A stretch of 64,000 nucleotides of DNA from Phytophthora sp. 'mugwort' (lineage: Eukaryota > Oomycota > Peronosporomycetes > Peronosporales > Peronosporaceae). The notes under the pieces are model-generated. The model was not told the DNA's origin, did not search any database, and worked only from the letters and a program-made list of their open reading frames with translations. The position numbers were made by a program, and so were the translations under genes. The first letter of the stretch is position 1. Each line of letters opens with the position of its first letter. This document shows, piece by piece, positions 1 through 64,000 of this stretch. The stretch spans positions 3,348,001-3,412,000 of the forward strand of contig JAUCEF010000012.1 in assembly GCA_033558025.1 (NCBI GenBank), given 5' to 3'.

Positions 1-933
1 TGCAAGTGCCTGTCCCCGCGCTACCCGGTCGGGCAGCCTGCCTGCCGCCCTGCCGGGTGGGGACAGCAAAGCGCGGGGGGTCCTGGGCGGCGGAGAGGCG
101 AAGATGGGCTGGGGGGCGTCGGCAGCGTCGGCTCGGGGCTCGTGGAGGCCGGTGGCAGCCTCCGGCGTGGACTTGGGGGCGACGAAGAGTGCTTGCCCCG
201 GCACGACCCGATCGGGCAGCCTGCCGGTCGCCCTGCCGGGTCGTGCCACATCGCAGGGGGGAAACGAGGGGGGCCTGGCAGGCGGACGAGCGAGAGGAGC
301 GTCTTGGCTCTCCGTAGGACCCGGGCCGGGGTCCAACGGAGGTCTTGGGGCTCCAGGAGAGCCAGCGGCAGCGCCGCCATCGTGGACGTCCATGGTGGCG
401 GGCGAGGCGAGCGGCGAGAACCCCTGCGAGGCCTGAGCGGCCAGGGATTCTCCCATAGTGGGGGCAAGTGCTTGGGGCCCAGGCCCGTCCATGGGATGGC
501 CCGGGGGCTCGAAGCTGGTCGCCGCCGTCGCGAAACGACGCGACGTTGAAGCCGCGAGGCTGGCCTCATCTTGGGCCCCAGAGGCCTCGGCCCGCGTCGC
601 GGCTTGGCGTGCAATGGGCGCTGCGGGTCCTGAACCCGTGCCCGAAGTTGCAGCAGTTGAAACGCCGCCGGTGCCGAGCAGTGGCACCGCGCGTGGAGGG
701 TCCGGCGGCTCGATTTCCGGCTCAGGCGAGCCCAAAACGGGGGCGGTAATGTGTAACCGAACCCCTAGCTCGCCAGAGCCGGGACTGGTGTACCCATCAG
801 TCAGCCGCTCCGAACAGTCGCCGGATGACGCGCTGTAGAAAGACGCGTCACTGGCGAGGCTGGAGTGACTGGCCGTGGAGCACTCGCTGTCCGTAGACGG
901 GGTGCGCTCCCTGATTGGCCAAAACAGACGCAT
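1..933 (-). CDS. Retrotransposon polyprotein, unit 1, N-terminal 311 codons only (cut by window edge)
   Basis: The first in-frame ATG is at 933 and the frame stays open to the window edge. The visible part is the serine-, alanine- and proline-rich N-terminal region, including two of the three PGRA(A/T)GRLPDRV peptide repeats. All catalytic domains lie outside the window, to the left. The G-run that is shifted in units 2-5 also lies outside, so I cannot say whether this copy is intact. It shares with unit 2 a synonymous GAG (GAA in units 3-10) and the altered Sm site in the U2-like fragment upstream, so units 1 and 2 form a sub-group. Confidence 0.8.
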   Translation of the reverse strand, partial: MRLFWPIRERTPSTDSECSTASHSSLASDASFYSASSGDCSERLTDGYTSPGSGELGVRLHITAPVLGSPEPEIEPPDPPRAVPLLGTGGVSTAATSGTGSGPAAPIARQAATRAEASGAQDEASLAASTSRRFATAATSFEPPGHPMDGPGPQALAPTMGESLAAQASQGFSPLASPATMDVHDGGAAAGSPGAPRPPLDPGPGPTESQDAPLARPPARPPSFPPCDVARPGRATGRLPDRVVPGQALFVAPKSTPEAATGLHEPRADAADAPQPIFASPPPRTPRALLSPPGRAAGRLPDRVARGQALA

Positions 934-1019
934 CTGTGATTGGCCAAGGGGGACAAAAGGCAACCGATGGACAGCCGAGGAGAAGTGTAAAAAAGAAGCA
1001 AGCGTTGTAGTTGGCCTCG

Positions 1020-1156
1020 CGGGGGAAAGGTGAACGCCCCCGGAGACCGCCCCGACGTCGCCCAGCAAGCCGGCCGACGACGGGAGTTCCAAAAGTGAGA
1101 GTGAAAAAGTTCGCTGACAAACAGCGAAAATCAGTTTTCACACTGATTAGAACAGA
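1020..1156 (-). ncRNA. U2 snRNA 3' fragment, junction of units 2 and 1
   Basis: All hairpins match the reference junction; the double 7-bp hairpin is at 1110-1148. The Sm site reads ACTTTTGG instead of ATTTTTGG, a T-to-C change shared only with the next junction. It would weaken Sm binding if the fragment were ever transcribed as an snRNA. Confidence 0.7.
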
Positions 1157-1308
1157 ATATGTGTTCCTATTTACCAGTTAGTAACCTCTCCGTAACTAAA
1201 AATGTAAGCTAAATTATGCATGCCACTAAAGGGAGGGTGCTTGTATCTTCCTGGGTTCTTGAAGGGCGGTTCCCTACCTGGGTAGTGCCCTGTCGGTCGA
1301 TGACCAGC

Positions 1309-4300
1309 TTATCGCCGTGCCTCTGCCTGCGATGTGCGCCGCGGGGTCCCCCCAGATCCGCGCGACGCTCGCGAGGAATGTCCGCTTGCTTGGCGCTCGC
1401 GGTGACGTCGGCAGTGCCAGCCCCAGATGCGGTGGCTGGCACGAATGCAATGGCTCGACAGCTGGATGTCCAGCTGCCGAGACTCGCGCTTGTGGAGCTG
1501 CAGGTGCTCCGTGTAGGTCTTGAAGTTGCTGGGCTGCACCGAGCCCAGCGACCCGTACACGATGGCGGCGGTCTTAACCCGCCACCCCTTGAGCCGCAAT
1601 TCGGCCACGATCGGTTGGTACTTGAGTGTCTTGTAGTCGTGGCTGAACTGCAGCGAGGAGTGGCGGGCCCCGGCCGCCTGGTCTTCAAACGTGACCGCCA
1701 AGTCGGCGATCACCATCGTCTTGGCGGTCACGTTGCGCAGCACGATGTCCGGTCGCAGAGCTGCGCCTGTGTACTCGGGCACCGTCTGGTTCAGGCGCAG
1801 CTCCGTGGTCGACTTGGCGCGGTCCAGTGCGCCGCGGATCTTGGACCCGATCTGCTCCAAGGCGTCGTCGTGACACTGCCTGATGGCGTCCATGTTGGAC
1901 GCGCAGTGGTTAAGAACATGGGGCAGCGTCTCCGCCGAGGAGCAGGCCGGATCGCGGCAGTGGTGGTTGGCCCGAAGGCGCCTGCGCTTGAGCACCGAGT
2001 TGGTGTCGACTTGGTTGAGGCGGGCCTGGATGCCGAACCTGTGCTCCGCATCCGACAGGCCCGCCCCCGTCGCCACGAACTTCGCGCCGAGGCCGCCGTG
2101 GACACGCACTGTCTTGCCTTGGTCCACCATCCCCTTCCACCGGGTCTGGTGGCGGATCTTCATGTGCAACTTCACGTGCCGCAACACCGACTTGTGGTCG
2201 AGCCACTTGGTGTGGTGCGGCACGCGAAGGCCGAGCGTGTCCTGGCCGTCCGCGTCGTCGCGGTCCTCGAGGCGCAGGTTGTTGTTCAGCAGGATGCGCT
2301 GGACATCCACCCACAGCGAGCCGATGTCACCGTTGCGGCGGAGCACCTCTGCGTGGGGCGAGGCGGCGAGCTCGGAGTTCAAGAACAGGCGAGCGAGCTC
2401 GTCGTCACGCCCACGCCAGTGCTCCTCGTGTAGGCGGTAACGCTTGCGCGCTACCTGCCCCACCTGCGCCTTTGCCACTGCGATGATCGCCGGGTCCTTG
2501 GAGTGCAGCATCTGCCACGCGTGAGCCACCTGCAGCGCTTGGTGCATCTCCACCAGCGACTGCAGGCCCAGCCCGCCACCTGATGTCGGCGTGTAGAAGA
2601 ACTCGGTGGTGGCGGACTGGGGTAGACGCAGCAGATGCCGCAACCCACGGACCACGGCGCGGTCGAAGCCTTGTAGCTGGGACTGGAGCGGTCGCAGGTG
2701 GCGAAGCGCATACTCCACCTTGGGGTACACGTACGTCTTGAGAGCCTTCACCACCTGCCACGCCGCCAGTCCCGACTGCATCAGCGCCACCGCCTCCCGC
2801 TTGATCTGCTGAATCTTGGGCTCAAGCTGGAGGCGGTGCCGCACGTGGTCGAAGCCATCGCCCACCCCCAGGTACCGATAGCTGTCTTGGAGGCTGAGGG
2901 TGGCGATGATGTCGCCGTGGAGCTCCAGGCGCACGCTGTCGTCTCGGGTCGGGTTGCTGCGCGCGTTGGTTGTCACCGCCAGGCTGGCACATTTGGCTGG
3001 GTTCGCGCGCAGCCCGGTCCACTTGAGGAAGCGAGCGACAACGCCGTGGCACTTCCGAATGCCGGCGGCGCTGTCGCTGAAGACCTTCAGGTCGTCGGCG
3101 TATGCCGTGGCGCAAGGTCGTACACCCTCGGCCAACGGCACGCCAACGTCCTCGAGCTCCTCCAGGCGGCGTAGGAGCGGCACGAGTGCTGCAATAAACA
3201 GGAGGGGGCTGAGTGGGCAGCCTTGGTAGACCCCCACCTCCTGGCGCACCGGGTCCGTCGCTCCTCCAGCGGCGTTCATCACCACGAAGGCCGAGTCTTG
3301 GTAAATGTCTTGGCAGCGCGAAGTGAAGCCAGTGTTGACACCGAGGTCGCGGAGCACCCGCCACATCAAGTCCTGTGGCAGCGACCCGAAGGCGTTCCGA
3401 AGGTCGTACCACACTTGGTACAGCCTTCGGTGGCGGCGGCGGGTCTGGTCCAGGAGCGTGGTTGCCACGAAGTTGTGTTCGTGGCAACCATTGAAGGCCC
3501 TGAACCCCTTCTGCGAGATCGGCAGCAGGTTGTTCCTCTCTAGCCAGCGCGACAGCCGACGTGCCAACAGCCCGCTGTACAGCTTGTAGATAGTGGGCTG
3601 AAGGCAGATCGGCCTCCAGTTGGCCGGCTGCATCGGGTCGCCCTTCTTGTGGATGAGACGTACGATGCCCACCTTCCACAAGGCGGGCACGCGCCGATGC
3701 AGCCAGCAAAACTGGTACGCGGCGTGAAGGAGGGGCACAAGTTGGGCAGCGAAGCGACGGTAGACGTCGTAGCCGATACCGTCATGGCCAGGGCTGGATG
3801 TAACCGCCGCGCGCGTGAGCTGATCTTCCACTTCGTCCAGCGTGATCTCCTCCTCGAACGCGGTCGCCTCTGCTGTCGCCGCTTCAGAATTGGCCAGGGC
3901 ATCCCGAAATTCCTCACCGCCATCACCATCATAGTTGAAGTTGGTCCGTGGCGTGTTGGTGCCAGTGAAGTAGCGGTGGAGTTCCTCGCGGTCGATCGGG
4001 CAGGACTCGGGGTGCTCCTCCATCGCCGCTTCCGCCGACGTTCGCTTCATGATCTTTTCCACACACTTGGCCTCGTCCTTGGCGAATTCCTGGCGGAGCC
4101 GCTGCAGAGCCAACGCTGAGCGGATGCGGCCCACTCGGCGGCGAGCGTTGCGGACGGCCTTCTGGTCATCGGGTGTCGCGCGTTGCACCGCCTCCATGTT
4201 GTCGAGGGCCTCGTCGAGGCGGTGCTCGCGCTGTTCCCGTGTGACTCGTGGTGGTCGCCGACGCCTCCATCGACGCTGTTGATCTTGTTGTGGTCGGGTC

Positions 4301-4428
4301 GGCTGCTGGTTCGGTGGTCCAGCTGTGTGGGTTGGATCCGGTCGAGGTGGCGACGACTGCGTCGCAAAAGGCTGCAGCAGCTCGCGGATGCGGTCGGGGA
4401 TGGCGGCGATGTATCCTTCTCCCGTCGC
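1309..4428 (-). pseudogene. Unit 2, RT-CCHC-RLE part downstream of a nonsense codon
   Basis: A TAG at 4429-4431 replaces the TGG found in all other units, so the RT and endonuclease part is cut off from the zinc-finger and RNase H part. The frame is open from the TAG to the TAA at 1309, and the first ATG in it (4197) would give 962 residues. That product would still contain the complete RT (QGCPLSP, YADD), the CCHC knuckle and the RLE, so enzyme function might survive if translation re-initiated. Together with the N-terminal frameshift this makes unit 2 the most damaged copy in the window. This copy has the CRDPAC form of the knuckle, like units 6-11. Confidence 0.85.
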
Positions 4429-6390
4429 CTAACTATCCGCATCCGTGATCCGGCTAGCCATGCTCGTGGCGAAGGTCTCCAGAGCCGCTGCTGCCGCGTC
4501 ATGCTCATCGTCCGTCAGCTGCCGCAGTCGAAGTCGAGGTTGCCGCGTGGGGGCCGAGTTGGAGCCAATAGGCAGAGTGGGGAACACCTCGCCCCCATCA
4601 CGCGCAGCAATTTCGGCTTCGACGTCCATGTCAGCGGCTTCTGCATTGACGGTGGCGTGGGCATCGGGAAGTCGTCTAGCCACTGGAGGTGCTGGGTTCG
4701 GCGTGGGCGCTGTCGTCGGGGCGAAGCATGTCGCCATGTCGCCGTCGTGGGGGCCACACTCCATGCGCGTCCGGCGTTGGTCCAGTGCCCTGTTGGCCAG
4801 GCGGTCAGCTTGGCCGTTGGCTTTGCGATCAATGTGCCGCAGCCTGTGCCAAGCAAGTCGTCGCAGCGCGTGTCGAACTCGGTTCCGCAGCCCTCGGAGC
4901 CGTCCATTGGTGCACCCGAAGGAGCCCCGCACTTGCGCCAACACCAGGTTGCTGTCGCCCTCGATCAGCAGTCGGGAGGCGCCGTGGTGTAGCGCGCTCT
5001 GCACGCCGAGCAGCAGCGCCGTGTATTCGGCGGTGTTGTTCGTCTCGCTGCTTCTCGGCATGTAGTGCGAGCACGTCCACACCACAGCGCCACTTGGGTC
5101 GAAGAGTGCTGCACCGGCGCCGCCCGGGCCTGGGTTACGGCGGCAGGCGCCGTCGAAGCGCAGTACCCACGGCTGGAGGTCGTCCGAGCCGCTGTCAACG
5201 TCCATCGTGACCGTGACCGGAGTTTCAGCAGCTTCGGGTGGCACCGGTGCTGGCAGTGGTGCCACCTCTTGGAGCTGGCTTGGCGGTCTTGGTGCTCGGC
5301 GTGCCGCTCGGGTCAGTATCACTAGTGGGCGTGGGCCCCACCGAGTCGAAGTCCGGCTTGGGGCCCTCGCTGACTCGAGCGACATGCTGCTGGGAGGCGC
5401 TGTGGGCGAGGTGCCGGCGGTGGCCTCCAGTCTCGCGATGGCAGCAGCTCCGATTGCGCGTGGGCTTGGGCCCCATCTCGTGGTTCGCTGAGTCGGAGCT
5501 GCTGTCGGTGTAGGTCGTCGAGCTGTCGGGGCAGCAGTCGTTTGCTCGCCGGTCACCAGCCGAGCGATGGCCGCTGCTCCGACGGCTCGGTGTCGTGGCC
5601 CCCATCGCGTGGGTCTGGCCGTAGGCTGGGCAGAAGAGGCGTCCGGCATGTCCTCGTCCGCTGCGAGCTCGAGCATCAGGTCGTCCTCGGCGTCCTGCAT
5701 CAGGGCGTCCAGGTCGACCGCAGGGCACGAGCTCGAGCTGTTGAGTCGGCGGCGCTTGCCACCGACACGAACTTCGGGGGGCGGAGACAGTGGGCACCGC
5801 ACGGGGGGGACGTGTCGGTGCCCGTCTTGAACAGCAGCGGGAGGCATGGCGCTCTGTTGGGCGGCGGTGTCTGCCACCGCGATGTCGCTTGATGCGGCTG
5901 TCGCAGTGACAGGCACCGCCGCGGCGAGGGGCTTGGTAGGTCTTGGGGCCTCCTCGCCGCGGAGGGAACGAGCACGAGCTGTAGTCGTCGTTGGGGAGTC
6001 GCGTGCAGCAGCTTCGGCCGCGTAGGCGCTCTGCGCGCAAGCCTGGGCATGCTTCGTCGCTGCTGCACGCGACTTGAAGCCGATGCCGCACGTGCACCCG
6101 CTGTGGAAGTGGTCCACGAAGCGGGTGCCACGATGCGCTGTGCGTCGATGGACGACGAGCGCCGCAAGATCGCGGACGATGTGCGCGCACAACGCGCACT
6201 CGAAAGCAGCAGCGTTGTGCGCGTACACCGTCAGCACCGGGTCCTCGAGGCCGTTGGCCGGCCGAGGGTGGTAGATCGGAGGTCCCGGTACTTGAGCGTC
6301 CTCGCCGCACTCGTCATCTTCGTTGTCGCCCTTGGTCTCCTCGTCGTAGCGTCCGTCGCTGCTGAACTCGTCGCCGTACTTGGGCGCCAT
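4429..6390 (-). pseudogene. Unit 2, zinc-finger and RNase H part ending at a premature TAG
   Basis: From the in-frame ATG at 6390 this piece codes for 653 residues and stops at the TAG of 4429-4431, after the sequence DADS. It holds the C2H2 and C2HC fingers, the three TRWGP repeats and the complete RNase H with all acidic residues, but no RT. In all other complete units the codon after DADS is tryptophan and the frame continues into RT. The cause is a single C-to-T change on the plus strand (gcccaac to gcctaac), which argues for a genuine point mutation rather than an assembly indel. Confidence 0.85.
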
Positions 6391-6497
6391 ATGCGCGCGA
6401 GCCGTAGGTGCTTGGTCTTGTCGTGGCTCGGCGCGCACGTGGCGCTCCACGGCAGCGCGGTCAGCAGGGGGTGCTGCATCGTCAGCTGCGGCTGCGG

Positions 6498-7658
6498 CTA
6501 CTTGGGGGGAAGCAGCAGCCGCAGCTGGGGATGGGGAGGGCTTGCCGGAGTGCTGGGCACGACCTGGCCGGGCAGCACGCAAGCCGCCCTGCCGGGTGGG
6601 GATCCAGCACTCGCGAGGGGTTGTGGGCCTTGGGCAGCGGCGGCGTGGACATCCAGCGCGTCCTCGCCGTCGCTGGAGATGTCGCTGGGGCCGGGGGAGC
6701 CGCCCAGGGCACGCGCCGTGGCGGCTGCAAGTGCCTGTCCCCGCGCTACCCGGTCGGGCAGCCTGCCTGCCGCCCTGCCGGGTGGGGACAGCAAAGCGCG
6801 GGGGGTCCTGGGCGGCGGAGAGGCGAAGATGGGCTGGGGGGCGTCGGCAGCGTCGGCTCGGGGCTCGTGGAGGCCGGTGGCAGCCTCCGGCGTGGACTTG
6901 GGGGCGACGAAGAGTGCTTGCCCCGGCACGACCCGATCGGGCAGCCTGCCGGTCGCCCTGCCGGGTCGTGCCACATCGCAGGGGGGAAACGAGGGGGGCC
7001 TGGCAGGCGGACGAGCGAGAGGAGCGTCTTGGCTCTCCGTAGGACCCGGGCCGGGGTCCAACGGAGGTCTTGGGGCTCCAGGAGAGCCAGCGGCAGCGCC
7101 GCCATCGTGGACGTCCATGGTGGCGGGCGAGGCGAGCGGCGAGAACCCCTGCGAGGCCTGAGCGGCCAGGGATTCTCCCATAGTGGGGGCAAGTGCTTGG
7201 GGCCCAGGCCCGTCCATGGGATGGCCCGGGGGCTCGAAGCTGGTCGCCGCCGTCGCGAAACGACGCGACGTTGAAGCCGCGAGGCTGGCCTCATCTTGGG
7301 CCCCAGAGGCCTCGGCCCGCGTCGCGGCTTGGCGTGCAATGGGCGCTGCGGGTCCTGAACCCGTGCCCGAAGTTGCAGCAGTTGAAACGCCGCCGGTGCC
7401 GAGCAGTGGCACCGCGCGTGGAGGGTCCGGCGGCTCGATTTCCGGCTCAGGCGAGCCCAAAACGGGGGCGGTAATGTGTAACCGAACCCCTAGCTCGCCA
7501 GAGCCGGGACTGGTGTACCCATCAGTCAGCCGCTCCGAACAGTCGCCGGATGACGCGCTGTAGAAAGACGCGTCACTGGCGAGGCTGGAGTGACTGGCCG
7601 TGGAGCACTCGCTGTCCGTAGACGGGGTGCGCTCCCTGATTGGCCAAAACAGACGCAT
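6498..7658 (-). pseudogene. Unit 2, N-terminal low-complexity piece cut off by a frameshift
   Basis: From the ATG at 7658 the frame runs 386 residues and stops at 6498. The plus-strand G-run at 6533-6536 has four Gs, whereas the intact units have five. The frame therefore leaves the zinc-finger frame after the third PGRA peptide repeat and ends in a short foreign tail (HPQLRLLLPPK). The region is rich in Ser, Ala and Pro and has no recognisable enzymatic domain. The Asp/Glu/Ser-rich stretch near its end (SSDGEDALD) is the only acidic patch. Confidence 0.8.
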
Positions 7659-7744
7659 CTGTGATTGGCCAAGGGGGACAAAAGGCAACCGATGGACAGC
7701 CGAGGAGAAGTGTAAAAAAGAAGCAAGCGTTGTAGTTGGCCTCG

Positions 7745-7881
7745 CGGGGGAAAGGTGAACGCCCCCGGAGACCGCCCCGACGTCGCCCAGCAAGCCGGCC
7801 GACGACGGGAGTTCCAAAAGTGAGAGTGAAAAAGTTCGCTGACAAACAGCGAAAATCAGTTTTCACACTGATTAGAACAGA
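7745..7881 (-). ncRNA. U2 snRNA 3' fragment, junction of units 3 and 2
   Basis: The stems are unchanged and the Sm site has the same ACTTTTGG form as the leftmost junction. The double hairpin lies at 7835-7873. Confidence 0.7.
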
Positions 7882-8033
7882 ATATGTGTTCCTATTTACC
7901 AGTTAGTAACCTCTCCGTAACTAGAAATGTAAGCTAAACTATGCATGTCACTAAAGGGAGGGTGCTTGTATCTTCCTGGGTTCTTGAAGGGCGATTCCCT
8001 ACCTGGGTAGTGCCCTGTCGGTCGATGACCAGC

Positions 8034-11000
8034 TTATCGCCGTGCCTCTGCCTGCGATGTGCGCCGCGGGGTCCCCCCAGACCCGCGCGACGCTCGCGAG
8101 GAATGTCCGCTTGCTTGGCGCTCGCGGTGACGTCGGCAGTGCCAGCCCCAGATGCGGTGGCTGGCACGAATGCAATGGCTCGACAGCTGGATGTCCAGCT
8201 GCCGAGACTCGCGCTTGTGGAGCTGCAGGTGCTCCGTGTAGGTCTTGAAGTTGCTGGGCTGCACCGAGCCCAGCGACCCGTACACGATGGCGGCGGTCTT
8301 AACCCGCCACCCCTTGAGCCGCAATTCGGCCACGATCGGTTGGTACTTGAGTGTCTTGTAGTCGTGGCTGAACTGCAGCGAGGAGTGGCGGGCCCCGGCC
8401 GCCTGGTCTTCAAACGTGACCGCCAAGTCGGCGATCACCATCGTCTTGGCGGTCACGTTGCGCAGCACGATGTCCGGTCGCAGAGCTGCGCCTGTGTACT
8501 CGGGCACCGTCTGGTTCAGGCGCAGCTCCGTGGTCGACTTGGCGCGGTCCAGTGCGCCGCGGATCTTGGACCCGATCTGCTCCAAGGCGTCGTCGTGACG
8601 CTGCCTGATGGCGTCCATGTTGGACGCGCAGTGGTTAAGAACATGGGGCAGCGTCTCCGCCGAGGAGCAGGCCGAATCGCGGCAGTGGTGGTTGGCCCGA
8701 AGGCGCCTGCGCTTGAGCACCGAGTTGGTGTCGACTTGGTTGAGGCGGGCCTGGATGCCGAACCTGTGCTCCGCATCCGACAGGCCCGCCCCCGTCGCCA
8801 CGAACTTCGCGCCGAGGCCGCCGTGGACACGCACTGTCTTGCCTTGGTCCACCATCCCCTTCCACCGGGTCTGGTGGCGGATCTTCATGTGCAACTTCAC
8901 GTGCCGCAACACCGACTTGTGGTCGAGCCACTTGGTGTGGTGCGGCACGCGAAGGCCGAGCGTGTCCTGGCCGTCCGCGTCGTCGCGGTCCTCGAGGCGC
9001 AGGTTGTTGTTCAGCAGGATGCGCTGGACATCCACCCACAGCGAGCCGATGTCACCGTTGCGGCGGAGCACCTCTGCGTGGGGCGAGGCGGCGAGCTCGG
9101 AATTCAAGAACAGGCGAGCGAGCTCGTCGTCACGCCCACGCCAGTGCTCCTCGTGTAGGCGGTAACGCTTGCGCGCTACCTGCCCCACCTGCGCCTTTGC
9201 CACTGCGATGATCGCCGGGTCCTTGGAGTGCAGCATCTGCCACGCGTGAGCCACCTGCAGCGCTTGGTGCATCTCCACCAGCGACTGCAGGCCCAGCCCG
9301 CCACCTGATGTCGGCGTGTAGAAGAACTCGGTGGTGGCGGACTGGGGTAGACGCAGCAGATGCCGCAACCCACGGACCACGGCGCGGTCGAAGCCTTGTA
9401 GCTGGGACTGGAGCGGTCGCAGGTGGCGAAGCGCATACTCCACCTTGGGGTACACGTACGTCTTGAGAGCCTTCACCACCTGCCACGCCGCCAGTCCCGA
9501 CTGCATCAGCGCCACCGCCTCCCGCTTGATCTGCTGGATCTTGGGCTCAAGCTGGAGGCGGTGCCGCACGTGGTCGAAGCCATCGCCCACCCCCAGGTAC
9601 CGATAGCTGTCTTGGAGGCTGAGGGTGGCGATGATGTCGCCGTGGAGCTCCAGGCGCACGCTGTCGTCTCGGGTCGGGTTGCTGCGCGCGTTGGTTGTCA
9701 CCGCCAGGCTGGCACATTTGGCTGGGTTCGCGCGCAGCCCGGTCCACTTGAGGAAGCGAGCGACAACGCCGTGGCACTTCCGAATGCCGGCGGCGCTGTC
9801 GCTGAAGACCTTCAGGTCGTCGGCGTATGCCGTGGCGCAAGGTCGTACACCCTCGGCCAACGGCACGCCAACGTCCTCGAGCTCCTCCAGGCGGCGTAGG
9901 GGCGGCACGAGTGCTGCAATAAACAGGAGGGGGCTGAGTGGGCACCCTTGGTAGACCCCCACCTCCTGGCGCACCGGGTCCGTCGCTCCTCCAGCGGCGT
10001 TCATCACCACGAAGGCCGAGTCTTGGTAAATGTCTTGGCAGCGCGAAGTGAAGCCAGTGTTGACACCGAGGTCGCGGAGCACCCGCCACATCAAGTCCTG
10101 TGGCAGCGACCCGAAGGCGTTCCGAAGGTCGTACCACACTTGGTACAGCCTTCGGTGGCGGCGGCGGGTCTGGTCCAGGAGCGTGGTTGTCACGAAGTTG
10201 TGTTCGTGGCAACCATTGAAGGCCCTGAACCCCTTCTGCGAGATCGGCAGCAGGTTGTTCCTCTCTAGCCAGCGCGACAGCCGACGTGCCAACAGCCCGC
10301 TGTACAGCTTGTAGATAGTGGGCTGAAGGCAGATCGGCCTCCAGTTGGCCGGCTGCATCGGGTCGCCCTTCTTGTGGATGAGACGTACGATGCCCACCTT
10401 CCACAAGGCGGGCACGCGCCGATGCAGCCAGCAAAACTGGTACGCGGCGTGAAGGAGGGGCACAAGTTGGGCAGCGAAGCGACGGTAGACGTCGTAGCCG
10501 ATACCGTCATGGCCAGGGCTGGATGTAACCGCCGCGCGCGTGAGCTGATCTTCCACTTCGTCCAGCGTGATCTCCTCCTCGAACGCGGTCGCCTCTGCTG
10601 TCGCCGCTTCAGAATTGGCCAGGGCATCCCGAAATTCCTCACCGCCATCACCATCATAGTTGAAGTTGGTCCGTGGCGTGTTGGTGCCAGTGAAGTAGCG
10701 GTGGAGTTCCTCGCGGTCGATCGGGCAGGACTCGGGGTGCTCCTCCATCGCCGCTTCCGCCGACGTTCGCTTCATGATCTTTTCCACACACTTGGCCTCG
10801 TCCTTGGCGAATTCCTGGCGGAGCCGCTGCAGAGCCAACGCTGAGCGGATGCGGCCCACTCGGCGGCGAGCGTTGCGGACGGCCTTCTGGTCATCGGGTG
10901 TCGCGCGTTGCACCGCCTCCATGTTGTCGAGGGCCTCGTCGAGGCGGTGCTCGCGCTGTTCCCGTGTGACTCGTGGTGGTCGCCGACGCCTCCATCGACG

Positions 11001-13115
11001 CTGTTGATCTTGTTGTGGTCGGGTCGGCTGCTGGTTCGGTGGTCCAGCTGTGTGGGTTGGATCCGGTCGAGGTGGCGACGACTGCGTCGCAAAAGGCTGC
11101 AGCAGCTCGCGGATGCGGTCGGGGATGGCGGCGATGTATCCTTCTCCCGTCGCCCAACTATCCGCATCCGTGATCCGGCTAGCCATGCTCGTGGCGAAGG
11201 TCTCCAGAGCCGCTGCTGCCGCGTCATGCTCATCGTCCGTCAGCTGCCGCAGTCGAAGACGAGGTTGCCGCGTGGGGGCCGAGTTGGAGCCAATAGGCAG
11301 AGTGGGGAACACCTCGCCCCCATCACGCGCAGCAATTTCGGCTTCGACGTCCATGTCAGCGGCTTCTGCATTGACGGTGGCGTGGGCATCGGGAAGTCGT
11401 CTAGCCACTGGAGGTGCTGGGTTCGGCGTGGGCGCTGTCGTCGGGGCGAAGCATGTCGCCATGTCGCCGTCGTGGGGGCCACACTCCATGCGCGTCCGGC
11501 GTTGGTCCAGTGCCCTGTTGGCCAGGCGGTCAGCTTGGCCGTTGGCTTTGCGATCAATGTGCCGCAGCCTGTGCCAAGCAAGTCGTCGCAGCGCGTGTCG
11601 AACTCGGTTCCGCAGCCCTCGGAGCCGTCCATTGGTGCACCCGAAGGAGCCCCGCACTTGCGCCAACACCAGGTTGCTGTCGCCCTCGATCAGCAGTCGG
11701 GAGGCGCCGTGGTGTAGCGCGCTCTGCACGCCGAGCAGCAGCGCCGTGTATTCGGCGGTGTTGTTCGTCTCGCTGCTTCTCGGCATGTAGTGCGAGCACG
11801 TCCACACCACAGCGCCACTTGGGTCGAAGAGTGCTGCACCGGCGCCGCCCGGGCCTGGGTTACGGCGGCAGGCGCCGTCGAAGCGCAGTACCCACGGCTG
11901 GAGGTCGTCCGAGCCGCTGTCAACGTCCATCGTGACCGTGACCGGAGTTTCAGCAGCTTCGGGTGGCACCGGTGCTGGCAGTGGTGCCACCTCTTGGAGC
12001 TGGCTTGGCGGTCTTGGTGCTCGGCGTGCCGCTCGGGTCAGTATCACTAGTGGGCGTGGGCCCCACCGAGTCGAAGTCCGGCTTGGGGCCCTCGCTGACT
12101 CGAGCGACATGCTGCTGGGAGGCGCTGTGGGCGAGGTGCCGGCGGTGGCCTCCAGTCTCGCGATGGCAGCAGCTCCGATTGCGCGTGGGCTTGGGCCCCA
12201 TCTCGTGGTTCGCTGAGTCGGAGCTGCTGTCGGTGTAGGTCGTCGAGCTGTCGGGGCAGCAGTCGTTTGCTCGCCGGTCACCAGCCGAGCGATGGCCGCT
12301 GCTCCGACGGCTCGGTGTCGTGGCCCCCATCGCGTGGGTCTGGCCGTAGGCTGGGCAGAAGAGGCGTCCGGCATGTCCTCGTCCGCTGCGAGCTCGAGCA
12401 TCAGGTCGTCCTCGGCGTCCTGCATCAGGGCGTCCAGGTCGACCGCAGGGCACGAGCTCGAGCTGTTGAGTCGGCGGCGCTTGCCACCGACACGAACTTC
12501 GGGGGGCGGAGACAGTGGGCACCGCACGGGGGGGACGTGTCGGTGCCCGTCTTGAACAGCAGCGGGAGGCATGGCGCTCTGTTGGGCGGCGGTGTCTGCC
12601 ACCGCGATGTCGCTTGATGCGGCTGTCGCAGTGACAGGCACCGCCGCGGCGAGGGGCTTGGTAGGTCTTGGGGCCTCCTCGCCGCGGAGGGAACGAGCAC
12701 GAGCTGTAGTCGTCGTTGGGGAGTCGCGTGCAGCAGCTTCGGCCGCGTAGGCGCTCTGCGCGCAAGCCTGGGCATGCTTCGTCGCTGCTGCACGCGACTT
12801 GAAGCCGATGCCGCACGTGCACCCGCTGTGGAAGTGGTCCACGAAGCGGGTGCCACGATGCGCTGTGCGTCGATGGACGACGAGCGCCGCAAGATCGCGG
12901 ACGATGTGCGCGCACAACGCGCACTCGAAAGCAGCAGCGTTGTGCGCGTACACCGTCAGCACCGGGTCCTCGAGGCCGTTGGCCGGCCGAGGGTGGTAGA
13001 TCGGAGGTCCCGGTACTTGAGCGTCCTCGCCGCACTCGTCATCTTCGTTGTCGCCCTTGGTCTCCTCGTCGTAGCGTCCGTCGCTGCTGAACTCGTCGCC
13101 GTACTTGGGCGCCAT
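8034..13115 (-). CDS. Unit 3 retrotransposon protein: zinc fingers, RNase H, RT, RLE (from internal ATG)
   Basis: The N-terminal frameshift lies upstream of this frame, and the first usable ATG is at 13115 (MAPKYGDEF). From there to the TAA at 8034 it codes for 1,693 residues and includes every recognised domain. Differences from the reference are CRDSAC instead of CRDPAC in the CCHC knuckle (also in units 4 and 5), FVTTTLL instead of FVATTLL just before RT motif A, and LVPPLRR instead of LVPLLRR after motif B. Just upstream of the ATG, one copy of a 6-bp GCTGCG-type repeat is missing around 13208, which removes two alanines. All catalytic residues are kept, so this copy could be active if translation starts internally. 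Confidence 0.85.
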   Translation of the reverse strand: MAPKYGDEFSSDGRYDEETKGDNEDDECGEDAQVPGPPIYHPRPANGLEDPVLTVYAHNAAAFECALCAHIVRDLAALVVHRRTAHRGTRFVDHFHSGCTCGIGFKSRAAATKHAQACAQSAYAAEAAARDSPTTTTARARSLRGEEAPRPTKPLAAAVPVTATAASSDIAVADTAAQQSAMPPAAVQDGHRHVPPVRCPLSPPPEVRVGGKRRRLNSSSSCPAVDLDALMQDAEDDLMLELAADEDMPDASSAQPTARPTRWGPRHRAVGAAAIARLVTGEQTTAAPTARRPTPTAAPTQRTTRWGPSPRAIGAAAIARLEATAGTSPTAPPSSMSLESARAPSRTSTRWGPRPLVILTRAARRAPRPPSQLQEVAPLPAPVPPEAAETPVTVTMDVDSGSDDLQPWVLRFDGACRRNPGPGGAGAALFDPSGAVVWTCSHYMPRSSETNNTAEYTALLLGVQSALHHGASRLLIEGDSNLVLAQVRGSFGCTNGRLRGLRNRVRHALRRLAWHRLRHIDRKANGQADRLANRALDQRRTRMECGPHDGDMATCFAPTTAPTPNPAPPVARRLPDAHATVNAEAADMDVEAEIAARDGGEVFPTLPIGSNSAPTRQPRLRLRQLTDDEHDAAAAALETFATSMASRITDADSWATGEGYIAAIPDRIRELLQPFATQSSPPRPDPTHTAGPPNQQPTRPQQDQQRRWRRRRPPRVTREQREHRLDEALDNMEAVQRATPDDQKAVRNARRRVGRIRSALALQRLRQEFAKDEAKCVEKIMKRTSAEAAMEEHPESCPIDREELHRYFTGTNTPRTNFNYDGDGGEEFRDALANSEAATAEATAFEEEITLDEVEDQLTRAAVTSSPGHDGIGYDVYRRFAAQLVPLLHAAYQFCWLHRRVPALWKVGIVRLIHKKGDPMQPANWRPICLQPTIYKLYSGLLARRLSRWLERNNLLPISQKGFRAFNGCHEHNFVTTTLLDQTRRRHRRLYQVWYDLRNAFGSLPQDLMWRVLRDLGVNTGFTSRCQDIYQDSAFVVMNAAGGATDPVRQEVGVYQGCPLSPLLFIAALVPPLRRLEELEDVGVPLAEGVRPCATAYADDLKVFSDSAAGIRKCHGVVARFLKWTGLRANPAKCASLAVTTNARSNPTRDDSVRLELHGDIIATLSLQDSYRYLGVGDGFDHVRHRLQLEPKIQQIKREAVALMQSGLAAWQVVKALKTYVYPKVEYALRHLRPLQSQLQGFDRAVVRGLRHLLRLPQSATTEFFYTPTSGGGLGLQSLVEMHQALQVAHAWQMLHSKDPAIIAVAKAQVGQVARKRYRLHEEHWRGRDDELARLFLNSELAASPHAEVLRRNGDIGSLWVDVQRILLNNNLRLEDRDDADGQDTLGLRVPHHTKWLDHKSVLRHVKLHMKIRHQTRWKGMVDQGKTVRVHGGLGAKFVATGAGLSDAEHRFGIQARLNQVDTNSVLKRRRLRANHHCRDSACSSAETLPHVLNHCASNMDAIRQRHDDALEQIGSKIRGALDRAKSTTELRLNQTVPEYTGAALRPDIVLRNVTAKTMVIADLAVTFEDQAAGARHSSLQFSHDYKTLKYQPIVAELRLKGWRVKTAAIVYGSLGSVQPSNFKTYTEHLQLHKRESRQLDIQLSSHCIRASHRIWGWHCRRHRERQASGHSSRASRGSGGTPRRTSQAEARR

Positions 13116-13216
13116 ATGCGCGCGAGCCGTAGGTGCTTGGTCTTGTCGTGGCTCGGCGCGCACGTGGCGCTCCACGGCAGCGCGGTCAGCAGGGGGTGCT
13201 GCATCGTCGGCTGCGG

Positions 13217-14377
13217 CTACTTGGGGGGAAGCAGCAGCCGCAGCTGGGGATGGGGAGGGCTTGCCGGAGTGCTGGGCACGACCTGGCCGGGCAGCACGCA
13301 AGCCGCCCTGCCGGGTGGGGATCCAGCACTCGCGAGGGGTTGTGGGCCTTGGGCAGCGGCGGCGTGGACATCCAGCGCGTCCTCGCCGTCGCTGGAGATG
13401 TCGCTGGGGCCGGGGGAGCCGCCCAGGGCACGCGCCGTGGCGGCTGCAAGTGCCTGTCCCCGCGCTACCCGGTCGGGCAGCCTGCCTGCCGCCCTGCCGG
13501 GTGGGGACAGCAAAGCGCGGGGGGTCCTGGGCGGCGGAGAGGCGAAGATGGGCTGGGGAGCGTCGGCAGCGTCGGCTCGGGGCTCGTGGAGGCCGGTGGC
13601 AGCCTCCGGCGTGGACTTGGGGGCGACGAAGAGTGCTTGCCCCGGCACGACCCGATCGGGCAGCCTGCCGGTCGCCCTGCCGGGTCGTGCCACATCGCAG
13701 GGGGGAAACGAGGGGGGCCTGGCAGGCGGACGAGCGAGAGGAGCGTCTTGGCTCTCCGTAGGACCCGGGCCGGGGTCCAACGGAGGTCTTGGGGCTCCAG
13801 GAGAGCCAGCGGCAGCGCCGCCATCGTGGACGTCCATGGTGGCGGGCGAGGCGAGCGGCGAGAACCCCTGCGAGGCCTGAGCGGCCAGGGATTCTCCCAT
13901 AGTGGGGGCAAGTGCTTGGGGCCCAGGCCCGTCCATGGGATGGCCCGGGGGCTCGAAGCTGGTCGCCGCCGTCGCGAAACGACGCGACGTTGAAGCCGCG
14001 AGGCTGGCTTCATCTTGGGCCCCAGAGGCCTCGGCCCGCGTCGCGGCTTGGCGTGCAATGGGCGCTGCGGGTCCTGAACCCGTGCCCGAAGTTGCAGCAG
14101 TTGAAACGCCGCCGGTGCCGAGCAGTGGCACCGCGCGTGGAGGGTCCGGCGGCTCGATTTCCGGCTCAGGCGAGCCCAAAACGGGGGCGGTAATGTGTAA
14201 CCGAACCCCTAGCTCGCCAGAGCCGGGACTGGTGTACCCATCAGTCAGCCGCTCCGAACAGTCGCCGGATGACGCGCTGTAGAAAGACGCGTCACTGGCG
14301 AGGCTGGAGTGACTGGCCGTGGAGCACTCGCTGTCCGTAGACGGGGTGCGCTCCCTGATTGGCCAAAACAGACGCAT
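13217..14377 (-). pseudogene. Unit 3, N-terminal piece cut off by the shared frameshift
   Basis: The piece codes for 386 residues from the ATG at 14377. It ends at 13217 because the G-run just to the right of this stop has four Gs. The catalytic frame overlaps the end of this piece by a short stretch. In intact units both are one frame, so this is a broken N-terminal extension rather than a separate ORF1. Confidence 0.75.
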
Positions 14378-14463
14378 CTGTGATTGGCCAAGGGGGACAA
14401 AAGGCAACCGATGGACAGCCGAGGAGAAGTGTAAAAAAGAAGCAAGCGTTGTAGTTGGCCTCG

Positions 14464-14600
14464 CGGGGGAAAGGTGAACGCCCCCGGAGACCGCCCCGAC
14501 GTCGCCCAGCAAGCCGGCCGACGACGGGAGTTCCAAAAATGAGAGTGAAAAAGTTCGCTGACAAACAGCGAAAATCAGTTTTCACACTGATTAGAACAGA
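14464..14600 (-). ncRNA. U2 snRNA 3' fragment, junction of units 4 and 3
   Basis: The consensus Sm site ATTTTTGG is at 14533-14540 and all stems are intact. The element side of the junction has one private change (plus-strand AGATGTG instead of ATATGTG at 14601-14607), while the U2 side is unchanged. Confidence 0.72.
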
Positions 14601-14752
14601 AGATGTGTTCCTATTTACCAGTTAGTAACCTCTCCGTAACTAGAAATGTAAGCTAAACTATGCATGTCACTAAAGGGAGGGTGCTTGTATCTTCCTGGGT
14701 TCTTGAAGGGCGGTTCCCTACCTGGGTAGTGCCCTGTCGGTCGATGACCAGC

Positions 14753-17700
14753 TTATCGCCGTGCCTCTGCCTGCGATGTGCGCCGCGGGGTCCCCCCAGA
14801 CCCGCGCGACGCTCGCGAGGAATGTCCGCTTGCTTGGCGCTCGCGGTGACGTCGGCAGTGCCAGCCCCAGATGCGGTGGCTGGCACGAATGCAATGGCTC
14901 GACAGCTGGATGTCCAGCTGCCGAGACTCGCGCTTGTGGAGCTGCAGGTGCTCCGTGTAGGTCTTGAAGTTGCTGGGCTGCACCGAGCCCAGCGACCCGT
15001 ACACGATGGCGGCGGTCTTAACCCGCCACCCCTTGAGCCGCAATTCGGCCACGATCGGTTGGTACTTGAGTGTCTTGTAGTCGTGGCTGAACTGCAGCGA
15101 GGAGTGGCGGGCCCCGGCCGCCTGGTCTTCAAACGTGACCGCCAAGTCGGCGATCACCATCGTCTTGGCGGTCACGTTGCGCAGCACGATGTCCGGTCGC
15201 AGAGCTGCGCCTGTGTACTCGGGCACCGTCTGGTTCAGGCGCAGCTCCGTGGTCGACTTGGCGCGGTCCAGTGCGCCGCGGATCTTGGACCCGATCTGCT
15301 CCAAGGCGTCGTCGTGACGCTGCCTGATGGCGTCCATGTTGGACGCGCAGTGGTTAAGAACATGGGGCAGCGTCTCCGCCGAGGAGCAGGCCGAATCGCG
15401 GCAGTGGTGGTTGGCCCGAAGGCGCCTGCGCTTGAGCACCGAGTTGGTGTCGACTTGGTTGAGGCGGGCCTGGATGCCGAACCTGTGCTCCGCATCCGAC
15501 AGGCCCGCCCCCGTCGCCACGAACTTCGCGCCGAGGCCGCCGTGGACACGCACTGTCTTGCCTTGGTCCACCATCCCCTTCCACCGGGTCTGGTGGCGGA
15601 TCTTCATGTGCAACTTCACGTGCCGCAACACCGACTTGTGGTCGAGCCACTTGGTGTGGTGCGGCACGCGAAGGCCGAGCGTGTCCTGGCCGTCCGCGTC
15701 GTCGCGGTCCTCGAGGCGCAGGTTGTTGTTCAGCAGGATGCGCTGGACATCCACCCACAGCGAGCCGATGTCACCGTTGCGGCGGAGCACCTCTGCGTGG
15801 GGCGAGGCGGCGAGCTCGGAGTTCAAGAACAGGCGAGCGAGCTCGTCGTCACGCCCACGCCAGTGCTCCTCGTGTAGGCGGTAACGCTTGCGCGCTACCT
15901 GCCCCACCTGCGCCTTTGCCACTGCGATGATCGCCGGGTCCTTGGAGTGCAGCATCTGCCACGCGTGAGCCACCTGCAGCGCTTGGTGCATCTCCACCAG
16001 CGACTGCAGGCCCAGCCCGCCACCTGATGTCGGCGTGTAGAAGAACTCGGTGGTGGCGGACTGGGGTAGACGCAGCAGATGCCGCAACCCACGGACCACG
16101 GCGCGGTCGAAGCCTTGTAGCTGGGACTGGAGCGGTCGCAGGTGGCGAAGCGCATACTCCACCTTGGGGTACACGTACGTCTTGAGAGCCTTCACTACCT
16201 GCCACGCCGCCAGTCCCGACTGCATCAGCGCCACCGCCTCCCGCTTGATCTGCTGGATCTTGGGCTCAAGCTGGAGGCGGTGCCGCACGTGGTCGAAGCC
16301 ATCGCCCACCCCCAGGTACCGATAGCTGTCTTGGAGGCTGAGGGTGGCGATGATGTCGCCGTGGAGCTCCAGGCGCACGCTGTCGTCTCGGGTCGGGTTG
16401 CTGCGCGCGTTGGTTGTCACCGCCAGGCTGGCACATTTGGCTGGGTTCGCGCGCAGCCCGGTCCACTTGAGGAAGCGAGCGACAACGCCGTGGCACTTCC
16501 GAATGCCGGCGGCGCTGTCGCTGAAGACCTTCAGGTCGTCGGCGTATGCCGTGGCGCAAGGTCGTACACCCTCGGCCAACGGCACGCCAACGTCCTCGAG
16601 CTCCTCCAGGCGGCGTAGGAGCGGCACGAGTGCTGCAATAAACAGGAGGGGGCTGAGTGGGCAGCCTTGGTAGACCCCCACCTCCTGGCGCACCGGGTCC
16701 GTCGCTCCTCCAGCGGCGTTCATCACCACGAAGGCCGAGTCTTGGTAAATGTCTTGGCAGCGCGAAGTGAAGCCAGTGTTGACACCGAGGTCGCGGAGCA
16801 CCCGCCACATCAAGTCCTGTGGCAGCGACCCGAAGGCGTTCCGAAGGTCGTACCACACTTGGTACAGCCTTCGGTGGCGGCGGCGGGTCTGGTCCAGGAG
16901 CGTGGTTGCCACGAAGTTGTGTTCGTGGCAACCATTGAAGGCCCTGAACCCCTTCTGCGAGATCGGCAGCAGGTTGTTCCTCTCTAGCCAGCGCGACAGC
17001 CGACGTGCCAACAGCCCGCTGTACAGCTTGTAGATAGTGGGCTGAAGGCAGATCGGCCTCCAGTTGGCCGGCTGCATCGGGTCGCCCTTCTTGTGGATGA
17101 GACGTACGATGCCCACCTTCCACAAGGCGGGCACGCGCCGATGCAGCCAGCAAAACTGGTACGCGGCGTGAAGGAGGGGCACAAGTTGGGCAGCGAAGCG
17201 ACGGTAGACGTCGTAGCCGATACCGTCATGGCCAGGGCTGGATGTAACCGCCGCGCGCGTGAGCTGATCTTCCACTTCGTCCAGCGTGATCTCCTCCTCG
17301 AACGCGGTCGCCTCTGCTGTCGCCGCTTCAGAATTGGCCAGGGCATCCCGAAATTCCTCACCGCCATCACCATCATAGTTGAAGTTGGTCCGTGGCGTGT
17401 TGGTGCCAGTGAAGTAGCGGTGGAGTTCCTCGCGGTCGATCGGGCAGGACTCGGGGTGCTCCTCCATCGCCGCTTCCGCCGACGTTCGCTTCATGATCTT
17501 TTCCACACATTTGGCCTCGTCCTTGGCGAATTCCTGGCGGAGCCGCTGCAGAGCCAACGCTGAGCGGATGCGGCCCACTCGGCGGCGAGCGTTGCGGACG
17601 GCCTTCTGGTCATCGGGTGTCGCGCGTTGCACCGCCTCCATGTTGTCGAGGGCCTCGTCGAGGCGGTGCTCGCGCTGTTCCCGTGTGACTCGTGGTGGTC

Positions 17701-19834
17701 GCCGACGCCTCCATCGACGCTGTTGATCTTGTTGTGGTCGGGTCGGCTGCTGGTTCGGTGGTCCAGCTGTGTGGGTTGGATCCGGTCGAGGTGGCGACGA
17801 CTGCGTCGCAAAAGGCTGCAGCAGCTCGCGGATGCGGTCGGGGATGGCGGCGATGTATCCTTCTCCCGTCGCCCAACTATCCGCATCCGTGATCCGGCTA
17901 GCCATGCTCGTGGCGAAGGTCTCCAGAGCCGCTGCTGCCGCGTCATGCTCATCGTCCGTCAGCTGCCGCAGTCGAGGTCGAGGTTGCCGCGTGGGGGCCG
18001 AGTTGGAGCCAATAGGCAGAGTGGGGAACACCTCGCCCCCATCACGCGCAGCAATTTCGGCTTCGACGTCCATGTCAGCGGCTTCTGCATTGACGGTGGC
18101 GTGGGCATCGGGAAGTCGTCTAGCCACTGGAGGTGCTGGGTTCGGCGTGGGCGCTGTCGTCGGGGCGAAGCATGTCGCCATGTCGCCGTCGTGGGGGCCA
18201 CACTCCATGCGCGTCCGGCGTTGGTCCAGTGCCCTGTTGGCCAGGCGGTCAGCTTGGCCGTTGGCTTTGCGATCAATGTGCCGCAGCCTGTGCCAAGCAA
18301 GTCGTCGCAGCGCGTGTCGAACTCGGTTCCGCAGCCCTCGGAGCCGTCCATTGGTGCACCCGAAGGAGCCCCGCACTTGCGCCAACACCAGGTTGCTGTC
18401 GCCCTCGATCAGCAGTCGGGAGGCGCCGTGGTGTAGCGCGCTCTGCACGCCGAGCAGCAGCGCCGTGTATTCGGCGGTGTTGTTCGTCTCGCTGCTTCTC
18501 GGCATGTAGTGCGAGCACGTCCACACCACAGCGCCACTTGGGTCGAAGAGTGCTGCACCGGCGCCGCCCGGGCCTGGGTTACGGCGGCAGGCGCCGTCAA
18601 AGCGCAGTACCCACGGCTGGAGGTCGTCCGAGCCGCTGTCAACGTCCATCGTGACCGTGACCGGAGTTTCAGCAGCTTCGGGTGGCACCGGTGCTGGCAG
18701 TGGTGCCACCTCTTGGAGCTGGCTTGGCGGTCTTGGTGCTCGGCGTGCCGCTCGGGTCAGTATCACTAGTGGGCGTGGGCCCCACCGAGTCGAAGTCCGG
18801 CTTGGGGCCCTCGCTGACTCGAGCGACATGCTGCTGGGAGGCGCTGTGGGCGAGGTGCCGGCGGTGGCCTCCAGTCTCGCGATGGCAGCAGCTCCGATTG
18901 CGCGTGGGCTTGGGCCCCATCTCGTGGTTCGCTGAGTCGGAGCTGCTGTCGGTGTAGGTCGTCGAGCTGTCGGGGCAGCAGTCGTTTGCTCGCCGGTCAC
19001 CAGCCGAGCGATGACCGCTGCTCCGACGGCTCGGTGTCGTGGCCCCCATCGCGTGGGTCTGGCCGTAAGCTGGGCAGAAGAGGCGTCCGGCATGTCCTCG
19101 TCCGCTGCGAGCTCGAGCATCAGGTCGTCCTCGGCGTCCTGCATCAGGGCGTCCAGGTCGACCGCAGGGCACGAGCTCGAGCTGTTGAGTCGGCGGCGCT
19201 TGCCACCGACACGAACTTCGGGGGGCGGAGACAGTGGGCACCGCACGGGGGGGACGTGTCGGTGCCCGTCTTGAACAGCAGCGGGAGGCATGGCGCTCTG
19301 TTGGGCGGCGGTGTCTGCCACCGCGATGTCGCTTGATGCGGCTGTCGCAGTGACAGGCACCGCCGCGGCGAGGGGCTTGGTAGGTCTTGGGGCCTCCTCG
19401 CCGCGGAGGGAACGAGCACGAGCTGTAGTCGTCGTTGGGGAGTCGCGTGCAGCAGCTTCGGCCGCGTAGGCGCTCTGCGCGCAAGCCTGGGCATGCTTCG
19501 TCGCTGCTGCACGCGACTTGAAGCCGATGCCGCACGTGCACCCGCTGTGGAAGTGGTCCACGAAGCGGGTGCCACGATGCGCTGTGCGTCGATGGACGAC
19601 GAGCGCCGCAAGATCGCGGACGATGTGCGCGCACAACGCGCACTCGAAAGCAGCAGCGTTGTGCGCGTACACCGTCAGCACCGGGTCCTCGAGGCCGTTG
19701 GCCGGCCGAGGGTGGTAGATCGGAGGTCCCGGTACTTGAGCGTCCTCGCCGCACTCGTCATCTTCGTTGTCGCCCTTGGTCTCCTCGTCGTAGCGTCCGT
19801 CGCTGCTGAACTCGTCGCCGTACTTGGGCGCCAT
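14753..19834 (-). CDS. Unit 4 retrotransposon protein: zinc fingers, RNase H, RT, RLE (from internal ATG)
   Basis: The protein is 1,693 residues from the ATG at 19834 to the TAA at 14753, and all domains and catalytic residues are present. Variants shared only with unit 5 are AQLTARP (AQPTARP elsewhere) and GAAVIARL (GAAAIARL elsewhere) in the first TRWGP repeat. CRDSAC is shared with units 3 and 5. Private to this unit is RQPRPRLRQ instead of RQPRLRLRQ between RNase H and RT. These shared changes place units 4 and 5 as the closest pair in the left half of the array. Confidence 0.85.
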   Translation of the reverse strand: MAPKYGDEFSSDGRYDEETKGDNEDDECGEDAQVPGPPIYHPRPANGLEDPVLTVYAHNAAAFECALCAHIVRDLAALVVHRRTAHRGTRFVDHFHSGCTCGIGFKSRAAATKHAQACAQSAYAAEAAARDSPTTTTARARSLRGEEAPRPTKPLAAAVPVTATAASSDIAVADTAAQQSAMPPAAVQDGHRHVPPVRCPLSPPPEVRVGGKRRRLNSSSSCPAVDLDALMQDAEDDLMLELAADEDMPDASSAQLTARPTRWGPRHRAVGAAVIARLVTGEQTTAAPTARRPTPTAAPTQRTTRWGPSPRAIGAAAIARLEATAGTSPTAPPSSMSLESARAPSRTSTRWGPRPLVILTRAARRAPRPPSQLQEVAPLPAPVPPEAAETPVTVTMDVDSGSDDLQPWVLRFDGACRRNPGPGGAGAALFDPSGAVVWTCSHYMPRSSETNNTAEYTALLLGVQSALHHGASRLLIEGDSNLVLAQVRGSFGCTNGRLRGLRNRVRHALRRLAWHRLRHIDRKANGQADRLANRALDQRRTRMECGPHDGDMATCFAPTTAPTPNPAPPVARRLPDAHATVNAEAADMDVEAEIAARDGGEVFPTLPIGSNSAPTRQPRPRLRQLTDDEHDAAAAALETFATSMASRITDADSWATGEGYIAAIPDRIRELLQPFATQSSPPRPDPTHTAGPPNQQPTRPQQDQQRRWRRRRPPRVTREQREHRLDEALDNMEAVQRATPDDQKAVRNARRRVGRIRSALALQRLRQEFAKDEAKCVEKIMKRTSAEAAMEEHPESCPIDREELHRYFTGTNTPRTNFNYDGDGGEEFRDALANSEAATAEATAFEEEITLDEVEDQLTRAAVTSSPGHDGIGYDVYRRFAAQLVPLLHAAYQFCWLHRRVPALWKVGIVRLIHKKGDPMQPANWRPICLQPTIYKLYSGLLARRLSRWLERNNLLPISQKGFRAFNGCHEHNFVATTLLDQTRRRHRRLYQVWYDLRNAFGSLPQDLMWRVLRDLGVNTGFTSRCQDIYQDSAFVVMNAAGGATDPVRQEVGVYQGCPLSPLLFIAALVPLLRRLEELEDVGVPLAEGVRPCATAYADDLKVFSDSAAGIRKCHGVVARFLKWTGLRANPAKCASLAVTTNARSNPTRDDSVRLELHGDIIATLSLQDSYRYLGVGDGFDHVRHRLQLEPKIQQIKREAVALMQSGLAAWQVVKALKTYVYPKVEYALRHLRPLQSQLQGFDRAVVRGLRHLLRLPQSATTEFFYTPTSGGGLGLQSLVEMHQALQVAHAWQMLHSKDPAIIAVAKAQVGQVARKRYRLHEEHWRGRDDELARLFLNSELAASPHAEVLRRNGDIGSLWVDVQRILLNNNLRLEDRDDADGQDTLGLRVPHHTKWLDHKSVLRHVKLHMKIRHQTRWKGMVDQGKTVRVHGGLGAKFVATGAGLSDAEHRFGIQARLNQVDTNSVLKRRRLRANHHCRDSACSSAETLPHVLNHCASNMDAIRQRHDDALEQIGSKIRGALDRAKSTTELRLNQTVPEYTGAALRPDIVLRNVTAKTMVIADLAVTFEDQAAGARHSSLQFSHDYKTLKYQPIVAELRLKGWRVKTAAIVYGSLGSVQPSNFKTYTEHLQLHKRESRQLDIQLSSHCIRASHRIWGWHCRRHRERQASGHSSRASRGSGGTPRRTSQAEARR

Positions 19835-19941
19835 ATGCGCGCGAGCCGTAGGTGCTTGGTCTTGTCGTGGCTCGGCGCGCACGTGGCGCTCCACGGCAGC
19901 GCGGTCAGCAGGGGGTGCTGCATCGTCAGCTGCGGCTGCGG

Positions 19942-21102
19942 CTACTTGGGGGGAAGCAGCAGCCGCAGCTGGGGATGGGGAGGGCTTGCCGGAGTGCTGG
20001 GCACGACCTGGCCGGGCAGCACGCAAGCCGCCCTGCCGGGTGGGGATCCAGCACTCGCGAGGGGTTGTGGGCCTTGGGCAGCGGCGGCGTGGACATCCAG
20101 CGCGTCCTCGCCGTCGCTGGAGATGTCGCTGGGGCCGGGGGAGCCGCCCAGGGCACGCGCCGTGGCGGCTGCAAGTGCCTGTCCCCGCGCTACCCGGTCG
20201 GGCAGCCTGCCTGCCGCCCTGCCGGGTGGGGACAGCAAAGCGCGGGGGGTCCTGGGCGGCGGAGAGGCGAAGATGTGCTGGGGAGCGTCGGCAGCGTCGG
20301 CTCGGGGCTCGTGGAGGCCGGTGGCAGCCTCCGGCGTGGACTTGGGGGCGACGAAGAGTGCTTGCCCCGGCACGACCCGATCGGGCAGCCTGCCGGTCGC
20401 CCTGCCGGGTCGTGCCACATCGCAGGGGGGAAACGAGGGGGGCCTGGCAGGCGGACGAGCGAGAGGAGCGTCTTGGCTCTCCGTAGGACCCGGGCCGGGG
20501 TCCAACGGAGGTCTTGGGGCTCCAGGAGAGCCAGCGGCAGCGCCGCCATCGTGGACGTCCATGGTGGCGGGCGAGGCGAGCGGCGAGAACCCCTGCGAGG
20601 CCTGAGCGGCCAGGGATTCTCCCATAGTGGGGGCAAGTGCTTGGGGCCCAGGCCCGTCCATGGGATGGCCCGGGGGCTCGAAGCTGGTCGCCGCCGTCGC
20701 GAAACGACGCGACGTTGAAGCCGCGAGGCTGGCTTCATCTTGGGCCCCAGAGGCCTCGGCCCGCGTCGCGGCTTGGCGTGCAATGGGCGCTGCGGGTCCT
20801 GAACCCGTGCCCGAAGTTGCAGCAGTTGAAACGCCGCCGGTGCCGAGCAGTGGCACCGCGCGTGGAGGGTCCGGCGGCTCGATTTCCGGCTCAGGCGAGC
20901 CCAAAACGGGGGCGGTAATGTGTAACCGAACCCCTAGCTCGCCAGAGCCGGGACTGGTGTACCCATCAGTCAGCCGCTCCGAACAGTCGCCGGATGACGC
21001 GCTGTAGAAAGACGCGTCACTGGCGAGGCTGGAGTGACTGGCCGTGGAGCACTCGCTGTCCGTAGACGGGGTGCGCTCCCTGATTGGCCAAAACAGACGC
21101 AT
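19942..21102 (-). pseudogene. Unit 4, N-terminal piece cut off by the shared frameshift
   Basis: The piece codes for 386 residues from the ATG at 21102 and stops at 19942, with the four-G form of the G-run. One private change is APQHIFASP instead of APQPIFASP between the first and second PGRA peptide repeats. The piece is otherwise the same as in units 3 and 5. Confidence 0.75.
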
Positions 21103-21188
21103 CTGTGATTGGCCAAGGGGGACAAAAGGCAACCGATGGACAGCCGAGGAGAAGTGTAAAAAAGAAGCAAGCGTTGTAGTTGGCCTCG

Positions 21189-21325
21189 CGGGGGAAAGGT
21201 GAACGCCCCCGGAGACCGCCCCGACGTCGCCCAGCAAGCCGGCCGACGACGGGAGTTCCAAAAATGAGAGTGAAAAAGTTCGCTGACAAACAGCGAAAAT
21301 CAGTTTTCACACTGATTAGAACAGA
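21189..21325 (-). ncRNA. U2 snRNA 3' fragment, junction of units 5 and 4
   Basis: Identical by eye to the reference junction; the Sm site is at 21258-21265 and the double hairpin at 21279-21317. Confidence 0.72.
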
Positions 21326-21477
21326 ATATGTGTTCCTATTTACCAGTTAGTAACCTCTCCGTAACTAAAAATGTAAGCTAAACTATGCATGTCACTAAAG
21401 GGAGGGTGCTTGTATCTTCCTGGGTTCTTGAAGGGCGGTTCCCTACCTGGGTAGTGCCCTGTCGGTCGATGACCAGC

Positions 21478-24400
21478 TTATCGCCGTGCCTCTGCCTGCG
21501 ATGTGCGCCGCGGGGTCCCCCCAGACCCGCGCGACGCTCGCGAGGAATGTCCGCTTGCTTGGCGCTCGCGGTGACGTCGGCAGTGCCAGCCCCAGATGCG
21601 GTGGCTGGCACGAATGCAATGGCTCGACAGCTGGATGTCCAGCTGCCGAGACTCGCGCTTGTGGAGCTGCAGGTGCTCCGTGTAGGTCTTGAAGTTGCTG
21701 GGCTGCACCGAGCCCAGCGACCCGTACACGATGGCGGCGGTCTTAACCCGCCACCCCTTGAGCCGCAATTCGGCCACGATCGGTTGGTACTTGAGTGTCT
21801 TGTAGTCGTGGCTGAACTGCAGCGAGGAGTGGCGGGCCCCGGCCGCCTGGTCTTCAAACGTGACCGCCAAGTCGGCGATCACCATCGTCTTGGCGGTCAC
21901 GTTGCGCAGCACGATGTCCGGTCGCAGCGCTGCGCCTGTGTACTCGGGCACCGTCTGGTTCAGGCGCAGCTCCGTGGTCGACTTGGCGCGGTCCAGTGCG
22001 CCGCGGATCTTGGACCCGATCTGCTCCAAGGCGTCGTCGTGACGCTGCCTGATGGCGTCCATGTTGGACGCGCAGTGGTTAAGAACATGGGGCAGCGTCT
22101 CCGCCGAGGAGCAGGCCGAATCGCGGCAGTGGTGGTTGGCCCGAAGGCGCCTGCGCTTGAGCACCGAGTTGGTGTCGACTTGGTTGAGGCGGGCCTGGAT
22201 GCCGAACCTGTGCTCCGCATCCGACAGGCCCGCCCCCGTCGCCACGAACTTCGCGCCGAGGCCGCCGTGGACACGCACTGTCTTGCCTTGGTCCACCATC
22301 CCCTTCCACCGGGTCTGGTGGCGGATCTTCATGTGCAACTTCACGTGCCGCAACACCGACTTGTGGTCGAGCCACTTGGTGTGGTGCGGCACGCGAAGGC
22401 CGAGCGTGTCCTGGCCGTCCGCGTCGTCGCGGTCCTCGAGGCGCAGGTTGTTGTTCAGCAGGATGCGCTGGACATCCACCCACAGCGAGCCGATGTCACC
22501 GTTGCGGCGGAGCACCTCTGCGTGGGGCGAGGCGGCGAGCTCGGAGTTCAAGAACAGGCGAGCGAGCTCGTCGTCACGCCCACGCCAGTGCTCCTCGTGT
22601 AGGCGGTAACGCTTGCGCGCTACCTGCCCCACCTGCGCCTTTGCCACTGCGATGATCGCCGGGTCCTTGGAGTGCAGCATCTGCCACGCGTGAGCCACCT
22701 GCAGCGCTTGGTGCATCTCCACCAGCGACTGCAGGCCCAGCCCGCCACCTGATGTCGGCGTGTAGAAGAACTCGGTGGTGGCGGACTGGGGTAGACGCAG
22801 CAGATGCCGCAACCCACGGACCACGGCGCGGTCGAAGCCTTGTAGCTGGGACTGGAGCGGTCGCAGGTGGCGAAGCGCATACTCCACCTTGGGGTACACG
22901 TACGTCTTGAGAGCCTTCACCACCTGCCACGCCGCCAGTCCCGACTGCATCAGCGCCACCGCCTCCCGCTTGATCTGCTGGATCTTGGGCTCAAGCTGGA
23001 GGCGGTGCCGCACGTGGTCGAAGCCATCGCCCACCCCCAGGTACCGATAGCTGTCTTGGAGGCTGAGGGTGGCGATGATGTCGCCGTGGAGCTCCAGGCG
23101 CACGCTGTCGTCTCGGGTCGGGTTGCTGCGCGCGTTGGTTGTCACCGCCAGGCTGGCACATTTGGCTGGGTTCGCGCGCAGCCCGGTCCACTTGAGGAAG
23201 CGAGCGACAACGCCGTGGCACTTCCGAATGCCGGCGGCGCTGTCGCTGAAGACCTTCAGGTCGTCGGCGTATGCCGTGGCGCAAGGTCGTACACCCTCGG
23301 CCAACGGCACGCCAACGTCCTCGAGCTCCTCCAGGCGGCGTAGGAGCGGCACGAGTGCTGCAATAAACAGGAGGGGGCTGAGTGGGCAGCCTTGGTAGAC
23401 CCCCACCTCCTGGCGCACCGGGTCCGTCGCTCCTCCAGCGGCGTTCATCACCACGAAGGCCGAGTCTTGGTAAATGTCTTGGCAGCGCGAAGTGAAGCCA
23501 GTGTTGACACCGAGGTCGCGGAGCACCCGCCACATCAAGTCCTGTGGCAGCGACCCGAAGGCGTTCCGAAGGTCGTACCACACTTGGTACAGCCTTCGGT
23601 GGCGGCGGCGGGTCTGGTCCAGGAGCGTGGTTGCCACGAAGTTGTGTTCGTGGCAACCATTGAAGGCCCTGAACCCCTTCTGCGAGATCGGCAGCAGGTT
23701 GTTCCTCTCTAGCCAGCGCGACAGCCGACGTGCCAACAGCCCGCTGTACAGCTTGTAGATAGTGGGCTGAAGGCAGATCGGCCTCCAGTTGGCCGGCTGC
23801 ATCGGGTCGCCCTTCTTGTGGATGAGACGTACGATGCCCACCTTCCACAAGGCGGGCACGCGCCGATGCAGCCAGCAAAACTGGTACGCGGCGTGAAGGA
23901 GGGGCACAAGTTGGGCAGCGAAGCGACGGTAGACGTCGTAGCCGATACCGTCATGGCCAGGGCTGGATGTAACCGCCGCGCGCGTGAGCTGATCTTCCAC
24001 TTCGTCCAGCGTGATCTCCTCCTCGAACGCGGTCGCCTCTGCTGTCGCCGCTTCAGAATTGGCCAGGGCATCCCGAAATTCCTCACCGCCATCACCATCA
24101 TAGTTGAAGTTGGTCCGTGGCGTGTTGGTGCCAGTGAAGTAGCGGTGGAGTTCCTCGCGGTCGATCGGGCAGGACTCGGGGTGCTCCTCCATCGCCGCTT
24201 CCGCCGACGTTCGCTTCATGATCTTTTCCACACACTTGGCCTCGTCCTTGGCGAATTCCTGGCGGAGCCGCTGCAGAGCCAACGCTGAGCGGATGCGGCC
24301 CACTCGGCGGCGAGCGTTGCGGACGGCCTTCTGGTCATCGGGTGTCGCGCGTTGCACCGCCTCCATGTTGTCGAGGGCCTCGTCGAGGCGGTGCTCGCGC

Positions 24401-26559
24401 TGTTCCCGTGTGACTCGTGGTGGTCGCCGACGCCTCCATCGACGCTGTTGATCTTGTTGTGGTCGGGTCGGCTGCTGGTTCGGTGGTCCAGCTGTGTGGG
24501 TTGGATCCGGTCGAGGTGGCGACGACTGCGTCGCAAAAGGCTGCAGCAGCTCGCGGATGCGGTCGGGGATGGCGGCGATGTATCCTTCTCCCGTCGCCCA
24601 ACTATCCGCATCCGTGATCCGGCTAGCCATGCTCGTGGCGAAGGTCTCCAGAGCCGCTGCTGCCGCGTCATGCTCATCGTCCGTCAGCTGCCGCAGTCGA
24701 AGTCGAGGTTGCCGCGTGGGGGCCGAGTTGGAGCCAATAGGCAGAGTGGGGAACACCTCGCCCCCATCACGCGCAGCAATTTCGGCTTCGACGTCCATGT
24801 CAGCGGCTTCTGCATTGACGGTGGCGTGGGCATCGGGAAGTCGTCTAGCCACTGGAGGTGCTGGGTTCGGCGTGGGCGCTGTCGTCGGGGCGAAGCATGT
24901 CGCCATGTCGCCGTCGTGGGGGCCACACTCCATGCGCGTCCGGCGTTGGTCCAGTGCCCTGTTGGCCAGGCGGTCAGCTTGGCCGTTGGCTTTGCGATCA
25001 ATGTGCCGCAGCCTGTGCCAAGCAAGTCGTCGCAGCGCGTGTCGAACTCGGTTCCGCAGCCCTCGGAGCCGTCCATTGGTGCACCCGAAGGAGCCCCGCA
25101 CTTGCGCCAACACCAGGTTGCTGTCGCCCTCGATCAGCAGTCGGGAGGCGCCGTGGTGTAGCGCGCTCTGCACGCCGAGCAGCAGCGCCGTGTATTCGGC
25201 GGTGTTGTTCGTCTCGCTGCTTCTCGGCATGTAGTGCGAGCACGTCCACACCACAGCGCCACTTGGGTCGAAGAGTGCTGCACCGGCGCCGCCCGGGCCT
25301 GGGTTACGGCGGCAGGCGCCGTCGAAGCGCAGTACCCACGGCTGGAGGTCGTCCGAGCCGCTGTCAACGTCCATCGTGACCGTGACCGGAGTTTCAGCAG
25401 CTTCGGGTGGCACCGGTGCTGGCAGTGGTGCCACCTCTTGGAGCTGGCTTGGCGGTCTTGGTGCTCGGCGTGCCGCTCGGGTCAGTATCACTAGTGGGCG
25501 TGGGCCCCACCGAGTCGAAGTCCGGCTTGGGGCCCTCGCTGACTCGAGCGACATGCTGCTGGGAGGCGCTGTGGGCGAGGTGCCGGCGGTGGCCTCCAGT
25601 CTCGCGATGGCAGCAGCTCCGATTGCGCGTGGGCTTGGGCCCCATCTCGTGGTTCGCTGAGTCGGAGCTGCTGTCGGTGTAGGTCGTCGAGCTGTCGGGG
25701 CAGCAGTCGTTTGCTCGCCGGTCACCAGCCGAGCGATGACCGCTGCTCCGACGGCTCGGTGTCGTGGCCCCCATCGCGTGGGTCTGGCCGTAAGCTGGGC
25801 AGAAGAGGCGTCCGGCATGTCCTCGTCCGCTGCGAGCTCGAGCATCAGGTCGTCCTCGGCGTCCTGCATCAGGGCGTCCAGGTCGACCGCAGGGCACGAG
25901 CTCGAGCTGTTGAGTCGGCGGCGCTTGCCACCGACACGAACTTCGGGGGGCGGAGACAGTGGGCACCGCACGGGGGGGACGTGTCGGTGCCCGTCTTGAA
26001 CAGCAGCGGGAGGCATGGCGCTCTGTTGGGCGGCGGTGTCTGCCACCGCGATGTCGCTTGATGCGGCTGTCGCAGTGACAGGCACCGCCGCGGCGAGGGG
26101 CTTGGTAGGTCTTGGGGCCTCCTCGCCGCGGAGGGAACGAGCACGAGCTGTAGTCGTCGTTGGGGAGTCGCGTGCAGCAGCTTCGGCCGCGTAGGCGCTC
26201 TGCGCGCAAGCCTGGGCATGCTTCGTCGCTGCTGCACGCGACTTGAAGCCGATGCCGCACGTGCACCCGCTGTGGAAGTGGTCCACGAAGCGGGTGCCAC
26301 GATGCGCTGTGCGTCGATGGACGACGAGCGCCGCAAGATCGCGGACGATGTGCGCGCACAACGCGCACTCGAAAGCAGCAGCGTTGTGCGCGTACACCGT
26401 CAGCACCGGGTCCTCGAGGCCGTTGGCCGGCCGAGGGTGGTAGATCGGAGGTCCCGGTACTTGAGCGTCCTCGCCGCACTCGTCATCTTCGTTGTCGCCC
26501 TTGGTCTCCTCGTCGTAGCGTCCGTCGCTGCTGAACTCGTCGCCGTACTTGGGCGCCAT
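21478..26559 (-). CDS. Unit 5 retrotransposon protein: zinc fingers, RNase H, RT, RLE (from internal ATG)
   Basis: The protein is 1,693 residues from the ATG at 26559 to the TAA at 21478. It carries the L and V changes it shares with unit 4 in the first TRWGP repeat, and CRDSAC. Near position 21928 it has a plus-strand CGCTGCG that recurs only in unit 7, not in the unit 6 that lies between them. This suggests exchange between non-adjacent units or a repeated mutation. All catalytic residues are kept. Confidence 0.85.
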   Translation of the reverse strand: MAPKYGDEFSSDGRYDEETKGDNEDDECGEDAQVPGPPIYHPRPANGLEDPVLTVYAHNAAAFECALCAHIVRDLAALVVHRRTAHRGTRFVDHFHSGCTCGIGFKSRAAATKHAQACAQSAYAAEAAARDSPTTTTARARSLRGEEAPRPTKPLAAAVPVTATAASSDIAVADTAAQQSAMPPAAVQDGHRHVPPVRCPLSPPPEVRVGGKRRRLNSSSSCPAVDLDALMQDAEDDLMLELAADEDMPDASSAQLTARPTRWGPRHRAVGAAVIARLVTGEQTTAAPTARRPTPTAAPTQRTTRWGPSPRAIGAAAIARLEATAGTSPTAPPSSMSLESARAPSRTSTRWGPRPLVILTRAARRAPRPPSQLQEVAPLPAPVPPEAAETPVTVTMDVDSGSDDLQPWVLRFDGACRRNPGPGGAGAALFDPSGAVVWTCSHYMPRSSETNNTAEYTALLLGVQSALHHGASRLLIEGDSNLVLAQVRGSFGCTNGRLRGLRNRVRHALRRLAWHRLRHIDRKANGQADRLANRALDQRRTRMECGPHDGDMATCFAPTTAPTPNPAPPVARRLPDAHATVNAEAADMDVEAEIAARDGGEVFPTLPIGSNSAPTRQPRLRLRQLTDDEHDAAAAALETFATSMASRITDADSWATGEGYIAAIPDRIRELLQPFATQSSPPRPDPTHTAGPPNQQPTRPQQDQQRRWRRRRPPRVTREQREHRLDEALDNMEAVQRATPDDQKAVRNARRRVGRIRSALALQRLRQEFAKDEAKCVEKIMKRTSAEAAMEEHPESCPIDREELHRYFTGTNTPRTNFNYDGDGGEEFRDALANSEAATAEATAFEEEITLDEVEDQLTRAAVTSSPGHDGIGYDVYRRFAAQLVPLLHAAYQFCWLHRRVPALWKVGIVRLIHKKGDPMQPANWRPICLQPTIYKLYSGLLARRLSRWLERNNLLPISQKGFRAFNGCHEHNFVATTLLDQTRRRHRRLYQVWYDLRNAFGSLPQDLMWRVLRDLGVNTGFTSRCQDIYQDSAFVVMNAAGGATDPVRQEVGVYQGCPLSPLLFIAALVPLLRRLEELEDVGVPLAEGVRPCATAYADDLKVFSDSAAGIRKCHGVVARFLKWTGLRANPAKCASLAVTTNARSNPTRDDSVRLELHGDIIATLSLQDSYRYLGVGDGFDHVRHRLQLEPKIQQIKREAVALMQSGLAAWQVVKALKTYVYPKVEYALRHLRPLQSQLQGFDRAVVRGLRHLLRLPQSATTEFFYTPTSGGGLGLQSLVEMHQALQVAHAWQMLHSKDPAIIAVAKAQVGQVARKRYRLHEEHWRGRDDELARLFLNSELAASPHAEVLRRNGDIGSLWVDVQRILLNNNLRLEDRDDADGQDTLGLRVPHHTKWLDHKSVLRHVKLHMKIRHQTRWKGMVDQGKTVRVHGGLGAKFVATGAGLSDAEHRFGIQARLNQVDTNSVLKRRRLRANHHCRDSACSSAETLPHVLNHCASNMDAIRQRHDDALEQIGSKIRGALDRAKSTTELRLNQTVPEYTGAALRPDIVLRNVTAKTMVIADLAVTFEDQAAGARHSSLQFSHDYKTLKYQPIVAELRLKGWRVKTAAIVYGSLGSVQPSNFKTYTEHLQLHKRESRQLDIQLSSHCIRASHRIWGWHCRRHRERQASGHSSRASRGSGGTPRRTSQAEARR

Positions 26560-26666
26560 ATGCGCGCGAGCCGTAGGTGCTTGGTCTTGTCGTGGCTCGG
26601 CGCGCACGTGGCGCTCCACGGCAGCGCGGTCAGCAGGGGGTGCTGCATCGTCAGCTGCGGCTGCGG

Positions 26667-27827
26667 CTACTTGGGGGGAAGCAGCAGCCGCAGCTGGGGA
26701 TGGGGAGGGCTTGCCGGAGTGCTGGGCACGACCTGGCCGGGCAGCACGCAAGCCGCCCTGCCGGGTGGGGATCCAGCACTCGCGAGGGGTTGTGGGCCTT
26801 GGGCAGCGGCGGCGTGGACATCCAGCGCGTCCTCGCCGTCGCTGGAGATGTCGCTGGGGCCGGGGGAGCCGCCCAGGGCACGCGCCGTGGCGGCTGCAAG
26901 TGCCTGTCCCCGCGCTACCCGGTCGGGCAGCCTGCCTGCCGCCCTGCCGGGTGGGGACAGCAAAGCGCGGGGGGTCCTGGGCGGCGGAGAGGCGAAGATG
27001 GGCTGGGGAGCGTCGGCAGCGTCGGCTCGGGGCTCGTGGAGGCCGGTGGCAGCCTCCGGCGTGGACTTGGGGGCGACGAAGAGTGCTTGCCCCGGCACGA
27101 CCCGATCGGGCAGCCTGCCGGTCGCCCTGCCGGGTCGTGCCACATCGCAGGGGGGAAACGAGGGGGGCCTGGCAGGCGGACGAGCGAGAGGAGCGTCTTG
27201 GCTCTCCGTAGGACCCGGGCCGGGGTCCAACGGAGGTCTTGGGGCTCCAGGAGAGCCAGCGGCAGCGCCGCCATCGTGGACGTCCATGGTGGCGGGCGAG
27301 GCGAGCGGCGAGAACCCCTGCGAGGCCTGAGCGGCCAGGGATTCTCCCATAGTGGGGGCAAGTGCTTGGGGCCCAGGCCCGTCCATGGGATGGCCCGGGG
27401 GCTCGAAGCTGGTCGCCGCCGTCGCGAAACGACGCGACGTTGAAGCCGCGAGGCTGGCTTCATCTTGGGCCCCAGAGGCCTCGGCCCGCGTCGCGGCTTG
27501 GCGTGCAATGGGCGCTGCGGGTCCTGAACCCGTGCCCGAAGTTGCAGCAGTTGAAACGCCGCCGGTGCCGAGCAGTGGCACCGCGCGTGGAGGGTCCGGC
27601 GGCTCGATTTCCGGCTCAGGCGAGCCCAAAACGGGGGCGGTAATGTGTAACCGAACCCCTAGCTCGCCAGAGCCGGGACTGGTGTACCCATCAGTCAGCC
27701 GCTCCGAACAGTCGCCGGATGACGCGCTGTAGAAAGACGCGTCACTGGCGAGGCTGGAGTGACTGGCCGTGGAGCACTCGCTGTCCGTAGACGGGGTGCG
27801 CTCCCTGATTGGCCAAAACAGACGCAT
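26667..27827 (-). pseudogene. Unit 5, N-terminal piece cut off by the shared frameshift (last shifted copy)
   Basis: The piece codes for 386 residues from the ATG at 27827 and stops at 26667. This is the rightmost copy with the four-G run; from unit 6 on the run has five Gs and the frame is continuous. The switch from broken to intact copies therefore lies between units 5 and 6. Confidence 0.75.
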
Positions 27828-27913
27828 CTGTGATTGGCCAAGGGGGACAAAAGGCAACCGATGGACAGCCGAGGAGAAGTGTAAAAAAGAAGCAAGCGTT
27901 GTAGTTGGCCTCG

Positions 27914-28050
27914 CGGGGGAAAGGTGAACGCCCCCGGAGACCGCCCCGACGTCGCCCAGCAAGCCGGCCGACGACGGGAGTTCCAAAAATGAGAGTGAAA
28001 AAGTTCGCTGACAAACAGCGAAAATCAGTTTTCACACTGATTAGAACAGA
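27914..28050 (-). ncRNA. 3' part of a U2 snRNA gene (branch-site half missing), reference junction between units 6 and 5
   Basis: Read on minus from 28050, the sequence starts TCTGTTCT, then an AATCAGT/ACTGATT hairpin of 7 bp (28030-28042 region, loop GTGAAA), then directly abutting it a TTCGCTG/CAGCGAA hairpin of 7 bp. The Sm site ATTTTTGG is at 27983-27990. A stem at 27945-27978 has CCCG and CGTCG arms with one T-T mismatch and a loop containing GCTTGC. A 6-bp stem CGGGGG/CCCCCG with an 11-nt loop is at 27914-27936. By hand I match 22 of 27 positions to the vertebrate U2 I remember from UCUGUUCU through stem IIa, with the same spacing, and 8 of 8 at the Sm site. U2 normally has GUAGUA just before UCUG; here the element's 3' UTR is there instead. 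The piece cannot act as U2 because the branch-site half is absent. Confidence 0.75.
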
Positions 28051-28202
28051 ATATGTGTTCCTATTTACCAGTTAGTAACCTCTCCGTAACTAAAAATGTA
28101 AGCTAAACTATGCATGTCACTAAAGGGAGGGTGCTTGTATCTTCCTGGGTTCTTGAAGGGCGGTTCCCTACCTGGGTAGTGCCCTGTCGGTCGATGACCA
28201 GC
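28051..28202 (-). other. 3' UTR of the element (reference unit 6)
   Basis: These 152 nt lie between the TAA and the U2 junction. The half next to the junction (28051-28110) is clearly AT-richer than the rest of the unit. There is no poly(A) or microsatellite tail; the UTR ends ...GGAACACATAT directly before the U2 TCTGTTCT. In R2-group elements the 3' UTR RNA is what the RT recognises for target-primed synthesis, so this is the likely recognition segment. The corresponding stretches in the other units start right after each U2-like fragment and end at each stop codon. Confidence 0.7.
28061..28077 (-). promoter_or_regulatory. Branch-point-like TACTAAC followed by a TAG acceptor in the 3' UTR
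   Basis: On minus the sequence reads TACTAAC (28077-28071) and TAG ends at 28061, 11 nt after the putative branch A. This is the arrangement of a short-distance spliceosomal 3' splice site. A possible donor CAG|GTAGGG sits upstream at 28171, which would give a 111-nt intron inside the 3' UTR. TACTAAC is also complementary to the U2 branch-site sequence that should flank the insertion point. It is present at every junction (for example plus-strand GTTAGTA at 1177-1183). Function is not shown. Confidence 0.35.
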
Positions 28203-31200
28203 TTATCGCCGTGCCTCTGCCTGCGATGTGCGCCGCGGGGTCCCCCCAGACCCGCGCGACGCTCGCGAGGAATGTCCGCTTGCTTGGCGCTCGCGGTGAC
28301 GTCGGCAGTGCCAGCCCCAGATGCGGTGGCTGGCACGAATGCAATGGCTCGACAGCTGGATGTCCAGCTGCCGAGACTCGCGCTTGTGGAGCTGCAGGTG
28401 CTCCGTGTAGGTCTTGAAGTTGCTGGGCTGCACCGAGCCCAGCGACCCGTACACGATGGCGGCGGTCTTAACCCGCCACCCCTTGAGCCGCAATTCGGCC
28501 ACGATCGGTTGGTACTTGAGTGTCTTGTAGTCGTGGCTGAACTGCAGCGAGGAGTGGCGGGCCCCGGCCGCCTGGTCTTCAAACGTGACCGCCAAGTCGG
28601 CGATCACCATCGTCTTGGCGGTCACGTTGCGCAGCACGATGTCCGGTCGCAGAGCTGCGCCTGTGTACTCGGGCACCGTCTGGTTCAGGCGCAGCTCCGT
28701 GGTCGACTTGGCGCGGTCCAGTGCGCCGCGGATCTTGGACCCGATCTGCTCCAAGGCGTCGTCGTGACGCTGCCTGATGGCGTCCATGTTGGACGCGCAG
28801 TGGTTAAGAACATGGGGCAGCGTCTCCGCCGAGGAGCAGGCCGGATCGCGGCAGTGGTGGTTGGCCCGAAGGCGCCTGCGCTTGAGCACCGAGTTGGTGT
28901 CGACTTGGTTGAGGCGGGCCTGGATGCCGAACCTGTGCTCCGCATCCGACAGGCCCGCCCCCGTCGCCACGAACTTCGCGCCGAGGCCGCCGTGGACACG
29001 CACTGTCTTGCCTTGGTCCACCATCCCCTTCCACCGGGTCTGGTGGCGGATCTTCATGTGCAACTTCACGTGCCGCAACACCGACTTGTGGTCGAGCCAC
29101 TTGGTGTGGTGCGGCACGCGAAGGCCGAGCGTGTCCTGGCCGTCCGCGTCGTCGCGGTCCTCGAGGCGCAGGTTGTTGTTCAGCAGGATGCGCTGGACAT
29201 CCACCCACAGCGAGCCGATGTCACCGTTGCGGCGGAGCACCTCTGCGTGGGGCGAGGCGGCGAGCTCGGAGTTCAAGAACAGGCGAGCGAGCTCGTCGTC
29301 ACGCCCACGCCAGTGCTCCTCGTGTAGGCGGTAACGCTTGCGCGCTACCTGCCCCACCTGCGCCTTTGCCACTGCGATGATCGCCGGGTCCTTGGAGTGC
29401 AGCATCTGCCACGCGTGAGCCACCTGCAGCGCTTGGTGCATCTCCACCAGCGACTGCAGGCCCAGCCCGCCACCTGATGTCGGCGTGTAGAAGAACTCGG
29501 TGGTGGCGGACTGGGGTAGACGCAGCAGATGCCGCAACCCACGGACCACGGCGCGGTCGAAGCCTTGTAGCTGGGACTGGAGCGGTCGCAGGTGGCGAAG
29601 CGCATACTCCACCTTGGGGTACACGTACGTCTTGAGAGCCTTCACCACCTGCCACGCCGCCAGTCCCGACTGCATCAGCGCCACCGCCTCCCGCTTGATC
29701 TGCTGGATCTTGGGCTCAAGCTGGAGGCGGTGCCGCACGTGGTCGAAGCCATCGCCCACCCCCAGGTACCGATAGCTGTCTTGGAGGCTGAGGGTGGCGA
29801 TGATGTCGCCGTGGAGCTCCAGGCGCACGCTGTCGTCTCGGGTCGGGTTGCTGCGCGCGTTGGTTGTCACCGCCAGGCTGGCACATTTGGCTGGGTTCGC
29901 GCGCAGCCCGGTCCACTTGAGGAAGCGAGCGACAACGCCGTGGCACTTCCGAATGCCGGCGGCGCTGTCGCTGAAGACCTTCAGGTCGTCGGCGTATGCC
30001 GTGGCGCAAGGTCGTACACCCTCGGCCAACGGCACGCCAACGTCCTCGAGCTCCTCCAGGCGGCGTAGGAGCGGCACGAGTGCTGCAATAAACAGGAGGG
30101 GGCTGAGTGGGCAGCCTTGGTAGACCCCCACCTCCTGGCGCACCGGGTCCGTCGCTCCTCCAGCGGCGTTCATCACCACGAAGGCCGAGTCTTGGTAAAT
30201 GTCTTGGCAGCGCGAAGTGAAGCCAGTGTTGACACCGAGGTCGCGGAGCACCCGCCACATCAAGTCCTGTGGCAGCGACCCGAAGGCGTTCCGAAGGTCG
30301 TACCACACTTGGTACAGCCTTCGGTGGCGGCGGCGGGTCTGGTCCAGGAGCGTGGTTGCCACGAAGTTGTGTTCGTGGCAACCATTGAAGGCCCTGAACC
30401 CCTTCTGCGAGATCGGCAGCAGGTTGTTCCTCTCTAGCCAGCGCGACAGCCGACGTGCCAACAGCCCGCTGTACAGCTTGTAGATAGTGGGCTGAAGGCA
30501 GATCGGCCTCCAGTTGGCCGGCTGCATCGGGTCGCCCTTCTTGTGGATGAGACGTACGATGCCCACCTTCCACAAGGCGGGCACGCGCCGATGCAGCCAG
30601 CAAAACTGGTACGCGGCGTGAAGGAGGGGCACAAGTTGGGCAGCGAAGCGACGGTAGACGTCGTAGCCGATACCGTCATGGCCAGGGCTGGATGTAACCG
30701 CCGCGCGCGTGAGCTGATCTTCCACTTCGTCCAGCGTGATCTCCTCCTCGAACGCGGTCGCCTCTGCTGTCGCCGCTTCAGAATTGGCCAGGGCATCCCG
30801 AAATTCCTCACCGCCATCACCATCATAGTTGAAGTTGGTCCGTGGCGTGTTGGTGCCAGTGAAGTAGCGGTGGAGTTCCTCGCGGTCGATCGGGCAGGAC
30901 TCGGGGTGCTCCTCCATCGCCGCTTCCGCCGACGTTCGCTTCATGATCTTTTCCACACACTTGGCCTCGTCCTTGGCGAATTCCTGGCGGAGCCGCTGCA
31001 GAGCCAACGCTGAGCGGATGCGGCCCACTCGGCGGCGAGCGTTGCGGACGGCCTTCTGGTCATCGGGTGTCGCGCGTTGCACCGCCTCCATGTTGTCGAG
31101 GGCCTCGTCGAGGCGGTGCTCGCGCTGTTCCCGTGTGACTCGTGGTGGTCGCCGACGCCTCCATCGACGCTGTTGATCTTGTTGTGGTCGGGTCGGCTGC

Positions 31201-34200
31201 TGGTTCGGTGGTCCAGCTGTGTGGGTTGGATCCGGTCGAGGTGGCGACGACTGCGTCGCAAAAGGCTGCAGCAGCTCGCGGATGCGATCGGGGATGGCGG
31301 CGATGTATCCTTCTCCCGTCGCCCAACTATCCGCATCCGTGATCCGGCTAGCCATGCTCGTGGCGAAGGTCTCCAGAGCCGCTGCTGCCGCGTCATGCTC
31401 ATCGTCCGTCAGCTGCCGCAGTCGAAGTCGAGGTTGCCGCGTGGGGGCCGAGTTGGAGCCAATAGGCAGAGTGGGGAACACCTCGCCCCCATCACGCGCA
31501 GCAATTTCGGCTTCGACGTCCATGTCAGCGGCTTCTGCATTGACGGTGGCGTGGGCATCGGGAAGTCGTCTAGCCACTGGAGGTGCTGGGTTCGGCGTGG
31601 GCGCTGTCGTCGGGGCGAAGCATGTCGCCATGTCGCCGTCGTGGGGGCCACACTCCATGCGCGTCCGGCATTGGTCCAGTGCCCTGTTGGCCAGGCGGTC
31701 AGCTTGGCCGTTGGCTTTGCGATCAATGTGCCGCAGCCTGTGCCAAGCAAGTCGTCGCAGCGCGTGTCGAACTCGGTTCCGCAGCCCTCGGAGCCGTCCA
31801 TTGGTGCACCCGAAGGAGCCCCGCACTTGCGCCAACACCAGGTTGCTGTCGCCCTCGATCAGCAGTCGGGAGGCGCCGTGGTGTAGCGCGCTCTGCACGC
31901 CGAGCAGCAGCGCCGTGTATTCGGCGGTGTTGTTCGTCTCGCTGCTTCTCGGCATGTAGTGCGAGCACGTCCACACCACAGCGCCACTTGGGTCGAAGAG
32001 TGCTGCACCGGCGCCGCCCGGGCCTGGGTTACGGCGGCAGGCGCCGTCGAAGCGCAGTACCCACGGCTGGAGGTCGTCCGAGCCGCTGTCAACGTCCATC
32101 GTGACCGTGACCGGAGTTTCAGCAGCTTCGGGTGGCACCGGTGCTGGCAGTGGTGCCACCTCTTGGAGCTGGCTTGGCGGTCTTGGTGCTCGGCGTGCCG
32201 CTCGGGTCAGTATCACTAGTGGGCGTGGGCCCCACCGAGTCGAAGTCCGGCTTGGGGCCCTCGCTGACTCGAGCGACATGCTGCTGGGAGGCGCTGTGGG
32301 CGAGGTGCCGGCGGTGGCCTCCAGTCTCGCGATGGCAGCAGCTCCGATTGCGCGTGGGCTTGGGCCCCATCTCGTGGTTCGCTGAGTCGGAGCTGCTGTC
32401 GGTGTAGGTCGTCGAGCTGTCGGGGCAGCAGTCGTTTGCTCGCCGGTCACCAGCCGAGCGATGGCCGCTGCTCCGACGGCTCGGTGTCGTGGCCCCCATC
32501 GCGTGGGTCTGGCCGTAGGCTGGGCAGAAGAGGCGTCCGGCATGTCCTCGTCCGCTGCGAGCTCGAGCATCAGGTCGTCCTCGGCGTCCTGCATCAGGGC
32601 GTCCAGGTCGACCGCAGGGCACGAGCTCGAGCTGTTGAGTCGGCGGCGCTTGCCACCGACACGAACTTCGGGGGGCGGAGACAGTGGGCACCGCACGGGG
32701 GGGACGTGTCGGTGCCCGTCTTGAACAGCAGCGGGAGGCATGGCGCTCTGTTGGGCGGCGGTGTCTGCCACCGCGATGTCGCTTGATGCGGCTGTCGCAG
32801 TGACAGGCACCGCCGCGGCGAGGGGCTTGGTAGGTCTTGGGGCCTCCTCGCCGCGGAGGGAACGAGCACGAGCTGTAGTCGTCGTTGGGGAGTCGCGTGC
32901 AGCAGCTTCGGCCGCGTAGGCGCTCTGCGCGCAAGCCTGGGCATGCTTCGTCGCTGCTGCACGCGACTTGAAGCCGATGCCGCACGTGCACCCGCTGTGG
33001 AAGTGGTCCACGAAGCGGGTGCCACGATGCGCTGTGCGTCGATGGACGACGAGCGCCGCAAGATCGCGGACGATGTGCGCGCACAACGCGCACTCGAAAG
33101 CAGCAGCGTTGTGCGCGTACACCGTCAGCACCGGGTCCTCGAGGCCGTTGGCCGGCCGAGGGTGGTAGATCGGAGGTCCCGGTACTTGAGCGTCCTCGCC
33201 GCACTCGTCATCTTCGTTGTCGCCCTTGGTCTCCTCGTCGTAGCGTCCGTCGCTGCTGAACTCGTCGCCGTACTTGGGCGCCATATGCGCGCGAGCCGTA
33301 GGTGCTTGGTCTTGTCGTGGCTCGGCGCGCACGTGGCGCTCCACGGCAGCGCGGTCAGCAGGGGGTGCTGCATCGTCAGCTGCGGCTGCGGCTACTTGGG
33401 GGGAAGCAGCAGCCGCAGCTGGGGATGGGGGAGGGCTTGCCGGAGTGCTGGGCACGACCTGGCCGGGCAGCACGCAAGCCGCCCTGCCGGGTGGGGATCC
33501 AGCACTCGCGAGGGGTTGTGGGCCTTGGGCAGCGGCGGCGTGGACATCCAGCGCGTCCTCGCCGTCGCTGGAGATGTCGCTGGGGCCGGGGGAGCCGCCC
33601 AGGGCACGCGCCGTGGCGGCTGTAAGTGCCTGTCCCCGCGCTACCCGGCCGGGCAGCCTGCCTGCCGCCCTGCCGGGTGGGGACAGCAAAGCGCGGGGGG
33701 TCCTGGGCGGCGGAGAGGCGAAGATGGGCTGGGGGGCGTCGGCAGCGTCGGCTCGGGGCTCGTGGAGGCCGGTGGCAGCCTCCGGCGTGGACTTGGGGGC
33801 GACGAAGAGTGCTTGCCCCGGCACGACCCGATCGGGCAGCCTGCCGGTCGCCCTGCCGGGTCGTGCCACATCGCAGGGGGGAAACGAGGGGGGCCTGGCA
33901 GGCGGACGAGCGAGAGGAGCGTCTTGGCTCTCCGTAGGACCCGGGCCGGGGTCCAACGGAGGTCTTGGGGCTCCAGGAGAGCCAGCGGCAGCGCCGCCAT
34001 CGTGGACGTCCATGGTGGCGGGCGAGGCGAGCGGCGAGAACCCCTGCGAGGCCTGAGCGGCCAGGGATTCTCCCATAGTGGGGGCAAGTGCTTGGGGCCC
34101 AGGCCCGTCCATGGGATGGCCCGGGGGCTCGAAGCTGGTCGCCGCCGTCGCGAAACGACGCGACGTTGAAGCCGCGAGGCTGGCTTCATCTTGGGCCCCA

Positions 34201-34553
34201 GAGGCCTCGGCCCGCGTCGCGGCTTGGCGTGCAATGGGCGCTGCGGGTCCTGAACCCGTGCCCGAAGTTGCAGCAGTTGAAACGCCGCCGGTGCCGAGCA
34301 GTGGCACCGCGCGTGGAGGGTCCGGCGGCTCGATTTCCGGCTCAGGCGAGCCCAAAACGGGGGCGGTAATGTGTAACCGAACCCCTAGCTCGCCAGAGCC
34401 GGGACTGGTGTACCCATCAGTCAGCCGCTCCGAACAGTCGCCGGATGACGCGCTGTAGAAAGACGCGTCACTGGCGAGGCTGGAGTGACTGGCCGTGGAG
34501 CACTCGCTGTCCGTAGACGGGGTGCGCTCCCTGATTGGCCAAAACAGACGCAT
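28203..34553 (-). CDS. Unit 6 retrotransposon polyprotein (Utopia-like), intact, 2,116 residues: zinc fingers, RNase H, RT, CCHC, RLE
   Basis: The protein copies its own RNA into DNA by target-primed reverse transcription. Residues count from the ATG at 34553, the first in frame; the open frame itself begins about 200 nt further upstream without an ATG. Residues 1-420 are Ser/Ala/Pro-rich with three PGRA peptide repeats (232, 293, 355). A C2H2 finger has C488, C491, H504 and H509; a C2HC finger has C522, C524, H537 and C541. TRWGP repeats start at 684, 727 and 772. RNase H spans about 829-960 (D836, E878, D902, H942, D952). RT spans about 1270-1600, with motif A D1419, QGCPLSP 1479-1485 and YADD 1520-1523. 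The CCHC knuckle is C1901, C1906, H1914, C1919. The RLE has D1971, D1986 and K2010..K2013-Y2014 and would nick the target. The RNase H resembles the plant/archaeal type (I.R..N..AD.LAN). The U2 target is inferred from the junctions. TAA is at 28203-28205. Variants here are LPGRVARG in the second PGRA repeat and DQCRTRM after RNase H. Confidence 0.93.
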   Translation of the reverse strand: MRLFWPIRERTPSTDSECSTASHSSLASDASFYSASSGDCSERLTDGYTSPGSGELGVRLHITAPVLGSPEPEIEPPDPPRAVPLLGTGGVSTAATSGTGSGPAAPIARQAATRAEASGAQDEASLAASTSRRFATAATSFEPPGHPMDGPGPQALAPTMGESLAAQASQGFSPLASPATMDVHDGGAAAGSPGAPRPPLDPGPGPTESQDAPLARPPARPPSFPPCDVARPGRATGRLPDRVVPGQALFVAPKSTPEAATGLHEPRADAADAPQPIFASPPPRTPRALLSPPGRAAGRLPGRVARGQALTAATARALGGSPGPSDISSDGEDALDVHAAAAQGPQPLASAGSPPGRAACVLPGQVVPSTPASPPPSPAAAAASPQVAAAAADDAAPPADRAAVERHVRAEPRQDQAPTARAHMAPKYGDEFSSDGRYDEETKGDNEDDECGEDAQVPGPPIYHPRPANGLEDPVLTVYAHNAAAFECALCAHIVRDLAALVVHRRTAHRGTRFVDHFHSGCTCGIGFKSRAAATKHAQACAQSAYAAEAAARDSPTTTTARARSLRGEEAPRPTKPLAAAVPVTATAASSDIAVADTAAQQSAMPPAAVQDGHRHVPPVRCPLSPPPEVRVGGKRRRLNSSSSCPAVDLDALMQDAEDDLMLELAADEDMPDASSAQPTARPTRWGPRHRAVGAAAIARLVTGEQTTAAPTARRPTPTAAPTQRTTRWGPSPRAIGAAAIARLEATAGTSPTAPPSSMSLESARAPSRTSTRWGPRPLVILTRAARRAPRPPSQLQEVAPLPAPVPPEAAETPVTVTMDVDSGSDDLQPWVLRFDGACRRNPGPGGAGAALFDPSGAVVWTCSHYMPRSSETNNTAEYTALLLGVQSALHHGASRLLIEGDSNLVLAQVRGSFGCTNGRLRGLRNRVRHALRRLAWHRLRHIDRKANGQADRLANRALDQCRTRMECGPHDGDMATCFAPTTAPTPNPAPPVARRLPDAHATVNAEAADMDVEAEIAARDGGEVFPTLPIGSNSAPTRQPRLRLRQLTDDEHDAAAAALETFATSMASRITDADSWATGEGYIAAIPDRIRELLQPFATQSSPPRPDPTHTAGPPNQQPTRPQQDQQRRWRRRRPPRVTREQREHRLDEALDNMEAVQRATPDDQKAVRNARRRVGRIRSALALQRLRQEFAKDEAKCVEKIMKRTSAEAAMEEHPESCPIDREELHRYFTGTNTPRTNFNYDGDGGEEFRDALANSEAATAEATAFEEEITLDEVEDQLTRAAVTSSPGHDGIGYDVYRRFAAQLVPLLHAAYQFCWLHRRVPALWKVGIVRLIHKKGDPMQPANWRPICLQPTIYKLYSGLLARRLSRWLERNNLLPISQKGFRAFNGCHEHNFVATTLLDQTRRRHRRLYQVWYDLRNAFGSLPQDLMWRVLRDLGVNTGFTSRCQDIYQDSAFVVMNAAGGATDPVRQEVGVYQGCPLSPLLFIAALVPLLRRLEELEDVGVPLAEGVRPCATAYADDLKVFSDSAAGIRKCHGVVARFLKWTGLRANPAKCASLAVTTNARSNPTRDDSVRLELHGDIIATLSLQDSYRYLGVGDGFDHVRHRLQLEPKIQQIKREAVALMQSGLAAWQVVKALKTYVYPKVEYALRHLRPLQSQLQGFDRAVVRGLRHLLRLPQSATTEFFYTPTSGGGLGLQSLVEMHQALQVAHAWQMLHSKDPAIIAVAKAQVGQVARKRYRLHEEHWRGRDDELARLFLNSELAASPHAEVLRRNGDIGSLWVDVQRILLNNNLRLEDRDDADGQDTLGLRVPHHTKWLDHKSVLRHVKLHMKIRHQTRWKGMVDQGKTVRVHGGLGAKFVATGAGLSDAEHRFGIQARLNQVDTNSVLKRRRLRANHHCRDPACSSAETLPHVLNHCASNMDAIRQRHDDALEQIGSKIRGALDRAKSTTELRLNQTVPEYTGAALRPDIVLRNVTAKTMVIADLAVTFEDQAAGARHSSLQFSHDYKTLKYQPIVAELRLKGWRVKTAAIVYGSLGSVQPSNFKTYTEHLQLHKRESRQLDIQLSSHCIRASHRIWGWHCRRHRERQASGHSSRASRGSGGTPRRTSQAEARR
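32190..32505 (-). repeat. Three TRWGP repeats between the zinc fingers and RNase H (reference unit 6)
   Basis: The protein reads TRWGPRHRAVGAAAIARL, then TRWGPSPRAIGAAAIARL, then TRWGPRPLVILTRAARR, starting at residues 684, 727 and 772 from the ATG at 34553. The first two are nearly identical and the third has diverged after TRWGP. This is an internal duplication in a basic linker; I recognise no known domain. A role in binding RNA or target DNA is possible given its position between zinc fingers and RNase H. Confidence 0.6.
33443..33507. repeat. GC-rich palindromic cassette A inside the coding region (reference unit 6)
   Basis: Perfect 9-bp inverted arms GAGTGCTGG (33443-33451) and CCAGCACTC (33499-33507) enclose a core with CGGGCAGC and GCCGCCCTGCCGGGT. 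On minus it encodes the third PGRA peptide repeat (PGRAACVLPGQVV). Counterparts in other units lie at the same distance from the U2-like fragment, for example 6548-6612 in unit 2. Confidence 0.7.
33630..33686. repeat. GC-rich palindromic cassette B inside the coding region (reference unit 6)
   Basis: The arms are CTGTCCCC (33630-33637) and GGGGACAG (33679-33686), extended by ACCCGG and CCGGGT after a 5-nt bulge. It has the same core as cassette A but different outer arms. It encodes the second PGRA peptide repeat in the same reading frame. In unit 2 it is at 6735-6791. Confidence 0.7.
33820..33867. repeat. GC-rich palindromic cassette C inside the coding region (reference unit 6)
   Basis: Perfect 11-bp arms GGCACGACCCG (33820-33830) and CGGGTCGTGCC (33857-33867) surround the shared core. 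It encodes the first PGRA repeat (PGRATGRLPDRVVPG). In units 9 and 10 one core G is A, giving LSDRVV. In unit 2 it is at 6925-6972. Confidence 0.7.
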
Positions 34554-34567
34554 CTGTGATTGGCCAA
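34532..34567 (-). promoter_or_regulatory. Paired CCAAT-type boxes around the first ATG (reference unit 6)
   Basis: An 11-bp direct repeat TGATTGGCCAA (plus strand) occurs at 34532-34542 and 34557-34567 with a 25-bp period, so minus reads TTGGCCAATCA twice. The first ATG (34551-34553) lies between them, in CAGATGCGTCTG. CCAATCA is the usual core of NF-Y-type CCAAT boxes, so this could be an internal promoter of the element. The pair recurs at the same place in every unit (912-922 and 937-947 in unit 1). If it is a promoter, the real start of translation may be a later ATG. Confidence 0.45.
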
Positions 34568-34639
34568 GGGGGACAAAAGGCAACCGATGGACAGCCGAGG
34601 AGAAGTGTAAAAAAGAAGCAAGCGTTGTAGTTGGCCTCG

Positions 34640-34776
34640 CGGGGGAAAGGTGAACGCCCCCGGAGACCGCCCCGACGTCGCCCAGCAAGCCGGCCGACGA
34701 CGGGAGTTCCAAAAATGAGAGTGAAAAAGTTCGCTGACAAACAGCGAAAATCAGTTTTCACACTGATTAGAACAGA
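34640..34776 (-). ncRNA. U2 snRNA 3' fragment, junction of units 7 and 6
   Basis: Identical by eye to the reference; the Sm site is at 34709-34716. An in-frame TGA for the unit 6 polyprotein lies at 34758-34760, inside stem IIa. From there leftwards the U2-like fragment is open in frame with the polyprotein. Confidence 0.72.
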
Positions 34777-34928
34777 ATATGTGTTCCTATTTACCAGTTA
34801 GTAACCTCTCCGTAACTAAAAATGTAAGCTAAACTATGCATGTCACTAAAGGGAGGGTGCTTGTATCTTCCTGGGTTCTTGAAGGGCGGTTCCCTACCTG
34901 GGTAGTGCCCTGTCGGTCGATGACCAGC

Positions 34929-37900
34929 TTATCGCCGTGCCTCTGCCTGCGATGTGCGCCGCGGGGTCCCCCCAGACCCGCGCGACGCTCGCGAGGAATG
35001 TCCGCTTGCTTGGCGCTCGCGGTGACGTCGGCAGTGCCAGCCCCAGATGCGGTGGCTGGCACGAATGCAATGGCTCGACAGCTGGATGTCCAGCTGCCGA
35101 GACTCGCGCTTGTGGAGCTGCAGGTGCTCCGTGTAGGTCTTGAAGTTGCTGGGCTGCACCGAGCCCAGCGACCCGTACACGATGGCGGCGGTCTTAACCC
35201 GCCACCCCTTGAGCCGCAATTCGGCCACGATCGGTTGGTACTTGAGTGTCTTGTAGTCGTGGCTGAACTGCAGCGAGGAGTGGCGGGCCCCGGCCGCCTG
35301 GTCTTCAAACGTGACCGCCAAGTCGGCGATCACCATCGTCTTGGCGGTCACGTTGCGCAGCACGATGTCCGGTCGCAGCGCTGCGCCTGTGTACTCGGGC
35401 ACCGTCTGGTTCAGGCGCAGCTCCGTGGTCGACTTGGCGCGGTCCAGTGCGCCGCGGATCTTGGACCCGATCTGCTCCAAGGCGTCGTCGTGACGCTGCC
35501 TGATGGCGTCCATGTTGGACGCGCAGTGGTTAAGAACATGGGGCAGCGTCTCCGCCGAGGAGCAGGCCGGATCGCGGCAGTGGTGGTTGGCCCGAAGGCG
35601 CCTGCGCTTGAGCACCGAGTTGGTGTCGACTTGGTTGAGGCGGGCCTGGATGCCGAACCTGTGCTCCGCATCCGACAGGCCCGCCCCCGTCGCCACGAAC
35701 TTCGCGCCGAGGCCGCCGTGGACACGCACTGTCTTGCCTTGGTCCACCATCCCCTTCCACCGGGTCTGGTGGCGGATCTTCATGTGCAACTTCACGTGCC
35801 GCAACACCGACTTGTGGTCGAGCCACTTGGTGTGGTGCGGCACGCGAAGGCCGAGCGTGTCCTGGCCGTCCGCGTCGTCGCGGTCCTCGAGGCGCAGGTT
35901 GTTGTTCAGCAGGATGCGCTGGACATCCACCCACAGCGAGCCGATGTCACCGTTGCGGCGGAGCACCTCTGCGTGGGGCGAGGCGGCGAGCTCGGAGTTC
36001 AAGAACAGGCGAGCGAGCTCGTCGTCACGCCCACGCCAGTGCTCCTCGTGTAGGCGGTAACGCTTGCGCGCTACCTGCCCCACCTGCGCCTTTGCCACTG
36101 CGATGATCGCCGGGTCCTTGGAGTGCAGCATCTGCCACGCGTGAGCCACCTGCAGCGCTTGGTGCATCTCCACCAGCGACTGCAGGCCCAGCCCGCCACC
36201 TGATGTCGGCGTGTAGAAGAACTCGGTGGTGGCGGACTGGGGTAGACGCAGCAGATGCCGCAACCCACGGACCACGGCGCGGTCGAAGCCTTGTAGCTGG
36301 GACTGGAGCGGTCGCAGGTGGCGAAGCGCATACTCCACCTTGGGGTACACGTACGTCTTGAGAGCCTTCACCACCTGCCACGCCGCCAGTCCCGACTGCA
36401 TCAGCGCCACCGCCTCCCGCTTGATCTGCTGGATCTTGGGCTCAAGCTGGAGGCGGTGCCGCACGTGGTCGAAGCCATCGCCCACCCCCAGGTACCGATA
36501 GCTGTCTTGGAGGCTGAGGGTGGCGATGATGTCGCCGTGGAGCTCCAGGCGCACGCTGTCGTCTCGGGTCGGGTTGCTGCGCGCGTTGGTTGTCACCGCC
36601 AGGCTGGCACATTTGGCTGGGTTCGCGCGCAGCCCGGTCCACTTGAGGAAGCGAGCGACAACGCCGTGGCACTTCCGAATGCCGGCGGCGCTGTCGCTGA
36701 AGACCTTCAGGTCGTCGGCGTATGCCGTGGCGCAAGGTCGTACACCCTCGGCCAACGGCACGCCAACGTCCTCGAGCTCCTCCAGGCGGCGTAGGAGCGG
36801 CACGAGTGCTGCAATAAACAGGAGGGGGCTGAGTGGGCAGCCTTGGTAGACCCCCACCTCCTGGCGCACCGGGTCCGTCGCTCCTCCAGCGGCGTTCATC
36901 ACCACGAAGGCCGAGTCTTGGTAAATGTCTTGGCAGCGCGAAGTGAAGCCAGTGTTGACACCGAGGTCGCGGAGCACCCGCCACATCAAGTCCTGTGGCA
37001 GCGACCCGAAGGCGTTCCGAAGGTCGTACCACACTTGGTACAGCCTTCGGTGGCGGCGGCGGGTCTGGTCCAGGAGCGTGGTTGCCACGAAGTTGTGTTC
37101 GTGGCAACCATTGAAGGCCCTGAACCCCTTCTGCGAGATCGGCAGCAGGTTGTTCCTCTCTAGCCAGCGCGACAGCCGACGTGCCAACAGCCCGCTGTAC
37201 AGCTTGTAGATAGTGGGCTGAAGGCAGATCGGCCTCCAGTTGGCCGGCTGCATCGGGTCGCCCTTCTTGTGGATGAGACGTACGATGCCCACCTTCCACA
37301 AGGCGGGCACGCGCCGATGCAGCCAGCAAAACTGGTACGCGGCGTGAAGGAGGGGCACAAGTTGGGCAGCGAAGCGACGGTAGACGTCGTAGCCGATACC
37401 GTCATGGCCAGGGCTGGATGTAACCGCCGCGCGCGTGAGCTGATCTTCCACTTCGTCCAGCGTGATCTCCTCCTCGAACGCGGTCGCCTCTGCTGTCGCC
37501 GCTTCAGAATTGGCCAGGGCATCCCGAAATTCCTCACCGCCATCACCATCATAGTTGAAGTTGGTCCGTGGCGTGTTGGTGCCAGTGAAGTAGCGGTGGA
37601 GTTCCTCGCGGTCGATCGGGCAGGACTCGGGGTGCTCCTCCATCGCCGCTTCCGCCGACGTTCGCTTCATGATCTTTTCCACACACTTGGCCTCGTCCTT
37701 GGCGAATTCCTGGCGGAGCCGCTGCAGAGCCAACGCTGAGCGGATGCGGCCCACTCGGCGGCGAGCGTTGCGGACGGCCTTCTGGTCATCGGGTGTCGCG
37801 CGTTGCACCGCCTCCATGTTGTCGAGGGCCTCGTCGAGGCGGTGCTCGCGCTGTTCCCGTGTGACTCGTGGTGGTCGCCGACGCCTCCATCGACGCTGTT

Positions 37901-40900
37901 GATCTTGTTGTGGTCGGGTCGGCTGCTGGTTCGGTGGTCCAGCTGTGTGGGTTGGATCCGGTCGAGGTGGCGACGACTGCGTCGCAAAAGGCTGCAGCAG
38001 CTCGCGGATGCGGTCGGGGATGGCGGCGATGTATCCTTCTCCCGTCGCCCAACTATCCGCATCCGTGATCCGGCTAGCCATGCTCGTGGCGAAGGTCTCC
38101 AGAGCCGCTGCTGCCGCGTCATGCTCATCGTCCGTCAGCTGCCGCAGTCGAAGTCGAGGTTGCCGCGTGGGGGCCGAGTTGGAGCCAATAGGCAGAGTGG
38201 GGAACACCTCGCCCCCATCACGCGCAGCAATTTCGGCTTCGACGTCCATGTCAGCGGCTTCTGCATTGACGGTGGCGTGGGCATCGGGAAGTCGTCTAGC
38301 CACTGGAGGTGCTGGGTTCGGCGTGGGCGCTGTCGTCGGGGCGAAGCATGTCGCCATGTCGCCGTCGTGGGGGCCACACTCCATGCGCGTCCGGCATTGG
38401 TCCAGTGCCCTGTTGGCCAGGCGGTCAGGTTGGCCGTTGGCTTTGCGATCAATGTGCCGCAGCCTGTGCCAAGCAAGTCGTCGCAGCGCGTGTCGAACTC
38501 GGTTCCGCAGCCCTCGGAGCCGTCCATTGGTGCACCCGAAGGAGCCCCGCACTTGCGCCAACACCAGGTTGCTGTCGCCCTCGATCAGCAGTCGGGAGGC
38601 GCCGTGGTGTAGCGCGCTCTGCACGCCGAGCAGCAGCGCCGTGTATTCGGCGGTGTTGTTCGTCTCGCTGCTTCTCGGCATGTAGTGCGAGCACGTCCAC
38701 ACCACAGCGCCACTTGGGTCGAAGAGTGCTGCACCGGCGCCGCCCGGGCCTGGGTTACGGCGGCAGGCGCCGTCGAAGCGCAGTACCCACGGCTGGAGGT
38801 CGTCCGAGCCGCTGTCAACGTCCATCGTGACCGTGACCGGAGTTTCAGCAGCTTCGGGTGGCACCGGTGCTGGCAGTGGTGCCACCTCTTGGAGCTGGCT
38901 TGGCGGTCTTGGTGCTCGGCGTGCCGCTCGGGTCAGTATCACTAGTGGGCGTGGGCCCCACCGAGTCGAAGTCCGGCTTGGGGCCCTCGCTGACTCGAGC
39001 GACATGCTGCTGGGAGGCGCTGTGGGCGAGGTGCCGGCGGTGGCCTCCAGTCTCGCGATGGCAGCAGCTCCGATTGCGCGTGGGCTTGGGCCCCATCTCG
39101 TGGTTTGCTGAGTCGGAGCTGCTGTCGGTGTAGGTCGTCGAGCTGTCGGGGCAGCAGTCGTTTGCTCGCCGGTCACCAGCCGAGCGATGGCCGCTGCTCC
39201 GACGGCTCGGTGTCGTGGCCCCCATCGCGTGGGTCTGGCCGTAGGCTGGGCAGAAGAGGCGTCCGGCATGTCCTCGTCCGCTGCGAGCTCGAGCATCAGG
39301 TCGTCCTCGGCGTCCTGCATCAGGGCGTCCAGGTCGACCGCAGGGCACGAGCTCGAGCTGTTGAGTCGGCGGCGCTTGCCACCGACACGAACTTCGGGGG
39401 GCGGAGACAGTGGGCACCGCACGGGGGGGACGTGTCGGTGCCCGTCTTGAACAGCAGCGGGAGGCATGGCGCTCTGTTGGGCGGCGGTGTCTGCCACCGC
39501 GATGTCGCTTGATGCGGCTGTCGCAGTGACAGGCACCGCCGCGGCGAGGGGCTTGGTAGGTCTTGGGGCCTCCTCGCCGCGGAGGGAACGAGCACGAGCT
39601 GTAGTCGTCGTTGGGGAGTCGCGTGCAGCAGCTTCGGCCGCGTAGGCGCTCTGCGCGCAAGCCTGGGCATGCTTCGTCGCTGCTGCACGCGACTTGAAGC
39701 CGATGCCGCACGTGCACCCGCTGTGGAAGTGGTCCACGAAGCGGGTGCCACGATGCGCTGTGCGTCGATGGACGACGAGCGCCGCAAGATCGCGGACGAT
39801 GTGCGCGCACAACGCGCACTCGAAAGCAGCAGCGTTGTGCGCGTACACCGTCAGCACCGGGTCCTCGAGGCCGTTGGCCGGCCGAGGGTGGTAGATCGGA
39901 GGTCCCGGTACTTGAGCGTCCTCGCCGCACTCGTCATCTTCGTTGTCGCCCTTGGTCTCCTCGTCGTAGCGTCCGTCGCTGCTGAACTCGTCGCCGTACT
40001 TGGGCGCCATATGCGCGCGAGCCGTAGGTGCTTGGTCTTGTCGTGGCTCGGCGCGCACGTGGCGCTCCACGGCAGCGCGGTCAGCAGGGGGTGCTGCATC
40101 GTCAGCTGCGGCTGCGGCTACTTGGGGGGAAGCAGCAGCCGCAGCTGGGGATGGGGGAGGGCTTGCCGGAGTGCTGGGCACGACCTGGCCGGGCAGCACG
40201 CAAGCCGCCCTGCCGGGTGGGGATCCAGCACTCGCGAGGGGTTGTGGGCCTTGGGCAGCGGCGGCGTGGACATCCAGCGCGTCCTCGCCGTCGCTGGAGA
40301 TGTCGCTGGGGCCGGGGGAGCCGCCCAGGGCACGCGCCGTGGCGGCTGCAAGTGCCTGTCCCCGCGCTACCCGGTCGGGCAGCCTGCCTGCCGCCCTGCC
40401 GGGTGGGGACAGCAAAGCGCGGGGGGTCCTGGGCGGCGGAGAGGCGAAGATGGGCTGGGGGGCGTCGGCAGCGTCGGCTCGGGGCTCGTGGAGGCCGGTG
40501 GCAGCCTCCGGCGTGGACTTGGGGGCGACGAAGAGTGCTTGCCCCGGCACGACCCGATCGGGCAGCCTGCCGGTCGCCCTGCCGGGTCGTGCCACATCGC
40601 AGGGGGGAAACGAGGGGGGCCTGGCAGGCGGACGAGCGAGAGGAGCGTCTTGGCTCTCCGTAGGACCCGGGCCGGGGTCCAACGGAGGTCTTGGGGCTCC
40701 AGGAGAGCCAGCGGCAGCGCCGCCATCGTGGACGTCCATGGTGGCGGGCGAGGCGAGCGGCGAGAACCCCTGCGAGGCCTGAGCGGCCAGGGATTCTCCC
40801 ATAGTGGGGGCAAGTGCTTGGGGCCCAGGCCCGTCCATGGGATGGCCCGGGGGCTCGAAGCTGGTCGCCGCCGTCGCGAAACGACGCGACGTTGAAGCCG

Positions 40901-41279
40901 CGAGGCTGGCTTCATCTTGGGCCCCAGAGGCCTCGGCCCGCGTCGCGGCTTGGCGTGCAATGGGCGCTGCGGGTCCTGAACCCGTGCCCGAAGTTGCAGC
41001 AGTTGAAACGCCGCCGGTGCCGAGCAGTGGCACCGCGCGTGGAGGGTCCGGCGGCTCGATTTCCGGCTCAGGCGAGCCCAAAACGGGGGCGGTAATGTGT
41101 AACCGAACCCCTAGCTCGCCAGAGCCGGGACTGGTGTACCCATCAGTCAGCCGCTCCGAACAGTCGCCGGATGACGCGCTGTAGAAAGACGCGTCACTGG
41201 CGAGGCTGGAGTGACTGGCCGTGGAGCACTCGCTGTCCGTAGACGGGGTGCGCTCCCTGATTGGCCAAAACAGACGCAT
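34929..41279 (-). CDS. Unit 7 retrotransposon polyprotein, intact, 2,116 residues
   Basis: The frame is uninterrupted from the ATG at 41279 to the TAA at 34929 and the domain order is that of unit 6. DQCRTRM after RNase H is shared only with unit 6. A private change is GQPDRLAN instead of GQADRLAN: a proline directly before the last catalytic aspartate of RNase H, which could disturb that enzyme while the acidic residues themselves stay. TQQTTRWG instead of TQRTTRWG occurs at the second TRWGP repeat. RT, CCHC and RLE motifs match the reference. A CGCTGCG variant near 35379 is shared with unit 5. Confidence 0.92.
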   Translation of the reverse strand: MRLFWPIRERTPSTDSECSTASHSSLASDASFYSASSGDCSERLTDGYTSPGSGELGVRLHITAPVLGSPEPEIEPPDPPRAVPLLGTGGVSTAATSGTGSGPAAPIARQAATRAEASGAQDEASLAASTSRRFATAATSFEPPGHPMDGPGPQALAPTMGESLAAQASQGFSPLASPATMDVHDGGAAAGSPGAPRPPLDPGPGPTESQDAPLARPPARPPSFPPCDVARPGRATGRLPDRVVPGQALFVAPKSTPEAATGLHEPRADAADAPQPIFASPPPRTPRALLSPPGRAAGRLPDRVARGQALAAATARALGGSPGPSDISSDGEDALDVHAAAAQGPQPLASAGSPPGRAACVLPGQVVPSTPASPPPSPAAAAASPQVAAAAADDAAPPADRAAVERHVRAEPRQDQAPTARAHMAPKYGDEFSSDGRYDEETKGDNEDDECGEDAQVPGPPIYHPRPANGLEDPVLTVYAHNAAAFECALCAHIVRDLAALVVHRRTAHRGTRFVDHFHSGCTCGIGFKSRAAATKHAQACAQSAYAAEAAARDSPTTTTARARSLRGEEAPRPTKPLAAAVPVTATAASSDIAVADTAAQQSAMPPAAVQDGHRHVPPVRCPLSPPPEVRVGGKRRRLNSSSSCPAVDLDALMQDAEDDLMLELAADEDMPDASSAQPTARPTRWGPRHRAVGAAAIARLVTGEQTTAAPTARRPTPTAAPTQQTTRWGPSPRAIGAAAIARLEATAGTSPTAPPSSMSLESARAPSRTSTRWGPRPLVILTRAARRAPRPPSQLQEVAPLPAPVPPEAAETPVTVTMDVDSGSDDLQPWVLRFDGACRRNPGPGGAGAALFDPSGAVVWTCSHYMPRSSETNNTAEYTALLLGVQSALHHGASRLLIEGDSNLVLAQVRGSFGCTNGRLRGLRNRVRHALRRLAWHRLRHIDRKANGQPDRLANRALDQCRTRMECGPHDGDMATCFAPTTAPTPNPAPPVARRLPDAHATVNAEAADMDVEAEIAARDGGEVFPTLPIGSNSAPTRQPRLRLRQLTDDEHDAAAAALETFATSMASRITDADSWATGEGYIAAIPDRIRELLQPFATQSSPPRPDPTHTAGPPNQQPTRPQQDQQRRWRRRRPPRVTREQREHRLDEALDNMEAVQRATPDDQKAVRNARRRVGRIRSALALQRLRQEFAKDEAKCVEKIMKRTSAEAAMEEHPESCPIDREELHRYFTGTNTPRTNFNYDGDGGEEFRDALANSEAATAEATAFEEEITLDEVEDQLTRAAVTSSPGHDGIGYDVYRRFAAQLVPLLHAAYQFCWLHRRVPALWKVGIVRLIHKKGDPMQPANWRPICLQPTIYKLYSGLLARRLSRWLERNNLLPISQKGFRAFNGCHEHNFVATTLLDQTRRRHRRLYQVWYDLRNAFGSLPQDLMWRVLRDLGVNTGFTSRCQDIYQDSAFVVMNAAGGATDPVRQEVGVYQGCPLSPLLFIAALVPLLRRLEELEDVGVPLAEGVRPCATAYADDLKVFSDSAAGIRKCHGVVARFLKWTGLRANPAKCASLAVTTNARSNPTRDDSVRLELHGDIIATLSLQDSYRYLGVGDGFDHVRHRLQLEPKIQQIKREAVALMQSGLAAWQVVKALKTYVYPKVEYALRHLRPLQSQLQGFDRAVVRGLRHLLRLPQSATTEFFYTPTSGGGLGLQSLVEMHQALQVAHAWQMLHSKDPAIIAVAKAQVGQVARKRYRLHEEHWRGRDDELARLFLNSELAASPHAEVLRRNGDIGSLWVDVQRILLNNNLRLEDRDDADGQDTLGLRVPHHTKWLDHKSVLRHVKLHMKIRHQTRWKGMVDQGKTVRVHGGLGAKFVATGAGLSDAEHRFGIQARLNQVDTNSVLKRRRLRANHHCRDPACSSAETLPHVLNHCASNMDAIRQRHDDALEQIGSKIRGALDRAKSTTELRLNQTVPEYTGAALRPDIVLRNVTAKTMVIADLAVTFEDQAAGARHSSLQFSHDYKTLKYQPIVAELRLKGWRVKTAAIVYGSLGSVQPSNFKTYTEHLQLHKRESRQLDIQLSSHCIRASHRIWGWHCRRHRERQASGHSSRASRGSGGTPRRTSQAEARR

Positions 41280-41365
41280 CTGTGATTGGCCAAGGGGGAC
41301 AAAAGGCAACCGATGGACAGCCGAGGAGAAGTGTAAAAAAGAAGCAAGCGTTGTAGTTGGCCTCG

Positions 41366-41502
41366 CGGGGGAAAGGTGAACGCCCCCGGAGACCGCCCCG
41401 ACGTCGCCCAGCAAGCCGGCCGACGACGGGAGTTCCAAAAATGAGAGTGAAAAAGTTCGCTGACAAACAGCGAAAATCAGTTTTCACACTGATTAGAACA
41501 GA
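41366..41502 (-). ncRNA. U2 snRNA 3' fragment, junction of units 8 and 7
   Basis: Identical by eye to the reference; the Sm site is at 41435-41442 and the double hairpin at 41456-41494. Confidence 0.72.
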
Positions 41503-41654
41503 ATATGTGTTCCTATTTACCAGTTAGTAACCTCTCCGTAACTAAAAATGTAAGCTAAACTATGCATGTCACTAAAGGGAGGGTGCTTGTATCTTCCTGG
41601 GTTCTTGAAGGGCGGTTCCCTACCTGGGTAGTGCCCTGTCGGTCGATGACCAGC

Positions 41655-44600
41655 TTATCGCCGTGCCTCTGCCTGCGATGTGCGCCGCGGGGTCCCCCCA
41701 GACCCGCGCGACGCTCGCGAGGAATGTCCGCTTGCTTGGCGCTCGCGGTGACGTCGGCAGTGCCAGCCCCAGATGCGGTGGCTGGCACGAATGCAATGGC
41801 TCGACAGCTGGATGTCCAGCTGCCGAGACTCGCGCTTGTGGAGCTGCAGGTGCTCCGTGTAGGTCTTGAAGTTGCTGGGCTGCACCGAGCCCAGCGACCC
41901 GTACACGATGGCGGCGGTCTTAACCCGCCACCCCTTGAGCCGCAATTCGGCCACGATCGGTTGGTACTTGAGTGTCTTGTAGTCGTGGCTGAACTGCAGC
42001 GAGGAGTGGCGGGCCCCGGCCGCCTGGTCTTCAAACGTGACCGCCAAGTCGGCGATCACCATCGTCTTGGCGGTCACGTTGCGCAGCACGATGTCCGGTC
42101 GCAGAGCTGCGCCTGTGTACTCGGGCACCGTCTGGTTCAGGCGCAGCTCCGTGGTCGACTTGGCGCGGTCCAGTGCGCCGCGGATCTTGGACCCGATCTG
42201 CTCCAAGGCGTCGTCGTGACGCTGCCTGATGGCGTCCATGTTGGACGCGCAGTGGTTAAGAACATGGGGCAGCGTCTCCGCCGAGGAGCAGGCCGGATCG
42301 CGGCAGTGGTGGTTGGCCCGAAGGCGCCTGCGCTTGAGCACCGAGTTGGTGTCGACTTGGTTGAGGCGGGCCTGGATGCCGAACCTGTGCTCCGCATCCG
42401 ACAGGCCCGCCCCCGTCGCCACGAACTTCGCGCCGAGGCCGCCGTGGACACGCACTGTCTTGCCTTGGTCCACCATCCCCTTCCACCGGGTCTGGTGGCG
42501 GATCTTCATGTGCAACTTCACGTGCCGCAACACCGACTTGTGGTCGAGCCACTTGGTGTGGTGCGGCACGCGAAGGCCGAGCGTGTCCTGGCCGTCCGCG
42601 TCGTCGCGGTCCTCGAGGCGCAGGTTGTTGTTCAGCAGGATGCGCTGGACATCCACCCACAGCGAGCCGATGTCACCGTTGCGGCGGAGCACCTCTGCGT
42701 GGGGCGAGGCGGCGAGCTCGGAGTTCAAGAACAGGCGAGCGAGCTCGTCGTCACGCCCACGCCAGTGCTCCTCGTGTAGGCGGTAACGCTTGCGCGCTAC
42801 CTGCCCCACCTGCGCCTTTGCCACTGCGATGATCGCCGGGTCCTTGGAGTGCAGCATCTGCCACGCGTGAGCCACCTGCAGCGCTTGGTGCATCTCCACC
42901 AGCGACTGCAGGCCCAGCCCGCCACCTGATGTCGGCGTGTAGAAGAACTCGGTGGTGGCGGACTGGGGTAGACGCAGCAGATGCCGCAACCCACGGACCA
43001 CGGCGCGGTCGAAGCCTTGTAGCTGGGACTGGAGCGGTCGCAGGTGGCGAAGCGCATACTCCACCTTGGGGTACACGTACGTCTTGAGAGCCTTCACCAC
43101 CTGCCACGCCGCCAGTCCCGACTGCATCAGCGCCACCGCCTCCCGCTTGATCTGCTGGATCTTGGGCTCAAGCTGGAGGCGGTGCCGCACGTGGTCGAAG
43201 CCATCGCCCACCCCCAGGTACCGATAGCTGTCTTGGAGGCTGAGGGTGGCGATGATGTCGCCGTGGAGCTCCAGGCGCACGCTGTCGTCTCGGGTCGGGT
43301 TGCTGCGCGCGTTGGTTGTCACCGCCAGGCTGGCACATTTGGCTGGGTTCGCGCGCAGCCCGGTCCACTTGAGGAAGCGAGCGACAACGCCGTGGCACTT
43401 CCGAATGCCGGCGGCGCTGTCGCTGAAGACCTTCAGGTCGTCGGCGTATGCCGTGGCGCAAGGTCGTACACCCTCGGCCAACGGCACGCCAACGTCCTCG
43501 AGCTCCTCCAGGCGGCGTAGGAGCGGCACGAGTGCTGCAATAAACAGGAGGGGGCTGAGTGGGCAGCCTTGGTAGACCCCCACCTCCTGGCGCACCGGGT
43601 CCGTCGCTCCTCCAGCGGCGTTCATCACCACGAAGGCCGAGTCTTGGTAAATGTCTTGGCAGCGCGAAGTGAAGCCAGTGTTGACACCGAGGTCGCGGAG
43701 CACCCGCCACATCAAGTCCTGTGGCAGCGACCCGAAGGCGTTCCGAAGGTCGTACCACACTTGGTACAGCCTTCGGTGGCGGCGGCGGGTCTGGTCCAGG
43801 AGCGTGGTTGCCACGAAGTTGTGTTCGTGGCAACCATTGAAGGCCCTGAACCCCTTCTGCGAGATCGGCAGCAGGTTGTTCCTCTCTAGCCAGCGCGACA
43901 GCCGACGTGCCAACAGCCCGCTGTACAGCTTGTAGATAGTGGGCTGAAGGCAGATCGGCCTCCAGTTGGCCGGCTGCATCGGGTCGCCCTTCTTGTGGAT
44001 GAGACGTACGATGCCCACCTTCCACAAGGCGGGCACGCGCCGATGCAGCCAGCAAAACTGGTACGCGGCGTGAAGGAGGGGCACAAGTTGGGCAGCGAAG
44101 CGACGGTAGACGTCGTAGCCGATACCGTCATGGCCAGGGCTGGATGTAACCGCCGCGCGCGTGAGCTGATCTTCCACTTCGTCCAGCGTGATCTCCTCCT
44201 CAAACGCGGTCGCCTCTGCTGTCGCCGCTTCAGAATTGGCCAGGGCATCCCGAAATTCCTCACCGCCATCACCATCATAGTTGAAGTTGGTCCGTGGCGT
44301 GTTGGTGCCAGTGAAGTAGCGGTGGAGTTCCTCGCGGTCGATCGGGCAGGACTCGGGGTGCTCCTCCATCGCCGCTTCCGCCGACGTTCGCTTCATGATC
44401 TTTTCCACACACTTGGCCTCGTCCTTGGCGAATTCCTGGCGGAGCCGCTGCAGAGCCAACGCTGAGCGGATGCGGCCCACTCGGCGGCGAGCGTTGCGGA
44501 CGGCCTTCTGGTCATCGGGTGTCGCGCGTTGCACCGCCTCCATGTTGTCGAGGGCCTCGTCGAGGCGGTGCTCGCGCTGTTCCCGTGTGACTCGTGGTGG

Positions 44601-47600
44601 TCGCCGACGCCTCCATCGACGCTGTTGATCTTGTTGTGGTCGGGTCGGCTGCTGGTTCGGTGGTCCAGCTGTGTGGGTTGGATCCGGTCGAGGTGGCGAC
44701 GACTGCGTCGCAAAAGGCTGCAGCAGCTCGCGGATGCGGTCGGGGATGGCGGCGATGTATCCTTCTCCCGTCGCCCAACTATCCGCATCCGTGATCCGGC
44801 TAGCCATGCTCGTGGTGAAGGTCTCCAGAGCCGCTGCTGCCGCGTCATGCTCATCGTCCGTCAGCTGCCGCAGTCGAAGTCGAGGTTGCCGCGTGGGGGC
44901 CGAGTTGGAGCCAATAGGCAGAGTGGGGAACACCTCGCCCCCATCACGCGCAGCAATTTCGGCTTCGACGTCCATGTCAGCGGCTTCTGCATTGACGGTG
45001 GCGTGGGCATCGGGAAGTCGTCTAGCCACTGGAGGTGCTGGGTTCGGCGTGGGCGCTGTCGTCGGGGCGAAGCATGTCGCCATGTCGCCGTCGTGGGGGC
45101 CACACTCCATGCGCGTCCGGCGTTGGTCCAGTGCCCTGTTGGCCAGGCGGTCAGCTTGGCCGTTGGCTTTGCGATCAATGTGCCGCAGCCTGTGCCAAGC
45201 AAGTCGTCGCAGCGCGTGTCGAACTCGGTTCCGCAGCCCTCGGAGCCGTCCATTGGTGCACCCGAAGGAGCCCCGCACTTGCGCCAACACCAGGTTGCTG
45301 TCGCCCTCGATCAGCAGTCGGGAGGCGCCGTGGTGTAGCGCGCTCTGCACGCCGAGCAGCAGCGCCGTGTATTCGGCGGTGTTGTTCGTCTCGCTGCTTC
45401 TCGGCATGTAGTGCGAGCACGTCCACACCACAGCGCCACTTGGGTCGAAGAGTGCTGCACCGGCGCCGCCCGGGCCTGGGTTACGGCGGCAGGCGCCGTC
45501 GAAGCGCAGTACCCACGGCTGGAGGTCGTCCGAGCCGCTGTCAACGTCCATCGTGACCGTGACCGGAGTTTCAGCAGCTTCGGGTGGCACCGGTGCTGGC
45601 AGTGGTGCCACCTCTTGGAGCTGGCTTGGCGGTCTTGGTGCTCGGCGTGCCGCTCGGGTCAGTATCACTAGTGGGCGTGGGCCCCACCGAGTCGAAGTCC
45701 GGCTTGGGGCCCTCGCTGACTCGAGCGACATGCTGCTGGGAGGCGCTGTGGGCGAGGTGCCGGCGGTGGCCTCCAGTCTCGCGATGGCAGCAGCTCCGAT
45801 TGCGCGTGGGCTTGGGCCCCATCTCGTGGTTCGCTGAGTCGGAGCTGCTGTCGGTGTAGGTCGTCGAGCTGTCGGGGCAGCAGTCGTTTGCTCGCCGGTC
45901 ACCAGCCGAGCGATGGCCGCTGCTCCGACGGCTCTGTGTCGTGGCCCCCATCGCGTGGGTCTGGCCGTAGGCTGGGCAGAAGAGGCGTCCGGCATGTCCT
46001 CGTCCGCTGCGAGCTCGAGCATCAGGTCGTCCTCGGCGTCCTGCATCAGGGCGTCCAGGTCGACCGCAGGGCACGAGCTCGAGCTGTTGAGTCGGCGGCG
46101 CTTGCCACCGACACGAACTTCGGGGGGCGGAGACAGTGGGCACCGCACGGGGGGGACGTGTCGGTGCCCGTCTTGAACAGCAGCGGGAGGCATGGCGCTC
46201 TGTTGGGCGGCGGTGTCTGCCACCGCGATGTCGCTTGATGCGGCTGTCGCAGTGACAGGCACCGCCGCGGCGAGGGGCTTGGTAGGTCTTGGGGCCTCCT
46301 CGCCGCGGAGGGAACGAGCACGAGCTGTAGTCGTCGTTGGGGAGTCGCGTGCAGCAGCTTCGGCCGCGTAGGCGCTCTGCGCGCAAGCCTGGGCATGCTT
46401 CGTCGCTGCTGCACGCGACTTGAAGCCGATGCCGCACGTGCACCCGCTGTGGAAGTGGTCCACGAAGCGGGTGCCACGATGCGCTGTGCGTCGATGGACG
46501 ACGAGCGCCGCAAGATCGCGGACGATGTGCGCGCACAACGCGCACTCGAAAGCAGCAGCGTTGTGCGCGTACACCGTCAGCACCGGGTCCTCGAGGCCGT
46601 TGGCCGGCCGAGGGTGGTAGATCGGAGGTCCCGGTACTTGAGCGTCCTCGCCGCACTCGTCATCTTCGTTGTCGCCCTTGGTCTCCTCGTCGTAGCGTCC
46701 GTCGCTGCTGAACTCGTCGCCGTACTTGGGCGCCATATGCGCGCGAGCCGTAGGTGCTTGGTCTTGTCGTGGCTCGGCGCGCACGTGGCGCTCCACGGCA
46801 GCGCGGTCAGCAGGGGGTGCTGCATCGTCAGCTGCGGCTGCGGCTACTTGGGGGGAAGCAGCAGCCGCAGCTGGGGATGGGGGAGGGCTTGCCGGAGTGC
46901 TGGGCACGACCTGGCCGGGCAGCACGCAAGCCGCCCTGCCGGGTGGGGATCCAGCACTCGCGAGGGGTTGTGGGCCTTGGGCAGCGGCGGCGTGGACATC
47001 CAGCGCGTCCTCGCCGTCGCTGGAGATGTCGCTGGGGCCGGGGGAGCCGCCCAGGGCACGCGCCGTGGCGGCTGCAAGTGCCTGTCCCCGCGCTACCCGG
47101 TCGGGCAGCCTGCCTGCCGCCCTGCCGGGTGGGGACAGCAAAGCGCGGGGGGTCCTGGGCGGCGGAGAGGCGAAGATGGGCTGGGGGGCGTCGGCAGCGT
47201 CGGCTCGGGGCTCGTGGAGGCCGGTGGCAGCCTCCGGCGTGGACTTGGGGGCGACGAAGAGTGCTTGCCCCGGCACGACCCGATCGGGCAGCCTGCCGGT
47301 CGCCCTGCCGGGTCGTGCCACATCGCAGGGGGGAAACGAGGGGGGCCTGGCAGGCGGACGAGCGAGAGGAGCGTCTTGGCTCTCCGTAGGACCCGGGCCG
47401 GGGTCCAACGGAGGTCTTGGGGCTCCAGGAGAGCCAGCGGCAGCGCCGCCATCGTGGACGTCCATGGTGGCGGGCGAGGCGAGCGGCGAGAACCCCTGCG
47501 AGGCCTGAGCGGCCAGGGATTCTCCCATAGTGGGGGCAAGTGCTTGGGGCCCAGGCCCGTCCATGGGATGGCCCGGGGGCTCGAAGCTGGTCGCCGCCGT

Positions 47601-48005
47601 CGCGAAACGACGCGACGTTGAAGCCGCGAGGCTGGCTTCATCTTGGGCCCCAGAGGCCTCGGCCCGCGTCGCGGCTTGGCGTGCAATGGGCGCTGCGGGT
47701 CCTGAACCCGTGCCCGAAGTTGCAGCAGTTGAAACGCCGCCGGTGCCGAGCAGTGGCACCGCGCGTGGAGGGTCCGGCGGCTCGATTTCCGGCTCAGGCG
47801 AGCCCAAAACGGGGGCGGTAATGTGTAACCGAACCCCTAGCTCGCCAGAGCCGGGTCTGGTGTACCCATCAGTCAGCCGCTCCGAACAGTCGCCGGATGA
47901 CGCGCTGTAGAAAGACGCGTCACTGGCGAGGCTGGAGTGACTGGCCGTGGAGCACTCGCTGTCCGTAGACGGGGTGCGCTCCCTGATTGGCCAAAACAGA
48001 CGCAT
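41655..48005 (-). CDS. Unit 8 retrotransposon polyprotein, intact, 2,116 residues
   Basis: The frame is uninterrupted from the ATG at 48005 to the TAA at 41655 with all catalytic motifs. This unit and units 9 and 10 share derived changes not seen further left: YTRPGSG instead of YTSPGSG near the N-terminus, ETFTTSM instead of ETFATSM between RNase H and RT, and silent changes such as TTTGAG for TTCGAG before the RT. DQRRTRM after RNase H is as in units 2-5. It keeps LPDRVVPG in the first PGRA peptide repeat, unlike units 9 and 10. Confidence 0.92.
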   Translation of the reverse strand: MRLFWPIRERTPSTDSECSTASHSSLASDASFYSASSGDCSERLTDGYTRPGSGELGVRLHITAPVLGSPEPEIEPPDPPRAVPLLGTGGVSTAATSGTGSGPAAPIARQAATRAEASGAQDEASLAASTSRRFATAATSFEPPGHPMDGPGPQALAPTMGESLAAQASQGFSPLASPATMDVHDGGAAAGSPGAPRPPLDPGPGPTESQDAPLARPPARPPSFPPCDVARPGRATGRLPDRVVPGQALFVAPKSTPEAATGLHEPRADAADAPQPIFASPPPRTPRALLSPPGRAAGRLPDRVARGQALAAATARALGGSPGPSDISSDGEDALDVHAAAAQGPQPLASAGSPPGRAACVLPGQVVPSTPASPPPSPAAAAASPQVAAAAADDAAPPADRAAVERHVRAEPRQDQAPTARAHMAPKYGDEFSSDGRYDEETKGDNEDDECGEDAQVPGPPIYHPRPANGLEDPVLTVYAHNAAAFECALCAHIVRDLAALVVHRRTAHRGTRFVDHFHSGCTCGIGFKSRAAATKHAQACAQSAYAAEAAARDSPTTTTARARSLRGEEAPRPTKPLAAAVPVTATAASSDIAVADTAAQQSAMPPAAVQDGHRHVPPVRCPLSPPPEVRVGGKRRRLNSSSSCPAVDLDALMQDAEDDLMLELAADEDMPDASSAQPTARPTRWGPRHRAVGAAAIARLVTGEQTTAAPTARRPTPTAAPTQRTTRWGPSPRAIGAAAIARLEATAGTSPTAPPSSMSLESARAPSRTSTRWGPRPLVILTRAARRAPRPPSQLQEVAPLPAPVPPEAAETPVTVTMDVDSGSDDLQPWVLRFDGACRRNPGPGGAGAALFDPSGAVVWTCSHYMPRSSETNNTAEYTALLLGVQSALHHGASRLLIEGDSNLVLAQVRGSFGCTNGRLRGLRNRVRHALRRLAWHRLRHIDRKANGQADRLANRALDQRRTRMECGPHDGDMATCFAPTTAPTPNPAPPVARRLPDAHATVNAEAADMDVEAEIAARDGGEVFPTLPIGSNSAPTRQPRLRLRQLTDDEHDAAAAALETFTTSMASRITDADSWATGEGYIAAIPDRIRELLQPFATQSSPPRPDPTHTAGPPNQQPTRPQQDQQRRWRRRRPPRVTREQREHRLDEALDNMEAVQRATPDDQKAVRNARRRVGRIRSALALQRLRQEFAKDEAKCVEKIMKRTSAEAAMEEHPESCPIDREELHRYFTGTNTPRTNFNYDGDGGEEFRDALANSEAATAEATAFEEEITLDEVEDQLTRAAVTSSPGHDGIGYDVYRRFAAQLVPLLHAAYQFCWLHRRVPALWKVGIVRLIHKKGDPMQPANWRPICLQPTIYKLYSGLLARRLSRWLERNNLLPISQKGFRAFNGCHEHNFVATTLLDQTRRRHRRLYQVWYDLRNAFGSLPQDLMWRVLRDLGVNTGFTSRCQDIYQDSAFVVMNAAGGATDPVRQEVGVYQGCPLSPLLFIAALVPLLRRLEELEDVGVPLAEGVRPCATAYADDLKVFSDSAAGIRKCHGVVARFLKWTGLRANPAKCASLAVTTNARSNPTRDDSVRLELHGDIIATLSLQDSYRYLGVGDGFDHVRHRLQLEPKIQQIKREAVALMQSGLAAWQVVKALKTYVYPKVEYALRHLRPLQSQLQGFDRAVVRGLRHLLRLPQSATTEFFYTPTSGGGLGLQSLVEMHQALQVAHAWQMLHSKDPAIIAVAKAQVGQVARKRYRLHEEHWRGRDDELARLFLNSELAASPHAEVLRRNGDIGSLWVDVQRILLNNNLRLEDRDDADGQDTLGLRVPHHTKWLDHKSVLRHVKLHMKIRHQTRWKGMVDQGKTVRVHGGLGAKFVATGAGLSDAEHRFGIQARLNQVDTNSVLKRRRLRANHHCRDPACSSAETLPHVLNHCASNMDAIRQRHDDALEQIGSKIRGALDRAKSTTELRLNQTVPEYTGAALRPDIVLRNVTAKTMVIADLAVTFEDQAAGARHSSLQFSHDYKTLKYQPIVAELRLKGWRVKTAAIVYGSLGSVQPSNFKTYTEHLQLHKRESRQLDIQLSSHCIRASHRIWGWHCRRHRERQASGHSSRASRGSGGTPRRTSQAEARR

Positions 48006-48091
48006 CTGTGATTGGCCAAGGGGGACAAAAGGCAACCGATGGACAGCCGAGGAGAAGTGTAAAAAAGAAGCAAGCGTTGTAGTTGGCCTCG

Positions 48092-48228
48092 CGGGGGAAA
48101 GGTGAACGCCCCCGGAGACCGCCCCGACGTCGCCCAGCAAGCCGGCCGACGACGGGAGTTCCAAAAATGAGAGTGAAAAAGTTCGCTGACAAACAGCGAA
48201 AATCAGTTTTCACACTGATTAGAACAGA
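48092..48228 (-). ncRNA. U2 snRNA 3' fragment, junction of units 9 and 8
   Basis: Identical by eye to the reference; the Sm site is at 48161-48168 and the double hairpin at 48182-48220. Confidence 0.72.
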
Positions 48229-48380
48229 ATATGTGTTCCTATTTACCAGTTAGTAACCTCTCCGTAACTAAAAATGTAAGCTAAACTATGCATGTCACTA
48301 AAGGGAGGGTGCTTGTATCTTCCTGGGTTCTTGAAGGGCGGTTCCCTACCTGGGTAGTGCCCTGTCGGTCGATGACCAGC

Positions 48381-51300
48381 TTATCGCCGTGCCTCTGCCT
48401 GCGATGTGCGCCGCGGGGTCCCCCCAGACCCGCGCGACGCTCGCGAGGAATGTCCGCTTGCTTGGCGCTCGCGGTGACGTCGGCAGTGCCAGCCCCAGAT
48501 GCGGTGGCTGGCACGAATGCAATGGCTCGACAGCTGGATGTCCAGCTGCCGAGACTCGCGCTTGTGGAGCTGCAGGTGCTCCGTGTAGGTCTTGAAGTTG
48601 CTGGGCTGCACCGAGCCCAGCGACCCGTACACGATGGCGGCGGTCTTAACCCGCCACCCCTTGAGCCGCAATTCGGCCACGATCGGTTGGTACTTGAGTG
48701 TCTTGTAGTCGTGGCTGAACTGCAGCGAGGAGTGGCGGGCCCCGGCCGCCTGGTCTTCAAACGTGACCGCCAAGTCGGCGATCACCATCGTCTTGGCGGT
48801 CACGTTGCGCAGCACGATGTCCGGTCGCAGAGCTGCGCCTGTGTACTCGGGCACCGTCTGGTTCAGGCGCAGCTCCGTGGTCGACTTGGCGCGGTCCAGT
48901 GCGCCGCGGATCTTGGACCCGATCTGCTCCAAGGCGTCGTCGTGACGCTGCCTGATGGCGTCCATGTTGGACGCGCAGTGGTTAAGAACATGGGGCAGCG
49001 TCTCCGCCGAGGAGCAGGCCGGATCGCGGCAGTGGTGGTTGGCCCGAAGGCGCCTGCGCTTGAGCACCGAGTTGGTGTCGACTTGGTTGAGGCGGGCCTG
49101 GATGCCGAACCTGTGCTCCGCATCCGACAGGCCCGCCCCCGTCGCCACGAACTTCGCGCCGAGGCCGCCGTGGACACGCACTGTCTTGCCTTGGTCCACC
49201 ATCCCCTTCCACCGGGTCTGGTGGCGGATCTTCATGTGCAACTTCACGTGCCGCAACACCGACTTGTGGTCGAGCCACTTGGTGTGGTGCGGCACGCGAA
49301 GGCCGAGCGTGTCCTGGCCGTCCGCGTCGTCGCGGTCCTCGAGGCGCAGGTTGTTGTTCAGCAGGATGCGCTGGACATCCACCCACAGCGAGCCGATGTC
49401 ACCGTTGCGGCGGAGCACCTCTGCGTGGGGCGAGGCGGCGAGCTCGGAGTTCAAGAACAGGCGAGCGAGCTCGTCGTCACGCCCACGCCAGTGCTCCTCG
49501 TGTAGGCGGTAACGCTTGCGCGCTACCTGCCCCACCTGCGCCTTTGCCACTGCGATGATCGCCGGGTCCTTGGAGTGCAGCATCTGCCACGCGTGAGCCA
49601 CCTGCAGCGCTTGGTGCATCTCCACCAGCGACTGCAGGCCCAGCCCGCCACCTGATGTCGGCGTGTAGAAGAACTCGGTGGTGGCGGACTGGGGTAGACG
49701 CAGCAGATGCCGCAACCCACGGACCACGGCGCGGTCGAAGCCTTGTAGCTGGGACTGGAGCGGTCGCAGGTGGCGAAGCGCATACTCCACCTTGGGGTAC
49801 ACGTACGTCTTGAGAGCCTTCACCACCTGCCACGCCGCCAGTCCCGACTGCATCAGCGCCACCGCCTCCCGCTTGATCTGCTGGATCTTGGGCTCAAGCT
49901 GGAGGCGGTGCCGCACGTGGTCGAAGCCATCGCCCACCCCCAGGTACCGATAGCTGTCTTGGAGGCTGAGGGTGGCGATGATGTCGCCGTGGAGCTCCAG
50001 GCGCACGCTGTCGTCTCGGGTCGGGTTGCTGCGCGCGTTGGTTGTCACCGCCAGGCTGGCACATTTGGCTGGGTTCGCGCGCAGCCCGGTCCACTTGAGG
50101 AAGCGAGCGACAACGCCGTGGCACTTCCGAATGCCGGCGGCGCTGTCGCTGAAGACCTTCAGGTCGTCGGCGTATGCCGTGGCGCAAGGTCGTACACCCT
50201 CGGCCAACGGCACGCCAACGTCCTCGAGCTCCTCCAGGCGGCGTAGGAGCGGCACGAGTGCTGCAATAAACAGGAGGGGGCTGAGTGGGCAGCCTTGGTA
50301 GACCCCCACCTCCTGGCGCACCGGGTCCGTCGCTCCTCCAGCGGCGTTCATCACCACGAAGGCCGAGTCTTGGTAAATGTCTTGGCAGCGCGAAGTGAAG
50401 CCAGTGTTGACACCGAGGTCGCGGAGCACCCGCCACATCAAGTCCTGTGGCAGCGACCCGAAGGCGTTCCGAAGGTCGTACCACACTTGGTACAGCCTTC
50501 GGTGGCGGCGGCGGGTCTGGTCCAGGAGCGTGGTTGCCACGAAGTTGTGTTCGTGGCAACCATTGAAGGCCCTGAACCCCTTCTGCGAGATCGGCAGCAG
50601 GTTGTTCCTCTCTAGCCAGCGCGACAGCCGACGTGCCAACAGCCCGCTGTACAGCTTGTAGATAGTGGGCTGAAGGCAGATCGGCCTCCAGTTGGCCGGC
50701 TGCATCGGGTCGCCCTTCTTGTGGATGAGACGTACGATGCCCACCTTCCACAAGGCGGGCACGCGCCGATGCAGCCAGCAAAACTGGTACGCGGCGTGAA
50801 GGAGGGGCACAAGTTGGGCAGCGAAGCGACGGTAGACGTCGTAGCCGATACCGTCATGGCCAGGGCTGGATGTAACCGCCGCGCGCGTGAGCTGATCTTC
50901 CACTTCGTCCAGCGTGATCTCCTCCTCAAACGCGGTCGCCTCTGCTGTCGCCGCTTCAGAATTGGCCAGGGCATCCCGAAATTCCTCACCGCCATCACCA
51001 TCATAGTTGAAGTTGGTCCGTGGCGTGTTGGTGCCAGTGAAGTAGCGGTGGAGTTCCTCGCGGTCGATCGGGCAGGACTCGGGGTGCTCCTCCATCGCCG
51101 CTTCCGCCGACGTTCGCTTCATGATCTTTTCCACACACTTGGCCTCGTCCTTGGCGAATTCCTGGCGGAGCCGCTGCAGAGCCAACGCTGAGCGGATGCG
51201 GCCCACTCGGCGGCGAGCGTTGCGGACGGCCTTCTGGTCATCGGGTGTCGCGCGTTGCACCGCCTCCATGTTGTCGAGGGCCTCGTCGAGGCGGTGCTCG

Positions 51301-54300
51301 CGCTGTTCCCGTGTGACTCGTGGTGGTCGCCGACGCCTCCATCGACGCTGTTGATCTTGTTGTGGTCGGGTCGGCTGCTGGTTCGGTGGTCCAGCTGTGT
51401 GGGTTGGATCCGGTCGAGGTGGCGACGACTGCGTCGCAAAAGGCTGCAGCAGCTCGCGGATGCGGTCGGGGATGGCGGCGATGTATCCTTCTCCCGTCGC
51501 CCAACTATCCGCATCCGTGATCCGGCTAGCCATGCTCGTGGTGAAGGTCTCCAGAGCCGCTGCTGCCGCGTCATGCTCATCGTCCGTCAGCTGCCGCAGT
51601 CGAAGTCGAGGTTGCCGCGTGGGGGCCGAGTTGGAGCCAATAGGCAGAGTGGGGAACACCTCGCCCCCATCACGCGCAGCAATTTCGGCTTCGACGTCCA
51701 TGTCAGCGGCTTCTGCATTGACGGTGGCGTGGGCATCGGGAAGTCGTCTAGCCACTGGAGGTGCTGGGTTCGGCGTGGGCGCTGTCGTCGGGGCGAAGCA
51801 TGTCGCCATGTCGCCGTCGTGGGGGCCACACTCCATGCGCGTCCGGCGTTGGTCCAGTGCCCTGTTGGCCAGGCGGTCAGCTTGGCCGTTGGCTTTGCGA
51901 TCAATGTGCCGCAGCCTGTGCCAAGCAAGTCGTCGCAGCGCGTGTCGAACTCGGTTCCGCAGCCCTCGGAGCCGTCCATTGGTGCACCCGAAGGAGCCCC
52001 GCACTTGCGCCAACACCAGGTTGCTGTCGCCCTCGATCAGCAGTCGGGAGGCGCCGTGGTGTAGCGCGCTCTGCACGCCGAGCAGCAGCGCCGTGTATTC
52101 GGCGGTGTTGTTCGTCTCGCTGCTTCTCGGCATGTAGTGCGAGCACGTCCACACCACAGCGCCACTTGGGTCGAAGAGTGCTGCACCGGCGCCGCCCGGG
52201 CCTGGGTTACGGCGGCAGGCGCCGTCGAAGCGCAGTACCCACGGCTGGAGGTCGTCCGAGCCGCTGTCAACGTCCATCGTGACCGTGACCGGAGTTTCAG
52301 CAGCTTCGGGTGGCACCGGTGCTGGCAGTGGTGCCACCTCTTGGAGCTGGCTTGGCGGTCTTGGTGCTCGGCGTGCCGCTCGGGTCAGTATCACTAGTGG
52401 GCGTGGGCCCCACCGAGTCGAAGTCCGGCTTGGGGCCCTCGCTGACTCGAGCGACATGCTGCTGGGAGGCGCTGTGGGCGAGGTGCCGGCGGTGGCCTCC
52501 AGTCTCGCGATGGCAGCAGCTCCGATTGCGCGTGGGCTTGGGCCCCATCTCGTGGTTCGCTGAGTCGGAGCTGCTGTCGGTGTAGGTCGTCGAGCTGTCG
52601 GGGCAGCAGTCGTTTGCTCGCCGGTCACCAGCCGAGCGATGGCCGCTGCTCCGACGGCTCTGTGTCGTGGCCCCCATCGCGTGGGTCTGGCCGTAGGCTG
52701 GGCAGAAGAGGCGTCCGGCATGTCCTCGTCCGCTGCGAGCTCGAGCATCAGGTCGTCCTCGGCGTCCTGCATCAGGGCGTCCAGGTCGACCGCAGGGCAC
52801 GAGCTCGAGCTGTTGAGTCGGCGGCGCTTGCCACCGACACGAACTTCGGGGGGCGGAGACAGTGGGCACCGCACGGGGGGGACGTGTCGGTGCCCGTCTT
52901 GAACAGCAGCGGGAGGCATGGCGCTCTGTTGGGCGGCGGTGTCTGCCACCGCGATGTCGCTTGATGCGGCTGTCGCAGTGACAGGCACCGCCGCGGCGAG
53001 GGGCTTGGTAGGTCTTGGGGCCTCCTCGCCGCGGAGGGAACGAGCACGAGCTGTAGTCGTCGTTGGGGAGTCGCGTGCAGCAGCTTCGGCCGCGTAGGCG
53101 CTCTGCGCGCAAGCCTGGGCATGCTTCGTCGCTGCTGCACGCGACTTGAAGCCGATGCCGCACGTGCACCCGCTGTGGAAGTGGTCCACGAAGCGGGTGC
53201 CACGATGCGCTGTGCGTCGATGGACGACGAGCGCCGCAAGATCGCGGACGATGTGCGCGCACAACGCGCACTCGAAAGCAGCAGCGTTGTGCGCGTACAC
53301 CGTCAGCACCGGGTCCTCGAGGCCGTTGGCCGGCCGAGGGTGGTAGATCGGAGGTCCCGGTACTTGAGCGTCCTCGCCGCACTCGTCATCTTCGTTGTCG
53401 CCCTTGGTCTCCTCGTCGTAGCGTCCGTCGCTGCTGAACTCGTCGCCGTACTTGGGCGCCATATGCGCGCGAGCCGTAGGTGCTTGGTCTTGTCGTGGCT
53501 CGGCGCGCACGTGGCGCTCCACGGCAGCGCGGTCAGCAGGGGGTGCTGCATCGTCAGCTGCGGCTGCGGCTACTTGGGGGGAAGCAGCAGCCGCAGCTGG
53601 GGATGGGGGAGGGCTTGCCGGAGTGCTGGGCACGACCTGGCCGGGCAGCACGCAAGCCGCCCTGCCGGGTGGGGATCCAGCACTCGCGAGGGGTTGTGGG
53701 CCTTGGGCAGCGGCGGCGTGGACATCCAGCGCGTCCTCGCCGTCGCTGGAGATGTCGCTGGGGCCGGGGGAGCCGCCCAGGGCACGCGCCGTGGCGGCTG
53801 CAAGTGCCTGTCCCCGCGCTACCCGGTCGGGCAGCCTGCCTGCCGCCCTGCCGGGTGGGGACAGCAAAGCGCGGGGGGTCCTGGGCGGCGGAGAGGCGAA
53901 GATGGGCTGGGGGGCGTCGGCAGCGTCGGCTCGGGGCTCGTGGAGGCCGGTGGCAGCCTCCGGCGTGGACTTGGGGGCGACGAAGAGTGCTTGCCCCGGC
54001 ACGACCCGATCGGACAGCCTGCCGGTCGCCCTGCCGGGTCGTGCCACATCGCAGGGGGGAAACGAGGGGGGCCTGGCAGGCGGACGAGCGAGAGGAGCGT
54101 CTTGGCTCTCCGTAGGACCCGGGCCGGGGTCCAACGGAGGTCTTGGGGCTCCAGGAGAGCCAGCGGCAGCGCCGCCATCGTGGACGTCCATGGTGGCGGG
54201 CGAGGCGAGCGGCGAGAACCCCTGCGAGGCCTGAGCGGCCAGGGATTCTCCCATAGTGGGGGCAAGTGCTTGGGGCCCAGGCCCGTCCATGGGATGGCCC

Positions 54301-54731
54301 GGGGGCTCGAAGCTGGTCGCCGCCGTCGCGAAACGACGCGACGTTGAAGCCGCGAGGCTGGCTTCATCTTGGGCCCCAGAGGCCTCGGCCCGCGTCGCGG
54401 CTTGGCGTGCAATGGGCGCTGCGGGTCCTGAACCCGTGCCCGAAGTTGCAGCAGTTGAAACGCCGCCGGTGCCGAGCAGTGGCACCGCGCGTGGAGGGTC
54501 CGGCGGCTCGATTTCCGGCTCAGGCGAGCCCAAAACGGGGGCGGTAATGTGTAACCGAACCCCTAGCTCGCCAGAGCCGGGTCTGGTGTACCCATCAGTC
54601 AGCCGCTCCGAACAGTCGCCGGATGACGCGCTGTAGAAAGACGCGTCACTGGCGAGGCTGGAGTGACTGGCCGTGGAGCACTCGCTGTCCGTAGACGGGG
54701 TGCGCTCCCTGATTGGCCAAAACAGACGCAT
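48381..54731 (-). CDS. Unit 9 retrotransposon polyprotein, intact, 2,116 residues
   Basis: The frame is uninterrupted from the ATG at 54731 to the TAA at 48381 with all catalytic motifs. Besides the changes of the unit 8-10 group it has LSDRVVPG instead of LPDRVVPG in the first PGRA peptide repeat, shared only with unit 10. I found no amino-acid difference between units 9 and 10 by eye, which marks them as the most recent duplication in the window. Confidence 0.92.
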   Translation of the reverse strand: MRLFWPIRERTPSTDSECSTASHSSLASDASFYSASSGDCSERLTDGYTRPGSGELGVRLHITAPVLGSPEPEIEPPDPPRAVPLLGTGGVSTAATSGTGSGPAAPIARQAATRAEASGAQDEASLAASTSRRFATAATSFEPPGHPMDGPGPQALAPTMGESLAAQASQGFSPLASPATMDVHDGGAAAGSPGAPRPPLDPGPGPTESQDAPLARPPARPPSFPPCDVARPGRATGRLSDRVVPGQALFVAPKSTPEAATGLHEPRADAADAPQPIFASPPPRTPRALLSPPGRAAGRLPDRVARGQALAAATARALGGSPGPSDISSDGEDALDVHAAAAQGPQPLASAGSPPGRAACVLPGQVVPSTPASPPPSPAAAAASPQVAAAAADDAAPPADRAAVERHVRAEPRQDQAPTARAHMAPKYGDEFSSDGRYDEETKGDNEDDECGEDAQVPGPPIYHPRPANGLEDPVLTVYAHNAAAFECALCAHIVRDLAALVVHRRTAHRGTRFVDHFHSGCTCGIGFKSRAAATKHAQACAQSAYAAEAAARDSPTTTTARARSLRGEEAPRPTKPLAAAVPVTATAASSDIAVADTAAQQSAMPPAAVQDGHRHVPPVRCPLSPPPEVRVGGKRRRLNSSSSCPAVDLDALMQDAEDDLMLELAADEDMPDASSAQPTARPTRWGPRHRAVGAAAIARLVTGEQTTAAPTARRPTPTAAPTQRTTRWGPSPRAIGAAAIARLEATAGTSPTAPPSSMSLESARAPSRTSTRWGPRPLVILTRAARRAPRPPSQLQEVAPLPAPVPPEAAETPVTVTMDVDSGSDDLQPWVLRFDGACRRNPGPGGAGAALFDPSGAVVWTCSHYMPRSSETNNTAEYTALLLGVQSALHHGASRLLIEGDSNLVLAQVRGSFGCTNGRLRGLRNRVRHALRRLAWHRLRHIDRKANGQADRLANRALDQRRTRMECGPHDGDMATCFAPTTAPTPNPAPPVARRLPDAHATVNAEAADMDVEAEIAARDGGEVFPTLPIGSNSAPTRQPRLRLRQLTDDEHDAAAAALETFTTSMASRITDADSWATGEGYIAAIPDRIRELLQPFATQSSPPRPDPTHTAGPPNQQPTRPQQDQQRRWRRRRPPRVTREQREHRLDEALDNMEAVQRATPDDQKAVRNARRRVGRIRSALALQRLRQEFAKDEAKCVEKIMKRTSAEAAMEEHPESCPIDREELHRYFTGTNTPRTNFNYDGDGGEEFRDALANSEAATAEATAFEEEITLDEVEDQLTRAAVTSSPGHDGIGYDVYRRFAAQLVPLLHAAYQFCWLHRRVPALWKVGIVRLIHKKGDPMQPANWRPICLQPTIYKLYSGLLARRLSRWLERNNLLPISQKGFRAFNGCHEHNFVATTLLDQTRRRHRRLYQVWYDLRNAFGSLPQDLMWRVLRDLGVNTGFTSRCQDIYQDSAFVVMNAAGGATDPVRQEVGVYQGCPLSPLLFIAALVPLLRRLEELEDVGVPLAEGVRPCATAYADDLKVFSDSAAGIRKCHGVVARFLKWTGLRANPAKCASLAVTTNARSNPTRDDSVRLELHGDIIATLSLQDSYRYLGVGDGFDHVRHRLQLEPKIQQIKREAVALMQSGLAAWQVVKALKTYVYPKVEYALRHLRPLQSQLQGFDRAVVRGLRHLLRLPQSATTEFFYTPTSGGGLGLQSLVEMHQALQVAHAWQMLHSKDPAIIAVAKAQVGQVARKRYRLHEEHWRGRDDELARLFLNSELAASPHAEVLRRNGDIGSLWVDVQRILLNNNLRLEDRDDADGQDTLGLRVPHHTKWLDHKSVLRHVKLHMKIRHQTRWKGMVDQGKTVRVHGGLGAKFVATGAGLSDAEHRFGIQARLNQVDTNSVLKRRRLRANHHCRDPACSSAETLPHVLNHCASNMDAIRQRHDDALEQIGSKIRGALDRAKSTTELRLNQTVPEYTGAALRPDIVLRNVTAKTMVIADLAVTFEDQAAGARHSSLQFSHDYKTLKYQPIVAELRLKGWRVKTAAIVYGSLGSVQPSNFKTYTEHLQLHKRESRQLDIQLSSHCIRASHRIWGWHCRRHRERQASGHSSRASRGSGGTPRRTSQAEARR

Positions 54732-54817
54732 CTGTGATTGGCCAAGGGGGACAAAAGGCAACCGATGGACAGCCGAGGAGAAGTGTAAAAAAGAAGCAAG
54801 CGTTGTAGTTGGCCTCG

Positions 54818-54954
54818 CGGGGGAAAGGTGAACGCCCCCGGAGACCGCCCCGACGTCGCCCAGCAAGCCGGCCGACGACGGGAGTTCCAAAAATGAGAGT
54901 GAAAAAGTTCGCTGACAAACAGCGAAAATCAGTTTTCACACTGATTAGAACAGA
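54818..54954 (-). ncRNA. U2 snRNA 3' fragment, junction of units 10 and 9
   Basis: Identical by eye to the reference; the Sm site is at 54887-54894 and the double hairpin at 54908-54946. Confidence 0.72.
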
Positions 54955-55106
54955 ATATGTGTTCCTATTTACCAGTTAGTAACCTCTCCGTAACTAAAAA
55001 TGTAAGCTAAACTATGCATGTCACTAAAGGGAGGGTGCTTGTATCTTCCTGGGTTCTTGAAGGGCGGTTCCCTACCTGGGTAGTGCCCTGTCGGTCGATG
55101 ACCAGC

Positions 55107-58100
55107 TTATCGCCGTGCCTCTGCCTGCGATGTGCGCCGCGGGGTCCCCCCAGACCCGCGCGACGCTCGCGAGGAATGTCCGCTTGCTTGGCGCTCGCGG
55201 TGACGTCGGCAGTGCCAGCCCCAGATGCGGTGGCTGGCACGAATGCAATGGCTCGACAGCTGGATGTCCAGCTGCCGAGACTCGCGCTTGTGGAGCTGCA
55301 GGTGCTCCGTGTAGGTCTTGAAGTTGCTGGGCTGCACCGAGCCCAGCGACCCGTACACGATGGCGGCGGTCTTAACCCGCCACCCCTTGAGCCGCAATTC
55401 GGCCACGATCGGTTGGTACTTGAGTGTCTTGTAGTCGTGGCTGAACTGCAGCGAGGAGTGGCGGGCCCCGGCCGCCTGGTCTTCAAACGTGACCGCCAAG
55501 TCGGCGATCACCATCGTCTTGGCGGTCACGTTGCGCAGCACGATGTCCGGTCGCAGAGCTGCGCCTGTGTACTCGGGCACCGTCTGGTTCAGGCGCAGCT
55601 CCGTGGTCGACTTGGCGCGGTCCAGTGCGCCGCGGATCTTGGACCCGATCTGCTCCAAGGCGTCGTCGTGACGCTGCCTGATGGCGTCCATGTTGGACGC
55701 GCAGTGGTTAAGAACATGGGGCAGCGTCTCCGCCGAGGAGCAGGCCGGATCGCGGCAGTGGTGGTTGGCCCGAAGGCGCCTGCGCTTGAGCACCGAGTTG
55801 GTGTCGACTTGGTTGAGGCGGGCCTGGATGCCGAACCTGTGCTCCGCATCCGACAGGCCCGCCCCCGTCGCCACGAACTTCGCGCCGAGGCCGCCGTGGA
55901 CACGCACTGTCTTGCCTTGGTCCACCATCCCCTTCCACCGGGTCTGGTGGCGGATCTTCATGTGCAACTTCACGTGCCGCAACACCGACTTGTGGTCGAG
56001 CCACTTGGTGTGGTGCGGCACGCGAAGGCCGAGCGTGTCCTGGCCGTCCGCGTCGTCGCGGTCCTCGAGGCGCAGGTTGTTGTTCAGCAGGATGCGCTGG
56101 ACATCCACCCACAGCGAGCCGATGTCACCGTTGCGGCGGAGCACCTCTGCGTGGGGCGAGGCGGCGAGCTCGGAGTTCAAGAACAGGCGAGCGAGCTCGT
56201 CGTCACGCCCACGCCAGTGCTCCTCGTGTAGGCGGTAACGCTTGCGCGCTACCTGCCCCACCTGCGCCTTTGCCACTGCGATGATCGCCGGGTCCTTGGA
56301 GTGCAGCATCTGCCACGCGTGAGCCACCTGCAGCGCTTGGTGCATCTCCACCAGCGACTGCAGGCCCAGCCCGCCACCTGATGTCGGCGTGTAGAAGAAC
56401 TCGGTGGTGGCGGACTGGGGTAGACGCAGCAGATGCCGCAACCCACGGACCACGGCGCGGTCGAAGCCTTGTAGCTGGGACTGGAGCGGTCGCAGGTGGC
56501 GAAGCGCATACTCCACCTTGGGGTACACGTACGTCTTGAGAGCCTTCACCACCTGCCACGCCGCCAGTCCCGACTGCATCAGCGCCACCGCCTCCCGCTT
56601 GATCTGCTGGATCTTGGGCTCAAGCTGGAGGCGGTGCCGCACGTGGTCGAAGCCATCGCCCACCCCCAGGTACCGATAGCTGTCTTGGAGGCTGAGGGTG
56701 GCGATGATGTCGCCGTGGAGCTCCAGGCGCACGCTGTCGTCTCGGGTCGGGTTGCTGCGCGCGTTGGTTGTCACCGCCAGGCTGGCACATTTGGCTGGGT
56801 TCGCGCGCAGCCCGGTCCACTTGAGGAAGCGAGCGACAACGCCGTGGCACTTCCGAATGCCGGCGGCGCTGTCGCTGAAGACCTTCAGGTCGTCGGCGTA
56901 TGCCGTGGCGCAAGGTCGTACACCCTCGGCCAACGGCACGCCAACGTCCTCGAGCTCCTCCAGGCGGCGTAGGAGCGGCACGAGTGCTGCAATAAACAGG
57001 AGGGGGCTGAGTGGGCAGCCTTGGTAGACCCCCACCTCCTGGCGCACCGGGTCCGTCGCTCCTCCAGCGGCGTTCATCACCACGAAGGCCGAGTCTTGGT
57101 AAATGTCTTGGCAGCGCGAAGTGAAGCCAGTGTTGACACCGAGGTCGCGGAGCACCCGCCACATCAAGTCCTGTGGCAGCGACCCGAAGGCGTTCCGAAG
57201 GTCGTACCACACTTGGTACAGCCTTCGGTGGCGGCGGCGGGTCTGGTCCAGGAGCGTGGTTGCCACGAAGTTGTGTTCGTGGCAACCATTGAAGGCCCTG
57301 AACCCCTTCTGCGAGATCGGCAGCAGGTTGTTCCTCTCTAGCCAGCGCGACAGCCGACGTGCCAACAGCCCGCTGTACAGCTTGTAGATAGTGGGCTGAA
57401 GGCAGATCGGCCTCCAGTTGGCCGGCTGCATCGGGTCGCCCTTCTTGTGGATGAGACGTACGATGCCCACCTTCCACAAGGCGGGCACGCGCCGATGCAG
57501 CCAGCAAAACTGGTACGCGGCGTGAAGGAGGGGCACAAGTTGGGCAGCGAAGCGACGGTAGACGTCGTAGCCGATACCGTCATGGCCAGGGCTGGATGTA
57601 ACCGCCGCGCGCGTGAGCTGATCTTCCACTTCGTCCAGCGTGATCTCCTCCTCAAACGCGGTCGCCTCTGCTGTCGCCGCTTCAGAATTGGCCAGGGCAT
57701 CCCGAAATTCCTCACCGCCATCACCATCATAGTTGAAGTTGGTCCGTGGCGTGTTGGTGCCAGTGAAGTAGCGGTGGAGTTCCTCGCGGTCGATCGGGCA
57801 GGACTCGGGGTGCTCCTCCATCGCCGCTTCCGCCGACGTTCGCTTCATGATCTTTTCCACACACTTGGCCTCGTCCTTGGCGAATTCCTGGCGGAGCCGC
57901 TGCAGAGCCAACGCTGAGCGGATGCGGCCCACTCGGCGGCGAGCGTTGCGGACGGCCTTCTGGTCATCGGGTGTCGCGCGTTGCACCGCCTCCATGTTGT
58001 CGAGGGCCTCGTCGAGGCGGTGCTCGCGCTGTTCCCGTGTGACTCGTGGTGGTCGCCGACGCCTCCATCGACGCTGTTGATCTTGTTGTGGTCGGGTCGG

Positions 58101-61100
58101 CTGCTGGTTCGGTGGTCCAGCTGTGTGGGTTGGATCCGGTCGAGGTGGCGACGACTGCGTCGCAAAAGGCTGCAGCAGCTCGCGGATGCGGTCGGGGATG
58201 GCGGCGATGTATCCTTCTCCCGTCGCCCAACTATCCGCATCCGTGATCCGGCTAGCCATGCTCGTGGTGAAGGTCTCCAGAGCCGCTGCTGCCGCGTCAT
58301 GCTCATCGTCCGTCAGCTGCCGCAGTCGAAGTCGAGGTTGCCGCGTGGGGGCCGAGTTGGAGCCAATAGGCAGAGTGGGGAACACCTCGCCCCCATCACG
58401 CGCAGCAATTTCGGCTTCGACGTCCATGTCAGCGGCTTCTGCATTGACGGTGGCGTGGGCATCGGGAAGTCGTCTAGCCACTGGAGGTGCTGGGTTCGGC
58501 GTGGGCGCTGTCGTCGGGGCGAAGCATGTCGCCATGTCGCCGTCGTGGGGGCCACACTCCATGCGCGTCCGGCGTTGGTCCAGTGCCCTGTTGGCCAGGC
58601 GGTCAGCTTGGCCGTTGGCTTTGCGATCAATGTGCCGCAGCCTGTGCCAAGCAAGTCGTCGCAGCGCGTGTCGAACTCGGTTCCGCAGCCCTCGGAGCCG
58701 TCCATTGGTGCACCCGAAGGAGCCCCGCACTTGCGCCAACACCAGGTTGCTGTCGCCCTCGATCAGCAGTCGGGAGGCGCCGTGGTGTAGCGCGCTCTGC
58801 ACGCCGAGCAGCAGCGCCGTGTATTCGGCGGTGTTGTTCGTCTCGCTGCTTCTCGGCATGTAGTGCGAGCACGTCCACACCACAGCGCCACTTGGGTCGA
58901 AGAGTGCTGCACCGGCGCCGCCCGGGCCTGGGTTACGGCGGCAGGCGCCGTCGAAGCGCAGTACCCACGGCTGGAGGTCGTCCGAGCCGCTGTCAACGTC
59001 CATCGTGACCGTGACCGGAGTTTCAGCAGCTTCGGGTGGCACCGGTGCTGGCAGTGGTGCCACCTCTTGGAGCTGGCTTGGCGGTCTTGGTGCTCGGCGT
59101 GCCGCTCGGGTCAGTATCACTAGTGGGCGTGGGCCCCACCGAGTCGAAGTCCGGCTTGGGGCCCTCGCTGACTCGAGCGACATGCTGCTGGGAGGCGCTG
59201 TGGGCGAGGTGCCGGCGGTGGCCTCCAGTCTCGCGATGGCAGCAGCTCCGATTGCGCGTGGGCTTGGGCCCCATCTCGTGGTTCGCTGAGTCGGAGCTGC
59301 TGTCGGTGTAGGTCGTCGAGCTGTCGGGGCAGCAGTCGTTTGCTCGCCGGTCACCAGCCGAGCGATGGCCGCTGCTCCGACGGCTCTGTGTCGTGGCCCC
59401 CATCGCGTGGGTCTGGCCGTAGGCTGGGCAGAAGAGGCGTCCGGCATGTCCTCGTCCGCTGCGAGCTCGAGCATCAGGTCGTCCTCGGCGTCCTGCATCA
59501 GGGCGTCCAGGTCGACCGCAGGGCACGAGCTCGAGCTGTTGAGTCGGCGGCGCTTGCCACCGACACGAACTTCGGGGGGCGGAGACAGTGGGCACCGCAC
59601 GGGGGGGACGTGTCGGTGCCCGTCTTGAACAGCAGCGGGAGGCATGGCGCTCTGTTGGGCGGCGGTGTCTGCCACCGCGATGTCGCTTGATGCGGCTGTC
59701 GCAGTGACAGGCACCGCCGCGGCGAGGGGCTTGGTAGGTCTTGGGGCCTCCTCGCCGCGGAGGGAACGAGCACGAGCTGTAGTCGTCGTTGGGGAGTCGC
59801 GTGCAGCAGCTTCGGCCGCGTAGGCGCTCTGCGCGCAAGCCTGGGCATGCTTCGTCGCTGCTGCACGCGACTTGAAGCCGATGCCGCACGTGCACCCGCT
59901 GTGGAAGTGGTCCACGAAGCGGGTGCCACGATGCGCTGTGCGTCGATGGACGACGAGCGCCGCAAGATCGCGGACGATGTGCGCGCACAACGCGCACTCG
60001 AAAGCAGCAGCGTTGTGCGCGTACACCGTCAGCACCGGGTCCTCGAGGCCGTTGGCCGGCCGAGGGTGGTAGATCGGAGGTCCCGGTACTTGAGCGTCCT
60101 CGCCGCACTCGTCATCTTCGTTGTCGCCCTTGGTCTCCTCGTCGTAGCGTCCGTCGCTGCTGAACTCGTCGCCGTACTTGGGCGCCATATGCGCGCGAGC
60201 CGTAGGTGCTTGGTCTTGTCGTGGCTCGGCGCGCACGTGGCGCTCCACGGCAGCGCGGTCAGCAGGGGGTGCTGCATCGTCAGCTGCGGCTGCGGCTACT
60301 TGGGGGGAAGCAGCAGCCGCAGCTGGGGATGGGGGAGGGCTTGCCGGAGTGCTGGGCACGACCTGGCCGGGCAGCACGCAAGCCGCCCTGCCGGGTGGGG
60401 ATCCAGCACTCGCGAGGGGTTGTGGGCCTTGGGCAGCGGCGGCGTGGACATCCAGCGCGTCCTCGCCGTCGCTGGAGATGTCGCTGGGGCCGGGGGAGCC
60501 GCCCAGGGCACGCGCCGTGGCGGCTGCAAGTGCCTGTCCCCGCGCTACCCGGTCGGGCAGCCTGCCTGCCGCCCTGCCGGGTGGGGACAGCAAAGCGCGG
60601 GGGGTCCTGGGCGGCGGAGAGGCGAAGATGGGCTGGGGGGCGTCGGCAGCGTCGGCTCGGGGCTCGTGGAGGCCGGTGGCAGCCTCCGGCGTGGACTTGG
60701 GGGCGACGAAGAGTGCTTGCCCCGGCACGACCCGATCGGACAGCCTGCCGGTCGCCCTGCCGGGTCGTGCCACATCGCAGGGGGGAAACGAGGGGGGCCT
60801 GGCAGGCGGACGAGCGAGAGGAGCGTCTTGGCTCTCCGTAGGACCCGGGCCGGGGTCCAACGGAGGTCTTGGGGCTCCAGGAGAGCCAGCGGCAGCGCCG
60901 CCATCGTGGACGTCCATGGTGGCGGGCGAGGCGAGCGGCGAGAACCCCTGCGAGGCCTGAGCGGCCAGGGATTCTCCCATAGTGGGGGCAAGTGCTTGGG
61001 GCCCAGGCCCGTCCATGGGATGGCCCGGGGGCTCGAAGCTGGTCGCCGCCGTCGCGAAACGACGCGACGTTGAAGCCGCGAGGCTGGCTTCATCTTGGGC

Positions 61101-61457
61101 CCCAGAGGCCTCGGCCCGCGTCGCGGCTTGGCGTGCAATGGGCGCTGCGGGTCCTGAACCCGTGCCCGAAGTTGCAGCAGTTGAAACGCCGCCGGTGCCG
61201 AGCAGTGGCACCGCGCGTGGAGGGTCCGGCGGCTCGATTTCCGGCTCAGGCGAGCCCAAAACGGGGGCGGTAATGTGTAACCGAACCCCTAGCTCGCCAG
61301 AGCCGGGTCTGGTGTACCCATCAGTCAGCCGCTCCGAACAGTCGCCGGATGACGCGCTGTAGAAAGACGCGTCACTGGCGAGGCTGGAGTGACTGGCCGT
61401 GGAGCACTCGCTGTCCGTAGACGGGGTGCGCTCCCTGATTGGCCAAAACAGACGCAT
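55107..61457 (-). CDS. Unit 10 retrotransposon polyprotein, intact, 2,116 residues
   Basis: The frame is uninterrupted from the ATG at 61457 to the TAA at 55107. It carries YTRPGSG, LSDRVVPG and ETFTTSM like unit 9, and the RT, RNase H, CCHC and RLE motifs match the reference. Its near-identity to unit 9 over more than 6 kb, including silent sites, is best explained by duplication of one unit as DNA. Confidence 0.92.
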   Translation of the reverse strand: MRLFWPIRERTPSTDSECSTASHSSLASDASFYSASSGDCSERLTDGYTRPGSGELGVRLHITAPVLGSPEPEIEPPDPPRAVPLLGTGGVSTAATSGTGSGPAAPIARQAATRAEASGAQDEASLAASTSRRFATAATSFEPPGHPMDGPGPQALAPTMGESLAAQASQGFSPLASPATMDVHDGGAAAGSPGAPRPPLDPGPGPTESQDAPLARPPARPPSFPPCDVARPGRATGRLSDRVVPGQALFVAPKSTPEAATGLHEPRADAADAPQPIFASPPPRTPRALLSPPGRAAGRLPDRVARGQALAAATARALGGSPGPSDISSDGEDALDVHAAAAQGPQPLASAGSPPGRAACVLPGQVVPSTPASPPPSPAAAAASPQVAAAAADDAAPPADRAAVERHVRAEPRQDQAPTARAHMAPKYGDEFSSDGRYDEETKGDNEDDECGEDAQVPGPPIYHPRPANGLEDPVLTVYAHNAAAFECALCAHIVRDLAALVVHRRTAHRGTRFVDHFHSGCTCGIGFKSRAAATKHAQACAQSAYAAEAAARDSPTTTTARARSLRGEEAPRPTKPLAAAVPVTATAASSDIAVADTAAQQSAMPPAAVQDGHRHVPPVRCPLSPPPEVRVGGKRRRLNSSSSCPAVDLDALMQDAEDDLMLELAADEDMPDASSAQPTARPTRWGPRHRAVGAAAIARLVTGEQTTAAPTARRPTPTAAPTQRTTRWGPSPRAIGAAAIARLEATAGTSPTAPPSSMSLESARAPSRTSTRWGPRPLVILTRAARRAPRPPSQLQEVAPLPAPVPPEAAETPVTVTMDVDSGSDDLQPWVLRFDGACRRNPGPGGAGAALFDPSGAVVWTCSHYMPRSSETNNTAEYTALLLGVQSALHHGASRLLIEGDSNLVLAQVRGSFGCTNGRLRGLRNRVRHALRRLAWHRLRHIDRKANGQADRLANRALDQRRTRMECGPHDGDMATCFAPTTAPTPNPAPPVARRLPDAHATVNAEAADMDVEAEIAARDGGEVFPTLPIGSNSAPTRQPRLRLRQLTDDEHDAAAAALETFTTSMASRITDADSWATGEGYIAAIPDRIRELLQPFATQSSPPRPDPTHTAGPPNQQPTRPQQDQQRRWRRRRPPRVTREQREHRLDEALDNMEAVQRATPDDQKAVRNARRRVGRIRSALALQRLRQEFAKDEAKCVEKIMKRTSAEAAMEEHPESCPIDREELHRYFTGTNTPRTNFNYDGDGGEEFRDALANSEAATAEATAFEEEITLDEVEDQLTRAAVTSSPGHDGIGYDVYRRFAAQLVPLLHAAYQFCWLHRRVPALWKVGIVRLIHKKGDPMQPANWRPICLQPTIYKLYSGLLARRLSRWLERNNLLPISQKGFRAFNGCHEHNFVATTLLDQTRRRHRRLYQVWYDLRNAFGSLPQDLMWRVLRDLGVNTGFTSRCQDIYQDSAFVVMNAAGGATDPVRQEVGVYQGCPLSPLLFIAALVPLLRRLEELEDVGVPLAEGVRPCATAYADDLKVFSDSAAGIRKCHGVVARFLKWTGLRANPAKCASLAVTTNARSNPTRDDSVRLELHGDIIATLSLQDSYRYLGVGDGFDHVRHRLQLEPKIQQIKREAVALMQSGLAAWQVVKALKTYVYPKVEYALRHLRPLQSQLQGFDRAVVRGLRHLLRLPQSATTEFFYTPTSGGGLGLQSLVEMHQALQVAHAWQMLHSKDPAIIAVAKAQVGQVARKRYRLHEEHWRGRDDELARLFLNSELAASPHAEVLRRNGDIGSLWVDVQRILLNNNLRLEDRDDADGQDTLGLRVPHHTKWLDHKSVLRHVKLHMKIRHQTRWKGMVDQGKTVRVHGGLGAKFVATGAGLSDAEHRFGIQARLNQVDTNSVLKRRRLRANHHCRDPACSSAETLPHVLNHCASNMDAIRQRHDDALEQIGSKIRGALDRAKSTTELRLNQTVPEYTGAALRPDIVLRNVTAKTMVIADLAVTFEDQAAGARHSSLQFSHDYKTLKYQPIVAELRLKGWRVKTAAIVYGSLGSVQPSNFKTYTEHLQLHKRESRQLDIQLSSHCIRASHRIWGWHCRRHRERQASGHSSRASRGSGGTPRRTSQAEARR

Positions 61458-61543
61458 CTGTGATTGGCCAAGGGGGACAAAAGGCAACCGATGGACAGCC
61501 GAGGAGAAGTGTAAAAAAGAAGCAAGCGTTGTAGTTGGCCTCG

Positions 61544-61680
61544 CGGGGGAAAGGTGAACGCCCCCGGAGACCGCCCCGACGTCGCCCAGCAAGCCGGCCG
61601 ACGACGGGAGTTCCAAAAATGAGAGTGAAAAAGTTCGCTGACAAACAGCGAAAATCAGTTTTCACACTGATTAGAACAGA
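61544..61680 (-). ncRNA. U2 snRNA 3' fragment, junction of units 11 and 10
   Basis: Identical by eye to the reference; the Sm site is at 61613-61620 and the double hairpin at 61634-61672. Confidence 0.72.
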
Positions 61681-61832
61681 ATATGTGTTCCTATTTACCA
61701 GTTAGTAACCTCTCCGTAACTAAAAATGTAAGCTAAACTATGCATGTCACTAAAGGGAGGGTGCTTGTATCTTCCTGGGTTCTTGAAGGGCGGTTCCCTA
61801 CCTGGGTAGTGCCCTGTCGGTCGATGACCAGC

Positions 61833-64000
61833 TTATCGCCGTGCCTCTGCCTGCGATGTGCGCCGCGGGGTCCCCCCAGACCCGCGCGACGCTCGCGAGG
61901 AATGTCCGCTTGCTTGGCGCTCGCGGTGACGTCGGCAGTGCCAGCCCCAGATGCGGTGGCTGGCACGAATGCAATGGCTCGACAGCTGGATGTCCAGCTG
62001 CCGAGACTCGCGCTTGTGGAGCTGCAGGTGCTCCGTGTAGGTCTTGAAGTTGCTGGGCTGCACCGAGCCCAGCGACCCGTACACGATGGCGGCGGTCTTA
62101 ACCCGCCACCCCTTGAGCCGCAATTCGGCCACGATCGGTTGGTACTTGAGTGTCTTGTAGTCGTGGCTGAACTGCAGCGAGGAGTGGCGGGCCCCGGCCG
62201 CCTGGTCTTCAAACGTGACCGCCAAGTCGGCGATCACCATCGTCTTGGCGGTCACGTTGCGCAGCACGATGTCCGGTCGCAGAGCTGCGCCTGTGTACTC
62301 GGGCACCGTCTGGTTCAGGCGCAGCTCCGTGGTCGACTTGGCGCGGTCCAGTGCGCCGCGGATCTTGGACCCGATCTGCTCCAAGGCGTCGTCGTGACGC
62401 TGCCTGATGGCGTCCATGTTGGACGCGCAGTGGTTAAGAACATGGGGCAGCGTCTCCGCCGAGGAGCAGGCCGGATCGCGGCAGTGGTGGTTGGCCCGAA
62501 GGCGCCTGCGCTTGAGCACCGAGTTGGTGTCGACTTGGTTGAGGCGGGCCTGGATGCCGAACCTGTGCTCCGCATCCGACAGGCCCGCCCCCGTCGCCAC
62601 GAACTTCGCGCCGAGGCCGCCGTGGACACGCACTGTCTTGCCTTGGTCCACCATCCCCTTCCACCGGGTCTGGTGGCGGATCTTCATGTGCAACTTCACG
62701 TGCCGCAACACCGACTTGTGGTCGAGCCACTTGGTGTGGTGCGGCACGCGAAGGCCGAGCGTGTCCTGGCCGTCCGCGTCGTCGCGGTCCTCGAGGCGCA
62801 GGTTGTTGTTCAGCAGGATGCGCTGGACATCCACCCACAGCGAGCCGATGTCACCGTTGCGGCGGAGCACCTCTGCGTGGGGCGAGGCGGCGAGCTCGGA
62901 GTTCAAGAACAGGCGAGCGAGCTCGTCGTCACGCCCACGCCAGTGCTCCTCGTGTAGGCGGTAACGCTTGCGCGCTACCTGCCCCACCTGCGCCTTTGCC
63001 ACTGCGATGATCGCCGGGTCCTTGGAGTGCAGCATCTGCCACGCGTGAGCCACCTGCAGCGCTTGGTGCATCTCCACCAGCGACTGCAGGCCCAGCCCGC
63101 CACCTGATGTCGGCGTGTAGAAGAACTCGGTGGTGGCGGACTGGGGTAGACGCAGCAGATGCCGCAACCCACGGACCACGGCGCGGTCGAAGCCTTGTAG
63201 CTGGGACTGGAGCGGTCGCAGGTGGCGAAGCGCATACTCCACCTTGGGGTACACGTACGTCTTGAGAGCCTTCACCACCTGCCACGCCGCCAGTCCCGAC
63301 TGCATCAGCGCCACCGCCTCCCGCTTGATCTGCTGGATCTTGGGCTCAAGCTGGAGGCGGTGCCGCACGTGGTCGAAGCCATCGCCCACCCCCAGGTACC
63401 GATAGCTGTCTTGGAGGCTGAGGGTGACGATGATGTCGCCGTGGAGCTCCAGGCGCACGCTGTCGTCTCGGGTCGGGTTGCTGCGCGCGTTGGTTGTCAC
63501 CGCCAGGCTGGCACATTTGGCTGGGTTCGCGCGCAGCCCGGTCCACTTGAGGAAGCGAGCGACAACGCCGTGGCACTTCCGAATGCCGGCGGCGCTGTCG
63601 CTGAAGACCTTCAGGTCGTCGGCGTATGCCGTGGCGCAAGGTCGTACACCCTCGGCCAACGGCACGCCAACGTCCTCGAGCTCCTCCAGGCGGCGTAGGA
63701 GCGGCACGAGTGCTGCAATAAACAGGAGGGGGCTGAGTGGGCAGCCTTGGTAGACCCCCACCTCCTGGCGCACCGGGTCCGTCGCTCCTCCAGCGGCGTT
63801 CATCACCACGAAGGCCGAGTCTTGGTAAATGTCTTGGCAGCGCGAAGTGAAGCCAGTGTTGACACCGAGGTCGCGGAGCACCCGCCACATCAAGTCCTGT
63901 GGCAGCGACCCGAAGGCGTTCCGAAGGTCGTACCACACTTGGTACAGCCTTCGGTGGCGGCGGCGGGTCTGGTCCAGGAGCGTGGTTGCCACGAAGTTGT
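61833..64000 (-). CDS. Unit 11 retrotransposon polyprotein, C-terminal part (cut by window edge)
   Basis: About 722 C-terminal codons are present up to the TAA at 61833. The frame is open at the window edge, which cuts the RT shortly before motif A (YDLRNAF). RT motifs A, B (QGCPLSP) and C (YADD), the CCHC knuckle (CRDPAC form) and the full RLE are visible. One private change is GDIIVTLS instead of GDIIATLS after the YADD box. Whether the N-terminus is intact cannot be seen. Confidence 0.88.
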   Translation of the reverse strand, partial: NFVATTLLDQTRRRHRRLYQVWYDLRNAFGSLPQDLMWRVLRDLGVNTGFTSRCQDIYQDSAFVVMNAAGGATDPVRQEVGVYQGCPLSPLLFIAALVPLLRRLEELEDVGVPLAEGVRPCATAYADDLKVFSDSAAGIRKCHGVVARFLKWTGLRANPAKCASLAVTTNARSNPTRDDSVRLELHGDIIVTLSLQDSYRYLGVGDGFDHVRHRLQLEPKIQQIKREAVALMQSGLAAWQVVKALKTYVYPKVEYALRHLRPLQSQLQGFDRAVVRGLRHLLRLPQSATTEFFYTPTSGGGLGLQSLVEMHQALQVAHAWQMLHSKDPAIIAVAKAQVGQVARKRYRLHEEHWRGRDDELARLFLNSELAASPHAEVLRRNGDIGSLWVDVQRILLNNNLRLEDRDDADGQDTLGLRVPHHTKWLDHKSVLRHVKLHMKIRHQTRWKGMVDQGKTVRVHGGLGAKFVATGAGLSDAEHRFGIQARLNQVDTNSVLKRRRLRANHHCRDPACSSAETLPHVLNHCASNMDAIRQRHDDALEQIGSKIRGALDRAKSTTELRLNQTVPEYTGAALRPDIVLRNVTAKTMVIADLAVTFEDQAAGARHSSLQFSHDYKTLKYQPIVAELRLKGWRVKTAAIVYGSLGSVQPSNFKTYTEHLQLHKRESRQLDIQLSSHCIRASHRIWGWHCRRHRERQASGHSSRASRGSGGTPRRTSQAEARR

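Follow-up and report, generated by a model that had tools for sequence, protein, structure and literature searches.

Tandem Utopia Retrotransposons Behind Intact U2 snRNA Genes in a Phytophthora Genome and Their Possible Growth at the Head of the Array

How can a retrotransposon that inserts only into the U2 snRNA gene accumulate in long arrays, and what happens to the gene that it interrupts? The question is raised by the window analyzed here, that is, the whole stretch of 64,000 nt at C12:3348001-3412000 of an 86-Mb assembly, in which the 3′ half of a U2 gene recurs behind every element. Part of the answer is already in the literature. The passages on U2 in Kojima and Jurka 2015 (PMC4640811) describe disrupted U2 genes in three Phytophthora species, all without the first 38 bp and adjoining the 3′ untranslated regions (UTRs) of Utopia elements; the legend of S2 Fig mentions tandem arrays of Utopia and U2, and intact U2 genes upstream of Utopia copies are reported there without explanation. 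The half-U2 junction, the missing nt 1–38, the upstream intact U2 and the tandem arrays are thus known since 2015, and the original prediction, which took the half-target at every junction as new, was mistaken in this respect. Two points of the same passages bear on the present locus: the fate of nt 1–38 was left unsettled, with deletion and duplication both considered, and it was regarded as surprising that several lineages of Utopia persist on some ten intact U2 genes. The window covers the central part of an array in which copies of a U2-targeting retrotransposon with a restriction-like endonuclease (RLE), the oomycete Utopia, stand head to tail directly behind one of the two intact U2 genes found in the genome.

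The U2 Junctions and the Element

The covariance model of U2 (RF00004, gathering threshold of 46 bits) matched the minus strand of the window ten times and its plus strand not at all, with scores of 73.1–76.6 bits and E values of at most 1.7e-12. At all ten junctions, U2 from nt 39 on directly abuts the 3′ UTR of the element, exactly as had been predicted. The coordinates are given in table 1, with the junction at 27899–28202 as the copy of reference; its U2 half begins with nt 39 (TCTGTTCT) at 28050. The model nominally aligns positions 1–192 at this copy, but what it places against nt 1–38 of U2 is, as we read the alignment, Utopia 3′ UTR. The absent nt 1–38 include the branch-site-binding sequence GTAGTA at nt 33–38. 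The retained half comprises stems IIa and IIb, the Sm site and stems III and IV. Each unit is ordered as U2 3′ part, leader, ORF and 3′ UTR, and the units follow each other with a period of 6725–6726 nt, with a single unit of 6719 nt.

Table 1. Features of the window (positions of the 64,000-nt stretch)
Feature	Position	Strand	Remarks
Utopia unit 3′ UTR, ending exactly at the U2 junction	28051..28202	-	Between ORF stop (28203) and U2 nt 39
U2 snRNA gene nt 39 to ~190, nt 1–38 absent	27899..28050	-	RF00004, 76.0 bits; no difference from the intact U2 genes over the first 150 nt
71-nt leader, U2 3′ end to start codon of next element	27828..27898	-	Leader and ATG exact in 33/37 array copies
Utopia ORF, 2116 aa, conserved ATG at 34553	28203..34553	-	Pfam RVT_3 and RVT_1; motifs by pattern/alignment; start region common to other oomycete relatives
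Full repeat unit of 6726 nt, from U2 nt 39 up to the base preceding the next U2 nt 39	28051..34776	-	
U2 3′ part; of the ten copies, the one closest to the head	61529..61680	-	RF00004
U2 3′ part	54803..54954	-	RF00004
U2 3′ part	48077..48228	-	RF00004
U2 3′ part	41351..41502	-	RF00004
U2 3′ part	34625..34776	-	RF00004
U2 3′ part	21174..21325	-	RF00004
U2 3′ part; preceding 3′ UTR ends ATCT, not ATAT	14449..14600	-	RF00004
U2 3′ part; 1 difference from the intact gene	7730..7881	-	RF00004
U2 3′ part, toward the tail; 1 difference from the intact gene	1005..1156	-	RF00004

The ORF of 2116 codons encodes, in this order, a C2H2-like finger (pattern at residue 488), an RNase H (D-E-D-R-D), a reverse transcriptase (RT), a CCHC motif and a PD..D/K restriction-like endonuclease. 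The RNase H is located upstream of the RT, with RVT_3 at 888–1011 and RVT_1 at 1389–1652 of the 2169-aa frame. Among 11 aligned proteins D889, E931, R998 and D1005 are invariant and D955 nearly so; we read these residues as the five putative catalytic positions of the RNase H. The CCHC (1901) and PD..D (1970 of the 2116-aa protein) were located by pattern and fall in columns conserved in the alignment, the endonuclease being a predicted one.

The ATG at 34553 is supported as the start by the similar first residues of proteins from several oomycete genera. In detail, among 11 of the 12 proteins chosen for this comparison, those of Phytophthora ramorum, P. citrophthora, Peronospora matthiolae and Globisporangium splendens start alike (MRFFWPIRER and variants). 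In three P. ramorum proteins, 30–31 of the 35 residues at the N terminus agree; the value in the RT stretch is 55%. Such conservation was rejected as a general feature, since it exceeds that of the RT for these three and for P0015, whereas P0007, P0009, P0017, P0020 and P0028 show no clear excess.

The best protein relative is a metagenome protein with 76% identity, the named close relatives are from oomycetes, and R2 is the leading match among solved structures. One scan each of viral contigs and of genome contigs with the 11-protein alignment found no relative. By its protein features and its insertion site the element has the characters of the oomycete Utopia as given in PMC4640811, and the predicted Utopia-type RLE element is supported. 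In the G. splendens gene model (P0015), what looks like the C-terminal end of a Utopia protein is followed by the beginning of a second one, a hint that head-to-tail copies occur outside Phytophthora as well. The porphobilinogen deaminase of the host, which is at most 92% identical to proteins of named species, places it most likely in the Peronosporaceae.

U2 Genes and Utopia Copies Across the Genome

All counts of the genome-wide searches are lower bounds. RF00004 gave at least 38 matches, namely two intact genes (C12:3422981-3423170 and C13:2042948-2043137, 144.9 bits), 35 halves behind Utopia 3′ ends and one U2 5′ fragment on C16 scoring below the cut-off of the family. The Utopia 3′ UTR was matched 37 times; the 35 matches that reach the terminus all continue into U2 nt 39, the 3′ flank expected of an oomycete Utopia, and the remaining two are internal fragments. 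The intact genes match the halves from UCUGUUCU on, and the copy of reference scores well above the family threshold, so that both checks of the original prediction agree with it. When 150 nt of 37 copies (the 35 junction halves, the intact gene of C13 and that of C12 itself) were compared with the intact C12 gene, 31 showed no difference, four showed one, one showed two and one showed five.

The 5′ end of U2 is distributed differently. Nucleotides 1–31, with up to three mismatches, were located at three places in the genome, that is, the two intact genes and the unlinked C16 fragment, and this search found no U2 5′ fragment before any unit. The prediction that the junctions are the product of target-primed reverse transcription (TPRT) is therefore only partly sustained: the 3′ junction is fixed at U2 nt 38/39 as expected, but simple TPRT leaves an upstream U2 5′ fragment. 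Genome-wide RF00004 and DNA searches found no U2 gene without Utopia behind it. A number as low as two U2 genes is plausible, because snRNA copies are few overall, with at least two U1, at least three U5 and at least one U4 matches.

Two observations on C16 concern isolated pieces of these sequences. At C16:1324366-1324400 (minus strand), U2 nt 1–35 with one extra A in front are flanked by a 15-bp direct duplication, as judged by eye; this looks like an RNA-templated insertion of the U2 5′ end alone, the portion which is absent at the Utopia junctions. At C16:1162475-1162630 (minus strand), a relic found by DNA search only consists of about 16–20 nt from the 3′ end of Utopia and, directly adjoining, U2 nt 39 to ~180; 11 nt have been lost from it, and a leader does not follow.

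Both intact U2 genes stand at the 5′ head of a Utopia array. At both heads, U2 nt 1–38 are followed by nt 39 on, the leader and the first ORF, and from nt 39 through the leader both are identical to the copy of reference letter for letter. Since intact U2 passes into the first unit in this way, each U2 half has two roles, as the remnant that trails one element and as leader for the element that follows. A Utopia 3′ UTR precedes 35 of the 37 array copies and U2 nt 1–38 the other two. Of the leaders that are not exact, two in C13 carry one substitution and one at the tail of C12 lacks one T, and an older copy (C12x) has a longer leader with ATC replacing ATG; the start codon is kept in 36 of 37. 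In all 37 copies the alignment reaches unit position 451, so none of the elements is 5′-truncated. C12x had raised the idea that the leader and the end of the U2 half are under special constraint; it was dropped on account of three changes in this part of the old copy C12:3342431.

Upstream of the two heads, 11.8 and 9.9 kb were compared and gave no blastn match at 1e-8, which makes simple allelism of the two arrays unlikely, even though they have older tail sequence in common at 94–97%. About 55 nt upstream of both U2 heads a GTACGTRNGG-like element was seen by eye and without an estimate of chance. It also occurs at both U1 genes (identical upstream) and at the one U5 gene of three that was looked at, is weaker at U4, and was not seen by eye at the C16 fragment; it is a possible candidate for an oomycete snRNA promoter element. 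No 3′ box common to the leader and the flanks of one U1, one U5 and the U4 gene was found with four settings. Similarly, no HDV-like ribozyme was detected (no Rfam match up to an E value of 10 in 27300–28400), and the region near the 5′ end of the element matched no described ribozyme family.

The C12 array has 12 complete units and the C13 array has six units of 2953 nt followed by 15 longer ones, numbers which the assembly may have miscounted where identical 6.7-kb units follow each other. Among the listed matches of the RT search (at least 141 matches, with 145 of 227 candidates scored), those above 40% identity lie only at C12:3.31-3.42 and 3.73-3.75 Mb and at C13:1.52-1.53 and 2.04-2.16 Mb; the others listed are at most 40% identical and resemble other retroelements. 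One Utopia unit is split between C13:2163827 and C13:1530546 (unit positions 3163 and 3165), 0.63 Mb apart and in opposite orientation, apparently by an inversion breakpoint which cut the C13 array inside a further unit. The tail of C12, and C13 past the inversion, pass into an older Utopia family. The first 0.9–1.5 kb of this family are 90–99% like the family of the window in matching blocks, and the blocks that match farther on are only ~73–92% like it, suggesting that 5′ regions may have been exchanged between the two.

Divergence Along the Two Arrays

In the C12 array, differences from the head unit increase from head to tail (0, 1, 1, 1, 2, 10, 10, 12, 18, 17, 15, 16; Spearman 0.91, the second unit being compared without 2 kb). 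The five head units differ among themselves by 0–2 sites over 6.7 kb and later units by 10–18 from the head unit. The frame of 2184 codons is open in the seven units nearest the head and interrupted in the five nearest the tail (n = 12). Two tail units have one differing site and a common broken frame, and this pair looks like a local duplication.

The C13 array has 22 U2 copies, and over 560 nt no difference exists among the 13 closest to the head. Five of the remaining nine differ by 1–3 sites from the modal sequence, and four of these are located in the last five of the 22. The 1300-nt 3′ windows have their largest differences in the last two units (8 and 7), and four of the six short head units are one site off the modal sequence. 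The frames are not graded: the 15 longer units consist of 11 open (2184 or 2123 codons) and four interrupted ones in mixed order. The full-length comparison in C13 covers six of these 15. Variants common to the C12 and C13 arrays also occur.

The six consecutive 2953-nt units at the head of C13 (C13:2042986-2060703) have a single internal deletion (575|4349). An origin by splicing was rejected, as the deleted stretch, as read, is without GT-AG ends. With deleted units at the head of C13, the head position is no guarantee of a working copy. These units resemble the R2 SIDEs described in the relevant passages of PMC3414825 in keeping both ends with the middle lost, but differ from them in being six in a row, with the same deletion and at the head of an array.

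Growth of the Arrays and Its Alternatives

It is fairly probable that the arrays grow by insertion into the head U2 gene, which is left whole, by one route or another. The route that we favor, though with reservation, is head insertion in which U2 sequence carried by the element RNA restores the gene. New copies would insert at nt 38/39 of the intact head gene, the incoming DNA would bring or restore U2 nt 39 to the 3′ end together with the leader, and the previous copy would shift one unit down and decay. The element RNA would be a read-through product of the U2 promoter with U2, leader, ORF and 3′ UTR, and the cDNA would end in U2 sequence able to pair with the upstream target. Growth by retrotransposition, a U2-initiated RNA and the pairing step are what we infer from the layout of the arrays. 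The RNA-borne route is favored by the short leader, the lack of 5′ truncation and the co-transcripts known as precedents from R2 and R1. The U2 gene would be destroyed if a truncated copy were inserted, and so this lack fits the model of head insertion. The negative ribozyme search tells against the RNA-borne route, and the internally deleted head units and ungraded frames of C13 tell against growth at the head.

The main alternative is amplification of DNA, in which one old insertion was multiplied as a unit by unequal exchange or similar recombination and U2 is whole merely as the fixed left edge. We regard this as rather unlikely for the arrays in general, but several observations agree with it: the near identity of the units, the deletion common to six neighboring short units (which crossing-over would also give), the C12 tail pair with its single difference and shared broken frame, the variants shared by C12 and C13, and the mixture of open and broken frames in C13. 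Crossing-over probably contributes somewhere, as in the C12 tail pair and the six short C13 units. On the contrary, amplification is expected to homogenize the middle and to leave both edges diverged, whereas in both arrays few parts are as uniform as the head edge. A toy simulation points in the same direction. With 300 runs per setting, no gene conversion or selection, rates of our own choice and C12 alone for comparison, a gradient like that of C12 appeared in 1.0, 0.0 and 0.6% of the crossing-over runs (293, 282 and 180 of which were within the chosen divergence range) versus 23.7 and 16.1% of the head-insertion runs (299 and 292 within range), with a mean pairwise divergence of 14–31 in the simulated runs against 11 observed.

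Insertion at the head could also leave the gene whole through a very long target-site duplication, if the top strand were cut downstream of U2 and fill-in duplicated nt 39 to the 3′ end and part of the leader. The same layout would result, the reptile Utopia is described in PMC4640811 with duplications of 20 bp, and R9 is reported with an exceptionally long one. C12x is also consistent with it, since unit positions 72–207 are unchanged there and the sequence then becomes diverged and different in length, as a 5′ element boundary might be. Against it, the old copy C12:3342431 has three changes inside these same positions. A duplication of roughly 200 bp would be needed, just ~17 nt would be left between the start of the element and the start codon, and 5′-truncated copies should be tolerated, yet there are none among the 37. 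We hold this route to be distinctly improbable. Hardly credible is the deletion model, among the possibilities proposed in PMC4640811, by which each insertion removes nt 1–38 and the upstream sequence of a gene in a pre-existing U2 array and the upstream intact U2 is a neighboring gene. Unless units were amplified later, it needs about 35 deletions that end at the same base after the neighboring U2; the join of U2 to the leader is present in all 37 copies, and the failure of the genome-wide searches to find a U2 gene free of Utopia also speaks against it.

Compared with other site-specific elements, the arrays combine familiar and distinct characters. They share with Phytophthora Utopia (PMC4640811) the RNase H upstream of the RT, the RLE, the insertion after U2 nt 38, the missing nt 1–38, the tandem U2 arrays and the intact U2 upstream. 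Relative to the description in the text of that paper, two long arrays are here resolved, both intact U2 genes are found at their heads, and the gradient of divergence and the U2 3′ part as leader of the ORF are added. In the R1 arrays of Drosophila rDNA, as presented in the passages concerned of PMC2718515, tandem copies of a site-specific non-LTR element are likewise separated by a piece of the target, and repeated insertion 5′ of a resident copy was proposed. The spacer of R1 is a 14-bp duplication of a multicopy gene, in contrast to ~150 nt of a two-copy gene here, with the gene whole; the separator, U2 plus leader, is thus other than the short target-site duplication of an R1-type array. 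The R2 co-transcripts in the corresponding part of PMC3774820 carry 28S at the 5′ end of the RNA, and uniform 5′ junctions were postulated to result from pairing of this sequence with the target. R2 uses an HDV-like ribozyme, and its RNA carries at most 36 nt of 28S, whereas the present element has no ribozyme match and the proposed U2 part would be far longer. A 2026 survey of R2 (PMC13188248) mentions the U2 specificity of Utopia, in passages from which oomycete arrays are absent. Among the literature titles searched, none deals with head-directed growth of such arrays, in a coverage that was partial and had most subscription journals and all bioRxiv preprints outside it.

The arrays suggest an answer to the puzzle of 2015, namely insertions that leave the U2 gene whole. 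If true, this would be an element whose damage to the target is undone by its own insertion. More speculatively, and with considerable doubt, Utopia may be fused to the two U2 genes as its growth point, with a U2–Utopia read-through RNA made from the U2 promoter, a whole U2 gene rebuilt at each insertion at nt 38/39, expression of the gene-adjacent copy only, and displacement and decay of the older ones. Through such a fusion, if real, an element confined to one target site could survive on a pair of essential genes while leaving both undisrupted.
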